In this document: one piece after another, positions 1 to 64,000 of the stretch
How positions within the stretch are numbered: the first letter of the stretch is position 1
Layout of the letters: each line of letters begins with the position of its first letter
From: Denitratisoma sp.
GTDB taxonomy: Bacteria; Pseudomonadota; Gammaproteobacteria; Burkholderiales; Rhodocyclaceae
Assembly (NCBI GenBank): GCA_032027165.1
Contig: JAVSMO010000001.1
Coordinates: forward strand, 736,948 to 800,947
DNA: 64,000 nucleotides
Direction: 5' to 3'
The notes under the pieces: generated by a model
Told to the model about the DNA's origin: nothing
The model's database searches: none
The model's input: the letters and a program-made list of their open reading frames with translations, nothing else
Program-made: the position numbers and the translations under genes

Positions 1-1236
1 GGCGCTCTCGGCCGAGAGCTGGCGATCGTCCGAGGCGGAGATCACGGCGATGCCGGCGCCGACGCTGGCGAGGTTCTGCAAACCCGAGGAGATGCGGTTG
101 GGCTGGACGTCGCCCAGCGCACGCCGCGCCACGTCGAAGGTGGCGCCGACGCCGCCGGAATGGCAGGCGTCGGCCAGCACCACCACGCGCCGCGCCTTGA
201 TGAAGCGCTTCAGTGCCGTCTCCACGTCCCACATCGGAAAGCCCGTCGACGCGATGGCGTCGTAGCGCGTGTCGTAGGGCAGCAGGTAGAGGTTCTGCGG
301 CGTGTCGGGCGAGTCCGGCGAACCGTGGCCGGCGAAGTAGATCACCACCACGTCCTCCTCGATGGTCTGGCGCAGCCAGGTGTACAGCGCCTCCTTGATG
401 GCGGCGGCGGTGGCGTCGCGGTCGAGCAGCAGCTTCACGCGCGAGGGCGCATAGCGGCCGCCCGTCGGCGACACCAGCCAGTCGTGCAGGGCGCGGGCGT
501 CCTTGGCGGCATAGCGCAGGGCGGGGATGCGGCTGTCGGCATAGGCCGAGACGCCGATCACCACCGCCCAGTGCTGGGTGCTGGCCGAAGACAGGGGCGG
601 CAGGGGCGCGGCGGGCGCCGCCGCGCCGTTCTGGCGAGCGGATGCCGGGGGTGCCGCGGCTATGGGAGGGGCAGGAGGCGCCGGCGGCGCGGCGAGGGCG
701 ACCTTCGCCGTGACGGTGCCGGAATTGTCGTTGGTGAGGCCCTTCGGGTCGTTGCTGCGCAGGTAGAGGGTACCGTCGCGCTCGGCCTCGAACTCGAGCG
801 ATTCGCCGATGGCGAAAGGCCGTCCGTCCTGGCCGATCTTGCCGAGCAGGGTGCCGATCTGGTGCTGCGGCAGGATGAAGGGCGGGATGAAGGAGAAGCA
901 CAGCGGCGTGTTCGATCCCACCCCGCTCGGGCCGGAGCGTTGGCAGAAGCCGCCCATGTGCCATTCGCCGCTGGCGGTGATGCGGTACTTGACGCCCTTG
1001 CGCAGGCGCACGCCGGAACTGGTCCACTCGTTCTTGGCCGGCAGGGTCGCCGTCACCGCCTCGGCGCCGGACTCGGCAATGTCTTTCGGCGGCTCCGCCG
1101 ATTCGACATGATCGGGAATCTCCGGCTGCTTCGGCAGGCCGAATTGATCCGTGTCCTGGGCGAGCGCCGCGCCGCACAGGGCGAACGCCGCCAGCAGGGC
1201 AAGGGAGAAGGATCGGCAAATGCGGGCGGATGGCAT
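1..1236 (-). CDS. Secreted caspase-like (peptidase C14) protein, 3' end outside window
   Basis: The reading frame starts at the ATG at 1236 and runs off the left edge, so 412 residues are visible. It opens with a signal peptide (about residues 1-24, ending ALAQ). A small beta-type domain follows (about 45-145), then a Pro/Ala-rich linker, then a caspase-like fold beginning near HWAVVIGVSAYAD. The catalytic dyad is present: His304 in YFAGHGS and Cys358 in DACHSGG. The family comprises cysteine peptidases (metacaspase/paracaspase-like) or their relatives. Export to the periplasm or envelope is inferred from the signal peptide. The domain before the linker resembles PA-IL-like carbohydrate-binding modules only loosely, which is a guess. 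The substrate is unknown. The C-terminal part, which often carries a second module, cannot be seen. Confidence 0.85.
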   Translation of the reverse strand, partial: MPSARICRSFSLALLAAFALCGAALAQDTDQFGLPKQPEIPDHVESAEPPKDIAESGAEAVTATLPAKNEWTSSGVRLRKGVKYRITASGEWHMGGFCQRSGPSGVGSNTPLCFSFIPPFILPQHQIGTLLGKIGQDGRPFAIGESLEFEAERDGTLYLRSNDPKGLTNDNSGTVTAKVALAAPPAPPAPPIAAAPPASARQNGAAAPAAPLPPLSSASTQHWAVVIGVSAYADSRIPALRYAAKDARALHDWLVSPTGGRYAPSRVKLLLDRDATAAAIKEALYTWLRQTIEEDVVVIYFAGHGSPDSPDTPQNLYLLPYDTRYDAIASTGFPMWDVETALKRFIKARRVVVLADACHSGGVGATFDVARRALGDVQPNRISSGLQNLASVGAGIAVISASDDRQLSAESA

Positions 1237-1247
1237 GGCGGTGCGGA

Positions 1248-1275
1248 TTGATCGGGCTTGATTTTGAATTATAGT
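1248..1275 (+). promoter_or_regulatory. Promoter of the ykgJ-like gene (leaderless type)
   Basis: TTGATC (1248-1253) is followed by a 16-base spacer and TATAGT (1270-1275). The ATG of the next gene lies 8 bases after the -10 box, where transcription would be expected to begin. No Shine-Dalgarno sequence precedes the ATG. The mRNA is therefore predicted to be leaderless or nearly so. Confidence 0.5.
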
Positions 1276-1283
1276 CCCGACCG

Positions 1284-1598
1284 ATGACGAACCCCTGCAC
1301 CGCCTGCGGCGCCTGCTGCGCCGCCTACCGCGTCGACTTCCACCGCCTCGACCTCGACACCGCGCCGGGCGGCGCCGTGCCGGCAGGACTGACTTTTCCG
1401 CTGACGGCGAACCTGGTGCGGATGCGCGGCAGCGACGACTTTCCGCCGCGCTGCGTGGCGCTCGAGGGTGAGATCGGCCGCTCGGTGCGATGCGGAATCT
1501 ATGAACGCCGGCCGGGGCCCTGCCAGGAATTGGAGCCCGGCTCGGACGCCTGCAACCGGGCGCGGCGAAAACACGGCCTGCCGCCGCTGGCGTATTGA
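1284..1598 (+). CDS. YkgJ-family Cys-cluster (zinc/iron-chelating) protein
   Basis: This 104-residue protein begins with the hallmark CTACGACC cluster (residues 4-11) and has further cysteines in PPRCVAL, VRCGIYERRPGPC and DAC. These fit the YkgJ family, proposed to bind Zn or an iron-sulphur centre. The physiological role of the family is poorly known. The ATG sits 8 bases after a good -10 box and has no ribosome binding site. The gene converges on the downstream diguanylate cyclase, and the two stop codons lie inside the 10-base palindrome TGAGCGCTCA (1596-1605). One copy of the bipartite 25-base repeat lies inside the coding sequence. Confidence 0.85.
   Translation: MTNPCTACGACCAAYRVDFHRLDLDTAPGGAVPAGLTFPLTANLVRMRGSDDFPPRCVALEGEIGRSVRCGIYERRPGPCQELEPGSDACNRARRKHGLPPLAY
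1372..1396 (+). repeat. Bipartite interspersed repeat, copy 1
   Basis: GCGCCGT (1372-1378), an 8-base spacer, then GACTGACTTT (1387-1396). It lies in the sense direction inside the ykgJ-like coding region. It shares both arms and the exact spacing with five other copies in the window. Confidence 0.75.
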
Positions 1599-1602
1599 GC
1601 GC

Positions 1603-2751
<1,149 letters not shown>

Positions 2752-2815
2752 TGTTGTTGCCGGAAAGGCTCCGGCATGAGCGAGCCGCCGTTCATTCTAT
2801 AGAATCCCTCCTGCC

Positions 2816-3913
2816 ATGTCCCCGCCCCCTCCCGCCGACCTGCTCATCCTCTTCGGCGCCTGCGACCGCCACAACCTCGGCGACCTGCTGTTCCCGCACC
2901 TCGCCGAAGCGTTGCTGGCGCCGCGCGGAGTCGTCGTCGCCGGGCTGGCGGCGCGCGACCTGACGCCGTTCGGCGGCCACCGCGTGCGCGCCATCGGCGA
3001 GGTGTTGCGCGAGTTTCCCGATGCACCGGTGATCCACGCCGGCGGCGAGTTGTTCGCCTGCGACGCCTGGGAGGCGGCGGTGATGCTGCTGCCGCCGGAG
3101 CAGGCGCCGGGCGTGATCGCGCAGTACGACGGCAGGCCGCAGCGTTTCGACTGGGCGCGGCGCACCCTCGGACTGTGGGACTACGCCCCCTACTGCCTGG
3201 GAAAAAGTCAGTCCCCGCGAGACGGCGCGCGGATCTTCCTCGGCGTCGGCGGCGTCGATCTCGACCGGCGCGATCCAGCCTTGCGCGGGGAGGTGCTGGG
3301 CAAGCTGCGCGCGGCGGCCTGGGTCGGCGTGCGCGACCGCCTGACTTTGGCGCATCTGTCCGCCGCCGGCATTGCGGCGACGCCGATGCCAGACCCGGCG
3401 GTGCTGACGGCGGAGTTGTTCGGCGCGCGCATCCGCGCGCGGGCGGAGGCTGGAGAAGCCGCCATCCTGCGCGCGGCTTTTCCGCGGGGCTATCTGGCCG
3501 TGCAGTTCGCCGCTTCGCTCGGCGACGACGCCACGCTGGCATGCGTCGTCGGCGGGCTGGCGCGGGAAGCGGCGGGCCGGGGCATCGTCTTCTTCCGCGC
3601 CGGCGCCGCGCCCTGGCACGACGATCTCGAGGTCTATCGGCGGGCGGCGGCGCGGCTGCCCGGTGCGCGGCTGTTCGAATCCCTCGACATCTGGGACACC
3701 TGCGCCCTGATCGCCGCGAGCGCGGGTTTCGCCGGCAGCAGCCTGCACGGCCGCATCGTGGCGGAAGCCTTCGGCGTGCCGGTCCTGGAGGAGATCGTGC
3801 CGGTCGGGCAGAAGGTGGCGGCTTGGCGCGAGACCTGGGCCGGGCGCGACACGGTCGGGGCTTTCCGCGCGGCCTGGGCGGTCATGCTTAAATCGGTCTT
3901 TGGGAATACATAA
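2816..3913 (+). CDS. Polysaccharide pyruvyl transferase family protein
   Basis: A 365-residue cytosolic protein. The N-terminus (LFGACDRHNLGDLLFPHLAEALL) and the C-terminal block (IAASAGFAGSSLHGRIVAEAFGVPVL) match the GT-B-like polysaccharide pyruvyl transferase family (CsaB/WcaK type), in which the SxLHG motif is conserved. Family members add ketal pyruvate to cell-surface sugars, or act as related glycan-modifying enzymes. No glycan operon surrounds it here, so the acceptor is unknown. No clear Shine-Dalgarno precedes the ATG. The palindrome ATTCTATAGAAT (2794-2805) probably provides its -10 region. An antisense copy of the bipartite repeat lies inside the gene at 3204-3228. Confidence 0.8.
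   Translation: MSPPPPADLLILFGACDRHNLGDLLFPHLAEALLAPRGVVVAGLAARDLTPFGGHRVRAIGEVLREFPDAPVIHAGGELFACDAWEAAVMLLPPEQAPGVIAQYDGRPQRFDWARRTLGLWDYAPYCLGKSQSPRDGARIFLGVGGVDLDRRDPALRGEVLGKLRAAAWVGVRDRLTLAHLSAAGIAATPMPDPAVLTAELFGARIRARAEAGEAAILRAAFPRGYLAVQFAASLGDDATLACVVGGLAREAAGRGIVFFRAGAAPWHDDLEVYRRAAARLPGARLFESLDIWDTCALIAASAGFAGSSLHGRIVAEAFGVPVLEEIVPVGQKVAAWRETWAGRDTVGAFRAAWAVMLKSVFGNT
3204..3228 (-). repeat. Bipartite interspersed repeat, copy 2
   Basis: On the minus strand this reads GCGCCGT (3228-3222), an 8-base spacer and GACTGACTTT (3213-3204). It lies antisense inside the pyruvyl-transferase-like gene. A weaker copy (TCGGCGT-N8-GCCTGACTTT) lies on the plus strand at 3325-3349. Confidence 0.75.
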
Positions 3914-3962
3914 AAACCCTGAATGCTGCGGTGTGCCTTGATGGGATAGACTCGCACGCGAT

Positions 3963-3985
3963 ACGGGCCGCCGGCCCGTTTTTTT
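3963..3985 (+). terminator. Intrinsic terminator between the pyruvyl-transferase-like gene and pyc
   Basis: ACGGGCCG and CGGCCCGT form a GC-rich hairpin (3963-3979) followed immediately by seven T residues (3979-3985). It can end transcription of the upstream gene. Only 22 bases separate the T-run from the pyc ATG, so it could also act on transcripts entering pyc. Confidence 0.7.
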
Positions 3986-4007
3986 CGCCCGTCGTCTTAG
4001 TTTAGCC

Positions 4008-7000
4008 ATGAAGAAAATCCGCAGCCTCCTCGTCGCCAACCGCAGCGAAATCGCCATCCGCGTCATGCGCGCGGCCTCGGAAATGGGCATCCGCACGGTG
4101 GCCATCTATTCGAACGAGGACCGCTTCGCGCTGCACCGCTTCAAGGCGGACGAATCCTATCTGGTCGGCACCGGCAAGAAGCCGATCCAGGCCTACCTCG
4201 ACATCGACGACATCATCCGCGTCGCCAAGGAAGCCCATGTCGACGCCATTCACCCCGGCTACGGCTTTCTTTCCGAGAACCCGGACTTCGCCGAGGCGTG
4301 TGCCGCGGCCGGCATCGTCTTCATCGGCCCGAAGCCGGAAGTGATGCGCCTGCTCGGCAACAAGGTGTCGGCGCGCGAACTGGCGGAGAAGGCCGGCGTG
4401 CCGGTGGTGCCGGCGACCGGCGCGCTGCCGCAGGACCTCCCCGGCGCGCAGAAACTGGCGGCGGCGGTCGGCTATCCCCTCATGCTCAAGGCGAGCTGGG
4501 GCGGCGGCGGGCGCGGCATGCGGGTGGTGGAGACCGAGGCCGACCTCGGCCCGGCAATGGAGGTCGCCCGGCGCGAGGCCAAGGCCGCCTTCGGCAACGA
4601 CGAGGTCTATCTCGAGAAGCTGGTGCGCCGCGCGCGCCACGTCGAGGTGCAGGTGATCGGCGACACCCACGGCAACCTGGTGCACGCCTACGAGCGCGAC
4701 TGCTCGGTGCAGCGGCGCAACCAGAAAGTGGTGGAACGCGCGCCGGCGCCCTACCTGGAGGAGTCGCGCCGCGCAGAGCTGTGCGCCGCCGCCCTCAAGC
4801 TCGCCCGCGCCGCGCACTACACCCACGCCGGCACCGTCGAGTTCCTCATGGATGCCGACACCAACGATTTCTACTTCATCGAGGTGAACCCGCGCATCCA
4901 GGTCGAGCATACCGTCACCGAGGAGGTGACCGGGGTCGACATCGTCAAGGCGCAGATCCGCATCTCCGAGGGTGCGCGGATCGGTGACGCCGATGCCTAC
5001 GTGCCGCGCCAGGAAGACATAAAACTGCACGGCCATGCCCTGCAGTGCCGCGTCACCACCGAGGACCCGGAGAACGGCTTCACGCCCGACTACGGCCGCA
5101 TCAGCGTGTACCGCAGTGCGGCCGGCTTCGGCCTGCGCCTGGACGGCGGCACGGCCTACGGCGGCGCGGTGATCACGCCGTACTACGACTCGCTGCTGGT
5201 GAAGGTGACGGCCTGGGGCCACACGCCCGACGAGGCCATCGCCCGCATGGACCGGGCGCTGCGCGAGTTCCGCATCCGCGGCGTGGCGAGCAACCTGCAG
5301 TTCCTCGAGAACGTCATCGACCATCCGCTGTTCCGCTCGGGCGAGTGCACCACGCGCTTCATCGACACCACGCCGGAGCTGTTCACCTTCCAGCGCCGGC
5401 GCGACCGCGGCAGCAAGCTGCTGAAGTTCCTCGGCGAGGTGGCGGTGAACGGCAATCCGGAGATGAAGGGCCGGGCCTTGCCGCATCTGCCCTTGTCGAA
5501 ACCCCTCAAGCCGCGCTGCGACCTGACGCAGGCGCCGCCGCCCGGCACGCGCGACCGCCTCAAGCAGATGGGCCCGGAGAAGTTCGCCGAGTGGATGAAG
5601 AACGAATCGCGCGTGCTGCTCACCGACACGACGATGCGCGACGCCCACCAGTCGCTCTTCGCCACGCGCATGCGCACGCACGACATGCTGGAGATCGCGC
5701 CGCACTACGCGCGCATGCTGCCGGACCTGTTTTCGCTGGAGTGCTGGGGCGGGGCGACCTTCGACGTGGCGCTGCGCTTCCTCAAGGAGGACCCCTGGGC
5801 GCGCCTGGCGCAATTGCGCGCGGCGATTCCCAACGTGCTGTTCCAGATGCTGCTGCGCGCCTCGAATGCGGTCGGCTACACCAACTATTCCGACAACGTC
5901 GTGCGCTACTTCGTGCAGCAGGCGGCCAAGGAGGGCGTGGACGTCTTCCGCGTCTTCGACTCGCTCAACTGGGTGGACAACATGCGCGTGGCGATGGACG
6001 CGGTGCGCGAGAGCGGCGCCCTGTGCGAGGCGGCGATCTGCTACACCGGCGACCTCTTCGACCCGGCGCGGCCGAAGTACGACCTGAAGTACTACGTCGG
6101 CCTGGCCAAGCAGCTGGAAAAGGCCGGCGCCCACATCCTCGGCATCAAGGACATGGCCGGCGTCTGCCGCCCGCGCGCGGCGCGCGAGCTGGTGCGGGCC
6201 CTCAAGCAGGAGGTCGGCCTGCCCATCCACTTCCACACCCACGACACCAGCGGCATCAGCGCGGCGAGCGTGCTGGCGGCGGTGGACGCGGGCGTCGACG
6301 CCGTCGACGGCGCACTCGATGCCATGAGCGGGCTCACCTCGCAGCCCAACCTCGGCTCGATCGCCGCGGCCTTGCAGGGCGCGCCGCGCGACCCCGGCGT
6401 GGACCTCGACGCCATGCAGGCGATCTCGCTCTACTGGGAGGGCGTGCGCCGCAGCTACGCGCCCTTCGAGGCGGACATCCGTTCCGGCACCGCCGACGTC
6501 TACCGCCACGAAATGCCCGGCGGCCAGTACACCAACCTGCGCGAACAGGCCCGCGCCATGGGCCTCGAGCACCGTTGGGCCGAGGTGTCGAAGGCCTACG
6601 CCGAGGTGAACCTGCTGTTCGGCGACATCGTCAAGGTGACGCCGACCTCCAAGGTGGTCGGCGACATGGCGCTGTTCATGGTCGCCAACGACCTGACGCC
6701 CGAACAGGTGAAAGACCCCGATCGCGAGGTCGCCTTCCCCGAGTCGGTGGTCTCGCTGATGAAGGGTGAATTGGGCTACCCGCCCGACGGCTTCCCGGCC
6801 GAACTGCAGAAGAAGGTGCTGCGCGGCGAGAAGCCGCTGCCGGGCCGCGCCGGCGACTTCCTGCCGGCGGTGGACCTCGAGGCCAAGCGCGCCGAGGCGG
6901 AGGCGGCGGTGAACCGCAAGGTGAGCGACACCGACCTCGCCTCCTACCTCATGTACCCGAAGGTGTTCAAGGACTACGCCGCGCACCGCAGCCACTTCGG

Positions 7001-7451
7001 CGACGTCTCGGTGCTGCCCACCCCCGCCTTCTTCTACGGCCTGCGCGAGCGCGAGGAGATCGCCGTCGAGATCGACCGCGGCAAGACCCTCATCGTCAGC
7101 CAGCAGGGCATGAGCGGGCCGGACGAGGAGGGCCACGTCAAGGTCGCCTTCGAGCTGAACGGCCAGCCGCGCACCGCGCGCATCGCCAAGGCCGGCATGG
7201 CGGCGCTGAAGCAGCATCCGCGCGCCGAGGAAGGCAACGCGCGCCACGTCGGCGCGCCGATGCCCGGCACGGTGGTCACCGTTGCCGTGCAGGCCGGGCA
7301 GAAGGTGGCCAAGGGCGACCCGCTGGTGTCGATCGAGGCGATGAAGATGGAGTCCATGCTGGCCGCCGAGCGCGACGGCGTGGTGGCCGCCATCCACGTC
7401 AAGCCGGGCGAGGCGGTGAACGCCAAGGACCTGCTGCTCGAGTACGCCTGA
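4008..7451 (+). CDS. pyc: Pyruvate carboxylase (single chain)
   Basis: A full-length 1147-residue, biotin-dependent enzyme making oxaloacetate from pyruvate, HCO3- and ATP, so it replenishes the TCA cycle. Domains in order: biotin carboxylase (about 1-450, starting LVANRSEIAIRVMRA, with the ATP-grasp region around GGGGRGMRVV); carboxyltransferase (about 540-800, starting LLTDTTMRDAHQSLFATRMR); the tetramerisation/PYC_OADA region; and a C-terminal biotinyl domain with the carrier lysine in EAMKMES near residue 1113. The fused alpha4 form differs from the two-subunit PycA/PycB form. The gene stands alone, just after an intrinsic terminator. No clear ribosome binding site or upstream promoter was identified. 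Confidence 0.97.
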   Translation: MKKIRSLLVANRSEIAIRVMRAASEMGIRTVAIYSNEDRFALHRFKADESYLVGTGKKPIQAYLDIDDIIRVAKEAHVDAIHPGYGFLSENPDFAEACAAAGIVFIGPKPEVMRLLGNKVSARELAEKAGVPVVPATGALPQDLPGAQKLAAAVGYPLMLKASWGGGGRGMRVVETEADLGPAMEVARREAKAAFGNDEVYLEKLVRRARHVEVQVIGDTHGNLVHAYERDCSVQRRNQKVVERAPAPYLEESRRAELCAAALKLARAAHYTHAGTVEFLMDADTNDFYFIEVNPRIQVEHTVTEEVTGVDIVKAQIRISEGARIGDADAYVPRQEDIKLHGHALQCRVTTEDPENGFTPDYGRISVYRSAAGFGLRLDGGTAYGGAVITPYYDSLLVKVTAWGHTPDEAIARMDRALREFRIRGVASNLQFLENVIDHPLFRSGECTTRFIDTTPELFTFQRRRDRGSKLLKFLGEVAVNGNPEMKGRALPHLPLSKPLKPRCDLTQAPPPGTRDRLKQMGPEKFAEWMKNESRVLLTDTTMRDAHQSLFATRMRTHDMLEIAPHYARMLPDLFSLECWGGATFDVALRFLKEDPWARLAQLRAAIPNVLFQMLLRASNAVGYTNYSDNVVRYFVQQAAKEGVDVFRVFDSLNWVDNMRVAMDAVRESGALCEAAICYTGDLFDPARPKYDLKYYVGLAKQLEKAGAHILGIKDMAGVCRPRAARELVRALKQEVGLPIHFHTHDTSGISAASVLAAVDAGVDAVDGALDAMSGLTSQPNLGSIAAALQGAPRDPGVDLDAMQAISLYWEGVRRSYAPFEADIRSGTADVYRHEMPGGQYTNLREQARAMGLEHRWAEVSKAYAEVNLLFGDIVKVTPTSKVVGDMALFMVANDLTPEQVKDPDREVAFPESVVSLMKGELGYPPDGFPAELQKKVLRGEKPLPGRAGDFLPAVDLEAKRAEAEAAVNRKVSDTDLASYLMYPKVFKDYAAHRSHFGDVSVLPTPAFFYGLREREEIAVEIDRGKTLIVSQQGMSGPDEEGHVKVAFELNGQPRTARIAKAGMAALKQHPRAEEGNARHVGAPMPGTVVTVAVQAGQKVAKGDPLVSIEAMKMESMLAAERDGVVAAIHVKPGEAVNAKDLLLEYA

Positions 7452-7490
7452 GGCCGCTTCGCCGAGACGGCAGGCCGGACCGGGATGGCT

Positions 7491-7496
7491 TAAAAT
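7491..7496 (+). promoter_or_regulatory. -10 box of the 7503 diguanylate cyclase gene (leaderless type)
   Basis: TAAAAT lies 6 bases before the ATG at 7503, so transcription should begin at or next to the start codon. No Shine-Dalgarno is present and no convincing -35 box is seen. The same arrangement precedes zapE and ppx. Confidence 0.4.
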
Positions 7497-7502
7497 TCCG
7501 CC

Positions 7503-8954
7503 ATGGCTCATCCACGCATATTCGACCGCCGCAGCTTGCTGGCGCTGCTGGCGCTGCTGCTGTTCGCCGGTTTCTTCACTACCACCCTGATCGGCTACTT
7601 CGTCTCGAAGGAGGCCATCCGCGACGCCATCATCGAGCAGGACCTGCCGCTCACCTCGAGCAACATCTATTCGGAGATCCAGAAGGATCTGGTGCGGCCG
7701 GTGCTGATCTCTTCGACCATGGCGCACGACACCTTCCTGCGCGACTGGGTGCTGCGCGGCGAGAGGAATGTCGGCGAGATGTCGCGCTACCTGATGGAGG
7801 TGCGGCGCCGCTACGGCGCCTTCAGCAGCTTCTTCGTCTCGGAGAAGAGCGGCCTCTACTACACCGGAGAGGGCGTCCTCAAGCGGGTCCGGCCCGACGA
7901 GCCGCGCGACGCCTGGTACTACCGCGTGCGCGGGATGAAGGAGGACTACGAGATCAACGTCGATCCGGACATGGCGAACGCCGACGCCCTGACCATCTTC
8001 ATCAACTACCGCGTCTTCGACTTCAAGGGCGACTACCTAGGCGCCACCGGCATCGGCCTGACGGTCGATGCCGTCAGCCGGCTCATCGCCGAATACCAGG
8101 AGCGCTTCCGGCGCACCATCTATTTCGTCGATGCGCAGGGGCGCGTCGTCCAGCTCGGCGCCGGCCGCGCCGGCCGGGGCGCCGACCTGCATGCCGCGCC
8201 CGGCCTCGGGCCGCTCATCGACGGCATCCTGCGAGAACCGCGCGGCTCGCGCCAGTTCGAGGCCGGCGGCGACAGCCACATCCTGCACTTCAACTACCTG
8301 CCGGAGCTGAAGTGGTACCTCTTCGTCGAGCAGAACGAGTCGGCCGCCCTGGCCGGCATCCGCCGCACGCTGTTCGTCAACCTGTCCATCAGCCTGGCGG
8401 TGACGCTGGTGGTGGTGTTCCTCACCCATCTCGCCCTGGCCCGCTATCAGAGCCGCCTCGAGGAGATGGCCTCGACCGACAAGCTGACGGGACTGCTCAA
8501 CCGCCACGCCTTCGCCATCCTCGCCGTCAAGCTGCTGGCCGAGCATCGCCGCGAGCCGAGGCCGATCGCCGTGCTGCTGGCCGACATCGACCGCTTCAAG
8601 GAGATCAACGACCGCCATGGCCACCTGGCGGGGGATGCGGTGCTGGAGGCCGTGGCCCAGGTGCTGCAGCGGCGGCTGCGCGCCTCCGACCTCGCCGTGC
8701 GCTGGGGCGGCGAGGAGTTCCTGCTCCTGCTCAAGGGCTGCGAGCTCGACGAGGCGCGCCGCATCGCCGAGGACCTGCGCCAGGCCGTCGCCGCATCGCC
8801 CGTCGCCGCGGACAAGCTGGCGATTCCCGTGACGATCAGCGTCGGCGTCAGCCAGTTCGACGGCAAGGAATCGATGGATCGCCTGATCGGCCGCGCCGAC
8901 GAGGCGCTGTATGCCGCCAAGCATGGCGGACGCAACCGGGTGGATGTGGCCTAG
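7503..8954 (+). CDS. dCache-type sensor diguanylate cyclase (GGDEF)
   Basis: A 483-residue protein. A transmembrane helix (about 13-35) leads into a periplasmic sensor of roughly 250 residues with features of dCache domains (the DAWYYRVRGMKEDYEINVDPD stretch). A second transmembrane helix (about 288-310) connects to a C-terminal GGDEF domain (about 322-483). The active signature is RWGGEEF, preceded by DKLTGLLNRHAF. It should convert an extracytoplasmic cue into c-di-GMP. The ligand is not predictable from sequence. The start is supported by a -10 box placed for leaderless transcription. Confidence 0.92.
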   Translation: MAHPRIFDRRSLLALLALLLFAGFFTTTLIGYFVSKEAIRDAIIEQDLPLTSSNIYSEIQKDLVRPVLISSTMAHDTFLRDWVLRGERNVGEMSRYLMEVRRRYGAFSSFFVSEKSGLYYTGEGVLKRVRPDEPRDAWYYRVRGMKEDYEINVDPDMANADALTIFINYRVFDFKGDYLGATGIGLTVDAVSRLIAEYQERFRRTIYFVDAQGRVVQLGAGRAGRGADLHAAPGLGPLIDGILREPRGSRQFEAGGDSHILHFNYLPELKWYLFVEQNESAALAGIRRTLFVNLSISLAVTLVVVFLTHLALARYQSRLEEMASTDKLTGLLNRHAFAILAVKLLAEHRREPRPIAVLLADIDRFKEINDRHGHLAGDAVLEAVAQVLQRRLRASDLAVRWGGEEFLLLLKGCELDEARRIAEDLRQAVAASPVAADKLAIPVTISVGVSQFDGKESMDRLIGRADEALYAAKHGGRNRVDVA

Positions 8955-8970
8955 GCTTCGAGGCGCGTCC

Positions 8971-8995
8971 GCGCCGTCCCGCCGGGACTGACTTT
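8971..8995 (+). repeat. Bipartite interspersed repeat, copy 3
   Basis: GCGCCGT (8971-8977), spacer CCCGCCGG, GACTGACTTT (8986-8995), lying between genes. The spacer is identical to that of copy 5 at 21002-21026. In both, the junction forms an inverted repeat GTCCC-GCC-GGGAC. Confidence 0.8.
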
Positions 8996-9036
8996 CGCAG
9001 GGGGCGGCGGCAGGATTTGCCGCCGGCGGCTTGCGA

Positions 9037-9081
9037 CGGGCGGCAAGCCTTGCAGGCCGTCCGCCCCCGCCGTTTTTCTTT
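9037..9081 (+). terminator. Probable intrinsic terminator after the 7503 diguanylate cyclase gene
   Basis: GGGCG-GCAAG pairs with CTTGC and, across a bulge, with CGCCC to give an imperfect hairpin (9038-9066). A T-rich run (TTTTTCTTT) follows at 9073-9081. The bulge makes it weaker than a textbook case. The rest of the 8955-9181 gap holds only repeat copy 3 and the ribosome binding site of the next gene. Confidence 0.4.
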
Positions 9082-9181
9082 CTGCTTGAAAATCAATGCG
9101 CCAGCGATGCTGGCCGGGATCTTGCTGTGAAAGCTTCGCATGCCCACGATCGGGCGCGAACATCAGGCAGGAGGACGGATC

Positions 9182-9853
9182 ATGGCGATTGGCGCAATTA
9201 TCGGGCTCATCTCATCGGTGGTGTCGATTGCACGGGCGTTCAGCCCGTCCGAGCCGGCGCAGGCGGCGCAGCCGCAGCAGGCGGCGGACAAGCTGTTTGC
9301 CAAGCTGGACGAGTTGGGCCGGGGCGAGATCGGCAGCGCCGACCTGCAGTCGGCCTTCGACAGGATCAGGGCGGACGCCACGGGCAGCTCCGATCGGCTC
9401 TTCTCGAAGCTCGATGCCGACGGGGACGGCAAGCTCACGCAGAGCGAGTTCTCGGGTTCGATCAACCGACTGGCCGACCAGCTCGACCAGCATTACATGC
9501 GCCTGCGCCTGCACGGCGAGGACGCCCTGCCGCGGCCGCCGGCCGATGCGGGCTTCACCCGGGACGAGCTGACCGGCCAGTTGTCGAACCTCGTCAGCAA
9601 TTTCGACCGGGCGGATGCCAACGGCGACGGACGGGTCAGCGTGAGGGAGGCGCGGGCCTTCGCGCGGGGCAATGCCGCCGATCCCGCTGCGGCCGTCCGC
9701 AGCGCCGCAGCGGACAACCGGAACGTGGAGATGATGCTGCAGGTCGTGCGGCTGATGCAAGCCTACGGCGTCGTCCAGGGCTCCACCACCACCGCCGGTG
9801 CCAACAACGACGGCAACAACACCGCCGCCTCGGGCCTCTCGGTCCTCGGCTAG
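9182..9853 (+). CDS. EF-hand calcium-binding protein
   Basis: A 223-residue protein when started at the ATG at 9182, which has an AGGAGG ribosome binding site at 9169-9174. An upstream in-frame ATG at 9140 lacks one. The short hydrophobic N-terminus (MAIGAIIGLISSVVSIARAF) may be an uncleaved anchor or signal. Two canonical EF-hand loops are visible: DADGDGKLTQSEF (about residues 79-91) and DANGDGRVSVREA (about 145-157). Two degenerate ones begin near KLDELGRGEIGSADL and FTRDEL. The tail is rich in Asn, Thr and Gly. It probably binds Ca2+, but no partner can be inferred. Confidence 0.85.
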   Translation: MAIGAIIGLISSVVSIARAFSPSEPAQAAQPQQAADKLFAKLDELGRGEIGSADLQSAFDRIRADATGSSDRLFSKLDADGDGKLTQSEFSGSINRLADQLDQHYMRLRLHGEDALPRPPADAGFTRDELTGQLSNLVSNFDRADANGDGRVSVREARAFARGNAADPAAAVRSAAADNRNVEMMLQVVRLMQAYGVVQGSTTTAGANNDGNNTAASGLSVLG

Positions 9854-9854
9854 C

Positions 9855-9876
9855 AGCTCGGCCTTCGGGCCGAGCT
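9855..9876. terminator. UUCG-loop hairpin between convergent genes
   Basis: AGCTCGGCC-TTCG-GGCCGAGCT is a perfect 9-bp stem capped by the very stable TTCG loop. It begins directly after the EF-hand stop codon and ends in the stop codon region of the MBL-fold gene. There is no T-run on either strand. It is a likely bidirectional terminator or 3'-end stabiliser. Confidence 0.6.
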
Positions 9877-10759
9877 ACAGCCGCCGGTAGCGGCCGCCTT
9901 CCAGCGCGACCGTGCCGCGCTGCATCAGCCGCTCCAGGTGCTTGCCCATGATGGCGCCTTCGCCCCACTCGAAGAAGGCCTTCGGCTCGCGCGGCTTGCG
10001 GTAGACGATGCAGGCGGCGACGATGTCCTCCAGCGTGCGCGGCGCGGAAAGAAAATCCAGCAGCTTGGCCTCGCGCTCGTCGATGACGGCAAGGTAGGCG
10101 TCGCAGGCCGCCGCGATGTCCCCCTCGAAGCAGCCATCCTCGTGGCTGGTCAGCCAAGCCTTCGCCGGCACCTGCTGCAGTCGGCGCACCGAGGCGATGG
10201 TGTCGTCGATGGAGCCGTCGCGGTCGCCGTACCAGGGGCCGAAGCGCGTCAGGTCGTAGTCGCCGAGATACAGCACTTCCGGCTCGCGGAAAAAGAAGGC
10301 GGTGAAGCCCGGCGTGTGGCCGGGGGCGTGGATCGCCTCGGCAGTGCACGTACCGAGGTCGATGACCTCGCCGGGCGCGAAGTATTTCGTCGCCTTGCGC
10401 GGCTTGAAATGAAAGTCAGTCGGCAGGATACGGCGCCAGTAATCGCGGTATTCCTCCTTGCCGATGCCGTACCAGTCGAGGAAGGCCTCCAGGTCGGCGA
10501 GCGGCTCGGCCTCGACCGCCATCTGCCGCAGCGGCAGGCCGTCGAACAGGTCGAGGTAGGTGAGGTGGTCCTCGTGCCAGTGCGACAGCCAGACCTCCTT
10601 CACGCCGGGCCCGGCCAGCAGCTCCCGGTAGCGCGCCTCGTCGGCGCCGGCATCGATCAGGATGCCGGCGCCCTCGACGTAGACGGAATTCGAATGCGGG
10701 TAGCGGCCCTTGTTGGCGCCGGGAATCAGGCGGATCGGTCCAAAGCTTCTTTCGGGCAT
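9875..10759 (-). CDS. MBL-fold metallohydrolase
   Basis: A 294-residue metallo-beta-lactamase-fold protein. The metal motif HxHxDH is present as HWHEDH (near residue 61). Later metal-ligand candidates are HAPGHTPG (near 147) and the Asp in YLGDYDLTRFG. A winged-helix-like C-terminal tail (ERLMQRGTVALEGGRYRRL) resembles the LACTB2/glyoxalase-II-like branch, so hydrolysis of a thioester, phosphoester or RNA end is possible. The exact substrate is unknown. It is the last gene of a minus-strand run hisG, HDOD, cytochrome b561, MBL. A copy of the bipartite repeat lies in the sense direction within it. Confidence 0.85.
   Translation of the reverse strand: MPERSFGPIRLIPGANKGRYPHSNSVYVEGAGILIDAGADEARYRELLAGPGVKEVWLSHWHEDHLTYLDLFDGLPLRQMAVEAEPLADLEAFLDWYGIGKEEYRDYWRRILPTDFHFKPRKATKYFAPGEVIDLGTCTAEAIHAPGHTPGFTAFFFREPEVLYLGDYDLTRFGPWYGDRDGSIDDTIASVRRLQQVPAKAWLTSHEDGCFEGDIAAACDAYLAVIDEREAKLLDFLSAPRTLEDIVAACIVYRKPREPKAFFEWGEGAIMGKHLERLMQRGTVALEGGRYRRL
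10412..10436 (-). repeat. Bipartite interspersed repeat, copy 4
   Basis: On the minus strand: GCGCCGT (10436-10430), an 8-base spacer and GACTGACTTT (10421-10412). It lies sense inside the MBL-fold gene and encodes part of the segment around RILPTDFHF. Confidence 0.75.
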
Positions 10760-10793
10760 TCGAGCGTGCGCGGCGGCAATGGCGAGGCCGCCA

Positions 10794-11366
10794 TTATCGC
10801 GCAGCCGGGCGCACGCCTGCGAGCCAATCCGGCAGCATGCGCGCCAGCGTGTTGTCGCCCTTGACGAAGTGGTGCCAGAAGGCGGCGACGGCGTGGAAGG
10901 CGATCAGCCCGATCGCGATGTTGCCGACGACCTCGTGCGCCTCCTTGAGCGTCTTGCCGAGGGCCTTGTTCTCGGCCAGGAACACCGGCAGCGGCGTGCC
11001 GAGAAAGGCGAGCGGCTTGCCGCCGGCCTGCGCCATGGCGACGCCGAGCACCGGCAGGGCCAGCATCGAGGCGTAGAGCGCCACGTGCATCAGGGCCGCC
11101 AGGCGGGCTTCCCAGGCCTGCGGCGCCGGGGCGATCGCCGGCGGCGGATTCGCCGCGCGCCAGGCCAGGCGCAGCGCGGCCAGGCCGAACAGCAGCATGC
11201 CGATCTGGATGTGCAGCATCATCAGTCCCTTGCGTTCGCTGCTGTCCTTCGGGAAGAACTCGTGCAGTTCGACGAAGACGATGATCGCGATGACCAGGGC
11301 GGCGATGCCCCAGTGCAGGACGCGCGAGACGGTGCCGTAGCGGCTGCTGTCGTTTTTCAGGGCCAT
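10794..11366 (-). CDS. Cytochrome b561 family protein
   Basis: A 190-residue membrane protein with four hydrophobic helices. Histidines sit where di-haem b561 proteins place their ligands: RVLHWGIA in helix 1, MLHIQIGM in helix 2, LMHVALYA in helix 3, and HEVVGNIAIGLIAFHAVAAFWHH in helix 4. It matches the prokaryotic b561/CybB type, which passes electrons between quinol and an acceptor in the inner membrane. Its electron partner is not encoded nearby. The ribosome binding site region AGGAGAAAAGC precedes the ATG. Confidence 0.9.
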   Translation of the reverse strand: MALKNDSSRYGTVSRVLHWGIAALVIAIIVFVELHEFFPKDSSERKGLMMLHIQIGMLLFGLAALRLAWRAANPPPAIAPAPQAWEARLAALMHVALYASMLALPVLGVAMAQAGGKPLAFLGTPLPVFLAENKALGKTLKEAHEVVGNIAIGLIAFHAVAAFWHHFVKGDNTLARMLPDWLAGVRPAAR

Positions 11367-11428
11367 GCTTTTCTCCTGCGAAAGATGTCGCAGGCAATCC
11401 TGGGCGCCGCGCCTTAAGGCAGCCTTAA

Positions 11429-12820
11429 TCAGCCGGCCTCGCTCTCCTCCATCGAGGTGATTTCCCGCGTCCAGCCCAGCGCCTCAAGGGCGGCCTCGGT
11501 CACCTGGCCGGCATCGATCCCGCAGCGGGCGGCGGCCTCGCCCAGCCGCGCCTCGTCGTTGCTCTCGTAGGCCATCGCCAGTTCAAGGGTGTCGCGCCAG
11601 GCCGAGGGTTGCCCGAGCAGGGCGTCCCGCACCGGTTCGGGCAGCTGGACGCGGGCGACGATCTCGGCCAGCGGCTGGCCGAGCAGCACGTCGAGCAGGG
11701 AAAACAGGCCGAGCAGGAACAGGTCGTTGGCCACGGGCGGTATGGCGCCCTGGCCGGACAGGCTTTCGAGGAAGCGGCCGCGCGTCAGGGCCTGTTCGGC
11801 GAGGATGCGTTCCCGGTAGCCCTGGTCGCGCACGCTGAACAGCAGCAGGGACAGCCAGCGGTAGAACTTGTCGCGGCCGATGATGAGCAGCGCCTGCGAG
11901 ACCGACGCGATCTTCTGCTGCAGGCCGAGCAGGGGCGAGTTGAGGTAGCGCAGGAGCTTGAAGGTCATGACCGGCTCCTGGCGCATGTGGTCGGCGATGA
12001 CGTCGTACTCCGCCCCCTGGCGCACCAGGTTGAGCAGCGTGATGAAGTGCAGGCGGTCGACGTCGCTCTTCGGCGCCCGCCAGTTTTCCCGGCTGGTGAC
12101 GAAGGGCCCCTGGAAGTAGTCGAAGCCGCCGTTGAAGCAGAGGTTGAAGTCGTCGAAGGTCAGCAGGTTGCGGGCGATGAAGGCGGCCTTTGGCAGCCCG
12201 GCCGTGCGCATCCCGGAGAGATCGCGCATGACGCTGCGGATCTGCAGTCCGTCGAAGGCGAGGGCGTCGACCTGCAGCATGTCGGCGTCGGCCATGAGCG
12301 GGGAGACGGGCGTCTGCGGCGCACGCAGGAGCCAGCCGATCCTGGCGCCGCGCTGCCTTTGCCTTGCCAGCGCCCCGGCCAGGTCCGCCGGCAACTCCGG
12401 AGTGTCGCCGCTGTCGAGGACCAGCACCGTGTTGGCTGGGGACAGCCGGTCGATCAGCGGATTGAGGAGCGAAGCCGGGGAGAGGTGCACGAAGGCGATG
12501 CGGTTGCCGAGCAGGTTCTGGATGTCGTGCAGCGCGATATTCCGCAGCAGCGCGTCGTCGTAGATGCGGTGCAGCAGCTGGCTTTTCTCATGCAGGCGAG
12601 ACTGCAGGCGCTCAGGCAGGGAGAACTCGTAGCCGGCGATCTTTTCCTGCCGGTCGAGGACCGCTTCGCGACAGACGAAGCTGCGTCTGTCCGCCGCCAG
12701 ATCGGGTGCTTTCGCCTTGAGCGGCGCAAGCTCGTTGAGGCGATCGAAATCCGAAGGCACCTCCACCGGCGCGCCTGCCTGGCTCCCGCCGCCGAACAGT
12801 TTGAACAGCTTGCCGAACAC
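11429..12820 (-). CDS. EAL-like/HDOD signalling protein (YuxH type)
   Basis: A 463-residue cytosolic protein. Residues about 45-250 look like a degenerate EAL domain (FVCREAVLDRQEKIAGYEFSL at the start), but the catalytic EAL signature is absent, so phosphodiesterase activity is unlikely. Residues about 265-400 form an HDOD domain (RQEPVMTFKLLRYLNSPLLG...IGRDKFYRWLSLLL). This EAL-like plus HDOD combination is the YuxH-type architecture of signalling adaptors. It starts 22 bases after hisG and is probably co-transcribed with it. No target is evident. Confidence 0.88.
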   Translation of the reverse strand: MFGKLFKLFGGGSQAGAPVEVPSDFDRLNELAPLKAKAPDLAADRRSFVCREAVLDRQEKIAGYEFSLPERLQSRLHEKSQLLHRIYDDALLRNIALHDIQNLLGNRIAFVHLSPASLLNPLIDRLSPANTVLVLDSGDTPELPADLAGALARQRQRGARIGWLLRAPQTPVSPLMADADMLQVDALAFDGLQIRSVMRDLSGMRTAGLPKAAFIARNLLTFDDFNLCFNGGFDYFQGPFVTSRENWRAPKSDVDRLHFITLLNLVRQGAEYDVIADHMRQEPVMTFKLLRYLNSPLLGLQQKIASVSQALLIIGRDKFYRWLSLLLFSVRDQGYRERILAEQALTRGRFLESLSGQGAIPPVANDLFLLGLFSLLDVLLGQPLAEIVARVQLPEPVRDALLGQPSAWRDTLELAMAYESNDEARLGEAAARCGIDAGQVTEAALEALGWTREITSMEESEAG

Positions 12821-12842
12821 CGTTTTCTCCCTGTGCCACTTG

Positions 12843-13727
12843 TTATTCGATGATCTTGTTGATCGGCAGCTCGATGATGCCGCGCGCGCCGGCCGCGTAG
12901 AGCTTCGGGATCAGCTCGCGCACCTGCTTCTCGGCAACCACCGTGCTGAGGTCCACCCAGGCGGGATCGGACAGCGTGGATACCGTCGGCGTGGCCAGCG
13001 CCGGCAGGATCTGGAGCACGGCGTCGACGCGGTCCTTCGGCACGTTCATCGCCAGCAGTACGCGCGTGGCGGCGGCGATGGCGCCCTTCAGCAACATCAG
13101 CATGCGGTCGATCTTGGCGCGCTTCCAGGCGTCCCGCGCCGCCGCGCGGTTGGCGATGAAGCGCGGCGTGCTCTCCAGCACGACGTGCATCACGCGCAGC
13201 TGGTTGGCGCGCAGCGAGGAGCCGGTCTCGGAGACGTCCACGATGGCGTCGGCGAGGATCGGCGGCTTCACCTCGGTGGCGCCCCAGGAGAATTCCACGC
13301 TCGCAGTCACGCCGTGCTCGGCGAGGAAGCGCTTCGTCATGCCGACCGCCTCGGTGGCGATGTGGCGGCCCTCGAGGTCCTTGACGCTGTCGAAGGGCGA
13401 GCCTTCCTTGGAGGCCATCACCCAGCGCACCGTGCCGTAGTTGGGCCAGGGCGCGCGCAGGTCGGCCAGTTCCTCGACGTCGGCGCCGGTCTCCAGCATC
13501 CAGTCCAAGCCGGTGATGGCGCAGTCGAGCACGCCCTGCTCGACGTAGCGCGCCATCTCCTGCGGACGGATGAGGATGCATTCGATTTCCGGATCGTCGA
13601 TGTCCGGGTAGTAGGAGCGGCCGGAAATGCGCAGGTCGAAGCCGGCGCGCTGGAACAGCTTCTGTGTTGTGTCCTGCAGGCTGCCCTTGGGGATGCCGAG
13701 GCGCAGGCGGGGAGCGGTGGCGGTCAT
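12843..13727 (-). CDS. hisG: ATP phosphoribosyltransferase, long form
   Basis: The 294-residue first enzyme of histidine synthesis, condensing ATP and PRPP. The N-terminus (LRLGIPKGSLQDTTQKLFQRAGFDL) and the middle segment GTVRWVMASKEGSPF are typical. The C-terminal segment of about 75 residues (GAIAAATRVLLAMNVPKDRVDAVLQILPALATPTVS onward) is the ACT-like regulatory domain of the long HisG form, which senses histidine itself and needs no HisZ. Most betaproteobacteria instead carry a short HisG of about 210 residues plus HisZ. No other his gene is adjacent. AAGGAAATG-type spacing supports the start. Confidence 0.93.
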   Translation of the reverse strand: MTATAPRLRLGIPKGSLQDTTQKLFQRAGFDLRISGRSYYPDIDDPEIECILIRPQEMARYVEQGVLDCAITGLDWMLETGADVEELADLRAPWPNYGTVRWVMASKEGSPFDSVKDLEGRHIATEAVGMTKRFLAEHGVTASVEFSWGATEVKPPILADAIVDVSETGSSLRANQLRVMHVVLESTPRFIANRAAARDAWKRAKIDRMLMLLKGAIAAATRVLLAMNVPKDRVDAVLQILPALATPTVSTLSDPAWVDLSTVVAEKQVRELIPKLYAAGARGIIELPINKIIE

Positions 13728-13801
13728 TTCCTTCTCCAGGTCGAAGCCGCCATCGTATCATCGTTGCCTGTAGGGTTATCCCGGTGCATCATTGCCCCGT
13801 C

Positions 13802-14353
13802 ATGTTCACCCTGCCCAACCTCATCACCATCGCCCGCGTGCTGCTGATCCCGGTGGTGGCCTTCCTCCTGCTCGACCACGACTACAAGCTTGCCTTCGCC
13901 GTCTTCATGGCTGCGGCTATCGGCGATTGGCTCGACGGCTTCCTCGCCCGGCGGCTCAACCAGATGTCGCAGCTCGGCGCCGTGCTCGACCCGATCGCCG
14001 ACAAGATGACCATGATGATCGTTGCCATCCTGCTGTCGGCGCAGGGCATGCTGCCGATCTGGCTGGCGGTGGTGATCGTCATGCGCGACGCCATCATCGT
14101 TGCCGGCGCGGTGGCTTACCGCTTCGTCGTCGGACACATCGAGATGGCGCCGACGCGCCTGTCGAAGGCCAACACCTTCCTCGAGTTCGGCGTCCTCGCC
14201 CTGGCCATGGCGCAGGCGGGGCAGGTGGTCGATGCCGAGGTCTGGCTGATGCCGCTCTTCATCCTGCTGTTTGCGTCGGTTCTCATCTCCGGTGCCCACT
14301 ATGTCTGGGTCTGGCGGAGGAAGGCGATCGAGGATGGGCGGCGCGCCGGCTGA
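13802..14353 (+). CDS. pgsA: CDP-diacylglycerol--glycerol-3-phosphate 3-phosphatidyltransferase
   Basis: A 183-residue inner-membrane enzyme starting MFTLPNLITIARVLLIPVVA. The CDP-alcohol phosphotransferase signature is intact (DWLDGFLAR followed eight residues later by GAVLDPIAD). About four transmembrane helices are visible. It commits CDP-diacylglycerol to phosphatidylglycerol and cardiolipin. A longer frame opens at 13664, but the ATG at 13802 gives the family-standard N-terminus. It is divergent from hisG, 74 bases away. Confidence 0.93.
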   Translation: MFTLPNLITIARVLLIPVVAFLLLDHDYKLAFAVFMAAAIGDWLDGFLARRLNQMSQLGAVLDPIADKMTMMIVAILLSAQGMLPIWLAVVIVMRDAIIVAGAVAYRFVVGHIEMAPTRLSKANTFLEFGVLALAMAQAGQVVDAEVWLMPLFILLFASVLISGAHYVWVWRRKAIEDGRRAG

Positions 14354-14395
14354 ATCCGCATCGCCCGGCCATTGGTTGCGACCTGAAGAAAAAGC

Positions 14396-14424
14396 TTGTC
14401 ATTCCGGGCCATAGCGTCCAAAAT
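14396..14424 (+). promoter_or_regulatory. Candidate promoter and long leader of the cold-shock gene
   Basis: TTGTCA (14396-14401), a 17-base spacer and CAAAAT (14419-14424) would start transcription near 14431 and give a leader of about 130 bases before the ATG at 14560. Long structured leaders are usual for cspA-type genes. The pgsA-csp gap (14354-14559) shows no other gene. Confidence 0.35.
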
Positions 14425-14559
14425 TGGGCGGTCGAGTGGTTCCTGGCAAGCTCTATCGGCTCCCGTCCCGGGGGCTTCTGCGATTTTCTCCGATGGGTCA
14501 TTTGATGCTGCGCGCAATATCGCGAGTGGCTTTACTCATTGATTCAATACAGGAATATC

Positions 14560-14769
14560 ATGGCTATCACAGGTACCGTCAAGTTTTTCAACCCCGCCAA
14601 AGGCTTCGGCTTCATCACGCCCCAGGACGGTTCCAAGGATGTCTTCGTGCACATCTCGGCGGTCGAACGCGCCGGTCTGGCGACACTTGCCGAGAACCAG
14701 CGACTGTCGTTTGAAGTCGAGACCGGCAAAAACGGCAAGGTTGCCGCCGTCAACCTGAAGGCGCTGTAA
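14560..14769 (+). CDS. Cold-shock domain protein (CspA family)
   Basis: A 69-residue single-domain protein. The RNA-binding motifs RNP1 (KGFGFI, residues 15-20) and RNP2 (VFVHI) are intact. It binds single-stranded RNA and DNA and melts RNA structure. The start at 14560 gives the standard [11 protein letters not shown]-terminus. An in-frame ATG seven codons upstream is less likely. A small winged-helix-like gene follows 38 bases later. Confidence 0.95.
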
Positions 14770-14807
14770 TCGGTCGCGATACCCTTGCGGAATAAGGAGA
14801 TTTTCCG

Positions 14808-15062
14808 ATGAATGGAATCCTGGAATGTCTTAAGCGTCACGGCGAACAGCTCGACTGGGAGATCGCCGCGTCAACCGGAATGTCGCTTGAGAACGTGCGC
14901 CAGGCGGTGTCCCACTTGTCTGCGCGCGGGGATGTCATCGTATGCCGTTCGATCCGCTTCAAGAACGGCAAGGAAATCGAAGCCATGCTTTGCCGGGTAT
15001 CCGGCTATATTCCCCCGGCCATCCCGGGCAGGAAACCCAAGGCCACGCCCGTCAGGAAGTAG
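14808..15062 (+). CDS. Small winged-helix-like protein
   Basis: An 84-residue protein with AAGGAGA spaced 8-9 bases before the ATG. The first 50 residues (CLKRHGEQLDWEIAASTGMS, then VRQAVSHLSARGDVIVCRSIRF) follow the helix-turn-helix plus wing pattern of small DNA-binding regulators. The tail is basic (PGRKPKATPVRK). It sits directly behind the cold-shock gene and may share its transcript. DNA binding is inferred from pattern only. Confidence 0.7.
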   Translation: MNGILECLKRHGEQLDWEIAASTGMSLENVRQAVSHLSARGDVIVCRSIRFKNGKEIEAMLCRVSGYIPPAIPGRKPKATPVRK

Positions 15063-15120
15063 TTTCCCGAAGCCTGCCCGAGAGGAAAGGCCGACGGTCG
15101 CTACCTGCACATCCCGTAGC

Positions 15121-15519
15121 ATGCATCGCCGCTATTTGCCGATTGTTGTGGCCATGGCGCTGCCGCTGGTCGGCTGCAAGGACGGCGCAGATGCGTTTTT
15201 CTCCGGACGGCCGTCCGGAATGTCCATGGTCCACAACCGCATCATCGCCGGCACGCCCGAGGCGATGGTCGAGCTGTTGCGGGTTCCTTCCCGATTTCCC
15301 GATGCAAAGGAATCGCATGTCGCGAACTGGCAGGAATCTGCCATCGCCTGGTGGGGACGCCCCGACAAGCGCGGCGCCATGATCGCCTCGGCGAAAAAGC
15401 TGTCGCGCGAGGAAACCCAGGCCTTGAAGGCATGGCTGCGGCTGCGGGACGGGCAGCGCAGCGCGGAAAAGGCCGGGGCGCTCGACGAAATCGAGGCTGC
15501 GTTATCGCTGCTGCCGTAG
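15121..15519 (+). CDS. Small putative lipoprotein
   Basis: A 132-residue protein starting MHRRYLPIVVAMALPLVGC. The lipobox LVGC places the acylated Cys at residue 19. The rest is helical and charged, with no recognised domain. No clear ribosome binding site is seen, so the start rests on the signal sequence. The 3' end overlaps the convergent small membrane gene by 18 bases. Confidence 0.6.
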   Translation: MHRRYLPIVVAMALPLVGCKDGADAFFSGRPSGMSMVHNRIIAGTPEAMVELLRVPSRFPDAKESHVANWQESAIAWWGRPDKRGAMIASAKKLSREETQALKAWLRLRDGQRSAEKAGALDEIEAALSLLP

Positions 15520-15765
15520 ATACGCTTCGTAGGAGGCATCGCCTTCGGCGTAGCTGACATAGCCGGCGACGACGGCGATGCCGAGGACGAAGCCGGCGAA
15601 GAGCCTTCTCTTTCCGGTGGCGAAGGCGCAGGGGATGGCCGCAAGCAGCCCCGCCAGGACCAGACAGAACAGCCTTCCGGCCGGCGAGCCGATGCTGCCG
15701 CCGGCAATCAGGAGAATGATTGAGAGCCAGGTCAGTGCGCTGGCCGAGGAGGGGGCAATTTTCAT
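15502..15765 (-). CDS. Small membrane protein of unknown function
   Basis: An 87-residue protein when started at MKIAPSSAS (15765). The frame opens further upstream at 15810. Three hydrophobic segments are visible (TWLSIILLIAGGSIG, FCLVLAGLLAAIPCAFA, LFAGFVLGIAVVAGYVSYA). The C-terminus overlaps the end of the facing lipoprotein gene. No family is recognised. Confidence 0.5.
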   Translation of the reverse strand: MKIAPSSASALTWLSIILLIAGGSIGSPAGRLFCLVLAGLLAAIPCAFATGKRRLFAGFVLGIAVVAGYVSYAEGDASYEAYLRQQR

Positions 15766-15887
15766 GAGGGGGTCGCCGGGGCTGCGGTTTTCATCCGGAC
15801 GTCCCACCATCCGGGACGCCGGTGCGGAATAATACCGGCTCTTGCAATTTACAGAAGGAGAACCTGCCTGTACGGGCGGGTGCCGCG

Positions 15888-16595
15888 ATGGTCAAATCCA
15901 GGTTTCGCCAGTTTGCGTGCCTGCTGGCACTTGCTTCCCTGTCTGCCCTAGGCGCCGAAGATCGATGCGGCCTCAAGCCCGAGTCGGGGCAGTGCAAAGG
16001 ACGTTTCTCCCACTTCTTCTTCGATGCCGCCCACGGGCAATGCCGTGAATTCTTTTACGGGGGGTGCGGCGGCGTCGTGCCTTTCGAGACGCAGGCCGAC
16101 TGCGAGCGAGAGTGCCTGAAAGACAGGCCCGGACGCGAGGAGTACGAGATCTACAATACGGTGCTCGGGGATGCGAACCGGCTGTTCGACGTGGCGGCGC
16201 CTGCCCGCGCCGTCGGCCGTGCCACCATCGCCGTGGAGCCTTTGGATGCCGGCAAGGTGAGCTACCTGGCCAGGCTGGGCCTGCAGGTCGATGCCGGGCT
16301 GGTCGAGGATTTCAACCGGAAGCGGGCACTGCAGGACGAGTTGTCTGCCGCACTCGTGCGGCCGCCCATGGCGGTGAAGGATTGGAAACCTTCACGCCTG
16401 GGCGGAGAACTGGAGATCCTGAGAGTGTCCCGCGTCGGGTTCGACAAGGCGGGGCGGCGCGCACTGCTCGTCGTCGCCTACACCTATATCAACCAGGAGG
16501 CGTTCTACGATGCGGGCACGTATGTGCTCCTCGAGGCGGCACCCGACGGCTGGCGGGTGGTCGGCACGGCGAGGGCGTGGCTGAAATTCTCCTGA
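15888..16595 (+). CDS. Secreted protein with BPTI/Kunitz domain
   Basis: A 235-residue protein with a signal peptide (1-23, cut after SALGA). It is followed directly by a Kunitz/BPTI domain with all six cysteines: Cys27, 36, 52, 60, 72 and 76. The spacings are 8, 15, 7, 11 and 3; classical BPTI has 12 where this has 11. The conserved FFFDAAHGQC and FFYGGC blocks match. Lys37 directly after Cys36 is the predicted P1 residue, which favours inhibition of trypsin-like proteases. The C-terminal 155 residues are not recognised. The ATG gives a clean signal peptide, but AAGGAG lies about 30 bases upstream, so the start is not certain. Kunitz domains are common in animals and sporadic in bacteria. 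Confidence 0.85.
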   Translation: MVKSRFRQFACLLALASLSALGAEDRCGLKPESGQCKGRFSHFFFDAAHGQCREFFYGGCGGVVPFETQADCERECLKDRPGREEYEIYNTVLGDANRLFDVAAPARAVGRATIAVEPLDAGKVSYLARLGLQVDAGLVEDFNRKRALQDELSAALVRPPMAVKDWKPSRLGGELEILRVSRVGFDKAGRRALLVVAYTYINQEAFYDAGTYVLLEAAPDGWRVVGTARAWLKFS

Positions 16596-16618
16596 AGGAA
16601 TACGAGGGGCATCGGACG

Positions 16619-17494
16619 ATGCGGCAAGGAAAAGCAGGCATGAGGTGGTGGGCTGCGGTGGCGCTGGCATTGATGGCGCGCGCCGCATCCGCCGGACTGC
16701 TGGTGACCGAGGTGGTCGGCAGGGCGGAGGTCGAAGGACAGGGCGCCGTGAACACGCTGGCGGAGATTCCGGAAGGCGCGCGCCTGGCGGTTGCGGCCGG
16801 TGCGCGGGTCGCGCTGGTGCATCTGAAGAACGGGCGGGAATTCCTGCTCAAGGACGGCGGCAGATATGTCGTCACCGCCGAGGGCATCGAGGGCGCAGGA
16901 GGCAAGGCGGTCGAGGTGCTTTCCCTGCCGGTCGCGAATCTTCCTGCGGTGCGGGTGGTGCCTAGCCGGGTGGCGCAGGCCGCCGTTGTGATGAAGGAAG
17001 TCGGTCTTGGCCGCCCGGGATTGGGCGAGATCCTGGAGGAGGAGTCCTGGCTGGTTTCGCCTGTGGACACCACCGTGATCACGGACATGCCGGCATTCGC
17101 CTGGAACGCCGTGCCGGGCGCCGGCCGCTACATCCTGACGGTGATGGCACCCGATGGCGCCACGCGCTGGGCCGGCTCGACCGGCGAGACGCGAGCGGCG
17201 CTGCCGGCCGATCTCAGGCTGGCGCCGGGCAGCGGCTACACCTGGAAGGTCGAGGCAATGCAGGCGGGCAAGCCGCTGGCGACCGCCACGGCGACGTTTT
17301 CCGTCGCTCCCGCCGGGGTGATGGAGCGCCTTGCCCGGCTCAAGCCCGGCGCGGATGCGCCGTTTGCCCGTCGTGTGCTGTATGCCGCGCAGCTGCGCGA
17401 GGCCGGCGCGACGGAAGAAGCGAAACGGATGTGGACGGCTCTGTCGCACGAGCGTCCCGATGACGCGGTGCTGAGGCGGCTGGCGCGGCCCTAA
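16619..17494 (+). CDS. Secreted FecR-like domain protein
   Basis: A 291-residue protein with a signal peptide (about 1-28, MRWWAAVALALMARAASA). Residues about 30-110 look like a FecR-type beta domain (GLLVTEVVGRAEV...LAVAAGARVALVHLKNGREFLLKDGG). Residues about 155-240 resemble a fibronectin type III-like fold (AFAWNAVPGAGRYILTVMAPDG). It starts 24 bases after the Kunitz gene, so the two are probably one transcript and both exported. Another ATG at 16640 is possible. The function is unknown. Confidence 0.7.
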   Translation: MRQGKAGMRWWAAVALALMARAASAGLLVTEVVGRAEVEGQGAVNTLAEIPEGARLAVAAGARVALVHLKNGREFLLKDGGRYVVTAEGIEGAGGKAVEVLSLPVANLPAVRVVPSRVAQAAVVMKEVGLGRPGLGEILEEESWLVSPVDTTVITDMPAFAWNAVPGAGRYILTVMAPDGATRWAGSTGETRAALPADLRLAPGSGYTWKVEAMQAGKPLATATATFSVAPAGVMERLARLKPGADAPFARRVLYAAQLREAGATEEAKRMWTALSHERPDDAVLRRLARP

Positions 17495-17495
17495 C

Positions 17496-18419
17496 TCAAG
17501 CGCTCGCTTCGCGTTCCGTCTTCTTCGCCTCGGCCAGCAGCCAGTCGGCAAAGCGGTCCACCTCCGGCCGCACGGCGCGCTGCGCCCTCACCAGGAAGTA
17601 GGCGCGCGCGGCGATGCGCTGGCGCGGGCCGCGCAGGGGCTTCAGTTTCTTTGCCGCGATCAGCTTCGCCACCAGCGGGCCGCGCCCGAGCGCGATGCCG
17701 CGGCCGTCCTCGGCGGCGCGGATCATCTGATCGTACTGATTGAACTGCAGCACCGCCTTGGGCCTGGCATGCGCGAGCCCGAGGCCGACGAGCCACGGCT
17801 CCCATGCAAACCAGGGCGCCTTCTGTCCGTTGTCGAAGGCCAGCAGCGTCAGTTTGGCCAGATCCTCCGCCCGCAGCACGGCGGGCAGCTTCGCCGCCAG
17901 TTTCGGCGCGGCGACGGGAAACACTTCCTCCTCGAAGAGCAGGGCGGCGCCGGCCGGCGCCGTCTCCGGCGCGATGTAGCGCAGGGCGAGGTCGATGTCC
18001 TCGCGCTCGAGGTCCACCATGCGGTTGTCGGCGGAGAGCCGCACGTCGACGTCCGGCTCCCGTTCCTGGAAGGCCGCCAGCCGCGGCACCAGCCACAGCG
18101 AAGCGATGCCGACAGCCGCCGAGACGTTCACGCGCGGGCGCCGCTGCGCGGCCTTCAATCCGGCGCAGACCTCGGCCAGGCGCTCGAGCGTTTCGGCAAC
18201 GGCGCGCGCGAGCACCTCGCCCTCCGGCGTCAGGCTCAGGCGCCGCGCCTCGCGGCGGAACAGCTTGACGCCGAGCTGCTCCTCCAGCGTCTGGATCTGC
18301 CGGCTGATCGCCGACTGGGTCAGGAACAGTTCGCCGGCAGCCTTGGTGAAACTCAGATGGCGCGCGGCGGCCTCGAAGCCCTTGAGCGGATCGAGGGAGG
18401 GCAGGCTGGCTTTATTCAT
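17496..18419 (-). CDS. LysR-type transcriptional regulator (GcvA-like)
   Basis: A 307-residue regulator. An N-terminal winged helix-turn-helix (LKGFEAAARHLSFTKAAGELFLTQSAISRQIQTLEEQLG) is joined to a LysR substrate-binding domain. The sequence style (SLDPLKGFEAAARHLSF) is that of the GcvA group. It is divergent from the DUF2917 gene, a pairing often seen in betaproteobacteria, so that gene and itself are the likely targets. The 118-base intergenic region (18420-18537) should hold the operator. I see several TGCAT/ATGCA elements there but cannot define a site. Confidence 0.92.
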   Translation of the reverse strand: MNKASLPSLDPLKGFEAAARHLSFTKAAGELFLTQSAISRQIQTLEEQLGVKLFRREARRLSLTPEGEVLARAVAETLERLAEVCAGLKAAQRRPRVNVSAAVGIASLWLVPRLAAFQEREPDVDVRLSADNRMVDLEREDIDLALRYIAPETAPAGAALLFEEEVFPVAAPKLAAKLPAVLRAEDLAKLTLLAFDNGQKAPWFAWEPWLVGLGLAHARPKAVLQFNQYDQMIRAAEDGRGIALGRGPLVAKLIAAKKLKPLRGPRQRIAARAYFLVRAQRAVRPEVDRFADWLLAEAKKTEREASA

Positions 18420-18537
18420 GAGAAATATTCATGCATTGGATTCGGATTACTCGTTTGCGGATCACATGGTCGATGCCTATCCTGACAGCACGTGCAACGG
18501 CATTTGCCCATGCATGTTACGCATGGAGGATAAAATC

Positions 18538-18870
18538 ATGGCGAGAATTGTGCAAGAGACCCGCTACGAACTGGCCGATGGCGAACTGCTGGCCCTCGAC
18601 TGCATCGAGGGCCGGGAACTGGCCTGCCGCTCCGGCGAGTTGTGGATCACCGTCGACGGCCGCGCCGAGGACATCATCCTCGGCCCTGGCCAGCGCTGGC
18701 TGGCGGAGGATCGCGCCCCAGTGGTGGTGTCGGCACTGAAGGATTCGTTGCTGGTCGTCACGCGCAAGTGTGACCAGGCATCGCGCGGGCGCGCCGAGGG
18801 ACTGCTGTCGCAGTTGCTGCGCTGGCGTCACGCGCCTCTGGCCTCCCTGCCGGCTGCGCTGTTGCGCTGA
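18538..18870 (+). CDS. DUF2917 domain protein
   Basis: A 110-residue protein. GGAGG sits 8 bases before the ATG at 18538. The core (ELADGELLALDCIEGRELACRSGELWITVDGRAEDIILGPGQRWLA) is the cupin-like DUF2917 domain. Its function is unknown. It is transcribed away from the LysR gene and is followed 13 bases later by a tautomerase-family gene. Confidence 0.8.
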   Translation: MARIVQETRYELADGELLALDCIEGRELACRSGELWITVDGRAEDIILGPGQRWLAEDRAPVVVSALKDSLLVVTRKCDQASRGRAEGLLSQLLRWRHAPLASLPAALLR

Positions 18871-18883
18871 GGAGGACCGGGAC

Positions 18884-19291
18884 ATGCCCTTCCTCGATAT
18901 CCGCCTCTCCGCACCCTGCCTGCCGGAGAAGGTGGCGCAGACCGCCGCGCGCATGACCGACCTCACCGTGGAGATCCTCGGCAAGCGGCGCGAGGTGACC
19001 GCGGCGGTGGTGCAATGCGTCGCGACGGGCCACTGGACCATAGGCGGCGAGTCGCTCAACGTCGCCGGCGAAGGCAGCTTCTTCCTCGAGGCGAACGTCA
19101 CTGCGGGAACGAACACGCCGGCGCAGAAGGCGGCCTTCGTTGCTGCCGCCTTCGCCGCGGCCGAGGCCATCCTCGGCCGCCTCGACGCGGCGAGTTACGT
19201 CATCGTGCGAGAGATTCCGGCGGAGGCCTGGGGCTATCAGGGAAGGACGCAGGCAGCGCGTGCCGCGCAAGAGGTCGAAGTTGCCGCCTAA
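18884..19291 (+). CDS. Tautomerase-superfamily protein (4-oxalocrotonate tautomerase-like)
   Basis: A 135-residue protein with a GGAGGA ribosome binding site. It begins MPFLDIRLSA, so processing would expose Pro1, the catalytic base of the family. It is roughly twice the length of a 4-OT monomer, consistent with a fused two-unit form. The second half (AFVAAAFAAAEAILGRLDAASYVIVREIPAEAWGYQGRTQA) carries the typical strand and C-terminus. Substrate not predictable. Confidence 0.8.
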   Translation: MPFLDIRLSAPCLPEKVAQTAARMTDLTVEILGKRREVTAAVVQCVATGHWTIGGESLNVAGEGSFFLEANVTAGTNTPAQKAAFVAAAFAAAEAILGRLDAASYVIVREIPAEAWGYQGRTQAARAAQEVEVAA

Positions 19292-19366
19292 CCCTGGGGG
19301 CGATGGAGCCGGGCGTGGCAGCGACGGTACAATGCTGCCCTCAAGCGACGAAGAGGAATGCCTGCA

Positions 19367-20473
19367 ATGCCCCATCTTCAACGATTCGGCACGATGTCGA
19401 GTTGCGCGATTGTCCTGCTGTTTGCCTGCTTCGCTCATTTCGCGCCTGTCGCCGCCGCAGCGGACGGCAAGCCGCGCCCGATCGCGCCGCGCGGCGATCT
19501 CTCGGCGGAGGAGAAGGCAGTCATCGGACTGTTCGAGAAGGCGCGCGACTCGGTGGTCTTCATCACGACGCGCGAGCAGGTGCGCGACTTCTGGACACGC
19601 AACGTGTTCTCGGTGCCGCGCGGCACCGGTTCCGGCTTCATCTGGGACGAGGCCGGCCATGTCGTCACCAACTTCCACGTCATCCAGGGCGCCAGCGAAG
19701 CGACGGTAAAGCTTGCAGACGGCAGCGACCACAAGGCCGGCCTGGTCGGCGTCAGTCCGGCGCACGACATCGCCGTGCTGAAGATCGGCGCCGGCCGCCG
19801 GCTTCCGGCGGCGGTGCCGCTCGGCACCAGTCACGACCTGCGGGTCGGCCAGAGCGTCTACGCCATCGGCAATCCCTTCGGCCTCGACTGGACGCTGACC
19901 AAGGGCATCATTTCCGCGCTCGACCGTTCGCTGATGGGCGACACCGGCCTCAGCATCGAGCACCTGATCCAGACCGACGCGGCGATCAATCCCGGCAACT
20001 CGGGCGGGCCGCTGCTCGATTCCGCCGGCCGCCTGATCGGCATCAACACGGCGATCTACAGCCCGAGCGGGGCGAGTGCCGGCATCGGCTTCGCCGTGCC
20101 GGTGGACACCGTCAACCGCGTCGTGCCGCAGCTCATCCGCCACGGCAGATACAGTCGCCCGACCATGGGCATCGAGCTCGACGAGGGCGTCAACCAGCGC
20201 CTGACGGCCATGCTCGAGGTGAAGGGCGTGGCGGTCCTGCGCGTCAAGCAGGGCTCTCCCGCCGCCGCGGTCGGGCTGCAGGGCGTCACCATGACGCGCA
20301 AGGGCATCGTGCCCGGCGACATCATCACCGCCGTCGATGGCAAGCCTGTCGACAGCGTCGGCAAGTTCGCCGCGCGGCTGGATGAATTCAAGGCCGGGGA
20401 CCGCATCCGGCTGACGTTGCTGCGTCAGGGCAGGAGTGTCGAAGTTTCCGTTACCCTGCAGCAGGGAGAGTGA
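19367..20473 (+). CDS. DegP/DegS-like periplasmic serine protease
   Basis: A trypsin-like S1C protease of 368 residues from the ATG at 19367, which has GAGGA 9 bases upstream. Another ATG lies at 19358. A signal peptide ends near HFAPVAAAA. The catalytic triad is visible in HVVTNFHVIQ (His), HDIAVLKI (Asp) and NPGNSGGPLLD (Ser). A single C-terminal PDZ domain (about 265-365, GVAVLRVKQGSPAAAVGLQGV) gives the DegS/HhoB-like arrangement rather than the two PDZ domains of DegP. It probably degrades or cleaves misfolded envelope proteins. A TACAAT -10-like box lies at 19328-19333. Confidence 0.92.
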   Translation: MPHLQRFGTMSSCAIVLLFACFAHFAPVAAAADGKPRPIAPRGDLSAEEKAVIGLFEKARDSVVFITTREQVRDFWTRNVFSVPRGTGSGFIWDEAGHVVTNFHVIQGASEATVKLADGSDHKAGLVGVSPAHDIAVLKIGAGRRLPAAVPLGTSHDLRVGQSVYAIGNPFGLDWTLTKGIISALDRSLMGDTGLSIEHLIQTDAAINPGNSGGPLLDSAGRLIGINTAIYSPSGASAGIGFAVPVDTVNRVVPQLIRHGRYSRPTMGIELDEGVNQRLTAMLEVKGVAVLRVKQGSPAAAVGLQGVTMTRKGIVPGDIITAVDGKPVDSVGKFAARLDEFKAGDRIRLTLLRQGRSVEVSVTLQQGE

Positions 20474-20634
20474 TTCCGGGCTGCTGCCGTTTCTGGTCGG
20501 ATTCTGGCGCTCTTCGGCAAGGCCGGCTTCGCTGCCTTTTATTTAGCCCATATGAATCAGTGGCCTGCATTTCGGGCATGGCGATTGCAATGAATGGCCT
20601 CACGTATTGCATTCCGCATGGAAAGGAGAACGCG

Positions 20635-20889
20635 ATGGCAGGTGGCAACAGGAATTCCGACGGGTCCGGCAGCAAGCTGCTGGGTTTGATCTGGCTGCTG
20701 GCTTCGGTCGGCCTGGCCTATCCGGCCTACAAGGCGCTGGTGTCGATGGGATTCAATCAGGCGCTGGCGGGTGTGGCCGTGTTCATCGGCGCCTGCCTCC
20801 TGTACGAGATTCCCTATCGCGCCAAGGTCAAGGCCCGGCATGCGGAGGCCATGAAGCAGTCGGAGCAGTGGCGCGGCCGAAGCTGCTGA
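20635..20889 (+). CDS. Small membrane protein of unknown function
   Basis: An 84-residue protein with an AAAGGAGAA ribosome binding site. It has two hydrophobic helices (LLGLIWLLASVGLAYPAYKALV and LAGVAVFIGACLLYEI) and a basic C-terminus. The frame extends upstream, but the ribosome binding site picks this start. A strong terminator follows. No family is recognised. Confidence 0.6.
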   Translation: MAGGNRNSDGSGSKLLGLIWLLASVGLAYPAYKALVSMGFNQALAGVAVFIGACLLYEIPYRAKVKARHAEAMKQSEQWRGRSC

Positions 20890-20904
20890 ATTGCCCTCAA
20901 ATGA

Positions 20905-20936
20905 ACAGCCCCGCCGAATGGCGGGGCTGTTTTTTT
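20905..20936 (+). terminator. Strong intrinsic terminator
   Basis: ACAGCCCCGCC-GAAT-GGCGGGGCTGT forms an 11-bp perfect stem with a 4-base loop, followed by seven T residues (20930-20936). It ends the small membrane gene and faces the 3' end of acnB. On the minus strand the stem starts with an A-run complement, so it may also serve acnB. Confidence 0.88.
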
Positions 20937-21001
20937 GGTGCGCGGCGAAGAAGCTTCAGAGAAGACCCATGCCCGCACGGGCGGCCGTCATGCCGGAGCT
21001 G

Positions 21002-21026
21002 AAAGTCAGTCCCGGCGGGACGGCGG
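21002..21026 (-). repeat. Bipartite interspersed repeat, copy 5
   Basis: On the minus strand: CCGCCGT (21026-21020, one mismatch to the consensus arm), spacer CCCGCCGG and GACTGACTTT (21011-21002). It lies directly downstream of acnB. It matches copy 3 over a run of more than 20 bases. Confidence 0.8.
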
Positions 21027-21027
21027 C

Positions 21028-23613
21028 TTACACCGTCACTGTATCCGCGACTTCCTTGAACTCGGCGATCTGGTCGAAGTTCATGTAGCGGTACACGTCG
21101 GCGGCCTTGGCGTTCACCGCCTTGACCTGCTCCAGGTACTCGGCCACCGTCGGGATCCTGCCCATCAGCGCGCAGACCGCCGCCAGTTCGGCCGAGCCCA
21201 GGTAGACGCGTGTGTCGATGCCGAGGCGGTTGGGGAAGTTGCGCGTCGAGGTCGACATCGCCGTCGAACCCTTGCGGATCTGCGCCTGGTTGCCCATGCA
21301 CAGCGAGCAGCCGGGCATCTCCATGCGCGCGCCGCTCTTGCCGAGGATGGCGTAATAGCCTTCCTCGTTGAGGATCATGGCGTCCATCTTGGTCGGCGGG
21401 GCGATCCACAGGCGGGTCGGGATGTCGCTCTTGCCGTCGAGCACCTTGCCGGCGGCGCGGAAGTGGCCGATGTTGGTCATGCACGAGCCGATGAAGACCT
21501 CGTCGATCTTGTCGCCGGCGACTTCGGACAGCGGCTTGACGTCGTCCGGGTCGTTCGGGCAGGCCACCAGCGGCTCCTTGACGTCGGCGAGATCGATCTC
21601 GATCACCGCGGCGTACTCGGCGTCGGCGTCGCCCTTCAGCAGCTGCGGGTTGGCGATCCAGGCTTCCATGGCCTTGATGCGGCGCTCGAGCGAGCGCTTG
21701 TCCTGGTAGCCGTTGGCGATCATCCACTTCATCAGCACGATGTTCGAGCGCATGTACTCGATGATCGGCGCCTTGTCGAGGTGCACCGTGCAGCCGGCGG
21801 CGGAGCGCTCGGCCGAGGCGTCGGACAATTCGAAGGCCTGTTCCACCTTCAGGTCGGGCAGGCCCTCGATCTCGAGGATGCGGCCGGAGAAGACGTTCTT
21901 CTTGCCCTTTTTCTCGACGGTGAGCAGGCCCTGTTTGATGGCGTAGTAGGGAATGGCGTTCACCAGGTCGCGCAGCGTGACGCCGGGCTGCAGCTTGCCC
22001 TTGAAGCGCACCAGCACCGATTCCGGCATGTCGAGCGGCATGACGCCAGTGGCGGCGGCGAAGGCGACCAGGCCGGAGCCGGCCGGGAAGGAGATGCCGA
22101 TCGGGAAGCGGGTGTGCGAGTCGCCGCCGGTTCCCACCGTGTCGGGCAACAGCAATCTATTGAGCCAGGAATGGATGACGCCGTCGCCGGGACGCAGGGC
22201 GACGCCGCCGCGCGTGCTGATGAAGCCCGGCAGCTCGCGGTGCATGCGCACGTCGACCAGCTTCGGGTAGGCGGCGGTGTGGCAGAACGACTGCATCACC
22301 ATGTCGGCGGAGAAGCCGAGGCAGGCGAGGTCCTTCAGCTCGTCGCGCGTCATCGGGCCGGTGGTGTCCTGCGAGCCGACGGTGGTCATCTTCGGCTCGC
22401 AGTAGGTGCCCGGGCGGACGCCCTTGCCCTCGGGCAGGCCGCAGGCCCGGCCGACCATCTTCTGTGCCAGCGAGAAGCCCTTGCCGGAGTCCTTCGGCGC
22501 CTGCGGCAGGCGGAACAGCGTGCTGACGGGCAGGCCGAGCGCCTCCCGCGCGCGCGCGGTGAGGCCGCGGCCGATGATCAGGTTGATGCGGCCACCGGCG
22601 CGCACTTCGTCCAGCAGCACTTCCGACTTGTAGGCGAAGGTGGCGATGACCTGGCCGTTCTTTTCGATTTTCTTTTCGTAGGGGTAGATGTCCACGACGT
22701 CGCCCATGTTCATCTGGCTGACATCGCACTCGATCGGGAAGGCGCCGGCGTCCTCCTGGGTGTTGAAGAAGATCGGCGCGATCTTGCCGCCGAGGCAGAA
22801 GCCGCCGTAGCGCTTGTTCGGCACGAAGGGGATGTCGTCGCCGGTCCACCAGATCACCGAGTTGGTGGCCGACTTGCGCGAGGAACCGGTGCCGACCACG
22901 TCGCCGACGTAGGCGACCGGGTGGCCTTTCTTCTTCAGGTCTTCGATCAGCTGGATCGGGCCGCGCTCGCCGGGTTTCTCCGGCACGATGCCCTCGCGGG
23001 GGTTCTTCAGCATGGCCAGGCCGTGCAGCGGGATGTCGGGGCGGCTCCAGGCGTCGGGCGCGGGCGAGAGGTCGTCGGTGTTGGTCTCGCCGGTGACCTT
23101 GAAGACAGTGACGGAGATCTTCTTCGCCACTTCCGGGCGAGAGGTGAACCACTCGGCATCGGCCCACGACTGCATCACCGACTTGGCGTTGGCGTTGCCT
23201 TTCTTGGCCTTCTCGGCGACGTCGTGGAAGTAGTCGAACATCAGCAGCGTGCCCTTCAGGCCCTTGGCGGCGACGGCGCCGACCGCGGCGTCGTCGAGCA
23301 GGTCGATCAGCGGCTTGACGTTGTAGCCGCCGAGCATGGTGCCGAGGAGCTCGGTGGCCTTTTCGCGCGTGATCAGCGCGCAGGCTTCCTCGCCCTTGGC
23401 GACCTTCGCCAGGAAGACGGCCTTCACCTTGGCGGCGTCATCCACGCCGGCCGGCACGCGGTGGGTGATGAGGTCGACCAGGAAGGCCTCTTCGCCCTTG
23501 GGGGGATTCTTCAGCAGGTCGACCAGTTCCCCGGTCTGCTTGGCGGTGAGGGGCAGCGGCGGGATGCCGAGGGCGGCGCGCTCGGCAACGTGGGCACGGT
23601 AGGCTTCTAGCAC
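21028..23613 (-). CDS. acnB: Aconitate hydratase B
   Basis: An 861-residue bifunctional aconitase/2-methylisocitrate dehydratase of the TCA cycle. The N-terminal HEAT-like and swivel regions precede the catalytic domains, the order specific to AcnB. The [4Fe-4S] ligands appear in [11 protein letters not shown] and in [11 protein letters not shown]. The active-site segment [16 protein letters not shown] is intact. It is the last gene of the minus-strand operon mdh, citE-like, acnB (28-base gap). Confidence 0.97.
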
Positions 23614-23641
23614 GGTAGGGTCCTCTCTAAAAGGGCAATGT

Positions 23642-24643
23642 TTATGCGGTTGCGGAAAAGAACTGCTGTCGTGCGCCGGCCGGCAAATCCATGCCAGTCG
23701 TGTGGGCGCGCTGCAGCAGTTCCCAGTAATAGCGGTACGAGGCGCGATCGTGCAGGCGGCCGTTGTGGCGGATCGGCCCCCAGCCGGCGGCTTGCGCGGC
23801 GAGCAGGATGGCCACCGCTTCGTTCACCTCGTCGAATTGCGGCCGCATGGCGTCAATGATCGGCTGAACCTGGTTCGGATGGATGCTCCACATGCGCAGG
23901 TAGCCGAACTGCTCGCGGGCGCGCCTGGCATCGTGGTAGACCTCCTGCGTGTCGTGCAGTTCAGTCGTGACGTTATGCGAGGGCACCAGGCCGCGGCCGA
24001 GTGCGGCGGCGGCGATTTCGCACTTGGCGCGCGCCACCAGCGGATGCTCGAATTGCCCCGGGCTCTTCATCGCCGAAGCGGGAATCGCGCCGTGGTGGCC
24101 GCTGACGAAATCCATCAGGCCGAAGTCCAGCGTCTCGACGCCGGGCAGGGCGGCGATCTCATGTACTTCGCGCAGGGCGCCGTGCGTCTCGATCAGAATG
24201 TGCGCCGGAATCGGCCGCTCGATGCCGTTGATCTTGGCGACGGCGGCGAGCGCCATCAGCATGGTCTGCGCATCCTGGCGCCCACCGACCTTGGGGAAGG
24301 TGACGTAGGCCAAACGCGCACCGGCTGCGCCGACGATGATCTCGAGGTCGTCGCGCCAATGCGGATGGGTGATGTCGTGGATGCGGGCGCCGACGCGGTT
24401 GTGCCGGTTGTCGCCGGAGTTGATGGCTTGCGCCACCATCTCGGCATGGGCTTTCTCGGCGCCGGCGGGGGCGCCGTCCTCGCAGTCGCAGGTGAGGTCG
24501 AAGACCGGCCCCAGCGCCTGCTGCAGGGCGAGACCCTTGCCGATCAGCTTCTCGCTGCCGGCATAGTGCTCGCAGGCGGGCAGGGCGGGGAAGGGCCTGG
24601 CTTCGCGGTAGAGAACGGCGGCGGGGTGAAGCGCGGCGTTCAC
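23642..24643 (-). CDS. CitE/HpcH-family CoA-ester lyase
   Basis: A 333-residue TIM-barrel protein of the HpcH/HpaI aldolase-citrate lyase beta family. The metal and CoA-site residues are visible in [12 protein letters not shown], the Glu of [23 protein letters not shown], and [14 protein letters not shown]. Family members cleave or form malyl-CoA, methylmalyl-CoA or citramalyl-CoA. The position between mdh and acnB is conserved in related betaproteobacteria and suggests a TCA-linked or itaconate/malyl-CoA role. The exact substrate is not known. It starts 25 bases after mdh. Confidence 0.88.
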
Positions 24644-24668
24644 TTTGCGTTCACCCCGGTCCGGATGC

Positions 24669-25658
24669 TCAGCCCAGCATGCTGGCGACGCCGGCCTGCT
24701 CTTCCTTCAGCTCGGCGAGCGTCTTGTCCATCATGGTGCGCGAGTAGTCGTCGATGGCCAGCCCGGTGACGCGGGTGTACTCGCCATTGGCGCAGGTGAC
24801 CGGCACGCCGTAGACGATGTCCTGCGGGATGCCGTAGGAGCCGTCGGAGGGAATGCCCATGGTGACCCACTTGCCGCTGGTGCCGAGCGCCCAGTCGCGC
24901 ATGTGGTCGATGGCGGCGTTGGCGGCGGAGGCGGCCGAGGAGGCGCCACGCGCCTCGATGATGGCGGCGCCGCGCTTGCCGACCTTCGGGATGTACTCGT
25001 TTCGGTACCAGGCCTCGTCGTTGATGGCCTGCGGCGCGGCCTGGCCGGCGACGGTGCAGAAGCGGACGTCCGGATACATGGTGGGGGAATGGTTGCCCCA
25101 GACGATCATCTTCTCGATGTCGGTGACGGCCTTGCCGGTGCGCGTGGCGAGCTGCGAGACGGCGCGGTTGTGGTCGAGGCGCAGCATGGCGGTGAAGTTC
25201 TGCTTCGGCAGGTCGGGGGCCGACTTCATGGCGATGTAGGCGTTGGTGTTGGCCGGGTTGCCGACCACCAGCACGCGCACCTTGCGCGAGGCGACGGCGT
25301 TGAGGGCCTTGCCCTGCTCGATGAAGATCTTGGCGTTCTCGAGGAGGAGATCCTTGCGCTCCATGCCGGGGCCGCGCGGCTTGGCGCCGACCAGCAGGGC
25401 GTAGTCGGTGTCCTTGAAGGCCACCATCGGGTCGGAGGTGCCGACCATGCCGGCGAGCAGCGGGAAGGCGCAGTCTTCCAGTTCCATCATGACGCCCTTC
25501 AGCGCGGCCTGGGCCTTCTCCATGGGCAGTTCGAGCATCTGCAGGATGACGGGCTGGTCCTTGCCGAGCATTTCGCCGCTGGCGATGCGGAACAGCAGGG
25601 CGTAACCGATTTGTCCGGCGGCGCCGGTGACTGTGACACGAACGGGGGCTTTGGCCAT
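24669..25658 (-). CDS. mdh: Malate dehydrogenase
   Basis: A 329-residue NAD-dependent enzyme oxidising malate to oxaloacetate. The Rossmann motif [21 protein letters not shown] is at the N-terminus. The active-site His is in [13 protein letters not shown], and substrate Arg residues are in the [15 protein letters not shown] loop. It belongs to the cytosolic-MDH-like group usual in betaproteobacteria. It heads the mdh, citE-like, acnB operon and is divergent from a GntR regulator. Confidence 0.97.
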
Positions 25659-25755
25659 GGAAGTGACTCCTCGATTCAGGTTATTCGAAAGGCGCTTCGT
25701 CCGTCGGGCGGGGCAGCGGAATCATGCAAATGCACGCCAGCCGGGAATGCGGGCG

Positions 25756-25784
25756 ATGGTAGATTCCTTTTTGCAGTGTGTCAA
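25756..25784 (-). promoter_or_regulatory. Promoter of the mdh operon
   Basis: On the minus strand TTGACA (25784-25779) is followed by a 17-base spacer and TACCAT (25761-25756). This would give a leader of about 90 bases before the mdh ATG at 25658. The palindromic operator at 25791-25816 lies just upstream of this -35 box. Confidence 0.5.
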
Positions 25785-25799
25785 TAGGTATCTTATGTT
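25771..25799 (+). promoter_or_regulatory. Promoter of the gntR gene
   Basis: TTGCAG (25771-25776), a 17-base spacer and TATGTT (25794-25799). The -10 box overlaps the palindromic operator, consistent with autorepression. Confidence 0.4.
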
Positions 25800-25816
25800 A
25801 TATATAAGACATAAGA
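25791..25816. promoter_or_regulatory. AT-rich palindromic operator, likely GntR-bound
   Basis: TCTTATGT (25791-25798) and ACATAAGA (25809-25816) form a perfect 8-bp inverted repeat. They flank a core that contains the palindrome TTATATATAA. The inner segment GTTATATATAAGAC has the GT...AC ends usual for GntR-family sites. It is very AT-rich in an otherwise GC-rich region and sits between the two divergent promoters. Confidence 0.55.
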
Positions 25817-25858
25817 GAGACTATAGACGTTAGGGTTTTTTTATGCTGAAATTCACCC

Positions 25859-26587
25859 ATGGCGCAAGTGTCCCCGACCTTCAGTCCTCTCTATCGCCAG
25901 ATCAAGAACCTGATCCTGCAGGGCCTTGCATCCGGCGAGTGGCGTCCCGGCGAGGTCATTCCCAGCGAGGCCGAGTTGGCCATCCGCTTCAATGTCAGCC
26001 AGGGCACCGTACGCAAGGCCATCGACGAGATGGCGGCTGAAAATCTTGTCGTGCGCAAGCAGGGCAAGGGTACTTATGTTGCTTCGCACAACGATCCGCG
26101 CGCCTTCTTCCGTTTTCTCCGCGTCGTTCCCAACGAGGGCGGCGTCGCCGTGCCGCAGAGCGTACCGCTGGAATGCTGGCGCGCCAAGGCCGGACAGGAA
26201 GCCGCCCGCATCCTCGACATCGCCCCCGGCGCGCCCATCACCATCGTGCGCCGCGTGCTCAAGTTCAACGGAAAACCGGTGGTACTCGACGAAATCTATC
26301 TGCCGGGCGAAATTTTCCAGGGGCTGTCGCTGGAAGTCCTGCAGGAATACCAGGGTTCGCTCTACAGCCTGTTCGAGACACGCTTCGGCGTGCGCATGAT
26401 CCGGGCTGAGGAGCGTATCCGCGCCGTGGCCGCCGACCGCGCTTCGGCGGAGCAACTCGCTGTCGGCGAGGGCAGTCCGCTGCTCTCCGTGGAACGCGTG
26501 ACCTATACCTACGGCGAAAAGCCGGTCGAATGGCGGCGCGGCCTGTATGCCACCGCCGAGCACTATTACCTGAACGAGTTGAATTGA
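25859..26587 (+). CDS. GntR/HutC-family transcriptional regulator
   Basis: A 242-residue regulator. An N-terminal winged helix (SPLYRQIKNLILQGLASGEWRPGEVIPSEAELAIRFNVSQGTVRKAIDEMAAENLVVRKQGKGTYV) is joined to a C-terminal UTRA ligand-binding domain (about 95-235). It lies between the mdh and sdh operons, and its likely operator is in the mdh-gntR intergenic region. It may tune TCA genes to an acid or acyl ligand; this is inference from position. No strong ribosome binding site is seen before the ATG. Confidence 0.92.
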   Translation: MAQVSPTFSPLYRQIKNLILQGLASGEWRPGEVIPSEAELAIRFNVSQGTVRKAIDEMAAENLVVRKQGKGTYVASHNDPRAFFRFLRVVPNEGGVAVPQSVPLECWRAKAGQEAARILDIAPGAPITIVRRVLKFNGKPVVLDEIYLPGEIFQGLSLEVLQEYQGSLYSLFETRFGVRMIRAEERIRAVAADRASAEQLAVGEGSPLLSVERVTYTYGEKPVEWRRGLYATAEHYYLNELN

Positions 26588-26600
26588 GGCGGGGACGCCA

Positions 26601-26628
26601 CTGACGACGCCCGACGAGAAGCTATAAT
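26601..26628 (+). promoter_or_regulatory. Promoter of the sdh-odh gene block
   Basis: A perfect -10 box TATAAT (26623-26628) is preceded, 16 bases upstream, by CTGACG (26601-26606). It gives a leader of about 58 bases before sdhC. Confidence 0.6.
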
Positions 26629-26648
26629 TAACGGTTTATTGGGGTATC

Positions 26649-26670
26649 GCAGCGCTTTATGTTGCGCTGC
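26649..26670 (+). promoter_or_regulatory. Hairpin in the sdhC leader
   Basis: GCAGCGC and GCGCTGC form a perfect 7-bp stem with an 8-base loop (TTTATGTT). It lies between the promoter and the sdhC ribosome binding site. It may stabilise the 5' end or serve as a protein site; no T-run follows. Confidence 0.35.
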
Positions 26671-26692
26671 ACAGCGTAGGGGGAAATGAAGT

Positions 26693-27082
26693 ATGACGGA
26701 ATTATCCATTAAAAAGGAGCGCCCGAAGCACCTTGACCTTCGGGTTATCAAACAGCCGCTTCCGGCGATCGCTTCCATATTGCATCGCATCAGCGGGGCG
26801 GGATTGTTCCTCATGCTGCCTTTCCTGATTTTCCTGTTCGAGCTGAGCCTCGACTCTTCACTGGGCTTCGCCATGCTCCAGTCTGTCGTTGCCCACCCCC
26901 TCGCCAAGCTGGTGCTGACCGGCCTGCTCTGGGCATTCCTGCACCATTTCTGCATGGGCATCCGCATCCTGCTGCTCGATCTCGACATGGGCACCGATCT
27001 CAAGCCGGCCCGCGCCAGCACGAAGGCCGTGCTGGTCATCAGCCTGGCGCTGACCGCGATCCTGGGGGTGAAACTATGGTGA
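26693..27082 (+). CDS. sdhC: Succinate dehydrogenase cytochrome b556 subunit
   Basis: A 129-residue membrane anchor with three transmembrane helices. The conserved SILHRISGAGLF motif near residue 30 helps form the quinone site, and a haem-ligand His lies in LHHFCMG. It overlaps sdhD by 7 bases. Complex II passes electrons from succinate to quinone. Confidence 0.95.
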   Translation: MTELSIKKERPKHLDLRVIKQPLPAIASILHRISGAGLFLMLPFLIFLFELSLDSSLGFAMLQSVVAHPLAKLVLTGLLWAFLHHFCMGIRILLLDLDMGTDLKPARASTKAVLVISLALTAILGVKLW

Positions 27083-27423
27083 AGAACATCATCGTCGGCG
27101 CGCACTACGGCCTGAAGGACTGGCTGGCGCAGCGCATCACCGCCGTCGTCATGGCGGTCTACACGATTCTCATCTTCGTCCTGCTGCTGGGACAGGAGCG
27201 CATCACCTACGAATCCTGGCGCGACTTCATGGCCGGCGGCTTCGTGCGCTTCCTTACCTTCCTCTTCATCGTCAGCCTCATGTACCACGCCTGGGTCGGC
27301 GTGCGCGATATCTGGATGGACTACGTCAAGCCGAACGGCGTGCGCCTTGCGCTGCACGTCCTCACGCTCCTCGTCCTCGTCGGCTACACCGGCTGGGCGG
27401 TGTCGATTCTCTGGAGGCTGTAA
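27076..27423 (+). CDS. sdhD: Succinate dehydrogenase membrane anchor subunit
   Basis: A 115-residue protein with three transmembrane helices (around VVMAVYTILIFVLLL, FLTFLFIVSLMYHAWVG and LHVLTLLVLVGYTGWAV). The family motif LKDWLAQRITAVVMAVY is at the N-terminus. The His of YHAWVG is the likely haem ligand. It is placed between sdhC and sdhA with no gap. Confidence 0.93.
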   Translation: MVKNIIVGAHYGLKDWLAQRITAVVMAVYTILIFVLLLGQERITYESWRDFMAGGFVRFLTFLFIVSLMYHAWVGVRDIWMDYVKPNGVRLALHVLTLLVLVGYTGWAVSILWRL

Positions 27424-29211
27424 GTGAAGATCACCAAACGCACCTTTGACGCGGTCATCGTCGGCGCCGGCGGCGCCGGCCTGCGCGCCGCCCTGCAGCT
27501 TTCCGAATCCGGCCTCAAGACGGCCGTCATCACCAAGGTCTTCCCGACGCGTTCGCACACCGTTGCAGCGCAGGGTGGCGTGGCCGCTTCGCTCGGCAAC
27601 TCCGAGGAAGACCACTGGCACTGGCACATGTACGACACCGTCAAGGGTTCCGACTGGCTCGGCGACCAGGACGCCATCGAGTTCATGTGCCGCAAGGCCA
27701 ACGAAGTGGTGATCGAGCTCGAGCACTACGGCATGCCCTTCGACCGCACCGACGCCGGCAAGATCTACCAGCGCCCCTTCGGCGGCCACATGTCGAACTT
27801 CGGCGAGAAGCCGGTGCGCCGCTCCTGCGCCGCCGCCGACCGCACCGGACACGCCATGCTGCATGCGCTCTACCAGCGCAACGTGCGCGCCAACACCCAG
27901 TTCTTCGTCGAGTGGATGGCGCTCGACCTGATCCGCGATGCCGAGGGGGAAGTGCTCGGCGTCACCGCCCTGGAGATGGAAACCGGCGAGATCGTCGCCT
28001 TCCAGGCCAAGGCCACCATCTTCGCCACCGGCGGCGCGGGCCGCATCTACTACTCCTCGACCAACGCCTTCATCAACACCGGCGACGGCCTCGGCATGGC
28101 GGCGCGCGCCGGCATCCCGCTCGAGGACATGGAGTTCTGGCAGTTCCACCCGACCGGCGTCGCCGGCGCCGGCGTGCTCATCACCGAGGGCGTGCGCGGC
28201 GAGGGCGGCATCCTGAGGAACAGCGCCGGCGAGCGCTTCATGGAGCGCTACGCGCCCAACGCCAAGGACCTCGCCTCGCGAGACGTCGTCTCGCGCGCCA
28301 TGGTCACCGAGATCAACGAAGGGCGCGGCTGCGGCCCGAACAAGGATTTCGTGCTGCTCGACATCACCCACCTCGACCCGAAGGTGATCATGCAGCGCCT
28401 GCCGGGCATCCGCGAGATCTCCATCCAGTTCGCCGGCATCGACCCGATCAAGGAGCCGATCCCGGTGGTGCCGACCTGCCACTACCAGATGGGCGGCATC
28501 CCGACCAACTACAGCGGCCAGGTGGTGGCGCCGCGCGGCTCCAGCATGAACGTCGCCGTGCCCGGCTTCTACGCGGCCGGCGAATGCGCCTGCGCCTCGG
28601 TGCACGGCGCCAACCGCCTCGGCACCAACTCGCTGCTCGACCTGCTGGTGTTCGGCAAGTCGGCCGGCGAGACCGCCGTCGAGGACGTGAAGAAATCGAC
28701 CAGGGCGCACAAGGCACTGCCGGAGGAGGCCATCGAGCGCACGCTCGCGCGCATCGCCCGCCTCGACACGCAGAAGGACGGCGCCGACGTGCACGAGTCG
28801 CGCCTGGCCATGCAGCGCACCATGCAGAACCACTGCGGCGTGTTCCGCTTCGCCGACAAGCTGAAGGAGGGCGTCTCGAAGATCCTCGAGGTGCAGAAGG
28901 ACGTCCAGCGCACCGCGATCAAGGACAAGTCCAAGGTCTTCAACACCGCCCGCATCGAGGCGCTCGAACTGGAGAACCTGATCGAGGTTGCGGTGGCCAC
29001 CATGATCTCGGCCGAGGCGCGCAAGGAATCGCGCGGCGCCCACGTCCGCGACGACGCGCCGGACACGCCGGAGCACCCGAACGGCCGCGACGACACGAAC
29101 TGGCTCAAGCACACCCTGTGGTTCAAGGAGGGCAACCGCCTCGACTACAAGTCGGTGAAGCTGACCCCGCTCACCGTCGACACCATCGAACTGAAGAAGC
29201 GCGCGTACTGA
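27424..29211 (+). CDS. sdhA: Succinate dehydrogenase flavoprotein subunit
   Basis: A 595-residue catalytic subunit starting with GTG directly after the sdhD stop. The FAD-binding GxGxxG is [16 protein letters not shown]. The covalent FAD-linking His lies in [16 protein letters not shown]. Substrate-binding and catalytic residues lie in the HPTGVAGAG and [17 protein letters not shown] segments. It oxidises succinate to fumarate. Confidence 0.97.
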
Positions 29212-29224
29212 GGAGTTCCGGAAG

Positions 29225-29935
29225 ATGACCACACGAACCATGCAGTTCAAGATCTACCGCTACGATCCGGACAAGGACGACAAGCCCTACATGCAGGACA
29301 TCACCGTCGAGGTGGATGCCACCGACCGCAAGCTGCTCGACGCCATGGTGAAGCTGAAGGCCAAGGACGACTCGATCGCCTTCCGCCGCTCCTGCCGCGA
29401 GGGCGTCTGCGGTTCCGATGCGCTGAACATCAACGGCCGCAACGGCCTGGCCTGCCTGACCGAACTGAAGGACCTGCCCGAGCCCGTCGTGCTGCGCCCG
29501 CTGCCCGGCCTGCCGATCATCCGCGACCTGATCGTGGACATGACGCAGTTCTTCAAGCAGTACCACTCGATCAAGCCGTACCTGATCAACAACGACCCGC
29601 CGCCGGAGACCGAGCGGCTGCAGACGCCGGAGGAGCGCGAGGAGCTGAACGGCTTGTACGAGTGCATCCTGTGCGCCTGCTGCTCGACCTCCTGCCCGTC
29701 GTTCTGGTGGAACCCCGACAAGTTCGTCGGCCCGGCCGGCCTGCTGCAGGCCTACCGCTTCATTGCCGACACAAGGGATCAGGCAACCAGCGAGCGCCTC
29801 GACAACCTCGAGGACCCCTACCGCCTGTTCCGCTGCCACAGCATCATGAACTGCGTCGACGTCTGCCCGAAGGGCCTTAATCCGACGCGGGCGATCGGCA
29901 AGATCAAGGACGCCATGGTGCGGCGCGCCGTTTGA
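29225..29935 (+). CDS. sdhB: Succinate dehydrogenase iron-sulphur subunit
   Basis: A 236-residue subunit with three clusters. The [2Fe-2S] ligands are in RSCREGVCGSDALNINGRNGLAC, the [4Fe-4S] ligands in CILCACCSTSCPSFWW, and the [3Fe-4S] ligands in CHSIMNCVDVCPKGLNP. An AGGAG-type site precedes the ATG. It relays electrons from SdhA to the membrane quinone site. Confidence 0.97.
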   Translation: MTTRTMQFKIYRYDPDKDDKPYMQDITVEVDATDRKLLDAMVKLKAKDDSIAFRRSCREGVCGSDALNINGRNGLACLTELKDLPEPVVLRPLPGLPIIRDLIVDMTQFFKQYHSIKPYLINNDPPPETERLQTPEEREELNGLYECILCACCSTSCPSFWWNPDKFVGPAGLLQAYRFIADTRDQATSERLDNLEDPYRLFRCHSIMNCVDVCPKGLNPTRAIGKIKDAMVRRAV

Positions 29936-29937
29936 GC

Positions 29938-30186
29938 ATGGACGAGGAACGCGGGGCGCGGCTGCGCCGCCTGCGCTGGCATTGCCGGCGCGCCCTGCTG
30001 GAGCTGGACCTGATGTTCCAGCGCTACTGGCGCCGCACCGGCGACGATGTCGATGCCGCCACCGAAGCGGCGCTGGAACGACTGGTGGCGATGGAAGACC
30101 ACGACTTGTGGGATTTGGTGAGCGGTCGGCGGGAGACGGACGATCCGCAATTGAAGGGCATGGTTGAAAAGCTGCGCCAGGTTTGA
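29938..30186 (+). CDS. sdhE: FAD assembly factor SdhE
   Basis: An 82-residue protein of the YgfY/Sdh5 family that helps attach FAD covalently to SdhA. The RLRRLRWHCRRALLELDLMFQRYW stretch contains the usual RRGMxE-equivalent region, here in the diverged form RRALLELD. A TTG two codons upstream (29932), overlapping the sdhB stop, is an alternative start. It is placed directly between sdhB and gltA. Confidence 0.9.
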   Translation: MDEERGARLRRLRWHCRRALLELDLMFQRYWRRTGDDVDAATEAALERLVAMEDHDLWDLVSGRRETDDPQLKGMVEKLRQV

Positions 30187-30225
30187 ACGGGAGAGTTTTT
30201 CCGACTTTTTGATGGGGATGCAAAG

Positions 30226-31518
30226 ATGAACACTCAACGCAACGCTACGCTTACGGTCGACGGCAAGAACATCGAACTGCCGGTCTACTCCGGAACGATT
30301 GGCCCGGATGCGATCGACATCCGCCAGCTCTATGCCAAGACGGGCATGTTCACCTTCGACCCGGGCTTCATGTCCACCGCCGCCTGCAAGTCGGCCATCA
30401 CCTACATCGACGGCGACGCCGGCGTGCTGCTCTATCGCGGCTACCCCATCGAGCAGCTGGCGCAGAACTGCGACTTCCTCGAGGTCGCCTACCTGATCCT
30501 CAAGGGCGAATTGCCGAACGCGCAGCAGAAGGACGAGTTCGACACCATCATCAAGCGCCACACGATGGTGCACGAGCAGCTCATCCGCTTCTATTCCGGC
30601 TTCCGCCGCGACGCGCACCCGATGGCCGTGCTGGTCGGCGTGGTCGGCGCTCTCTCCGCCTTCTACCACGACGCGATGGACATCTCCGACCAGTACCATC
30701 GCGACATCTCGGCGCACCGCCTGATCGCCAAGCTGCCGAACATCGTCGCCATGGCCTACAAGTACGGCCGCGGCGAACCGTTCATGTACCCGCGCAACGA
30801 CCTTTCGTACACCGCCAACTTCATGCGCATGATGTTCGGCAACCCGTGCGAGGACTATGTGCCGAACCCGGTGCTGGTGCGCGCGCTCGACCGCATCCTC
30901 ATCCTGCATGCCGACCACGAGCAGAACGCCTCCACCTCGACGGTGCGCCTGGCGGGCTCCTCCGGCGCCAACCCCTTCGCCTGCATCTCGGCCGGCATCG
31001 CCTGTCTGTGGGGCCCGGCGCACGGCGGTGCCAACGAGGCCTGTCTGCAGATGCTCGAGGAAATCGGCGATGTCTCCCGCGTCGGCGAGTACATCAAGCG
31101 CGCCAAGGACAAGAACGATTCCTTCAAGCTGATGGGCTTCGGCCATCGCGTGTACAAGAACTTCGATCCGCGCGCCAAGCTGATGCGCGAGACCTGCCAT
31201 GAAGTGCTCAATGAACTGGGGCTGCACGACGACCGCCTCTTCAAGCTGGCCGTCGCCCTGGAGAAGATCGCCCTCGAGGACGAATACTTCGTGCAGAAGA
31301 AGCTCTATCCGAACGTCGATTTCTACTCCGGCATCGTCCAGCGCGCGCTCGGCATCCCGACGCAGCTGTTCACCGGCATCTTCGCGCTGGCGCGCACGGT
31401 CGGCTGGATCGCCCAGTGGAACGAGATGATCTCCGATCCCGAGCAGAAGATCGGCCGCCCGCGCCAGTTGTTCACCGGCGCCCAGCAGCGCAACGTGCCG
31501 CCCCTGGACAAGCGCTGA
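30226..31518 (+). CDS. gltA: Citrate synthase
   Basis: A 430-residue, hexameric-type citrate synthase condensing acetyl-CoA and oxaloacetate. The active-site histidines lie in [17 protein letters not shown] and [15 protein letters not shown], with an Asp in the conserved C-terminal segment. The N-terminus ([29 protein letters not shown]) is that of the NADH-sensitive, gram-negative form. It sits between sdhE and odhA in the TCA block. Confidence 0.97.
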
Positions 31519-31532
31519 TCGCACGACATACA

Positions 31533-31575
31533 GGGAACAGGGAGGAGCGATCCTCCTCCCCGCCTGCCGTTTCCC
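31533..31575 (+). promoter_or_regulatory. Structured leader between gltA and odhA
   Basis: An inner hairpin GGAGGA-GCGA-TCCTCC (31541-31556) is enclosed by CAGG/CCTG and GGGAA/TTCCC pairings (31533-31541 with 31563-31575). The structure lies 45 bases before the odhA ATG and has no T-run. A structured RNA upstream of sucA/odhA is known in betaproteobacteria (the sucA motif). Identity with it is not established here. Confidence 0.4.
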
Positions 31576-31620
31576 GAGGACGACAACAGCCACCCGCCCC
31601 AACCCCCGCGAGGTCACAGC

Positions 31621-34455
31621 ATGAGCCTAATGAAGCAGATGCTCGGCAACTCGTATCTCTTCGGTGCCAACGCGCCCTTCATCGAGGAGCTCTACGAGTC
31701 TTATCTTGAGAACCCGGCGTCCGTCACCGACGTCTGGCGCGACTATTTCGACCGCCTGCAGAACCTGCCCGGCGCCGGCGTCGGCGCCGGCCGTGACGTC
31801 GCCCACGCTCCGGTCGTCGCATCATTCGCGCAACGTGCCAAGCTCGGCACGCTGCGCACCGCGCCGTCCGGCGCCGCCGCCGACAAGAAGCAGGTCGCCG
31901 TCCTGCAGCTCATCAACGCCTACCGCTTTCTCGGCAACCGCTGGGCCCAGCTCGACCCGCTCAAGCGCAGCGAACGGCCGGCGATCCCGGAGCTGGACCC
32001 GGCGCATTACGGCTTCACCGAGGCCGACCTCGGCCAGACCTTCGCCACCGGCAGCTTCGCCGCCGCGCCCGAGCAGGCCACGCTGCGCGAGATTCTCGAA
32101 GCCTTGCGCCAGACCTACTGCGGCACCATCGGCGCCGAGTACATGTACCTGTCCGAGGTGGCGCAGAAGCGCTGGATCCAGGCCAGGCTGGAAACCATCC
32201 GATCGAGCTTTCCCTTCAGTGCGGACGACAAGAAGCGCTTCCTGCGCCTGATCACCCAGGCCGAGACGCTCGAGCGCTACCTGCACACCAAATACGTCGG
32301 CCAGAAGCGCTTCTCGCTCGAAGGCGGCGAATCGCTGATCCTGGCGATGGACCAGCTGATCCGTACCGCCGGCAGCGTCGGCGTGCAGGAAATGGTCATA
32401 GGCATGGCCCACCGCGGCCGCCTCAACGTCCTGGTGAATACCCTCGGCAAGCAGCCCTCCATGCTGTTCGCCGAGTTCGAGGGCAAGAAGGCCTCCGTGC
32501 TCTCCGCCGGCGACGTCAAGTACCACATGGGCTACTCTTCGGACGTCGCCACTCCCGGCGGGCCGATGCACCTCACGCTGGCCTTCAACCCCTCGCATCT
32601 GGAGATCGTCAATCCGGTGGTCGCCGGCTCGGTCTACGCGCGCCAGGTGCGGCGCGGCGCCAACGGCAAGGCCGAGGCGCTGCCGGTGCTCATCCACGGC
32701 GACGCCGCCGTCGCCGGGCAGGGCGTCAACCAGGAGATGCTCAATTTCTCGCAGACGCGCGGCTACGGCACCGGCGGCACGGTGCACCTGATCGTGAACA
32801 ACCAGATCGGCTTCACCACCTCCGACCTGCGCGACTACCGCTCCTCGCTCTATTGCACCGACCTCTTCAAGATGGTCGAGGCGCCGATCTTCCACGTGAA
32901 CGGCGACGATCCCGAGGCCGTCGCCCTGGTGACCCAGATCGCCATGGAGTTCCGCCAGGAATTCCGCAAGGACGTGGTGGTCGACATCGTCTGCTTCCGC
33001 AAGCTTGGCCACAACGAGCAGGACGAGCCGATGGTGACCCAGCCGCTGATGTACAAGAAGGTCGCCCAGCATCCCGGCACGCGCAAGCTCTATGCCGACA
33101 AGCTGGAGGCGCAGGGCGTCATCGCGCCGGGCGATGCCGAACGGAAAATCAAGGACTACCGCGCCGCCCTCGACGAGGGCCGCCACCTGATCGATCCGGT
33201 CATCACCGACTACCACAGCAAGTTCGCCATCGACTGGACGCCGCACGTCAACGTGCCCTACACGGAGAAGTGCGACACCACCGTGCCGATGAAGGAGCTC
33301 AAGCGCCTCGCCGGCCGCCTCACCGACGTGCCGGCCAATTTCACGCTGCATCCGCGCGTGCAGAAGATCATCGACGACCGCAAGGCGATGGGGCAGGGCA
33401 AGCTGCCGGTCGACTGGGGCATGGCGGAGAACCTCGCCTACGCCACGCTGCTCGCCGCCGGCTTCAACGTGCGCATCTCGGGCGAGGACGTCGGCCGCGG
33501 CACCTTCTTCCACCGCCACGCCGCGCTGCACGACCAGAACCGCGAGAAGTGGGACGAGGGCACCTGGTGGCCGCTGGCCAACCTGCAGGAGAAGCAGGGC
33601 TGGTTCCACTGCTTCGACTCGGTGCTCTCCGAAGAGGCCGTGCTGGCCTTCGAGTACGGCTTTGCCACCGCCAGCCCCAACGAGCTGGTGGTCTGGGAGG
33701 CGCAGTTCGGCGACTTCGCCAACGGCGCCCAGGTCGTCATCGACCAGTTCCTCTCCTCGGGCGAAGCCAAGTGGGGCCGCGGCTGCGGCCTCGTGCTGCT
33801 GCTGCCGCACGGCTACGAGGGCCAGGGCCCGGAGCACTCGTCCGCGCGGGTCGAGCGCTACATGCAGCTCTCCGCCGAATTCAACTGGGAAGTCTGCATG
33901 CCGTCGAGCGCCGGCCAGGTATACCACCTGCTGCGCCGGCAGATGCTGAGGAAGCAGCGCAAGCCGTTGATCGTGTTCACGCCGAAGTCGCTGCTTCGGA
34001 ACAAGGAGGCAGCCACGACGCTCGAGGACATCGCCAACGATACCTTCAATACCGTCATCGGCGACATCGACCCGATCGATCCCAAGAAGGTGACGCGCGT
34101 CGTCGCCTGCGCCGGCAAGGTGTATTTCGACCTGCTGGCGGCGCGGCGCGAGCGCAAGATCGACAACGTCGCCTTCCTGCGCGTCGAGCAGCTCTATCCC
34201 TTCGACGACCGCCGTTTCGCCGAGGAGCTGAAGCGCTTTGCCAACGCGCGCGAGCTGGTGTGGTGCCAGGAGGAGCCGCTCAACCAGGGTGCCTGGTACG
34301 CCAAGGCGCACCGCCTGCAGAGCGTCCTGCGCAAGGGCCAGGAGCTGCTGGTCGTCTCGCGGCCGGCCTCGTCCTCGCCGGCGGTGGGCTATGCCTCGAA
34401 GCACATGGAGCAGCAGAAGGACCTCATCAACGAGGCCCTCGGCTCGAAGCAGTGA
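31621..34455 (+). CDS. odhA: 2-oxoglutarate dehydrogenase E1 component
   Basis: A 944-residue thiamine-diphosphate enzyme that decarboxylates 2-oxoglutarate and loads the succinyl group onto OdhB. The N-terminal signature MKQMLGNSYLFGANAPFIEELYESYLENP is typical. The ThDP-binding HGDAAVAGQGVNQE segment and the pyrimidine-domain segment GEDVGRGTFFHRHA are intact. Its GAGG-type ribosome binding site lies about 10 bases before the ATG. First gene of the odhA-odhB-lpd unit. Confidence 0.97.
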   Translation: MSLMKQMLGNSYLFGANAPFIEELYESYLENPASVTDVWRDYFDRLQNLPGAGVGAGRDVAHAPVVASFAQRAKLGTLRTAPSGAAADKKQVAVLQLINAYRFLGNRWAQLDPLKRSERPAIPELDPAHYGFTEADLGQTFATGSFAAAPEQATLREILEALRQTYCGTIGAEYMYLSEVAQKRWIQARLETIRSSFPFSADDKKRFLRLITQAETLERYLHTKYVGQKRFSLEGGESLILAMDQLIRTAGSVGVQEMVIGMAHRGRLNVLVNTLGKQPSMLFAEFEGKKASVLSAGDVKYHMGYSSDVATPGGPMHLTLAFNPSHLEIVNPVVAGSVYARQVRRGANGKAEALPVLIHGDAAVAGQGVNQEMLNFSQTRGYGTGGTVHLIVNNQIGFTTSDLRDYRSSLYCTDLFKMVEAPIFHVNGDDPEAVALVTQIAMEFRQEFRKDVVVDIVCFRKLGHNEQDEPMVTQPLMYKKVAQHPGTRKLYADKLEAQGVIAPGDAERKIKDYRAALDEGRHLIDPVITDYHSKFAIDWTPHVNVPYTEKCDTTVPMKELKRLAGRLTDVPANFTLHPRVQKIIDDRKAMGQGKLPVDWGMAENLAYATLLAAGFNVRISGEDVGRGTFFHRHAALHDQNREKWDEGTWWPLANLQEKQGWFHCFDSVLSEEAVLAFEYGFATASPNELVVWEAQFGDFANGAQVVIDQFLSSGEAKWGRGCGLVLLLPHGYEGQGPEHSSARVERYMQLSAEFNWEVCMPSSAGQVYHLLRRQMLRKQRKPLIVFTPKSLLRNKEAATTLEDIANDTFNTVIGDIDPIDPKKVTRVVACAGKVYFDLLAARRERKIDNVAFLRVEQLYPFDDRRFAEELKRFANARELVWCQEEPLNQGAWYAKAHRLQSVLRKGQELLVVSRPASSSPAVGYASKHMEQQKDLINEALGSKQ

Positions 34456-34476
34456 CAAGGAAAATCGGAGAGATCA

Positions 34477-35712
34477 ATGATCATTGACGTCAAAGTTCCC
34501 CAACTGTCCGAATCCGTCGCCGAGGCGACCCTGGTCTCCTGGCACAAGCAGGAAGGCCAGGCCGTCGCCCGCGACGAGAACCTCATCGACATCGAGACCG
34601 ACAAGGTCGTGCTCGAACTGCCCGCCCCCGAAGCCGGCGTGCTGGTGAAGATCCTCAAGGGCAACGGCGAAACCGTCGTCGCCGGCGAAGTCATCGCCCA
34701 GCTCGATACGGAAGCGAAAGCCGCTGCCGGCGCTGCCGCTGCGGCGCCCGCCAAGGTGGCCGCCGCCCCGCAGAAGCTGACTTCTGCGCCCGCTGCCGCC
34801 GCCCCCGCCGGCCCCGCCGCGCGCAAGCTGATGGCCGAGAAGGGCCTCGATGCCGCCGCCGTCGAAGGCTCCGGCCGCGGCGGCCGCGTCACCAAGGCCG
34901 ACGTGCTCGAAACCGGCCAGCGCCCGGCCGCCCCGGCGGCGTCCGCCGCGCCCGCGCGCCCGGCCCTGGCCCAGCCCGCCGCCCCGGTGAACGTCGACAA
35001 CATCGTCGGCGAGCGCACCGAGCAGCGCGTGCCGATGAGCCGCCTGCGCGCTCGCATCGCCGAGCGCCTGGTGCAGTCGCAGTCGACCGCCGCCATCCTC
35101 ACCACCTTCAACGAGGTGAACATGGCGCCGGTGATGGAGCTGCGCAACAAGTACAAGGACAAGTTCGAGAAGGAGCACGGCGTCAAGCTCGGCTTCATGT
35201 CCTTCTTCGTCAAGGCCGCGGTGGCCGCGCTGAAGAAGTACCCGGTGCTCAACGCCTCCATCGACGGCAACGACATCGTCTACCACGGCTACTTCGACAT
35301 CGGCATCGCCGTGGGCTCGCCGCGCGGCCTGGTGGTGCCGATCCTGCGCGATGCCGACCAGATGACGCTGGCCGAGATCGAGAAGAAGATCGCCGAATTC
35401 GGCGCCAAGGCGAAGGACGGCAAACTCTCCATCGAGGAGCTCACCGGCGGCACCTTCTCCATTTCCAACGGCGGCGTCTTCGGCTCGATGCTGTCCACGC
35501 CGATCATCAACCCGCCGCAGTCGGCCATCCTCGGCATCCACGCCACCAAGGATCGCGCCGTCGTCGAGAACGGCCAGATCGTCATCCGCCCGATGAACTA
35601 CCTGGCGATGTCCTACGACCACCGCATCATCGACGGCCGCGAGGCGGTGCTGGGGCTCGTCGCCATGAAGGACGCGCTGGAGGACCCGGCGCGCCTGCTG
35701 CTGGAGATCTGA
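34477..35712 (+). CDS. odhB: Dihydrolipoyllysine succinyltransferase (E2)
   Basis: A 411-residue core enzyme of the 2-oxoglutarate dehydrogenase complex. One lipoyl domain (1-80) carries its lysine in [15 protein letters not shown]. An Ala/Pro linker leads to a peripheral subunit-binding domain (about 110-145, [29 protein letters not shown]). The catalytic domain has the active-site motif [13 protein letters not shown] near residue 380. Confidence 0.97.
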
Positions 35713-35713
35713 C

Positions 35714-37138
<1,425 letters not shown>

Positions 37139-37148
37139 CCCCCTTCCT

Positions 37149-37187
37149 CCCCTCTCCCGCGCGCGGGTGAGGGGCAGGGGGAGAGGG
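37149..37187. repeat. GC-rich palindromic element after lpdA
   Basis: CCCCTC-T-CCCGCG is followed at once by its mirror CGCGGG-T-GAGGGG (37149-37174). A second possible pairing joins CCTCTCCC (37151-37158) with GGGAGAGG (37180-37187). The two hairpins exclude each other. No T-run follows. It resembles short intergenic palindromic elements of the CCCTCTCCC type found widely in proteobacteria, and may protect the 3' end of the odh transcript. Confidence 0.5.
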
Positions 37188-37195
37188 CTCGCTGT

Positions 37196-37201
37196 TAAAA
37201 T
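37196..37201 (+). promoter_or_regulatory. -10 box of zapE (leaderless type)
   Basis: TAAAAT ends 7 bases before the zapE ATG at 37209, so transcription should start at or near the start codon. No Shine-Dalgarno is seen. The upstream spacing suggests zapE has its own promoter after the palindromic element. Confidence 0.4.
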
Positions 37202-37208
37202 CCGCACC

Positions 37209-38318
37209 ATGAACGCCCCGCGTCTTCCCCAGCAAGGCATGCTGCGCGCCCTGGACGCCCAGTTCCAGTCGCGCCACATCATCCCCGACGACGCCCAGCA
37301 GGCCGCCGCCGAGCGCCTGCAGCGCCTCTACGACGAACTCGTCGCCTTCAAGCACAAGCGCCGCACCAAACTGCGCAAACTCGTCATCAACCCGCCGATT
37401 CCGCGCGGCGTGTACCTCTGGGGCGGCGTCGGGCGCGGCAAGAGCCTGCTGATGGACTGCTTCTTCGACACCGTGCCCTACCAGCGCAAGCGGCGCGTGC
37501 ACTTCCACGCCTTCATGCGCGAGGTGCACGAGCGCCTGCGCGCGCTGAAGAACGAGGCGGACCCGCTGCTCAAGGTCGCCGAGCGCATTGCCCGCGAGAC
37601 GCGGCTGATGTGCTTCGACGAGTTCCACGTCTCCGACATCGCCGACGCCATGATCCTCGGCCGCCTGATGGAGGCCCTCTTCGAGCGCGGCGTGGTGTTC
37701 TGCCTGACCTCGAACTACCCGCCCGACGGGCTCTACCCGAACGGCCTGCAGCGGCACAACTTCCTGCCCACCATCCGGCTGCTGAAGGAGCGGCTCGACG
37801 TACTGGAAGTCGACGGCGGCATCGACTACCGCTTGCGCGCGCTGGAAAAAGTCGAGGTCTACCACGTCCCGGCCGACGCCGAAGGGGAAGCGAAGATGGA
37901 GGCCGCCTTCCGCGAGATCTCCGGCGGCGAGGGCCACCAGCGGCCGGTGAACATCCTTGAGCGCGAACTGCCGGTCGAGCGCCGCGCCATCGGCGTCATC
38001 TGGTTCGACTTCGCCACGCTGTGCATGGGGCCGCGCTCGCAGAACGACTACCTCGAGATCGCCCGCCGCTACCACACCGTCTTCCTCTCCGGCGTGCCGC
38101 GCATGACGCGCGAACAGGCCAACGAGGCGCGCCGCTTCACCTGGCTGGTGGACGTCTTCTACGACCATAAGGTCAAGCTCGTCATGACGGCCGAGTGCGA
38201 GGCCGCCGAGCTCTACCGCGAAGGTCCGCAGTCCGGCGAGTTCCACCGCACCGTCAGCCGCCTGATCGAAATGCGCACGCGCGAATACCTCGGCGCGCAG
38301 CACCGGGCGGAACAGTAG
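37209..38318 (+). CDS. zapE: Cell-division ATPase ZapE (AFG1 family)
   Basis: A 369-residue AFG1-like AAA+ protein. Walker A is GGVGRGKS and Walker B is LMCFDEFHVSD. The family associates with the divisome and destabilises FtsZ polymers under stress in E. coli. A longer frame opens at 37167, but the ATG at 37209 is placed for leaderless transcription and gives the family N-terminus. Presence after lpd is a conserved betaproteobacterial order. Confidence 0.93.
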   Translation: MNAPRLPQQGMLRALDAQFQSRHIIPDDAQQAAAERLQRLYDELVAFKHKRRTKLRKLVINPPIPRGVYLWGGVGRGKSLLMDCFFDTVPYQRKRRVHFHAFMREVHERLRALKNEADPLLKVAERIARETRLMCFDEFHVSDIADAMILGRLMEALFERGVVFCLTSNYPPDGLYPNGLQRHNFLPTIRLLKERLDVLEVDGGIDYRLRALEKVEVYHVPADAEGEAKMEAAFREISGGEGHQRPVNILERELPVERRAIGVIWFDFATLCMGPRSQNDYLEIARRYHTVFLSGVPRMTREQANEARRFTWLVDVFYDHKVKLVMTAECEAAELYREGPQSGEFHRTVSRLIEMRTREYLGAQHRAEQ

Positions 38319-38337
38319 GCTCCCCGCGCCTGCCGCG

Positions 38338-38362
38338 GCGCCGTGTCACGCAGACTGACTTT
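38338..38362 (+). repeat. Bipartite interspersed repeat, copy 6
   Basis: GCGCCGT (38338-38344), spacer GTCACGCA and GACTGACTTT (38353-38362), in the intergenic region just after zapE. Both arms are exact. Confidence 0.78.
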
Positions 38363-38444
38363 CCCGGCGGGGCGGCCCGTTCATCATTGCGTCATCTTGC
38401 CGGCCTAGGCTGTGCGCTCGAATGCAGACTAGACGAGGCGGACG

Positions 38445-38819
38445 ATGACGACGATGCTTGCCGAGCGGCCCGCCAAGGCCGCCGCGAAATCCCTGATACA
38501 CGACCGGCTGGAGCGGTTCTCCCGGCTGTTCGACGCGCATCCCGACGCGGTGGTTGTCCGCCGCGAGGCGCTGGGCGGAAATGTTCTGTGCGCGCTGGAG
38601 TTCTGCGAGCAGCGCGACTATCGGCCGCTCGCCTTCTGGCGTGACGACATGGCCGTGGAAGTCGCGATGACGCCTGCCCAGTACGACGAATATCTTTCCG
38701 CGATGGCCGAACTGGCCTCGAAACGCGGCGACTGGGAGTATCTGCAGACGATCTACTGGAAGGACATGGAGCGGCCGGAGGGCTGGTGCTGGATGCACGT
38801 CCCGGCGTATTCCGCCTAG
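38445..38819 (+). CDS. Conserved-looking protein of unknown function
   Basis: A 124-residue, soluble, Trp- and Glu-rich protein starting MTTMLAERPAKAAAKSL, with GAGGCGG upstream of the ATG. No signal peptide or transmembrane segment is seen. The end (YLQTIYWKDMERPEGWCWMHVPAYSA) is distinctive, but I do not recognise the family. It converges on ppk1, 13 bases away. Confidence 0.6.
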   Translation: MTTMLAERPAKAAAKSLIHDRLERFSRLFDAHPDAVVVRREALGGNVLCALEFCEQRDYRPLAFWRDDMAVEVAMTPAQYDEYLSAMAELASKRGDWEYLQTIYWKDMERPEGWCWMHVPAYSA

Positions 38820-38832
38820 TTGTTCCGGCGCA

Positions 38833-40947
38833 TCAGTCCTTGACCGGCGCGGCCGGCAGTTCCGCCAGCAGCGACTCCTGGGCGGAAAAGCGTTTCTTGC
38901 GCGACTTGCGGCGGCGGTACGCGCCCGCACCGTCCATCTCCCAGGCCTGGCTGTTGTCGGCCAGGTAGGGCATCAGGCCTTCCTTGAGGATGCGGCGCTT
39001 GAGCTTGGGCTCCAGCACCGGGAAGCACAGCTCGATGCGGCGGAAGAAGTTGCGTTCCATCCAGTCGGCGCTGGAGAGGTACATCTTCTGCTCGCCGCCG
39101 GCGTAGAAGTAGAACACCCGCGTGTGCTCGAGGAAGCGGCCGATGACGGAACGCACGCTGATGTTGTCCGACAGCCCTTCGACGCCCGGCCGCAGGGCGC
39201 AGGCGCCGCGGACAATGAGGTCGATCGTGACGCCGGCCTGCGAGGCGTCGTAGAGCGCCTCGATGATCTCCGGTTCGAGCAGCGCGTTCATCTTGGCGAT
39301 GATGCGCACGCGCTTGCCGGTGCGGGCGTTGGCGGCTTCATTGCGGATGGCGGCCAGCATGGCCTCGTGCAGGGTGAACGGCGCCAGCAGCAGGTGGTTG
39401 AGCTTGCTCGCCTTGCCGAGGCCGGTGAGCTGCTTGAAGACCTCGTTCACGTCGGCGCACAGCGCCTCGTTGCAGCTGAGCAGGCCGAAGTCGGTGTACA
39501 GCCGGGCGGTGCGCGGGTGGTAGTTGCCGGTGCCGAGGTGCACGTAGCGGCGCAGGGCGCTGCCGCCTTTGCCAAACTCGTCCCCGTCCTCGCGCCGCAC
39601 CACCATCAGCATCTTGGCGTGGGTCTTGTAGCCGAACACGCCATAGACCACGTGCGCGCCGACCTCCTCAAGGCGCGAGGCCCAGTTGATGTTGGCCTCC
39701 TCGTCGAAGCGCGCCATCAGCTCGACCACCACCGTGACCTCCTTGCCCTGGCGCGCGGCGCGCATCAGCAGCTCCATGAGGATGGAGTCGGTGCCGGTGC
39801 GATACACGGTCATCTTGATGGCGACCACCGCGGTGTCGTCCACCGCCTGCTCGAGGAACTCGACCACCGGACTGAAGGACTGGAAGGGGTGGTGCAGCAG
39901 CACGTCCTGCTTGCGGATGCTGGCAAAGACGTCGTAGTTCTTGGCCAGCACCTTGGGCAGGCCGGGCTGGAAGGGCGGGTATTTCAGGTCGGGGCGGTCG
40001 ACCAGGTCGGGCACCGTCATCAGGCGCACCAGGTTCACGATGCCCGGCACGCGGTAGAGGTCGTCGTAGCCCAGCGCGAACTGCTGCAACAGGAAGTCGG
40101 TCATCACCTCCGAACAGCTGTCGGCGACCTCCAGGCGCACGGCGTCGCCGAAGTGGCGCTGCGGCAGCTCGCCCTGCAGGGCGAGGCGAAGGTTCTTGAT
40201 CTCCTCCTCGTCCACCCACAGGTCGCTGTTGCGCGTGACGCGGAACTGGTAGCAGCCGAGCACGTTCATGCCGGAGAACAGTTCGCCGACGTTGGCGTGC
40301 AGCACCGAGGAGAGGAAGACGAAGCTGCAGGGCGCGCCGGCGACCGCCTCCGGCAGCCGGATCACGCGCGGCAGCACGCGCGGCGCCTGCACGATGGCCG
40401 CGCCGGAGCTGCGGCCGAAGGCATCCTTGCCCGCCAGCTCGATGGCGAAGTTCAGGCTCTTGTTCAGCACGCGCGGGAAGGGGTGGGCCGGGTCGAGGCC
40501 GATCGGCGTCAGCACCGGCATCACTTCGCGGAAGAAGTAGTCGCGGATCCACGCCGTCTGCGCCTCGTTCCAGGTGGTGCGCTTGAGGAAGCGGATGCCC
40601 TGCTTGTCCAGCGCCGGCAGCATGGCGTCGTTGAGCAGGGCGTACTGCTCCTCGACGAGGTCGTGGGCCTGGGCGGCGACGAGGCGGAAGGCCTCGTGCG
40701 GGGTGAGGCCGTCGGGGCCGGGGGCGACGGCGCCGAGCTTGATCTGTTCCTTCAGGCCGGCGACGCGGATCTCGAAGAACTCGTCGAGGTTGCTCGAGAC
40801 GATGCACAGGAAGCGCAGGCGCTCGAGCAGAGGCACGCCGGCATCGGCCGCCTGGCCGAGGACGCGGCGGTTGAAGGCGAGCAGGGAGAGTTCCCGGTTG
40901 AGGAAATGCTCGGCGGGGAAGCGCTTGGCGCTTGATGCCTTGTTCAT
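38833..40947 (-). CDS. ppk1: Polyphosphate kinase 1
   Basis: A PPK1 of 704 residues from the ATG at 40947; an in-frame ATG at 40983 would give 716. The shorter form begins MNKASSAKRFPAEHFLNRELSLLAFN, the family N-terminus, and leaves room for a promoter. The autophosphorylated His is in YKTHAKMLMV. A second active-site His is in the VHLGTGNYHPRTARLYTDF segment. It reversibly builds polyphosphate from ATP. It is divergent from ppx across a Pho box. Confidence 0.96.
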   Translation of the reverse strand: MNKASSAKRFPAEHFLNRELSLLAFNRRVLGQAADAGVPLLERLRFLCIVSSNLDEFFEIRVAGLKEQIKLGAVAPGPDGLTPHEAFRLVAAQAHDLVEEQYALLNDAMLPALDKQGIRFLKRTTWNEAQTAWIRDYFFREVMPVLTPIGLDPAHPFPRVLNKSLNFAIELAGKDAFGRSSGAAIVQAPRVLPRVIRLPEAVAGAPCSFVFLSSVLHANVGELFSGMNVLGCYQFRVTRNSDLWVDEEEIKNLRLALQGELPQRHFGDAVRLEVADSCSEVMTDFLLQQFALGYDDLYRVPGIVNLVRLMTVPDLVDRPDLKYPPFQPGLPKVLAKNYDVFASIRKQDVLLHHPFQSFSPVVEFLEQAVDDTAVVAIKMTVYRTGTDSILMELLMRAARQGKEVTVVVELMARFDEEANINWASRLEEVGAHVVYGVFGYKTHAKMLMVVRREDGDEFGKGGSALRRYVHLGTGNYHPRTARLYTDFGLLSCNEALCADVNEVFKQLTGLGKASKLNHLLLAPFTLHEAMLAAIRNEAANARTGKRVRIIAKMNALLEPEIIEALYDASQAGVTIDLIVRGACALRPGVEGLSDNISVRSVIGRFLEHTRVFYFYAGGEQKMYLSSADWMERNFFRRIELCFPVLEPKLKRRILKEGLMPYLADNSQAWEMDGAGAYRRRKSRKKRFSAQESLLAELPAAPVKD

Positions 40948-40993
40948 TATTTCCATTGAATCAGGAATTTCTAATATGTTCAAGCCGCAGGAT

Positions 40994-41022
40994 ATGACGG
41001 GGATGTGACGGCCTTGTGACAG
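40994..41022 (-). promoter_or_regulatory. Triple Pho box (PhoB site) between ppk1 and ppx
   Basis: Reading on the minus strand toward ppk1, three 7-base half-sites repeat every 11 bases: CTGTCAC (41022-41016), CCGTCAC (41011-41005) and CCGTCAT (41000-40994). The 7+4 spacing is that of the PhoB-binding Pho box (consensus CTGTCAT repeats). A TATTAG -10-like box follows at 40976-40971. Phosphate-starvation control of ppk1, and perhaps of ppx, is inferred. Confidence 0.65.
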
Positions 41023-41033
41023 GGGGCAGGGGG

Positions 41034-41039
41034 TAAAAT
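41034..41039 (+). promoter_or_regulatory. -10 box of ppx (leaderless type)
   Basis: TAAAAT ends 6 bases before the ppx ATG at 41046. It lies 11 bases beyond the outer edge of the Pho box. No Shine-Dalgarno is present. Confidence 0.4.
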
Positions 41040-41045
41040 CCGGCG

Positions 41046-42560
41046 ATGGGATACGAACTCGTCGCCGCCGTCGATCTGGGCTCCAACAGCTTCCGTCTGC
41101 AGGTGGGCCGCGTGGTGGACGACCAGATCTACCCGCTCGACTCGCTCAAGGAACCGGTGCGACTGGCGGCCGGCCTGACCGCGCAAAAGATCCTCGACGG
41201 CCCCTCTCAGCTGCGCGCCATCGAGGCACTGCGCCGCTTCGGCGAGCGCCTGCGCGGTTTCGATGCCGGCGCCGTGCGGGCGGTGGCGACCAACGCCCTG
41301 CGCGTGGCGAAGAACGCCCCGCAGTTCCTCGCCCAGGCCGAGGCGGCGCTCGGTTTCCCCATCGAGATCATCGCCGGTCGCGAGGAGGCGCGCCTGATCT
41401 ACCTCGGTGTCGCCCATTCCCTGCCCAACCCGCGCACCCAGCAGCTGGTGGTCGATATCGGCGGCGGCTCGACGGAGTTCATCATCGGCCGCAACATCGA
41501 GCCGATCGAGCTGGAATCGCTCTACATGGGCTGCGTCGGCTTCAGCCTGCAGTATTTCCCGCGCGGCCGCATCGAGAAGTCCGGCATGAAGGCGGCGGAG
41601 CTGGCGGCGCGCAAGGAGCTGCAGGCCATCGTGCGCCAGTACAAGAAGACCGGCTGGGAGGAGGCGGTCGGCTCCAGCGGCACCGCCAAGGCGCTCGCCG
41701 ACATCCTCGAGATGAACGGCTTATCCCAGGCGGGGGAAGCCGGCATCACGCGCGACGGGCTGGAGCGCCTGCGCGCCCACCTGCTGCATGCCGGCGATCT
41801 GGGGAAACTGACTTTGCAGGGCCTGCGGCCGGACCGCATCCCGGTGCTGCCGGGCGGGCTGGCCATCATGCTGGCGGTGTTCAAGGAATTCGGTCTTGAG
41901 CGCATGACCTTCTCCGAAGGGGCGTTGCGCCTCGGCGTGCTCTACGACCTGCTTGGCCGCTACCACCATCAGGACCTGCGCAATGCCACGGTGCAGCAGT
42001 TCATGCGCCGCTACCAGGTCGACGCCAGCCAGGCGGCACGGGTGGCGGCAACGGCACGCGGCTTCCTGCTGCAGATGCTGCCGGAGGCGGCGGCCGAGGA
42101 GCAGCCCGATGTGCAGGTGCTCGACTGGGCGGCCCTGATGCACGAAATCGGCATTTCGGTGGCGCATTCGAGCTACCACAAGCACAGCGCCTACATCCTC
42201 GCCAATGCCGACATGCCGGGCTTCTCGAAAATGGACCAGGCGCGCCTGTCGCGCATCGTGCTGGCCCACCGCGGCAAGCTGGAGCGGGTGCAGGAGATCA
42301 TGCCGGACAGTGCCGACTGGCTGCTGATCTTCAGCCTGCGCCTGGCCGTGCTGCTGCACCGTTCGCGCGACGATGCGCCGCTGCCGGCCATCGGCGTGAA
42401 GCGCAACGAGCGGGGCTTCGGCGTCGGCGTCGATCCGCACTGGCTGGCCGCCTCGCCGCTGTCCGCGGCGGCGCTGGAGGAGGAGGGCCGGCAGTGGGCC
42501 GGCCTCGGCATGGAACTCAGGATCAAGGCCGGGCGCGGCAAATCCCAAGCTGCGGCATAA
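41046..42560 (+). CDS. ppx: Exopolyphosphatase
   Basis: A 504-residue Ppx/GppA-family phosphatase. The N-terminal actin-like phosphate loop is AAVDLGSNSFRLQVGRV. The second nucleotide-fold motif is VVDIGGGSTEFIIG. The C-terminal half (about 320-500) is the HD-like domain. It removes terminal phosphate from polyphosphate, or acts on (p)ppGpp as GppA does; pairing with ppk1 favours polyphosphate. A degenerate copy of the bipartite repeat lies in the gene (41791-41815). Confidence 0.95.
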   Translation: MGYELVAAVDLGSNSFRLQVGRVVDDQIYPLDSLKEPVRLAAGLTAQKILDGPSQLRAIEALRRFGERLRGFDAGAVRAVATNALRVAKNAPQFLAQAEAALGFPIEIIAGREEARLIYLGVAHSLPNPRTQQLVVDIGGGSTEFIIGRNIEPIELESLYMGCVGFSLQYFPRGRIEKSGMKAAELAARKELQAIVRQYKKTGWEEAVGSSGTAKALADILEMNGLSQAGEAGITRDGLERLRAHLLHAGDLGKLTLQGLRPDRIPVLPGGLAIMLAVFKEFGLERMTFSEGALRLGVLYDLLGRYHHQDLRNATVQQFMRRYQVDASQAARVAATARGFLLQMLPEAAAEEQPDVQVLDWAALMHEIGISVAHSSYHKHSAYILANADMPGFSKMDQARLSRIVLAHRGKLERVQEIMPDSADWLLIFSLRLAVLLHRSRDDAPLPAIGVKRNERGFGVGVDPHWLAASPLSAAALEEEGRQWAGLGMELRIKAGRGKSQAAA

Positions 42561-42617
42561 TGCCGCGTCATGCCGCCAAAAGGCGGACGGGCTCGAACCA
42601 ACAACAAGGGGGACAGG

Positions 42618-43742
42618 GTGAGCGGGACAAGCATCGCGCTCGAGACGGATGCCGAAGGCCGGCGCTGCTTGCGCCTGGCGGGCGAATGGCGCCTGATGGC
42701 GCTGGCGCCGCGCTATGCCGCCCTGGCCGCGGAGCTGGCTGAGCGGGCGGCGGACCGCAGCCTCGTCTGGGACATCCGCGACATCAGCTCGCTGGATTCC
42801 GTCGGCGCCATGATGCTCTGGCGCGCCTGGGGACACCGCTTTCCGGACAACCTGGCCACGCGCGACGACCTGGAGCCGGTCTTCGCGCGCCTCTACGCTT
42901 CAAGCAAGCTGAAGGAAACCGGGCCGGAGCCGGAGCTGCCCTGGGAGTGGGTCGTCGCCGTCGGCAGCCTCAGCCTGCGCCTGTGGCGGCACATCGCCGA
43001 TTTCACCGGCCTGATCGGCCAGCTCATCCTCGACATCGGCAACGTCGCGCGCGCCCCGCGCGAGGGTCCCTGGCGCGAGACCTCGGCCAACCTGTACAAG
43101 AGCGGCGTGCGCGCCATGCCGGTCACGGCGCTGGTCGGCTTCCTCATCGGCATCGTGCTGTCCTACCTGTCGGCGCTGCAGTTGAAGAACTTTGGCGCCG
43201 ACATCTTCATCGTGAACATCCTCGGCATGGGCATCATCCGGGAACTCGGGCCGGTGCTGGTGGCGGTGCTGGTGGCGGGACGCTCCGGCTCGGCCATGAC
43301 GGCGCAGCTCGGCGTAATGCGCGTCACCGAGGAGATCGACGCGCTGGCGACGATGGGCGTCTCGCGCAGCCTGCGACTGGTCTTCCCGAAGGTCGCCGCG
43401 CTGGCGCTGGCGATGCCGCTGCTGGTGCTGTGGACCAGCGCCATCGCCCTCATGGGCGGCATGGTCTCGGCCCAGTTCCAGCTCGACATCTCCTACGGCT
43501 TCTTCATCGAGACCCTGCCCAAGGTGGTGCCGGTGGCCAACCTGTACATTGCGCTGGCCAAGGGCGTGACCTTCGGCATCTTCGTTGCGCTGGTGGCCTG
43601 CCATTTCGGACTTCGCGTGCGGCCGAACACGGAAAGCCTGTCGTCGAACACCACCGCTTCCGTGGTGAGCTCGATCACCGTCGTGATCCTGGTCGACGCC
43701 GTTTTTGCCATCGCCACGCGCAGCATCGGCATGCCGACATGA
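42618..43742 (+). CDS. mlaE: STAS-MlaE fusion, phospholipid ABC transporter permease
   Basis: A 374-residue protein from the GTG at 42618 (AAGGGGGA just upstream). An ATG at 42570, 8 bases after CATAAT, is an alternative leaderless start. The N-terminal part (about 1-100) is a STAS-like domain (RSLVWDIRDISSLDSVGAMMLWRAW). The rest is the MlaE/YrbE permease with 5-6 helices and the core LVGFLIGIVLSYLSALQLKNFGADIFIVNILGMGIIRELGPVLVAVLVAGRSGSAM. In E. coli the STAS protein MlaB is a separate subunit; here it is fused. It works with MlaF and MlaD in lipid transport between the membranes. Confidence 0.92.
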   Translation: MSGTSIALETDAEGRRCLRLAGEWRLMALAPRYAALAAELAERAADRSLVWDIRDISSLDSVGAMMLWRAWGHRFPDNLATRDDLEPVFARLYASSKLKETGPEPELPWEWVVAVGSLSLRLWRHIADFTGLIGQLILDIGNVARAPREGPWRETSANLYKSGVRAMPVTALVGFLIGIVLSYLSALQLKNFGADIFIVNILGMGIIRELGPVLVAVLVAGRSGSAMTAQLGVMRVTEEIDALATMGVSRSLRLVFPKVAALALAMPLLVLWTSAIALMGGMVSAQFQLDISYGFFIETLPKVVPVANLYIALAKGVTFGIFVALVACHFGLRVRPNTESLSSNTTASVVSSITVVILVDAVFAIATRSIGMPT

Positions 43743-44557
43743 CAGCCTACCCCCCATCCCCCGCCCCGAGGGCGGGGACGACTCCGGTGATCGAAGTCGA
43801 GCACCTGTCCACCCGCTTCGGCGAGCACTGGGTGCACCGCGACCTCAACCTCGTCATCGAGAAGGGCGAGGTGATGGCGCTGGTGGGCGGCTCGGGTAGC
43901 GGCAAGACCACGCTGCTGCGGCAGATGATCGGCCTGCTGCATCCGACCCAGGGGCAGATCCGCCTCTTCGGGGAGCCGCTGTTCACCGGCGATGCGGTGC
44001 AGGAGCGCAATCTGCGCCGCCGCTTCGGCATGCTGTTCCAGTATGGCGCGCTGTATTCCGCCTTTACGGTCTTCCAGAACATCGCCTTCCCGCTGCGCGA
44101 GCTGGGGGTCGTCGACGAGGCGCTGATCCACGACCTGGTGATGCTCAAGCTCTCGATGGTCGAGCTGCTGCCGCGCCATGCCTGGCTGATGCCCTCCGAG
44201 CTTTCCGGCGGCATGATCAAGCGCGTTGCCCTGGCGCGCGCCCTTTCCCTGGAGCCGGAGCTGCTGCTGCTCGACGAGCCGACCGCCGGCCTCGACCCCG
44301 ACCGCAGCGAATCCTTTGTGCGCCTGATCAACAGCCTGCACCGGCAACTGGGACTGACGGTGGTGCTGGTGACGCACGATCTCGACACCCTGGCCGGCAT
44401 GGCCACCCGCGTTGCGGTGTTGGCCGAACAGCGTATACTCGCGCTGGGCACGATCGACGAGATCACGAAGGTCGATCACCCCTTCATAAGAAATTTCTTC
44501 TGCTGCGACCGGGCTCAGCGGGCGTTGCAGAGCCGCATCTCCGAGGAACTCGCATAA
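43739..44557 (+). CDS. mlaF: Phospholipid ABC transporter ATPase
   Basis: A 272-residue ABC ATPase overlapping the mlaE stop (ATGA). Walker A is GGSGSGKTTLL, the ABC signature is ELSGGMIKRVALARAL, and Walker B is LLLLDEPTAGLDPD, followed by the switch His in THDLDT. It powers the Mla complex at the inner membrane. Confidence 0.95.
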   Translation: MTAYPPSPAPRAGTTPVIEVEHLSTRFGEHWVHRDLNLVIEKGEVMALVGGSGSGKTTLLRQMIGLLHPTQGQIRLFGEPLFTGDAVQERNLRRRFGMLFQYGALYSAFTVFQNIAFPLRELGVVDEALIHDLVMLKLSMVELLPRHAWLMPSELSGGMIKRVALARALSLEPELLLLDEPTAGLDPDRSESFVRLINSLHRQLGLTVVLVTHDLDTLAGMATRVAVLAEQRILALGTIDEITKVDHPFIRNFFCCDRAQRALQSRISEELA

Positions 44558-44558
44558 A

Positions 44559-45476
44559 ATGGAAAGCCGGGCTCACGCGCTTGCCGCCGGAATCTTCACA
44601 CTGGTGCTCGGTCTGGCCTGCGCCTTCGCCGTCTTCTGGCTGTCGGGCCAGCGGGAGGCCACCAGCGAATACATTCTGGTGACGAAGGGCAGCGTCAGCG
44701 GCCTCAACACCCAGGCCCAGGTGCGCTTTCGCGGCATCCGCGCCGGCAAGGTGCAGGATATCGAGCTCGATCCGAAGGATCCGCGCAACATCCTCATCAC
44801 CATCAGCGTCAACGCCGACCTGCCGGTGACCAAGGGCACGACGGCGCGCCTCAACTACCAGGGCGTCACCGGCCTCGCCTCCGTCCTCCTCGAGGACAAG
44901 GGAGAGAACCCCGAGCCGCTGACCGGCACCGACGACGAGCTGCCGCGCATCGCCCTGCAGCCGAACTTCATGGACAGCCTGGGCGAGAACGCTTCCGCCC
45001 TGATGGTGCAGATGCGACAGGTGGCCGACCGCACCAACGCCCTGCTGTCCGAGCAGAACGTCAAGCGCATCAGCCAGACGCTGGCCAACGTCGAGACCGC
45101 CTCGGCGGGGCTCTCCGGCAGCATGAAGGACCTGCCGCAGGTGATGGCCTCGCTCAAACAGGCGCTCAACGAGGAGAACATGAAGAAGCTGAGCATGACG
45201 CTCGCCAACCTGGAGAAGGTCAGCGGCGATGCGGCGCCGCTCGTTGCCAGCATGCAGAGCGTGTCGAAGAAGCTCGATGTCCTGCTGGGCGAGTCGGGCG
45301 GCGAGATCTCGCAGACCACGCTGCCGCGCCTGAACGTCCTCCTGCAGGAGCTGTCGGTCAGCTCCCGCCAGATGTCGCGCCTGCTCGATCAGATCGAGGA
45401 ATCCCCCAACATGCTGATATTCGGCCGTGAGGCGCGCCGCCCCGGGCCCGGCGAAGCGGGCTTTGCCGTGCAATGA
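44559..45476 (+). CDS. mlaD: MCE-family lipid-binding protein (MlaD)
   Basis: A 305-residue protein with one N-terminal transmembrane anchor (AAGIFTLVLGLACAFAVFWL), one MCE domain (about 38-115, starting YILVTKGSVSGLNTQAQVRFRGIRAGKV) and a long helical tail (about 150-290). MCE rings form the periplasmic tunnel for lipids. The tail is longer than in E. coli MlaD (183 residues). Confidence 0.93.
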   Translation: MESRAHALAAGIFTLVLGLACAFAVFWLSGQREATSEYILVTKGSVSGLNTQAQVRFRGIRAGKVQDIELDPKDPRNILITISVNADLPVTKGTTARLNYQGVTGLASVLLEDKGENPEPLTGTDDELPRIALQPNFMDSLGENASALMVQMRQVADRTNALLSEQNVKRISQTLANVETASAGLSGSMKDLPQVMASLKQALNEENMKKLSMTLANLEKVSGDAAPLVASMQSVSKKLDVLLGESGGEISQTTLPRLNVLLQELSVSSRQMSRLLDQIEESPNMLIFGREARRPGPGEAGFAVQ

Positions 45477-46093
45477 GGACACACATGCGAAAAATGCTCC
45501 TGCTGCTTTCCGTCGCGCTGCTGGCCGGCTGCGGCGGCGGTGCCAAGTCCGTATCGAATGTCGCCAGCTACGACCTGGGCGCGGTGCAGCCGGCGCCGAA
45601 CAACCGCATCGTCGCCAGCCTGCGCAGCATCGACGTCTTCGCCGTGTCCTGGCTGGATTCCTCGGCCATGCAGTACCGCCTCCTTTATGCGGCCAACCAG
45701 CGGCGGCAGAGCTATGCCGAGAGCCGCTGGGTGGCGCCGCCGGCGGAACTGGTCGGCCATGCCCTGCGCAAGCGCATGCTTTCCGGCGCGGCGAGCGGCG
45801 CCTGCCGCCTGCGCGTGGACCTCGACGAGTTCGCCCAGGTCTTCGATTCGGCCAAGGCCAGCCGCGCCGTGCTTGAAGTGCGGGTGCAGCTGGTTGCGCC
45901 CACCGGCGGCGAAATCCTGGCGCGGCGCAGCTTCAGCCTGTCGCATCCGGCCGCCAGCGCCGATGCGGGCGGTGGGGCGGCGGCGCTGTCCGGAGCCGTC
46001 GAGACGTTGTCCGCCGAACTGCACGACTGGCTCGGCGGGCTTGACCGGTCGGCGGGCTCGGGATTGAATATCGCCCAGCGCTGCCGCAGCTAG
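45473..46093 (+). CDS. PqiC-like auxiliary lipoprotein of the MCE system
   Basis: A 206-residue lipoprotein overlapping the mlaD stop. The signal sequence MRKMLLLLSVALLAGCGGG has its lipobox at LLAGC. The remainder fits the ABC-type transport auxiliary lipoprotein (PqiC/YmbA-like) family: a VFAVSWLDSSAMQYRLLYA segment, then WVAPPAELVGHALRKRM. It probably links the MCE complex to the outer membrane. It replaces the mlaC-mlaB genes of the E. coli operon order. Confidence 0.85.
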   Translation: MRTHMRKMLLLLSVALLAGCGGGAKSVSNVASYDLGAVQPAPNNRIVASLRSIDVFAVSWLDSSAMQYRLLYAANQRRQSYAESRWVAPPAELVGHALRKRMLSGAASGACRLRVDLDEFAQVFDSAKASRAVLEVRVQLVAPTGGEILARRSFSLSHPAASADAGGGAAALSGAVETLSAELHDWLGGLDRSAGSGLNIAQRCRS

Positions 46094-46135
46094 ATCGCCC
46101 TGGGGGGCCGGCAGCCCGACAGACGGAAAGAAATC

Positions 46136-47776
46136 ATGCCGGCGAATCCCTACACCATCGGCCTCGACAAGAACGCGGCCAACTACACGCCGCTGTCGCC
46201 GCTCTCGTTCATCGAACGGACGGCGGCGGTCTATCCGCAGCGCACTTCCGCCATCCACGGCATGCGACGCTATGCCTGGGACGAGACCTACGCCCGCTGC
46301 CGCCGTCTGGCCGCCGCCCTGGCGGCACGCGGCATCGGCAAGAACGACACCGTCGCCGCGATGCTCTCCAACACGCCGGAAATGCTGGAATGCCATTTCG
46401 GCGTGCCGATGGCCGGCGCCGTGCTCAACACCCTGAACACCCGGCTGGATGCCGATGCGATCGCCTTCATGCTCAACCACGGCGAGGCGAAGGCGCTGAT
46501 CACCGACCGCGAATTCTCGTCGACGATTGCGAAGGCGCTGGCGCAGGCCGGGCGCGACATGCTGGTGATCGACGTGGACGACTCCGAGTATGCCGGGCCG
46601 GGCGAGCGCGTCGGCAGCATCGACTACGAGGCATTCCTCGCTGGCGGCGATCCGCAATTCGTCTGGCAGGGGCCGGGCGACGAGTGGGACGCCATTTCGC
46701 TCAACTACACCTCCGGCACCACCGGCAACCCGAAAGGCGTCGTCTACCACCATCGCGGCGCCTACCTCAATGCCGTCTCGAACATCGTTTCCTGGGGCAT
46801 GCCGCCGCACGCGGTGTACCTGTGGACGCTGCCGATGTTCCACTGCAACGGCTGGTGCTTCCCATGGACCATGGCGGCCAATGCCGGCACCAGCGTCTGC
46901 CTGCGCCGCGTCGAAGCGAAGGCCATCCTCGACGCCATCCGCGAACACAAGGTGACGCACTATTGCGGTGCGCCAATCGTGCACTCCATGCTGATCAATG
47001 CGCCGGCCGAGTGGCGCGAGGGCATTGCGCATAAAGTCAGCGCCCTGGTGGCGGCGGCACCGCCGCCGGCTTCGATGATCGAGGGCATGAACCGGATCGG
47101 CTTCGACATCACACACGTCTACGGCCTTACCGAGACCTACGGGCCGGCCTCGGTCTGCGCCAGACACCCCGAATGGGGCGATCTGCCGCTCGAGGAGCAG
47201 GTGCGCCTGAACGGCCGCCAGGGCGTGCGCTACCACCTGCAGGAAGGCCTCACGGTGCTGGACCCGGAGACGATGCAGCCGGTGCCGCGCGACGGCGAGG
47301 CCATCGGCGAGATCATGTTCCGCGGCAATATCACCATGAAGGGCTACCTGAAGAACCCGCAGGCGACGGAGGAGGCCTTCCGCGGCGGCTGGTACCATTC
47401 CGGCGACCTCGCCGTGCTGCATGGCGACGGCTACGTCAAGATCAAGGACCGCTCCAAGGACGTCATCATTTCCGGCGGCGAGAACATCTCCTCGGTGGAG
47501 GTGGAGGATGTGCTCTACCGCCATCCCGCGGTGCTGGCGGCGGCGGTGGTGGCCACCCCCGATCCGAAGTGGGGCGAGGTGCCCTGCGCCTTCATCGAGC
47601 TGAAGGAGGGCGCGCAGGCGACGGAGGCCGAGTTCATCGATTTCTGCCGCGAACGCATGGCGCGCTTCAAGGTGCCGAAGAAGGTGGTGTTCTGCCCGCT
47701 GCCGAAGACGTCCACCGGCAAGATCCAGAAATTCATCCTGCGCGAGAAGGCGAAATCGACGCAGGCCTTCGATTAA
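46136..47776 (+). CDS. Acyl-CoA synthetase (AMP-forming)
   Basis: A 546-residue ANL-family ligase with a GAAAGAAA-type site before the ATG. The phosphate-binding loop is NYTSGTTGNPKGVVYHH. The adenylate motif is YGLTETYGP. The hinge segment is GWYHSGDLAVLHGDGYVKIKDRSKDVIISGGENI, and the catalytic Lys is in PKTSTGKIQKF. It resembles medium-chain/AlkK-type fatty acyl-CoA ligases. It activates an acid to its CoA ester and opens the catabolic block that follows. The chain or ring type of the substrate is not clear. Confidence 0.93.
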   Translation: MPANPYTIGLDKNAANYTPLSPLSFIERTAAVYPQRTSAIHGMRRYAWDETYARCRRLAAALAARGIGKNDTVAAMLSNTPEMLECHFGVPMAGAVLNTLNTRLDADAIAFMLNHGEAKALITDREFSSTIAKALAQAGRDMLVIDVDDSEYAGPGERVGSIDYEAFLAGGDPQFVWQGPGDEWDAISLNYTSGTTGNPKGVVYHHRGAYLNAVSNIVSWGMPPHAVYLWTLPMFHCNGWCFPWTMAANAGTSVCLRRVEAKAILDAIREHKVTHYCGAPIVHSMLINAPAEWREGIAHKVSALVAAAPPPASMIEGMNRIGFDITHVYGLTETYGPASVCARHPEWGDLPLEEQVRLNGRQGVRYHLQEGLTVLDPETMQPVPRDGEAIGEIMFRGNITMKGYLKNPQATEEAFRGGWYHSGDLAVLHGDGYVKIKDRSKDVIISGGENISSVEVEDVLYRHPAVLAAAVVATPDPKWGEVPCAFIELKEGAQATEAEFIDFCRERMARFKVPKKVVFCPLPKTSTGKIQKFILREKAKSTQAFD

Positions 47777-47786
47777 GGAGAAGCAT

Positions 47787-48590
47787 ATGAGCGCTGTCAT
47801 GACATCCCCCAACGAGCCCCTTTTGCTGCGCAACGACGACAACGGCGTCACCACGCTCACGCTGAATCGTCCGAGCCAGTTCAATTCCCTTTCCGACGCG
47901 CTGATCGACGAATTGCACGCGACGCTGGATGCCATCGCCCAGGACCCGTCGGCGCGCGTCGTCGTGCTGGCGGGGGCCGGCAAGGCTTTCTGTGCCGGCC
48001 ACGACCTGAAGGAGATGCGCTCGCATCCCGACAAGGCCTACCAGCAGGCGCTGTTCAGGAAATGCGGCCGCATGATGATGAAGCTGGTCGAGCTGCCGCA
48101 GCCGGTGATCGCGCGGGTGCACGGCATGGCGGTGGCCGCCGGCTGCCAGCTGGTCGCCATGTGCGACCTGGCGGTGGCGGTCGACACGGTGAAGTTCGCC
48201 GTCTCCGGCGTGAACCTCGGCCTGTTCTGCAGCACGCCGGCGGTGCCGCTGTCGCGCAACCTGCCGCGCAAGCAGGCCTTCGAGATGCTGGTGACCGGCG
48301 AGTTCATGGACGCGCAGGCGGCGCTCGCGCGCGGCCTGGTGAACCGCGTCGTGCCGGCCGACCAGTTCGACGCCGAGGTGAAGAAGCTGACCGATTCGAT
48401 CCTCGCCAAGTCGCCGGCGGCGGTGGCGATGGGCAAGCAGGCCTTCTACCGCCAGATGGAGATGGGGCTGGACGGCGCCTACCAGTTGGCCGCCGAGACC
48501 ATGGCCTGCAACATGATGGCCGAAGATGCCCAGATCGGCATCGACGCCTTCATCGCCAAGCAGCCGATGCCGAAATGGAAGGGCAAGTAG
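47787..48590 (+). CDS. Crotonase-fold protein, ECHDC3-like
   Basis: A 267-residue enoyl-CoA hydratase/isomerase family protein. The oxyanion hole residues are kept (AFCAGHDLKEM and HGMAVAAGC). The two catalytic Glu of classical enoyl-CoA hydratase are replaced by Gln121 (AAGCQLVAMCD) and Gly141 (FAVSGVNLGLFCSTP). The NLGLFCSTPAVPLSRN block matches the ECHDC3 subfamily. Ordinary hydration is therefore doubtful, and another CoA-ester reaction is likely. It starts 10 bases after the ligase and is probably co-transcribed. Confidence 0.9.
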   Translation: MSAVMTSPNEPLLLRNDDNGVTTLTLNRPSQFNSLSDALIDELHATLDAIAQDPSARVVVLAGAGKAFCAGHDLKEMRSHPDKAYQQALFRKCGRMMMKLVELPQPVIARVHGMAVAAGCQLVAMCDLAVAVDTVKFAVSGVNLGLFCSTPAVPLSRNLPRKQAFEMLVTGEFMDAQAALARGLVNRVVPADQFDAEVKKLTDSILAKSPAAVAMGKQAFYRQMEMGLDGAYQLAAETMACNMMAEDAQIGIDAFIAKQPMPKWKGK

Positions 48591-48656
48591 CCGGGCAGGG
48601 CGAATCCGGTTATCATGAATTTAGACCTAAAATAACTGCCAGGGGCAGAGGGTGGA

Positions 48657-49409
48657 GTGGCAGAGGACTGCATTCTCGAGACAAGAAACCTCGTCAAGGA
48701 ATTCAAGGGTTTCATCGCCGTCAACGACGTCAGCCTGAAGGTCAGGCGCGGGCACATCCACGCACTGATCGGACCGAACGGCGCCGGCAAGACCACCTGC
48801 TTCAACCTGCTGACCAAGTTCCTCGAGCCGACGCGCGGCGCGATCAGCTTCAACGGCATCGACATTACCGGCGAGAAGCCGGCGCAGATCGCCCGCCGCG
48901 GCATCGTCCGCTCCTTCCAGATTTCCGCCGTCTTCCCGCACCTGACCGTGCTGGAGAACGTGCGCATCGCACTACAGAGGAAACTCGGCACCTCTTTCCA
49001 TTTCTGGCGCTCCGACAGGAGCCTGAATGGGCTGAACGGCCGTGCCATGGAACTGCTCGCGCAGGTTGGCCTGGAATCCTTCGCCGGCATGGTCACCGTC
49101 GAACTGCCCTACGGCCGCAAGCGTGCGCTGGAAATCGCTACCACCCTGGCGCTGGAGCCCGAGTTGATGCTCCTCGACGAGCCGACCCAGGGCATGGGCC
49201 ACGAGGACGTCGATCTCGTCAAGCAGCTCATCAAGAAGGTCTCGGCCAACCGCACCGTGTTGATGGTGGAGCACAACATGGGCGTGGTGGCCGACATCTC
49301 CGACACCATCACCGTGCTGGCGCGCGGCGCCGTGCTGGCGGAAGGCCCCTATGCCGAGGTGTCGAAGAACCCGGCGGTGATCGAAGCCTACATGGGCACG
49401 GCGCACTGA
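48657..49409 (+). CDS. Branched-chain-type ABC importer ATPase (LivG-like)
   Basis: A 250-residue ATPase starting with GTG. Walker A is GPNGAGKTTCFN. The signature region is VELPYGRKRALEIATTLALEPELMLLDEPTQGMG, in which the canonical LSGGQ appears as LPYGRKR as is usual for LivG. It pairs with the LivF-like ATPase whose ATG overlaps its stop. A TAAAAT box is at 48631-48636, about 20 bases before the start. In this context the cargo may be an organic acid rather than an amino acid. Confidence 0.9.
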   Translation: MAEDCILETRNLVKEFKGFIAVNDVSLKVRRGHIHALIGPNGAGKTTCFNLLTKFLEPTRGAISFNGIDITGEKPAQIARRGIVRSFQISAVFPHLTVLENVRIALQRKLGTSFHFWRSDRSLNGLNGRAMELLAQVGLESFAGMVTVELPYGRKRALEIATTLALEPELMLLDEPTQGMGHEDVDLVKQLIKKVSANRTVLMVEHNMGVVADISDTITVLARGAVLAEGPYAEVSKNPAVIEAYMGTAH

Positions 49410-50116
49410 TGAGCGCGACGGAATATCTTCGCGTCACCGACCTGCATGCCTTCTACGGCGAGTCGCACATCCTCCACGGCATGGATTTCCGCGTGAGCCG
49501 CGGCGAGTGCGTGACCCTGCTCGGCCGCAACGGCGCCGGACGCACGACGACGCTGAAAGCCATCCTCGGCCTGACCGGCAAGCGCACCGGCTCGGTGATG
49601 CTGAACGGCCGCGATGTGATCGGCTGGCCGAGCCACCGCATTGCCCACTTGGGCGTCGGCTATTGCCCGGAGGAGCGCGGCATCTACGCCAGCCTGTCGG
49701 CCGAGGAGAACCTCATGCTGCCGCCCGTGGTAGGCAGCGGCGGCATGCCGGTCGAGGAGATCTACCGCATGTTTCCCAACCTGGAGGAGCGCCGGAAGAG
49801 CCAGGGCTCGCGGCTGTCGGGCGGCGAGCAGCAGATGCTAGCCATGGCGCGCATCCTGCGCACGGGGGCCCGACTGCTGCTGCTCGACGAGATTTCGGAG
49901 GGACTGGCGCCGGTCATCGTGCAGAAGCTGGGCGAGGTGATCCGCAGCCTCAAGGAGAAGGGCTTCACCATCGTCCTGGTGGAACAGAACTTCCGCTTCG
50001 CCGCGCCGCTCGCCGACCGCATGTACATCGTCGAGCACGGGCGCATCGTGGCGGAAATCGATAAGGGCGAGCTGGAAGAGAAGCAGGCGTTGTTGCACGA
50101 GTATCTCGGGGTTTAA
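49409..50116 (+). CDS. Branched-chain-type ABC importer ATPase (LivF-like), Walker A Lys to Arg
   Basis: A 235-residue ATPase whose ATG overlaps the livG-like stop. The signature SGGEQQMLAMARIL and Walker B LLLLDEISEGLAP are intact. Walker A reads GRNGAGRTTT: the normally invariant Lys is Arg45 (codon CGC at 49541-49543). I recall the same change in other LivF-type proteins, so it may be a tolerated variant. It should form a heterodimer with the LivG-like subunit, whose Walker A is intact. Confidence 0.92.
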   Translation: MSATEYLRVTDLHAFYGESHILHGMDFRVSRGECVTLLGRNGAGRTTTLKAILGLTGKRTGSVMLNGRDVIGWPSHRIAHLGVGYCPEERGIYASLSAEENLMLPPVVGSGGMPVEEIYRMFPNLEERRKSQGSRLSGGEQQMLAMARILRTGARLLLLDEISEGLAPVIVQKLGEVIRSLKEKGFTIVLVEQNFRFAAPLADRMYIVEHGRIVAEIDKGELEEKQALLHEYLGV

Positions 50117-50136
50117 CCAACGAAGAGGAGAGAGAG

Positions 50137-51369
50137 ATGAAAAGCAAATTGATCGGTACTTTGGTCGGCGCCGCAGCGATGTCCATGGCGGCAGGCCAGG
50201 CTTTTGCCCAGAAGGCGCCGGCGGTGAAGCTGTCCGGCGACATGGTGAAGATCGGCGTCCTCACCGACATGTCCGGCGTGTATTCGGACCTGGGCGGACA
50301 GGGTTCGGTGACGGCCGCGCAGATGGCGGTCGAGGACTTCAAGGCGCAGGCCAAGCCGTCCTGGAAGATCGAGCTGGTCTACGCCGACCACCAGAACAAG
50401 GCCGACGTCGGCTCCAACAAGGTGCGCGAGTGGTACGACACGCAGGGCGTCGACATGGTTACCGACGTGCTCAACTCGGCCGTGGCACTGGCCGTCTCCA
50501 AGGTGACGCAGGAAAAAAACCGCATCCTCATCGACACGGGCGCAGCGTCTACCCGCCTCACCAACGAGGACTGCTCGCCCAATACGGTGCATTACGTGTA
50601 TGACACCTATGCCCTGGCCAACGGCCCGGGCAAGGCCGTCACCAAGCAGGGCAAGGACACCTGGTTCTTCCTGACGGCCGACTATGCCTTCGGCCATTCG
50701 CTCGAGGCCGACACGACCAACGCGGTCAAGGCTTCCGGCGGCAAGGTGCTCGGCTCGGTGCGCCATCCGCTCAACGCCTCGGACTTCTCCTCCTTCCTGC
50801 TGCAGGCGCAATCCTCGAAGGCGAAGGTGGTCGGCCTGGCCAATGCCGGCGGCGACACCATCAACTCGATCAAGGCGGCCAACGAGTTCGGCCTGACCAA
50901 GAGCCAGACCATCGTCGGCCTGCTCACCACCATCATCGACATCCACGCGCTCGGCCTGCCGACCACGCAGGGCATGATGTTCACAGAGGGCTTCTACTGG
51001 AACCTCAACAACGAGACGCGCGAGTGGAGCCGCCGCTTCTTCGGCAAGCACAAGAAGATGCCGTCGATGCTGCATGCCGGCACCTATTCGGCCGTGATGA
51101 CCTACCTGAAGGCGGTGCAGGCGACCGGCACCGACGACGCGCCCACGGTGATGAAGAAGATGAAGGCCACGCCGATCAACGACTTCTTCGCCAAGAACGG
51201 CAAGATCCGCGAGGACGGCCGCATGGAGCACGACATGTACCTGGTCGAGGTGAAGAAGCCGGCCGAGTCGAAGGAGCCGTGGGACTACTACCACATCAAG
51301 GCGGTGATCCCGGCCAACGAGGCTTTCCAGCCGATGTCGCTGTCGCGCTGCCCGCTGGTGAAAAAGTAA
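50137..51369 (+). CDS. Substrate-binding protein of the Liv-type importer
   Basis: A 410-residue periplasmic protein with a signal peptide (about 1-24, ending GQAFAQ). The Peripla_BP_6-like fold begins VKIGVLTDMSGVYSDLGGQGSVTAAQMAVEDF. It supplies the permease pair downstream. AGGAGAGAG precedes the ATG. Related proteins in betaproteobacteria bind aromatic or other organic acids as often as branched-chain amino acids, so the ligand is open. Confidence 0.92.
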   Translation: MKSKLIGTLVGAAAMSMAAGQAFAQKAPAVKLSGDMVKIGVLTDMSGVYSDLGGQGSVTAAQMAVEDFKAQAKPSWKIELVYADHQNKADVGSNKVREWYDTQGVDMVTDVLNSAVALAVSKVTQEKNRILIDTGAASTRLTNEDCSPNTVHYVYDTYALANGPGKAVTKQGKDTWFFLTADYAFGHSLEADTTNAVKASGGKVLGSVRHPLNASDFSSFLLQAQSSKAKVVGLANAGGDTINSIKAANEFGLTKSQTIVGLLTTIIDIHALGLPTTQGMMFTEGFYWNLNNETREWSRRFFGKHKKMPSMLHAGTYSAVMTYLKAVQATGTDDAPTVMKKMKATPINDFFAKNGKIREDGRMEHDMYLVEVKKPAESKEPWDYYHIKAVIPANEAFQPMSLSRCPLVKK

Positions 51370-51384
51370 TCCGAGGCACCGAGC

Positions 51385-52272
51385 GTGTCGGAGATCTTCG
51401 GCATCCCCATCCAGGCCTTCATGGGCCAGCTCATGCTGGGCCTGGTCAACGGCTCGTTCTACGCCATGCTGAGCCTGGGGCTGGCCGTCATCTTCGGCAT
51501 GCTCAACATCATCAACTTCGCCCACGGCGCGCTGTACATGGCCGGGGCGATGCTGGCCTGGATGGGCCTCAATTACTTCGGCATCGGCTACTGGTGGTCG
51601 CTGCTGCTGGCGCCGCTGGGCGTCGGCATCGTAGGCGTGATCATCGAACGAAGCATGCTGCAGTGGCTGTACAAGCTCGACCATCTCTACGGCCTGCTGC
51701 TCACCTTCGGCCTGGCGCTGATCCTCGAGGGCCTGTTCCGCGACCTCTACGGCGTCTCCGGCCTGCCGTATTCGATCCCGGAGGAGTTCGCCGGCGCCTA
51801 CAACCTCGGCTTCATGTTCCTGCCCAAGTACCGCGCCTGGGTCATCCTGGCCTCGCTGCTGGTGTGCTTCGCCACCTGGTTCGTCATCGAGAAGACGCCG
51901 CTCGGCGCCTACCTGCGCGCGGCGACGGAGAACCCCCAGCTCACCCAGGCCTTCGGCATCAACGTCCCGCTGATGGTGATGCTGACCTACGGCTTCGGCG
52001 TGGCGCTGGCCGGCTTCGCCGGCGTGCTGGCGGCGCCGGCCATGCAGGTGAGCCCGCTGATGGGCTCCAACCTGATCATCGTGGTGTTCGCGGTGGTGGT
52101 GATCGGCGGCATGGGCTCCATCCTGGGTTCCATCGTCACCGGCCTCGGCCTCGGCGTGATCGAGGGACTGACCAAGGTGTTCTATCCGGAGGCATCGTCG
52201 ACGGTGGTGTTCATCATCATGGCCATCGTCCTGCTGGTGCGGCCGGCCGGACTGTTCGGGAGGGAGAAGTGA
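51385..52272 (+). CDS. Liv-type ABC permease (LivH-like)
   Basis: A 295-residue permease starting with GTG, with about eight transmembrane helices. The family motif LGLAVIFGMLNIINFAHGALYMAG is at residues 32-55. The C-terminal GGMGSILGSIVTGLGLGVIEG loop contacts the ATPases. It overlaps the livM-like gene by 4 bases. Confidence 0.94.
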   Translation: MSEIFGIPIQAFMGQLMLGLVNGSFYAMLSLGLAVIFGMLNIINFAHGALYMAGAMLAWMGLNYFGIGYWWSLLLAPLGVGIVGVIIERSMLQWLYKLDHLYGLLLTFGLALILEGLFRDLYGVSGLPYSIPEEFAGAYNLGFMFLPKYRAWVILASLLVCFATWFVIEKTPLGAYLRAATENPQLTQAFGINVPLMVMLTYGFGVALAGFAGVLAAPAMQVSPLMGSNLIIVVFAVVVIGGMGSILGSIVTGLGLGVIEGLTKVFYPEASSTVVFIIMAIVLLVRPAGLFGREK

Positions 52273-53201
52273 ACCGCAAGCTCGTCGGCTACGGTATTCT
52301 CCTGGCGCTGATGCTGGTGGCGCCGGCCGTCGTCTATCCGGTGCTGGTGATGAAAGTGCTGTGCTTCGCCCTGTTCGCCTGCGCCTTCAACCTGCTGATC
52401 GGCTATACTGGGCTGCTCTCCTTCGGTCATGCCGTCTTCCTCGGCAGCGCCGGCTATGTCGCCGGGCACAGCATCAAGGTGTGGGGCTTTCCGCCGGAAA
52501 TCGGCCTGGTCTTCGCCGCGCTGGCCGCCGCCGCCCTCGGCTGGGTCATCGGCAGCCTGGCCATCCGCCGCTCGGGCATCTATTTCGCCATGATCACCCT
52601 GGCGCTGGCGCAGATGATGTACTTCTTCTTCCTGCAGGCGCCGTTTACCGGCGGCGAGGACGGGCTGCAGGACGTGCCGCGCGGCAAGCTGCTCGGCGTG
52701 ATCGACCTTGCCGACGACTTCAACCTCTACTACTTCGTGCTGGCGATCTTCGTCTTCGCCTTCTGGCTGATCCACCGCACCATCCATTCGCCCTTCGGGC
52801 AGGTGCTGAAGGCGATCCGCGAGAACGAGGCGCGTGCCATCTCGCTTGGCTATGACGTGGCCAAGTACAAGCTGCTGGCCTTCGTGCTCTCCGCCGGCCT
52901 GGCGGGGCTGGCCGGCGCCACCAAGACGCTGGTGTTCCGTTTCGCCACCCTGACCGACGCCCACTGGCACACCTCGGGCGAGGTGGTCCTGATGACGCTG
53001 CTGGGCGGCATGGGCACGGTGTTCGGTCCGGTGGTCGGCGCCGCCACCATCGTCACCCTGCAGAACGAACTGGCCGACAAGGTCGGCTCGCTCGTTACCG
53101 TCATCATGGGCGCGATCTTCGTCGTCTGCGTGCTGGCCTTCCGCCGCGGCATAGTCGGCGAGCTGGGCGCGCTCTACAAGCGGATGACCGGCACGCGCTA
53201 G
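52269..53201 (+). CDS. Liv-type ABC permease (LivM-like)
   Basis: A 310-residue permease starting with the GTG at 52269, inside the livH-like stop region. The motif FNLLIGYTGLLSFGHAVFLGSAGY lies at about 41-64, with about nine transmembrane helices, and the ATPase-contact loop is LLGGMGTVFGPVVGAA. The stop codon falls within a 16-base palindrome shared with the convergent tetR gene. Confidence 0.94.
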   Translation: MNRKLVGYGILLALMLVAPAVVYPVLVMKVLCFALFACAFNLLIGYTGLLSFGHAVFLGSAGYVAGHSIKVWGFPPEIGLVFAALAAAALGWVIGSLAIRRSGIYFAMITLALAQMMYFFFLQAPFTGGEDGLQDVPRGKLLGVIDLADDFNLYYFVLAIFVFAFWLIHRTIHSPFGQVLKAIRENEARAISLGYDVAKYKLLAFVLSAGLAGLAGATKTLVFRFATLTDAHWHTSGEVVLMTLLGGMGTVFGPVVGAATIVTLQNELADKVGSLVTVIMGAIFVVCVLAFRRGIVGELGALYKRMTGTR

Positions 53202-53209
53202 CTAGCGCG
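53194..53209. repeat. 16-base perfect palindrome containing both stop codons
   Basis: CGCGCTAGCTAGCGCG is a perfect palindrome. It contains the livM-like stop TAG (53199-53201) and, on the other strand, the tetR stop TAG (53204-53202). There is no gap between the two genes. It may fold in both transcripts as a short hairpin. Confidence 0.6.
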
Positions 53210-53771
53210 CTATTCTGTCGGCGATCCAGCGCTTCATTTCACCCATGTCGGCATCGAACTTGCCGCAACTCATCAGGCTCAGGCCGAACACGTAGGCGTA
53301 GAGCAGCAGGCTGCGGCTGGAGGCCTCCCGCGGCGGCATGCCGCGCGCCTCGAAGCCCCGGCGGCCGAATTCCAGGCGGGCGGCGTCGACTTCCTCCACC
53401 ACCGCGGCGGCGGCCGCGTCGCGCCGCGCCCAGTCGCGCATGGCCATCTCGATGTGCATGCCCTTGCGGTTGCGGTTGGCGCTGTAGACCTCGATGACGT
53501 GGTAGGCGCGCGGCAGTTCCTCGCCGGGCACGGCGCGCGTCTGTTTCTGGATGTCGCGGATGCGCCCTTCCTTCCAGGTCTCGAGCACGGCGTCGAGCAG
53601 GTCGCGGCGGTCCTTGAAGTGCCAGTAGAAGCTGCCCTTGGTGACCTTCAGGCGCTTGGCCAGCACCTCGACACGGATGCCGTCGAGGCCTTTCTCGGCG
53701 AGGATGTCCAGCGCCGCCTTGATCCAGGCGGCGCGGTCCAGCTGCTGTCGGTTCGGCTCGGGTTTGGCCAT
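53202..53771 (-). CDS. TetR-family transcriptional regulator
   Basis: A 189-residue regulator. The N-terminal helix-turn-helix (AAWIKAALDILAEKGLDGIRVEVLAKRLKVTKGSFYWHFKDRRDLLDAVLETW) is typical. The ligand domain (about 65-189) is not diagnostic. It is divergent from etfB; the 188-base intergenic region (53772-53959) holds two palindromes suited to a TetR dimer. It is a plausible regulator of the acyl-CoA block on either side. Confidence 0.93.
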   Translation of the reverse strand: MAKPEPNRQQLDRAAWIKAALDILAEKGLDGIRVEVLAKRLKVTKGSFYWHFKDRRDLLDAVLETWKEGRIRDIQKQTRAVPGEELPRAYHVIEVYSANRNRKGMHIEMAMRDWARRDAAAAAVVEEVDAARLEFGRRGFEARGMPPREASSRSLLLYAYVFGLSLMSCGKFDADMGEMKRWIADRIAR

Positions 53772-53804
53772 TGTCGTCGGGCGTATTGAAAAGACCGGAA
53801 GCTT

Positions 53805-53840
53805 GCGCTACGATAGCGCTTTCCATACGGTAGCGTATGG
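53805..53840. promoter_or_regulatory. Two palindromes, candidate TetR operators
   Basis: GCGCTA-CGA-TAGCGC (53805-53819) is followed 3 bases later by CCATACG-GTAG-CGTATGG (53823-53840). Both are perfect inverted repeats of the size bound by TetR dimers. They lie 33-69 bases from the tetR start and 120-155 bases from the etfB start. I did not find the CCATACG palindrome before the ligase or livG-like genes. Confidence 0.5.
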
Positions 53841-53959
53841 AGGAATTCTGCCGGCAACGGCCGGCCGTGTCAAACCTCCCGGCGCGGTGCCATAATCCGG
53901 CGGAGGAGAGGCGGGCCGCGCCGGGCGCGGCGTTCGCACTAACGCAAAGGAGAACAGGT

Positions 53960-54709
53960 TTGAAGATCCTCGTACCGGTCAAGCGCGTGGTTGACTACAA
54001 CGTCAAGGTACGCGTCAAGGGCGACGGTTCCGGCGTGGACCTCGCCAACGTCAAGATGTCGATGAACCCCTTCGACGAGATTGCCGTCGAGGAAGCCGTC
54101 CGCCTCAAGGAAGCCGGCATCGCCACCGAGGTGGTCGCGGTGTCCTGCGGCGTCGCCGCCTGCCAGGAGACCCTGCGCACGGCGCTGGCCATCGGCGCCG
54201 ACCGCGCCATCCTGGTCGAGACCGACGTCGAACTGCAGCCGCTCGCCGTGGCCAAGCTGATGAAGGCGGTGGCCGCGAAGGAGGGCCCGCAGGTCGTCAT
54301 CTTCGGCAAGCAGGCCATCGACGACGATGCCAACCAGACCGGCCAGATGTTCGCTGCCCTGATGGGCTGGCCGCAGGCGACCTTCGCCTCGAAAGTCGTC
54401 ATCGCCGACGGCAAGGCGACCGTGACGCGCGAGATCGACGGCGGTCTCGAGACCGTCGAGCTGAAGCTGCCGGCGGTGGTCACCACCGACCTGCGCCTGA
54501 ACGAGCCGCGCTACGCCACGCTGCCGAACATCATGAAGGCCAAGAAGAAGCCGCTCGACACCCTGAAGCCGGGCGACCTCGGCGTCGACGTGGCGCCGCG
54601 CCTGACCACGCTGAAGGTGGTCGAGCCGCCCAAGCGCGCCGGCGGTACCAAGGTGGCCGACGTCAAGCAGCTGGTCGACAAACTCAAGAATGAAGCGAAG
54701 GTGATCTGA
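53960..54709 (+). CDS. etfB: Electron transfer flavoprotein, beta subunit
   Basis: A 249-residue protein starting with TTG at 53960, preceded by AAGGAGA 8-9 bases upstream. This gives the standard N-terminus [17 protein letters not shown]. The AMP-binding region and the recognition-loop segment EAVRLKEAG...[16 protein letters not shown] are typical. With EtfA it accepts electrons from acyl-CoA dehydrogenases. The EtfA ATG overlaps its stop. Confidence 0.96.
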
Positions 54710-55641
54710 TGAGCATCCTTGTCATTGCCGAACACGACAACGCGACGCTGAAGGCGGCGACGCTGAACACCCTCACTGCCGCGAAGAAGCTCGGCGGCGA
54801 GATCCATGTGCTGGTCGCCGGCCAAGGCTGCGCCGCCGCCGTGCAGGAAGCCGCGCAACTGGACGGCGTCGCCAAGGTAAGCGTCGCCGACGCCGCCCCC
54901 TACGCCGACCAACTGCCGGAGAACCTGGCCGCGCTGGTGCATGCCAACGCCGCCGGCTACACCCACATTCTGGCGCCGGCCTCTACCTTCGGCAAGAATC
55001 TGCTGCCGCGCGTGGCGGCGCTGCTCGACGTTGCGCAGATATCCGACATCGTCGCCGTCGAGTCCGCCGACACCTTCGTGCGCCCGATCTACGCCGGCAA
55101 CGCGCTGGCGACGGTGAAGAGTGCCGACGCCGTCAAGGTCATCACCGTGCGCGGCACCGCCTTCGAGGCCTGCGGCAAGGGCGGCTCGGCCGCCGTCGAA
55201 CCGCTAGCGGCGGGCGCCGACCTCGGCGTCTCGAAACTGGTCGGCCGCGAGCTTACCAAGAGCGCGCGGCCCGAGCTGGGTGCTGCCAAGATCATCGTCT
55301 CCGGCGGCCGCGGCATGGGCAACGGCGAGAACTACCGCAGCGTGCTCGAGCCGCTGGCCGACAAGCTCGGCGCGGCCCTCGGCGCCTCGCGCGCGGCGGT
55401 CGACGCCGGCTTCGTGCCGAACGACTACCAGGTCGGCCAGACCGGCAAGATCGTTGCCCCCGAGCTGTACATCGCCGTCGGCATCTCGGGCGCCATTCAG
55501 CACCTGGCCGGCATGAAGGACAGCAAGGTGATCGTCGCCATCAACAAGGACCCCGAAGCGCCGATCTTCCAGGTGGCCGATTACGGCCTGGTGGCCGACC
55601 TGTTCCAGGCCGTGCCGGAACTGGTGGCCGAACTGGGCTGA
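54709..55641 (+). CDS. etfA: Electron transfer flavoprotein, alpha subunit
   Basis: A 310-residue FAD-binding subunit. The C-terminal FAD motif [83 protein letters not shown] is intact over about 200-290. It passes electrons to ETF-ubiquinone oxidoreductase, whose gene ends this window. Confidence 0.96.
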
Positions 55642-55659
55642 TTCCGCGGCACGACAGCC

Positions 55660-56331
55660 ATGAACTTTCCGGACGGACTCTTTCCGGAGACGTGGCAATG
55701 GGCGGCCTGGCTGCTCCTGCTGCCAGTCACACTCTGGGTCGTACGCAGGGCCCCCTGGAAACGCATCGATGGCGAAGGTTCCTCCCATGTCTGGTTCGGC
55801 GCCATCGTCGTGCTGAGCCTGCTGTGGAGCATGAAGGCCGGAGTCAAGCCCGGCCTCACCCTTCATCTGCTCGGCGCCACGGCGCTGACCCTGATGTTCG
55901 GCTTCCATCTGGCCTTTCTCGGCATGCTGGCGGTGCTGGCGGCGACCAGCATGAATGGCGCGGCCGGCTGGGCGGTCTACGGTCTGAATGCCGGCCTGAC
56001 AGCGCTGCTGCCCTGCGCCGCGGCCTGGGCCGGCCTGCGCCTGGTCGAGCGATTTCTCCCCCGCAATATTTTCGTCTACCTGTTTGCCGGGGCCTTCGCC
56101 AACGCGGCCCTTGTCCTTGCCGTCACGGCGCTGGCAGCGACGGCTTCCCTCTGGGCCGCGTCGGTCTACGACAGCCGGACGCTGCTCGACGACTACCTGC
56201 CATATTTCCTGCTCGTCGGATTTTCCGAGGCATGGCTGACCGGAGCCTTTATTACCCTTTTCGTCGTGTATTTCCCAACCTGGGTGAGCACGTTCGATGA
56301 CGATCGCTACCTGAAGGAGAAAACAACATGA
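55660..56331 (+). CDS. CbiM-like energy-coupling permease
   Basis: A 223-residue membrane protein with about six to seven helices, matching the CbiM/NikM family of ECF-type metal transporter S-components. The N-terminus MNFPDGLF aligns with the MHIPDGFL of true CbiM, but His2, a metal ligand in the family, is Asn. No cbiNQO genes are adjacent. It lies 18 bases after etfA and its stop overlaps the acyl-CoA dehydrogenase start, so it is part of a catabolic operon. Its role there is unknown. Confidence 0.75.
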
Positions 56332-58121
56332 GCACCTATTCCGCCCCCCTGCGCGACATGCAATTCGTCCTGCGCGAACTGGCCGGCATCGAGCAGGTCG
56401 GCAAGCTGCCCGGCTACGAGGAGGCCACGCCGGATACCGTCGATGCCATCCTCGAGGAGGCCGGCAAGTTCGCCGCCGGGGCGCTGTCGCCGATCAACGG
56501 CTCCGGCGACCACGAAGGGGCCAAGTGGCACGACAGCAAGGTCACCATGCCGGCGGGCTTCAAGGAGGCTTACAAGCAGTTCGTCGAGAACGGCTGGAAC
56601 GGCATCGGCTGCGAACCGGAATACGGCGGGCAGGGCATGCCCAAGGTGGTGGTCGCCGCCGTGCAGGAAATGTGGAAGGCCTCCAATATGGCCTTCTCGC
56701 TGTGCCCGCTGCTGACCACCGGCGCCATCGAGGCGATCACGCTGAACGGATCGCCGGAGTTGAAGGCCACCTTCCTGCCGAAGATGATCGAGGGCAGTTG
56801 GACCGGCACCATGAACCTGACCGAGCCGCAGGCCGGCTCCGACCTGGCGCTGGTGCGCTCGCGCGCGGTGCCGCAGGGCGATGGCACGTACAAGGTCTTC
56901 GGCCAGAAGATCTTCATCACCTACGGTGAGCACGACATGACGGAAAACATCATCCATCTCGTGCTGGCGCGTACGCCGGACGCGCCCGAGGGGGTGAAGG
57001 GCATTTCGCTCTTCGTCGTGCCGAAGTTCATCCTCAACGCCGACGGTACGCCGGGCAAGCGCAACGACGCCCGCTGCGTCTCCATCGAGCACAAGCTCGG
57101 CATCCACGCCAGCCCGACCTGCGTCATGGCCTATGGCGACAACGGCGGCGCCGTCGGCTACCTCGTCGGCAAGGAGAACGAGGGCCTCAAGTACATGTTC
57201 GTCATGATGAACGCCGCCCGCTTCGCCGTCGGCCTCGAGGGGGTGGCCATCGCCGACCGCGCCTACCAGCGCGCTCTGGAATACGCGAAGGAGCGCATCC
57301 AGGGGCGCGACCTGGCCGACGGTTCGGGCCCGGTTCCGATCATCCGCCACCCCGACATCCGCCGCATGCTGATGCTGATGAAGTCTCAGGCCGAGGCGAT
57401 GCGCGCGCTGGCTTACGTGGTCGCCGCGGCGCACGACGCCGCGGCGCGCCACCCGGACGCCGAGGAGCGCAAGCGCAACCAGGCTTTCGTCGACCTCATG
57501 ATCCCGGTGGTGAAGGGCTGGAGCACCGAGGTCGGGATCGAGGTGGCCTCGCTCGGCGTGCAGATCCACGGCGGCATGGGCTTCATCGAAGAGACCGGCG
57601 CGGCACAGTACCTGCGCGACGCCCGCATCACCACCATCTACGAGGGCACCACCGGCATCCAGGCCAACGACCTCATCGGCCGCAAGATCGCCCGCGAGGG
57701 CGGGGCCACCATCAAGGCCGTCATCGGCATCATGAAGCAGGTCGAGGCGGAGCTCGCCAAGCAGTCGGGCGAGGAATTCGCCGCCATCCATGCTGGCTTC
57801 TCGCGCGGCGTGCAGGCGCTGGCCGAGGCGGCCACCCACGTCGCAACGAACTTCACCCAGGACATCAAGGGGGTGCACGTCGGCGCCGTGCCCTTCCTGC
57901 GCCTGATGGGCATCGTCAGCGGCGGCTGGCAGATGGCGCGTGCCGCACTGGTGGCGCAAAGGCAGCTTGCCTCAGGTGTCGGCGACGCCGGTTTCTACAA
58001 GGCGAAAATCAGCACAGCACGCTTCTTTGCCGACCATCTGCTGTCCCAGGCACCCGGCCTGGCCGACACAGTGGTCAAGGGCGGCGCCGGCGCGTTGGCC
58101 GTGCCGGAAGAGGCGCTGTAG
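56328..58121 (+). CDS. Acyl-CoA dehydrogenase (long, DmdC-like type)
   Basis: A 597-residue FAD enzyme, longer than the 380-residue classical form. An N-terminal extension (about 1-35) and a C-terminal helical domain (about 470-597) flank the core. Core motifs are [19 protein letters not shown] and, for the catalytic Glu, [17 protein letters not shown] near residue 440. The layout matches the DmdC/PA0506-like family, which acts on short, branched or methylthio acyl-CoAs as well as longer chains. It hands electrons to EtfAB. Confidence 0.94.
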
Positions 58122-58144
58122 GAAAACGGGCGTCCGCGGGAAGG

Positions 58145-60379
58145 CTACGCCGCTTCCGTTTCCTGTGCGTCGACGCGGAGGACGGTGCGATTGCGGCCGC
58201 CGTGCTTGGCTGAATAAAGGGCCAGGTCGGCCCTCAGCAGCAAGGCATCGATCCCCGTGTCGAAGCGCTGGTATTCCGTAACGCCAATGCTGACGGTGAG
58301 CGATATCCTGTGCTCGCCGTTGACGATATGGAGCGCCGCGATCTGCTCGCGAATTCGCTCGGCCACGATGACGGCGCGCGCGCCGTCGGTCTCGGGCAAC
58401 AACACTCCGAATTCCTCGCCGCCCAGCCGTCCCACTAGGTCCTCGCCGCGGAGCAGTTGCGTGAGGACGCCGACGACCTTCTGAATCGCCTTGTCGCCAG
58501 CGGCATGCCCGTGGCTGTCGTTGATCGACTTGAAGTGGTCGATGTCCAGCATCATCACCGATAGCGGCCGCTGGTAGCGGTGGCTGCGTTCTATCTCGAG
58601 TTCCGCGCTGTCGAGGAAATGGCCGCGCGTGGCGACGCCGGTCAGCGCATCGGTTGTCGCCAGGCGGCGCAACTCGTCCTCAAGGCGCTTGCGCTGGGTG
58701 ATGTCGACACCCATGCCGATCACGTGGGGACTGCCATCCATCTCGATGCATTCTCCCTTGATGTGGAAGGGGATGCGCCGGCCGTCCCTGGCGACGATGA
58801 TCGCCTCGCATTCGGCGTGGCCCTGTGTGAAGGCTTCCTGCAGCTTGTGTCGCAGCGCAATCCGGCTGTTCGTGTCGAAGAGGCTGAACAGACTCAGGCT
58901 GGCCAGTTCCTCGCCGTCGTAGCCGGTGACGGTTTCCAGGTTGGTGTTCCAGAGTACATCCTGCCCTTCCTCGTCGACCAGGAAAAAAATGCCCGGCAGG
59001 GAATTGATCACCCGCCGCGTGAAGTCGCGTTCCCGCCGTATGCCGTGTTCGGCCGCTTCGCGCCGGTGGATTTCCTCGACCAGGGCGCTGTTCCTTCCGT
59101 CGAGTTCCCGTGTCCGCTCGATGACCCGCTCTTCGAGCTTCTGCTTCGATTGCTCCAGCGCCGCGAAACTCTCGCGCAGCCTTGCCGTCATGGCGTTGAA
59201 GGATTCCCCCAGCGAAGCAAGTTCGCGCGGCTGGGTGATTTCGATCGACTCGTCCAACCGGCCTGAGGCGATCGCCTCGGCGGCCTGCGACAGGCGGCTG
59301 ACCGGCACGTCGATCCAGTGCGCAATGAGGATGGCGAGACCCAGTGCGGGCAACGTCAGCGCCAGCAGCAGAAACATGGTGGTGCTGTTGCCATCCTTCA
59401 CGTGCCCGATCAGGCCGGATTCCGGGATGGCGACAACGACAAGCCATTCGATTCCCTCGTCGAAGCGGTAGGGGCGCGCCTCGACGTAATGCACATCCTT
59501 CTCGTCTTCGACGCGCATCTCCTGCCGCTCGAACGATGCCGGGGGGAAGGCCGTGGCTGTCCTGATGCGGCCGGCGATTTTGCGGACGACGGCGTCGCGG
59601 CTTTCGACTGCCGGGAGGCGGTCGAACAAGCTCTCGTCTCGAATCAGTGGCTCATCCAGGGACGAGGCGATCAGCAGGCCCTTGCGGTCGATGATGAATG
59701 CCCGCGCGCCTCTGGCGAGCGACAACTCCCGAAGGAGGCGGCTTGTCTTCTCCAGGTTCATGGTAGCGACATAGACGGCAGAGAATTCGCCGTGGGCATC
59801 GAATGCCGGGTGCGCCGCGGCGATCTGCAGCGTTTTCTCGCCCGAGTAATAGAAGGGATCGGTCCAAACCGTGCCTGGCGCGTTTTCCGCGCGCCTGTAC
59901 CAGATCTGCTGGCGCGGATCGTAGTCCGGTACGCTGACGCTATAGCCGTGCGGCTCGCCATGGCGGGTTGCGGCGTAGGTGTTGAGGCCATAGCCCGTGG
60001 ATAGGTCCGAGTGGCTGAGCATGACCTTGTCGTCCGGACGGCGCTCAACCGCCACGAAAACGCGCTCCGTCGTGCCGACGGCAATCTGGGTAGGCGTTTG
60101 GAAAGCCAGCAACTGATTGAACAGGCGCCTTTGCAAGCCTTTCAAATCCGATAGATCCCAGCCTTGCCGGGCGTTCAGTTCGACAACCCTCCGCACACCC
60201 GCCAGATGGGTGTTCAGATCGGCCGTGACATTGCCAATGACCTCGTGGCGGTATTTGTCGGCCAGGTCGTTTGCCGCCCGCTCGGTGTTGCTGAACGACA
60301 GCCAGCCTACCAGGCTGCCGGCGGCCAGCATCGGTAAGCTGAGGGCCAGGATCAATAGGGATCGGAAACGCGGCTTCAC
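58145..60379 (-). CDS. Cache-HAMP-PAS-GGDEF diguanylate cyclase
   Basis: A 744-residue sensor. An N-terminal transmembrane helix (about 7-29) is followed by a large periplasmic Cache domain (about 35-330), a second helix (about 337-360), HAMP (about 360-412), a coiled coil, PAS (about 450-570, VINSLPGIFFLVDEEGQDVLWNTNLETVTGYDGEEL) and GGDEF (about 580-740) with the active motif RLGGEEF. It should make c-di-GMP in response to an external ligand. It is divergent from the DUF1631 gene, whose leader carries a c-di-GMP riboswitch. Confidence 0.94.
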   Translation of the reverse strand: MKPRFRSLLILALSLPMLAAGSLVGWLSFSNTERAANDLADKYRHEVIGNVTADLNTHLAGVRRVVELNARQGWDLSDLKGLQRRLFNQLLAFQTPTQIAVGTTERVFVAVERRPDDKVMLSHSDLSTGYGLNTYAATRHGEPHGYSVSVPDYDPRQQIWYRRAENAPGTVWTDPFYYSGEKTLQIAAAHPAFDAHGEFSAVYVATMNLEKTSRLLRELSLARGARAFIIDRKGLLIASSLDEPLIRDESLFDRLPAVESRDAVVRKIAGRIRTATAFPPASFERQEMRVEDEKDVHYVEARPYRFDEGIEWLVVVAIPESGLIGHVKDGNSTTMFLLLALTLPALGLAILIAHWIDVPVSRLSQAAEAIASGRLDESIEITQPRELASLGESFNAMTARLRESFAALEQSKQKLEERVIERTRELDGRNSALVEEIHRREAAEHGIRRERDFTRRVINSLPGIFFLVDEEGQDVLWNTNLETVTGYDGEELASLSLFSLFDTNSRIALRHKLQEAFTQGHAECEAIIVARDGRRIPFHIKGECIEMDGSPHVIGMGVDITQRKRLEDELRRLATTDALTGVATRGHFLDSAELEIERSHRYQRPLSVMMLDIDHFKSINDSHGHAAGDKAIQKVVGVLTQLLRGEDLVGRLGGEEFGVLLPETDGARAVIVAERIREQIAALHIVNGEHRISLTVSIGVTEYQRFDTGIDALLLRADLALYSAKHGGRNRTVLRVDAQETEAA

Positions 60380-60720
60380 TCGAGGGGGTGCAATATCGAT
60401 GGATTCATCCCTGTGATCTACGGATGTTGCGACGCAAACTTGAACTGGCCCGTGCGGCCCGCGGGATTCAGTTCGTCGGCAGCGGGAGACTCGATAAAAT
60501 TTTCTGCGCCATCTTTTCGGGTGATCGTGAAAAAAACACGTGAAATCATTAAGGTGAGGCTGCCAGAAGCGATACTGTCGGGCATTTGAGACAGTTGCGC
60601 ATTGAATTATCGCGTGCTATTGATTACGCAAAGCCGTGAAGTATTTCACGGCGGCTCCAGAGGTCTTTCGGCTCAAAGGCCTCAAGGAAACGATCCAGAT
60701 GTCGCCAAGGCAAATGGATC
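60380..60720. other. Gene-free upstream part of the DGC-DUF1631 intergenic region
   Basis: No credible coding region was found here. It should hold the divergent promoters. A CGTG-A7-CACG inverted repeat (about 60526-60540) and an 18-20 base palindrome (60633-60652) are visible. I could not assign -10/-35 pairs with confidence on either strand. Confidence 0.5.
60633..60652. promoter_or_regulatory. Palindrome upstream of the c-di-GMP riboswitch
   Basis: GCCGTGAA-GTAT-TTCACGGC is a perfect 8-bp inverted repeat with a 4-base centre. It lies about 75 bases before the riboswitch, close to where a promoter is expected. It may be an operator for an unknown dimeric regulator. Confidence 0.4.
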
Positions 60721-60725
60721 ATCGA

Positions 60726-60825
60726 ATCTGATAAGGGCAAACCCATCGAAAGCTGGGGGCGCAAAACAACCGGTCTAAGGGACTTCCCGATGCAGGGAAG
60801 TTCTATGGCAGCGGAGTTGCCGGAT
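60726..60825 (+). ncRNA. c-di-GMP-I (GEMM) riboswitch
   Basis: The conserved GEMM-I elements occur in order: GGGCAAACC (60735-60743), a short hairpin with a GAAA loop (60748-60751), GGGGGCGCAAAAC, CCGGTCTAA, a 10-bp variable stem (GGGACTTCCC with GGGAAGTTCT), then ATGGCAGCGGAGTTGCC. ATCTG (60726-60730) and CGGAT (60821-60825) close the outer P1 stem. This layout matches the Vc2-type aptamer. It lies 205 bases before the DUF1631 ATG, on the same strand, so it should control that gene. No obvious terminator follows, so control may act on translation or through a less clear stem downstream. Confidence 0.88.
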
Positions 60826-61030
60826 AGGGGTCACAATGAGTCGTGCCTTTCTTTCTGTCAAAGCATCGCCGGGCGAACCTGTCCGGACTGCACCTCCGCG
60901 CCAGCCCCGCCTGACCTGTTCCCGCGCTTCCATCCCGGTGACGTTCGCCTGACGGCCGCTGCCATTTCGGCATCGGTCTGAATGCCCGTCGTCGCGCGGT
61001 TGCGCGGCACGGCTGTGAATGGAGGCTGGC

Positions 61031-63334
61031 ATGGCTGCGAGTGCATTGAGCAATGTCGTCAATCTGAATGAGCGGCGTCAGCTGAGCGCGGCCGAATCAA
61101 GCCGCATGCTCAATGATTGCCGGGAACTGGCCATGAAGCGGCTGTCCGTATCCCTGCGCGAGATGCTGGCCGATGTCGAGGAAGACCTGTTCCAGATGGC
61201 AGAAGCCAGTTACGACCGCGAGATGCAGAAGCTCTATCTCGAGGTGCGCGGCAAGGCCAAGGAAAAGTGGCCGAAGATGGAAGCCGCCTTTTCGCGCCAT
61301 TTCGTCGAAGTCTTCAATCACAAGATGCGCGGCGGGATGGACACCGCCGTCAAGGCGCTTTCCGTTTCGACCCAGGAGTTGCGCCTGGTCGAGGAGGACG
61401 ACCTCGCCGAAAGCATTGCCATGCAGGAACTGGCGACCCGCCTGCGCGAGCAGAACGAGGATGAACTGTCCCTGCTCGGCGAGCGCGTCGCCATGCTGCT
61501 TGGACGGAATGAGCTGAAGGACGAGGAAAACCCCATCAGCCCGCAGGCGGTTTGTGACGCGCTGAAGCGTGCCTGTGACGAGATCGAAGGCAGCGTGAAG
61601 GTCAAGCTGGTGCTGCTCAGGCAGATCGAGCAGCACGTCTCCAGGGCGCTGCATGCCGTCTATGCCGACCTCAACAGCGAGATGGTGCGCTGGAACGTCC
61701 TGCCTGACCTGCGCTCCGCTTACCGCAAGCCGGTGAACGCGCCATCGGCTCCCCGGCCTGCAGCCAGGCAGGAATCGCCCGCTGCGCCCCCCCAGGGAGA
61801 GACGGCCGTCGGAGGCGACCTGCTGAGCGCCCTGAACCATCTCGTGCTCGTGCAAGCCGCCGGGCTGTCGCCTGGTGCGGCTGCACCGGCACCTGCCAGC
61901 GGAGGTCCGGCGGGTGGGACGGGCTTGCAGGCGGCGAGCATCAAGAGCGCGTTCATCGATTCCCTGACCGACATGCAGCGTCTGGACAGGCTTCTAAACG
62001 AGAAGGGGAACACGGACGGCCTGCCCGACCTTGGCCAGGCGCTCGGCACGATGAATGCCCTGCACCGCATCAAGGCGAACAGCCAGGCCCAGGGCGTCGG
62101 CCAGCTCGACGCCATCACCATCGACATCGTCGCCATGCTGTTCGATTTCATCTTCGACGACGCCAAGATCCCCGACGTGATCAAGGCGCTGGTGGGGCGG
62201 CTGCAGATTCCCGTGCTGAAGGTGGCACTCCTCGACAAGTCCTTTTTCTCAAGCAAGGCTCATCCTGCGCGCAGGTTGCTCGACGGCATTTCACGGGCGG
62301 CAGTGGCCTGGGGCGATACGGTCGACCAGGATGATCCGCTCTACCAGGAAATCGCCTTCATTGCCGAGCGCATCCAGGGCGATTTCGAGCGAGATGTGCA
62401 GGTCTTCACCGACGCCCTCAATTTGCTCAATGCCGTCATTTCAGAACGCGATGCGGCGGCGGAGGGAATCGCGGGGCGATCGGCGGAGCTGATGCGCAAG
62501 CGCGAAACCGAGGAAATTGCTTGGGTCGTCGCCGGTGAGGCGGTGTCCCGGCGCCTGTCGTCCGGCGTTCCGCAGGGCGTGCAACGCTTCCTGCTCGATC
62601 ACTGGCAGCATGTGCTGAAGGAACTCTACATCCGCCACGGCGAGGATCACCATGCCTATCTGAGTGCGACCTCCATGATTGACGATCTCATCTGGAGCGT
62701 CGCACCAAAGACCAATAGCGACGAGCGCAAGCAGCTGGTGAACACCTTGCCCGGCCTGCTTCGCGCCCTGCATGCCGGGCTTGACGCGATCAACCTGCAG
62801 CAGGAGAAGCGGAGCCGGTTTTTCGACGAGCTGGTGGCGATGCACTCCGCGGCGGTCAAGGCGGGGCTGAATGGCGGGGAGCTTACTGCGGTCGCGACCG
62901 GGGCGCCAGCGCCGGCCGAGGTAGCGTCTTCGGCATCTCCGGCCGACCAGTACAGCGTCAATCCGGAGGGCGAACTGTTCATTACGCGCATCACCGAGAA
63001 CGACGTTCAGATCGAGGAAGTAGCCCTGGTCGGCGCCAATCCGTCGGCTGTCGTTGCGGCTGATCTGTATATGCAGCAGGTGGCGGCGCTCGGGCGCGGC
63101 GACTGGGTGGAATTCAGACGGCACGAGGGAGAGGCGGTGCGGGCTCGCCTCTCCTGGATCAGTCCGCAGCGCGGAATCTACCTCTTCACCAACCCACGTT
63201 CGCCGCGGGCGACGTCGATATCGCAGGGGGCACTGGCCTACCAGTTCAGGACTGGCATGGCCCGCATCGTGACAGAAGAGCCGCTCTTCGAACGCGCCGT
63301 GAATGGCGTGCTCAACAGCCTGCAACTCGTCTGA
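61031..63334 (+). CDS. DUF1631 family protein
   Basis: A 767-residue cytosolic protein. GGAGG lies 5 bases before the ATG at 61031, which is preferred over the ATG at 61019. Most of the length (about 15-640) is helical DUF1631 sequence, with a low-complexity Pro/Ala linker at about 235-300. The last 110 residues (LGRGDWVEFRRHEGEAVRARLSWISPQRGIYLFTN) look like a small beta-barrel, possibly PilZ-like; this is a guess. The family function is unknown. Control by a c-di-GMP riboswitch points to motility, attachment or biofilm. Confidence 0.9.
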   Translation: MAASALSNVVNLNERRQLSAAESSRMLNDCRELAMKRLSVSLREMLADVEEDLFQMAEASYDREMQKLYLEVRGKAKEKWPKMEAAFSRHFVEVFNHKMRGGMDTAVKALSVSTQELRLVEEDDLAESIAMQELATRLREQNEDELSLLGERVAMLLGRNELKDEENPISPQAVCDALKRACDEIEGSVKVKLVLLRQIEQHVSRALHAVYADLNSEMVRWNVLPDLRSAYRKPVNAPSAPRPAARQESPAAPPQGETAVGGDLLSALNHLVLVQAAGLSPGAAAPAPASGGPAGGTGLQAASIKSAFIDSLTDMQRLDRLLNEKGNTDGLPDLGQALGTMNALHRIKANSQAQGVGQLDAITIDIVAMLFDFIFDDAKIPDVIKALVGRLQIPVLKVALLDKSFFSSKAHPARRLLDGISRAAVAWGDTVDQDDPLYQEIAFIAERIQGDFERDVQVFTDALNLLNAVISERDAAAEGIAGRSAELMRKRETEEIAWVVAGEAVSRRLSSGVPQGVQRFLLDHWQHVLKELYIRHGEDHHAYLSATSMIDDLIWSVAPKTNSDERKQLVNTLPGLLRALHAGLDAINLQQEKRSRFFDELVAMHSAAVKAGLNGGELTAVATGAPAPAEVASSASPADQYSVNPEGELFITRITENDVQIEEVALVGANPSAVVAADLYMQQVAALGRGDWVEFRRHEGEAVRARLSWISPQRGIYLFTNPRSPRATSISQGALAYQFRTGMARIVTEEPLFERAVNGVLNSLQLV

Positions 63335-63357
63335 CCACGTGTCCGGGTAATCGGGGC

Positions 63358-63388
63358 CTTCGCCGCTCAGGGTTGGATGGCGGCGAAG
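63358..63388. terminator. Hairpin between DUF1631 gene and ETF-QO gene
   Basis: CTTCGCCGC (63358-63366) and GCGGCGAAG (63380-63388) form a perfect 9-bp stem with a 13-base loop, extended by GG/CC pairs outside. It lies between two convergent genes and has no T-run. It is a probable bidirectional 3'-end signal. Confidence 0.45.
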
Positions 63389-63391
63389 CCG

Positions 63392-64000
63392 TTACATGTT
63401 TGGATACACGGGGCCTTCTCCGCCCTGCGGCACCACCCAGTTGATGTTCTGCGTCGGGTCCTTGATGTCGCAGGTCTTGCAATGCACGCAGTTCTGCGCG
63501 TTGATTTGCAGTCGGGGGTTCGCGCCGTCGGCGTCGCGCACGATTTCATACACGCCGGCCGGGCAGTAGCGCTGCTCGGGCGCGTCGTAGAGGGCGAGGT
63601 TGGTGCGGATCGGCACCGTCTCGTCCTTCAGTCGCAGGTGGCAGGGCTGGTTCTCCTCGTGGTTGGTGTTCGACAGGAACACCGATGAGAGGCGGTCGAA
63701 GGTGATGACGCCGTCCGGCTTCGGATAGGCGATCGGTGCGCAGTCGTCCGCCTTCTTCAGCTTCAGGTGGTCGGCCGTGAGGCGCAGCGTCCACGGTGCC
63801 TTGCCGCGGAACACCTGCTGGTCGATGCCGAACATCAGCGAGCCCAGCCACAGCCCCTTGCTCATCCACGGCTTGAAGTTGCGCGTGCGGTGCAGTTCCT
63901 CGAACAGCCAGGACTCGCGGAACTTCTCCGGATAGGCGGTCAGTTCGTCGCCGCTGCGGCCGGCGGCGAGCGCCTCGGCGAGGGCCTCCGCGGCCAGCAT
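63392..64000 (-). CDS. ETF-ubiquinone oxidoreductase, C-terminal part (5' end outside window)
   Basis: The last 202 residues of the enzyme that moves electrons from EtfAB to quinone. The [4Fe-4S] ligands are visible in YCPAGVYE and in NCVHCKTCDIKDPTQNINWVVPQGGEGPVYPNM, the standard ETF-QO ending. The N-terminal FAD domain lies beyond the right edge. Its presence fits the acyl-CoA dehydrogenase and etfBA genes nearby. Confidence 0.95.
   Translation of the reverse strand: MLAAEALAEALAAGRSGDELTAYPEKFRESWLFEELHRTRNFKPWMSKGLWLGSLMFGIDQQVFRGKAPWTLRLTADHLKLKKADDCAPIAYPKPDGVITFDRLSSVFLSNTNHEENQPCHLRLKDETVPIRTNLALYDAPEQRYCPAGVYEIVRDADGANPRLQINAQNCVHCKTCDIKDPTQNINWVVPQGGEGPVYPNM

Follow-up and report, generated by a model that had tools for sequence, protein, structure and literature searches.

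The aptamer, its target gene and the region upstream

The window, by which we mean the whole 64-kb stretch of DNA that was analysed, contains a c-di-GMP-I (GEMM-I) riboswitch aptamer, followed on the same strand by a gene of the DUF1631 family and preceded by a structured 5' leader. The features of the locus are:

60595-60623 (+): possible promoter TTGCGC-N17-TATTGA with TGC before the -10, placed by eye from conservation
60633-60652 (+): palindrome GCCGTGAA-GTAT-TTCACGGC, a 5' hairpin or operator, conserved in the genus
60660-60683 (+): 5'-leader hairpin B, ahead of the aptamer, from covariation
60692-60720 (+): 5'-leader hairpin C, immediately before the aptamer, from covariation
60726-60824 (+): c-di-GMP-I (GEMM-I) riboswitch aptamer, RF01051, full-length model
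60726-60730 with 60821-60825 (+): P1 of the aptamer, ATCTG with CGGAT, 5 bp with one G-U, read from the sequence
60742-60757 (+): P2 hairpin of the aptamer, GAAA tetraloop at 60748-60751, one T-C mismatch, from sequence and covariance-model (CM) match
60826-60830 (+): Shine-Dalgarno-like AGGGG directly after P1, from sequence, conserved in the genus
60836-60952 (+): candidate leader ORF of 38 codons, starting 12 bases behind the aptamer
60869-60886 (+): leader hairpin CCGG...CCGG, consensus fold of 11 genus leaders, compensatory changes at three pairs
61021-61025 (+): Shine-Dalgarno GGAGG of DUF1631, from sequence, conserved in the genus
61031-63334 (+): DUF1631 gene (PF07793), 767 aa, the presumed regulated gene

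A cmscan search of the whole window against Rfam matched 60726-60824 (+) to RF01051 over the complete model (positions 1-87 of 87) with 71.2 bits and an E-value of 5.8e-12, well above the gathering cut-off of 35 bits, and returned no other match at gathering threshold. The genome, a single contig of 3,405,959 bases, holds only this one GEMM-I site. The preliminary description had recognised the GEMM-I landmarks and a closing P1 in this leader, and both the Infernal match and our reading of the sequence agree with it: besides P1 and the GAAA-capped P2, the aptamer carries GCGCAAAA, CCGGTCTAAG and ATGGCAGCGGAGTTGCC, and the CM alignment places the tetraloop receptor CUAAG/UAUGG (P3) and the GCAAA core. 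P1 has 3-4 pairs in 31 of 36 relatives, and an alignment of 36 loci contains 31 invariant aptamer columns, while the flanks of the same loci have diverged. Judged by these elements, all shared with RF01051, the window aptamer is an ordinary, canonical member of c-di-GMP-I. It differs in its target, DUF1631 being undescribed as a GEMM target in the open-access papers that our searches returned, and in its leader, in which we found no intrinsic terminator that could serve as the expression platform.

The gene behind the aptamer was correctly named as DUF1631: its product matches PF07793 over residues 21-764 with 557.8 bits (cut-off 33.7; E 5.9e-167), and it is the only DUF1631 gene of the genome. 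The gap to its ATG, given earlier as about 205 bases, measures 206. We prefer the ATG at 61031 to the in-frame ATG at 61019 because the latter overlaps the GGAGG Shine-Dalgarno. Against the NCBIfam family PacR (NF058594) the protein scores 189 bits, far under the model cut-off of 1200, and is thus a relative rather than a member; an explanation of the name PacR was not found in the open-access literature. An AlphaFold2 model built with 60 relatives is mostly helical with a C-terminal beta-rich domain (mean pLDDT 82, pTM 0.57), and this domain folded poorly alone (mean pLDDT 51). By sequence, no solved relatives were found. For residues about 660-750, Foldseek and VIA-align gave middling matches to small beta-barrels (Tudor/Spindlin, a TraI domain), and outside that region they gave helical bundles, nowhere a clear match, and since all were only middling we draw no function from them. 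PilZ was absent among the families listed for the protein at E-values up to 1 and among the fold-search chains listed, though absence from the latter does not argue against a PilZ domain. DUF1631 is uncharacterised, and few open-access papers mention it, those consulted doing so in passing. At four loci (L079, L080, L081, L082) a single GEMM leader is followed by two successive DUF1631-matching ORFs, of which the first is the shorter.

Upstream of the aptamer, the 5' leader element at 60633-60720 shows compensatory change in 8 of its 21 pairs, above all 500 shuffles. Its covariance model was found in the genus only at the DUF1631 locus, once per genome, besides weak matches. This covariation suggests a conserved structure and is good but not final evidence of one, because related sequences can beat shuffles without structure. 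The possible promoter at 60595-60623 was not reported by a consensus scan. A divergent dCache-HAMP-PAS-GGDEF diguanylate cyclase (58145-60379, - strand) adjoins the riboswitch; in several sister species its place is taken by other ORFs, for which reason it was rejected as a functional partner and left out of the system. Its neighbourhood looks like a lineage-specific arrangement.

Recurrence of the GEMM-DUF1631 pair

Is the adjacency of GEMM and DUF1631 a peculiarity of this genome? In a sample of 200 genomes of the family, 101 carried GEMM-I and 101 carried DUF1631, and among the matches listed there were at least 28 pairs with GEMM on the same strand and at most 1 kb upstream. The order sample of 300 genomes, searched for GEMM with our own model R1, had GEMM in 113 and DUF1631 in 126; the matches listed contain at least 40 pairs over 12 GTDB families, on the same strand and with GEMM upstream in all. 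Half of the 80 nearest DUF1631 loci of named genomes (40/80) have GEMM directly upstream, and elsewhere in these loci (745 kb) only two weak GEMM matches occurred. Rfam's own model found GEMM in 14 loci of a 15-locus subset of those DUF1631 loci. By chance, one GEMM-I and one DUF1631 would lie adjacent in about 1.5e-4 of genomes, whereas the pair is seen in dozens. The adjacency is no local accident.

The question raised at the outset, whether other DUF1631 genes have GEMM leaders, can thus be answered with yes, and widely, and the placement of a canonical GEMM-I aptamer to control DUF1631 gains support from both position and conserved pairing. The computation establishes that the aptamer is canonical, that its place ahead of DUF1631 is unique and that the pairing is conserved through the order. 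GEMM is missing ahead of another DUF1631 subfamily within the same family (e.g. L039, L042), and the gammaproteobacterial DUF1631 loci among the 80 are without it. A link of GEMM to DUF1631 or PacR was not found in the open-access literature; subscription journals and supplementary tables lay outside this search, so a prior listing is possible.

Two further observations concern the surroundings of GEMM-I sites. In some other genera, as at L073 and L092, a gene for an HDOD-domain protein (PF08668) lies directly upstream of the GEMM-DUF1631 pair and may be a functional neighbour. Other GEMM-I sites of the family (L002-L031) precede other genes, several with secretion-signal-like N-termini, and are without the +12 leader ORF arrangement described below (both by eye).

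The leader ORF as a candidate expression platform

How could the aptamer reach a start codon so far downstream? When the leaders of the genus are aligned, nearly all members share a Shine-Dalgarno-like AGGGG and, 11-12 bases after the aptamer, a start codon; in other Rhodocyclaceae the leader start lies at +10 to +17. New here is that this family usually has a short leader ORF, opened by a predicted ribosome-binding site and start codon that follow the aptamer by 10-17 bases. Most genus members have an ORF of 48-49 codons, whose stop is a homologous TGA located 46-52 bases ahead of DUF1631. In the window, a 1-base deletion has cost this ORF 10 codons relative to most sister species, and it ends 78 bases before the ATG at 61031; the near twin L112 likewise has a 38-codon leader ORF ending 78 bases before DUF1631.

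Outside the genus the leader ORF comes closer to its target. At eight loci the stop of a 36-47-codon ORF and the start of DUF1631 overlap as ATGA, four more overlap DUF1631 by 28-31 bases, and others overlap or end within 10 bases; the leader stop thus overlaps or abuts the DUF1631 start in relatives such as L128 (Propionivibrio soli), L130, L161 and L183, but not in the window. Summed over 17 loci outside the genus, the leader frame contains 2 stops and the two alternative frames 25 and 17. In 14 of these loci the distance from leader start to DUF1631 ATG equals 2 mod 3. Because per-locus shuffles with the frame fixed returned values of 0.02-0.73 for ending near the DUF1631 start, the weight rests on the repeated agreement of frame, and no single locus is convincing. 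The eight leaders of the ATGA class are diverged (12-40% identity, except for one pair at 70%), and the overlap that they have in common points to translational coupling in these relatives. At one locus, L120 (3899-4001), there is no intervening leader ORF, and the start codon found 14 bases after the aptamer is that of DUF1631 itself. This would be a natural direct version of the switch, and it fits the idea that this place is a regulated ribosome entry site.

A held-out check of 20 loci from other families found a comparable leader ORF absent in nearly all, so that it characterises the family rather than GEMM-DUF1631 pairs in general. A codon-position signature is missing from the genus ORF, frame 0 does not outscore the other frames, and coding selection was rejected as an idea because third-position changes are not in excess. 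Since the window copy is shortened and the genus lacks a coding signature, we infer the role of the leader ORF in the window from the relatives. The ORF behind the aptamer is, in our reading, a candidate expression platform, with good support in the relatives only and less in the window. When the aptamer was forced or forbidden in folding calculations, the leader ribosome-binding site did not become consistently more or less exposed, and the direction of the switch is therefore a guess.

Proposed mechanism, alternatives and meaning

With some reservation, we favour a mechanism in which a riboswitch in the DUF1631 mRNA leader sets ribosome entry at the leader ORF; DUF1631 would be an output of c-di-GMP signalling. 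c-di-GMP would bind the aptamer and stabilise P1, whose 3' strand (60821-60825) ends where the Shine-Dalgarno (60826-60830) and the start codon (60836) begin. The switch would set ribosome entry at the 60836 site, where the short leader ORF opens. In relatives with the ATGA overlap, translation of this ORF may hand ribosomes on to DUF1631 by termination-reinitiation; in the window, with its 78-base gap, it could work by distant reinitiation or by protecting the leader from Rho. Our weak preference is for an OFF switch, since 30S binding should be impeded by a stable P1 right next to the Shine-Dalgarno. For the Rhodocyclaceae as a whole, we put forward more tentatively, at somewhat short of even confidence, that a c-di-GMP-I riboswitch gates a leader ORF whose peptide is free to drift while its translation is needed for DUF1631. 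The genome encodes 23 GGDEF domains over cut-off and two PilZ domains, and given these GGDEF domains c-di-GMP is probably made. A tie of DUF1631 to attachment, motility or biofilm formation would follow solely from the ligand of the predicted riboswitch.

A related arrangement is known from ppe2 of M. tuberculosis, where a B12 riboswitch is followed by an AUGA-coupled uORF whose translation is needed, through termination-reinitiation, for PPE2 expression (PMC11260477). Both systems have a riboswitch followed by a short leader ORF, and in the relatives of the window this ORF likewise overlaps the target start as AUGA. They differ in ligand class, and coupling in the DUF1631 system is predicted from sequence; the window leader ORF, moreover, stops short of its target.

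A less probable but serious competitor also assigns control of DUF1631 to the riboswitch and takes the genus leader ORF as incidental, with Rho-dependent termination or refolding of the 200-base leader affecting the DUF1631 ribosome-binding site directly. The conserved leader hairpins with compensatory changes and the missing codon signature of the genus ORF speak for it, as do the other families, where 80-150 bases separate the aptamer from DUF1631 and no leader ORF is present. Against it stand the ribosome-binding site and start at +12, which almost all genus members retain and which recur at matching spacing in other genera, and a frame that stays open in relatives whose leader sequences are unrelated. 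An anti-Shine-Dalgarno GCCAGCC (60901-60907), which in the window is complementary to GGCTGGC at the DUF1631 start, was rejected because the genus does not conserve it.

Readings that take the aptamer out of c-di-GMP control of DUF1631 are much less credible. It is highly improbable that the aptamer is a free-standing RNA not controlling DUF1631, or that the pairing reflects shared ancestry of a non-functional leader; such a leader would decay, whereas the aptamer keeps its invariant columns between diverged flanks and stands beside DUF1631 in 12 families. The GEMM-I class includes cGAMP-sensing variants (PMC7266159), and the ligand-selectivity position is G20 of Vc2 (PMC9262584). The existence of such variants is what a reading of the aptamer as a sensor of 3',3'-cGAMP (GEMM-Ib) instead of c-di-GMP has in its favour, and we consider it the most improbable of all. 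In the AGGGCAAACC stretch of the window aptamer, onto which we presume G20 of Vc2 to map, both candidate selectivity positions are G, and the second, the G before CAAA, is invariant over the 36 loci.

In summary, the locus appears to hold a real c-di-GMP-I riboswitch with a conserved, uncharacterised target, for which the relay through a leader ORF is a plausible mode of action. The recurrence of the pair in 12 families ties DUF1631 to the c-di-GMP response and, as the same pairing recurs across a bacterial order, makes this protein a testable part of c-di-GMP signalling. In the genome of the window, where DUF1631 is the only GEMM-I target beside 23 GGDEF domains, there is a direct way to test the protein. 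The leader-ORF architecture offers a clean system for asking how a riboswitch at a start codon signals to a gene 100-200 bases further on. If true, the leader relay of the Rhodocyclaceae would be a riboswitch-uORF relay driven by c-di-GMP, with an output protein found order-wide as its target.
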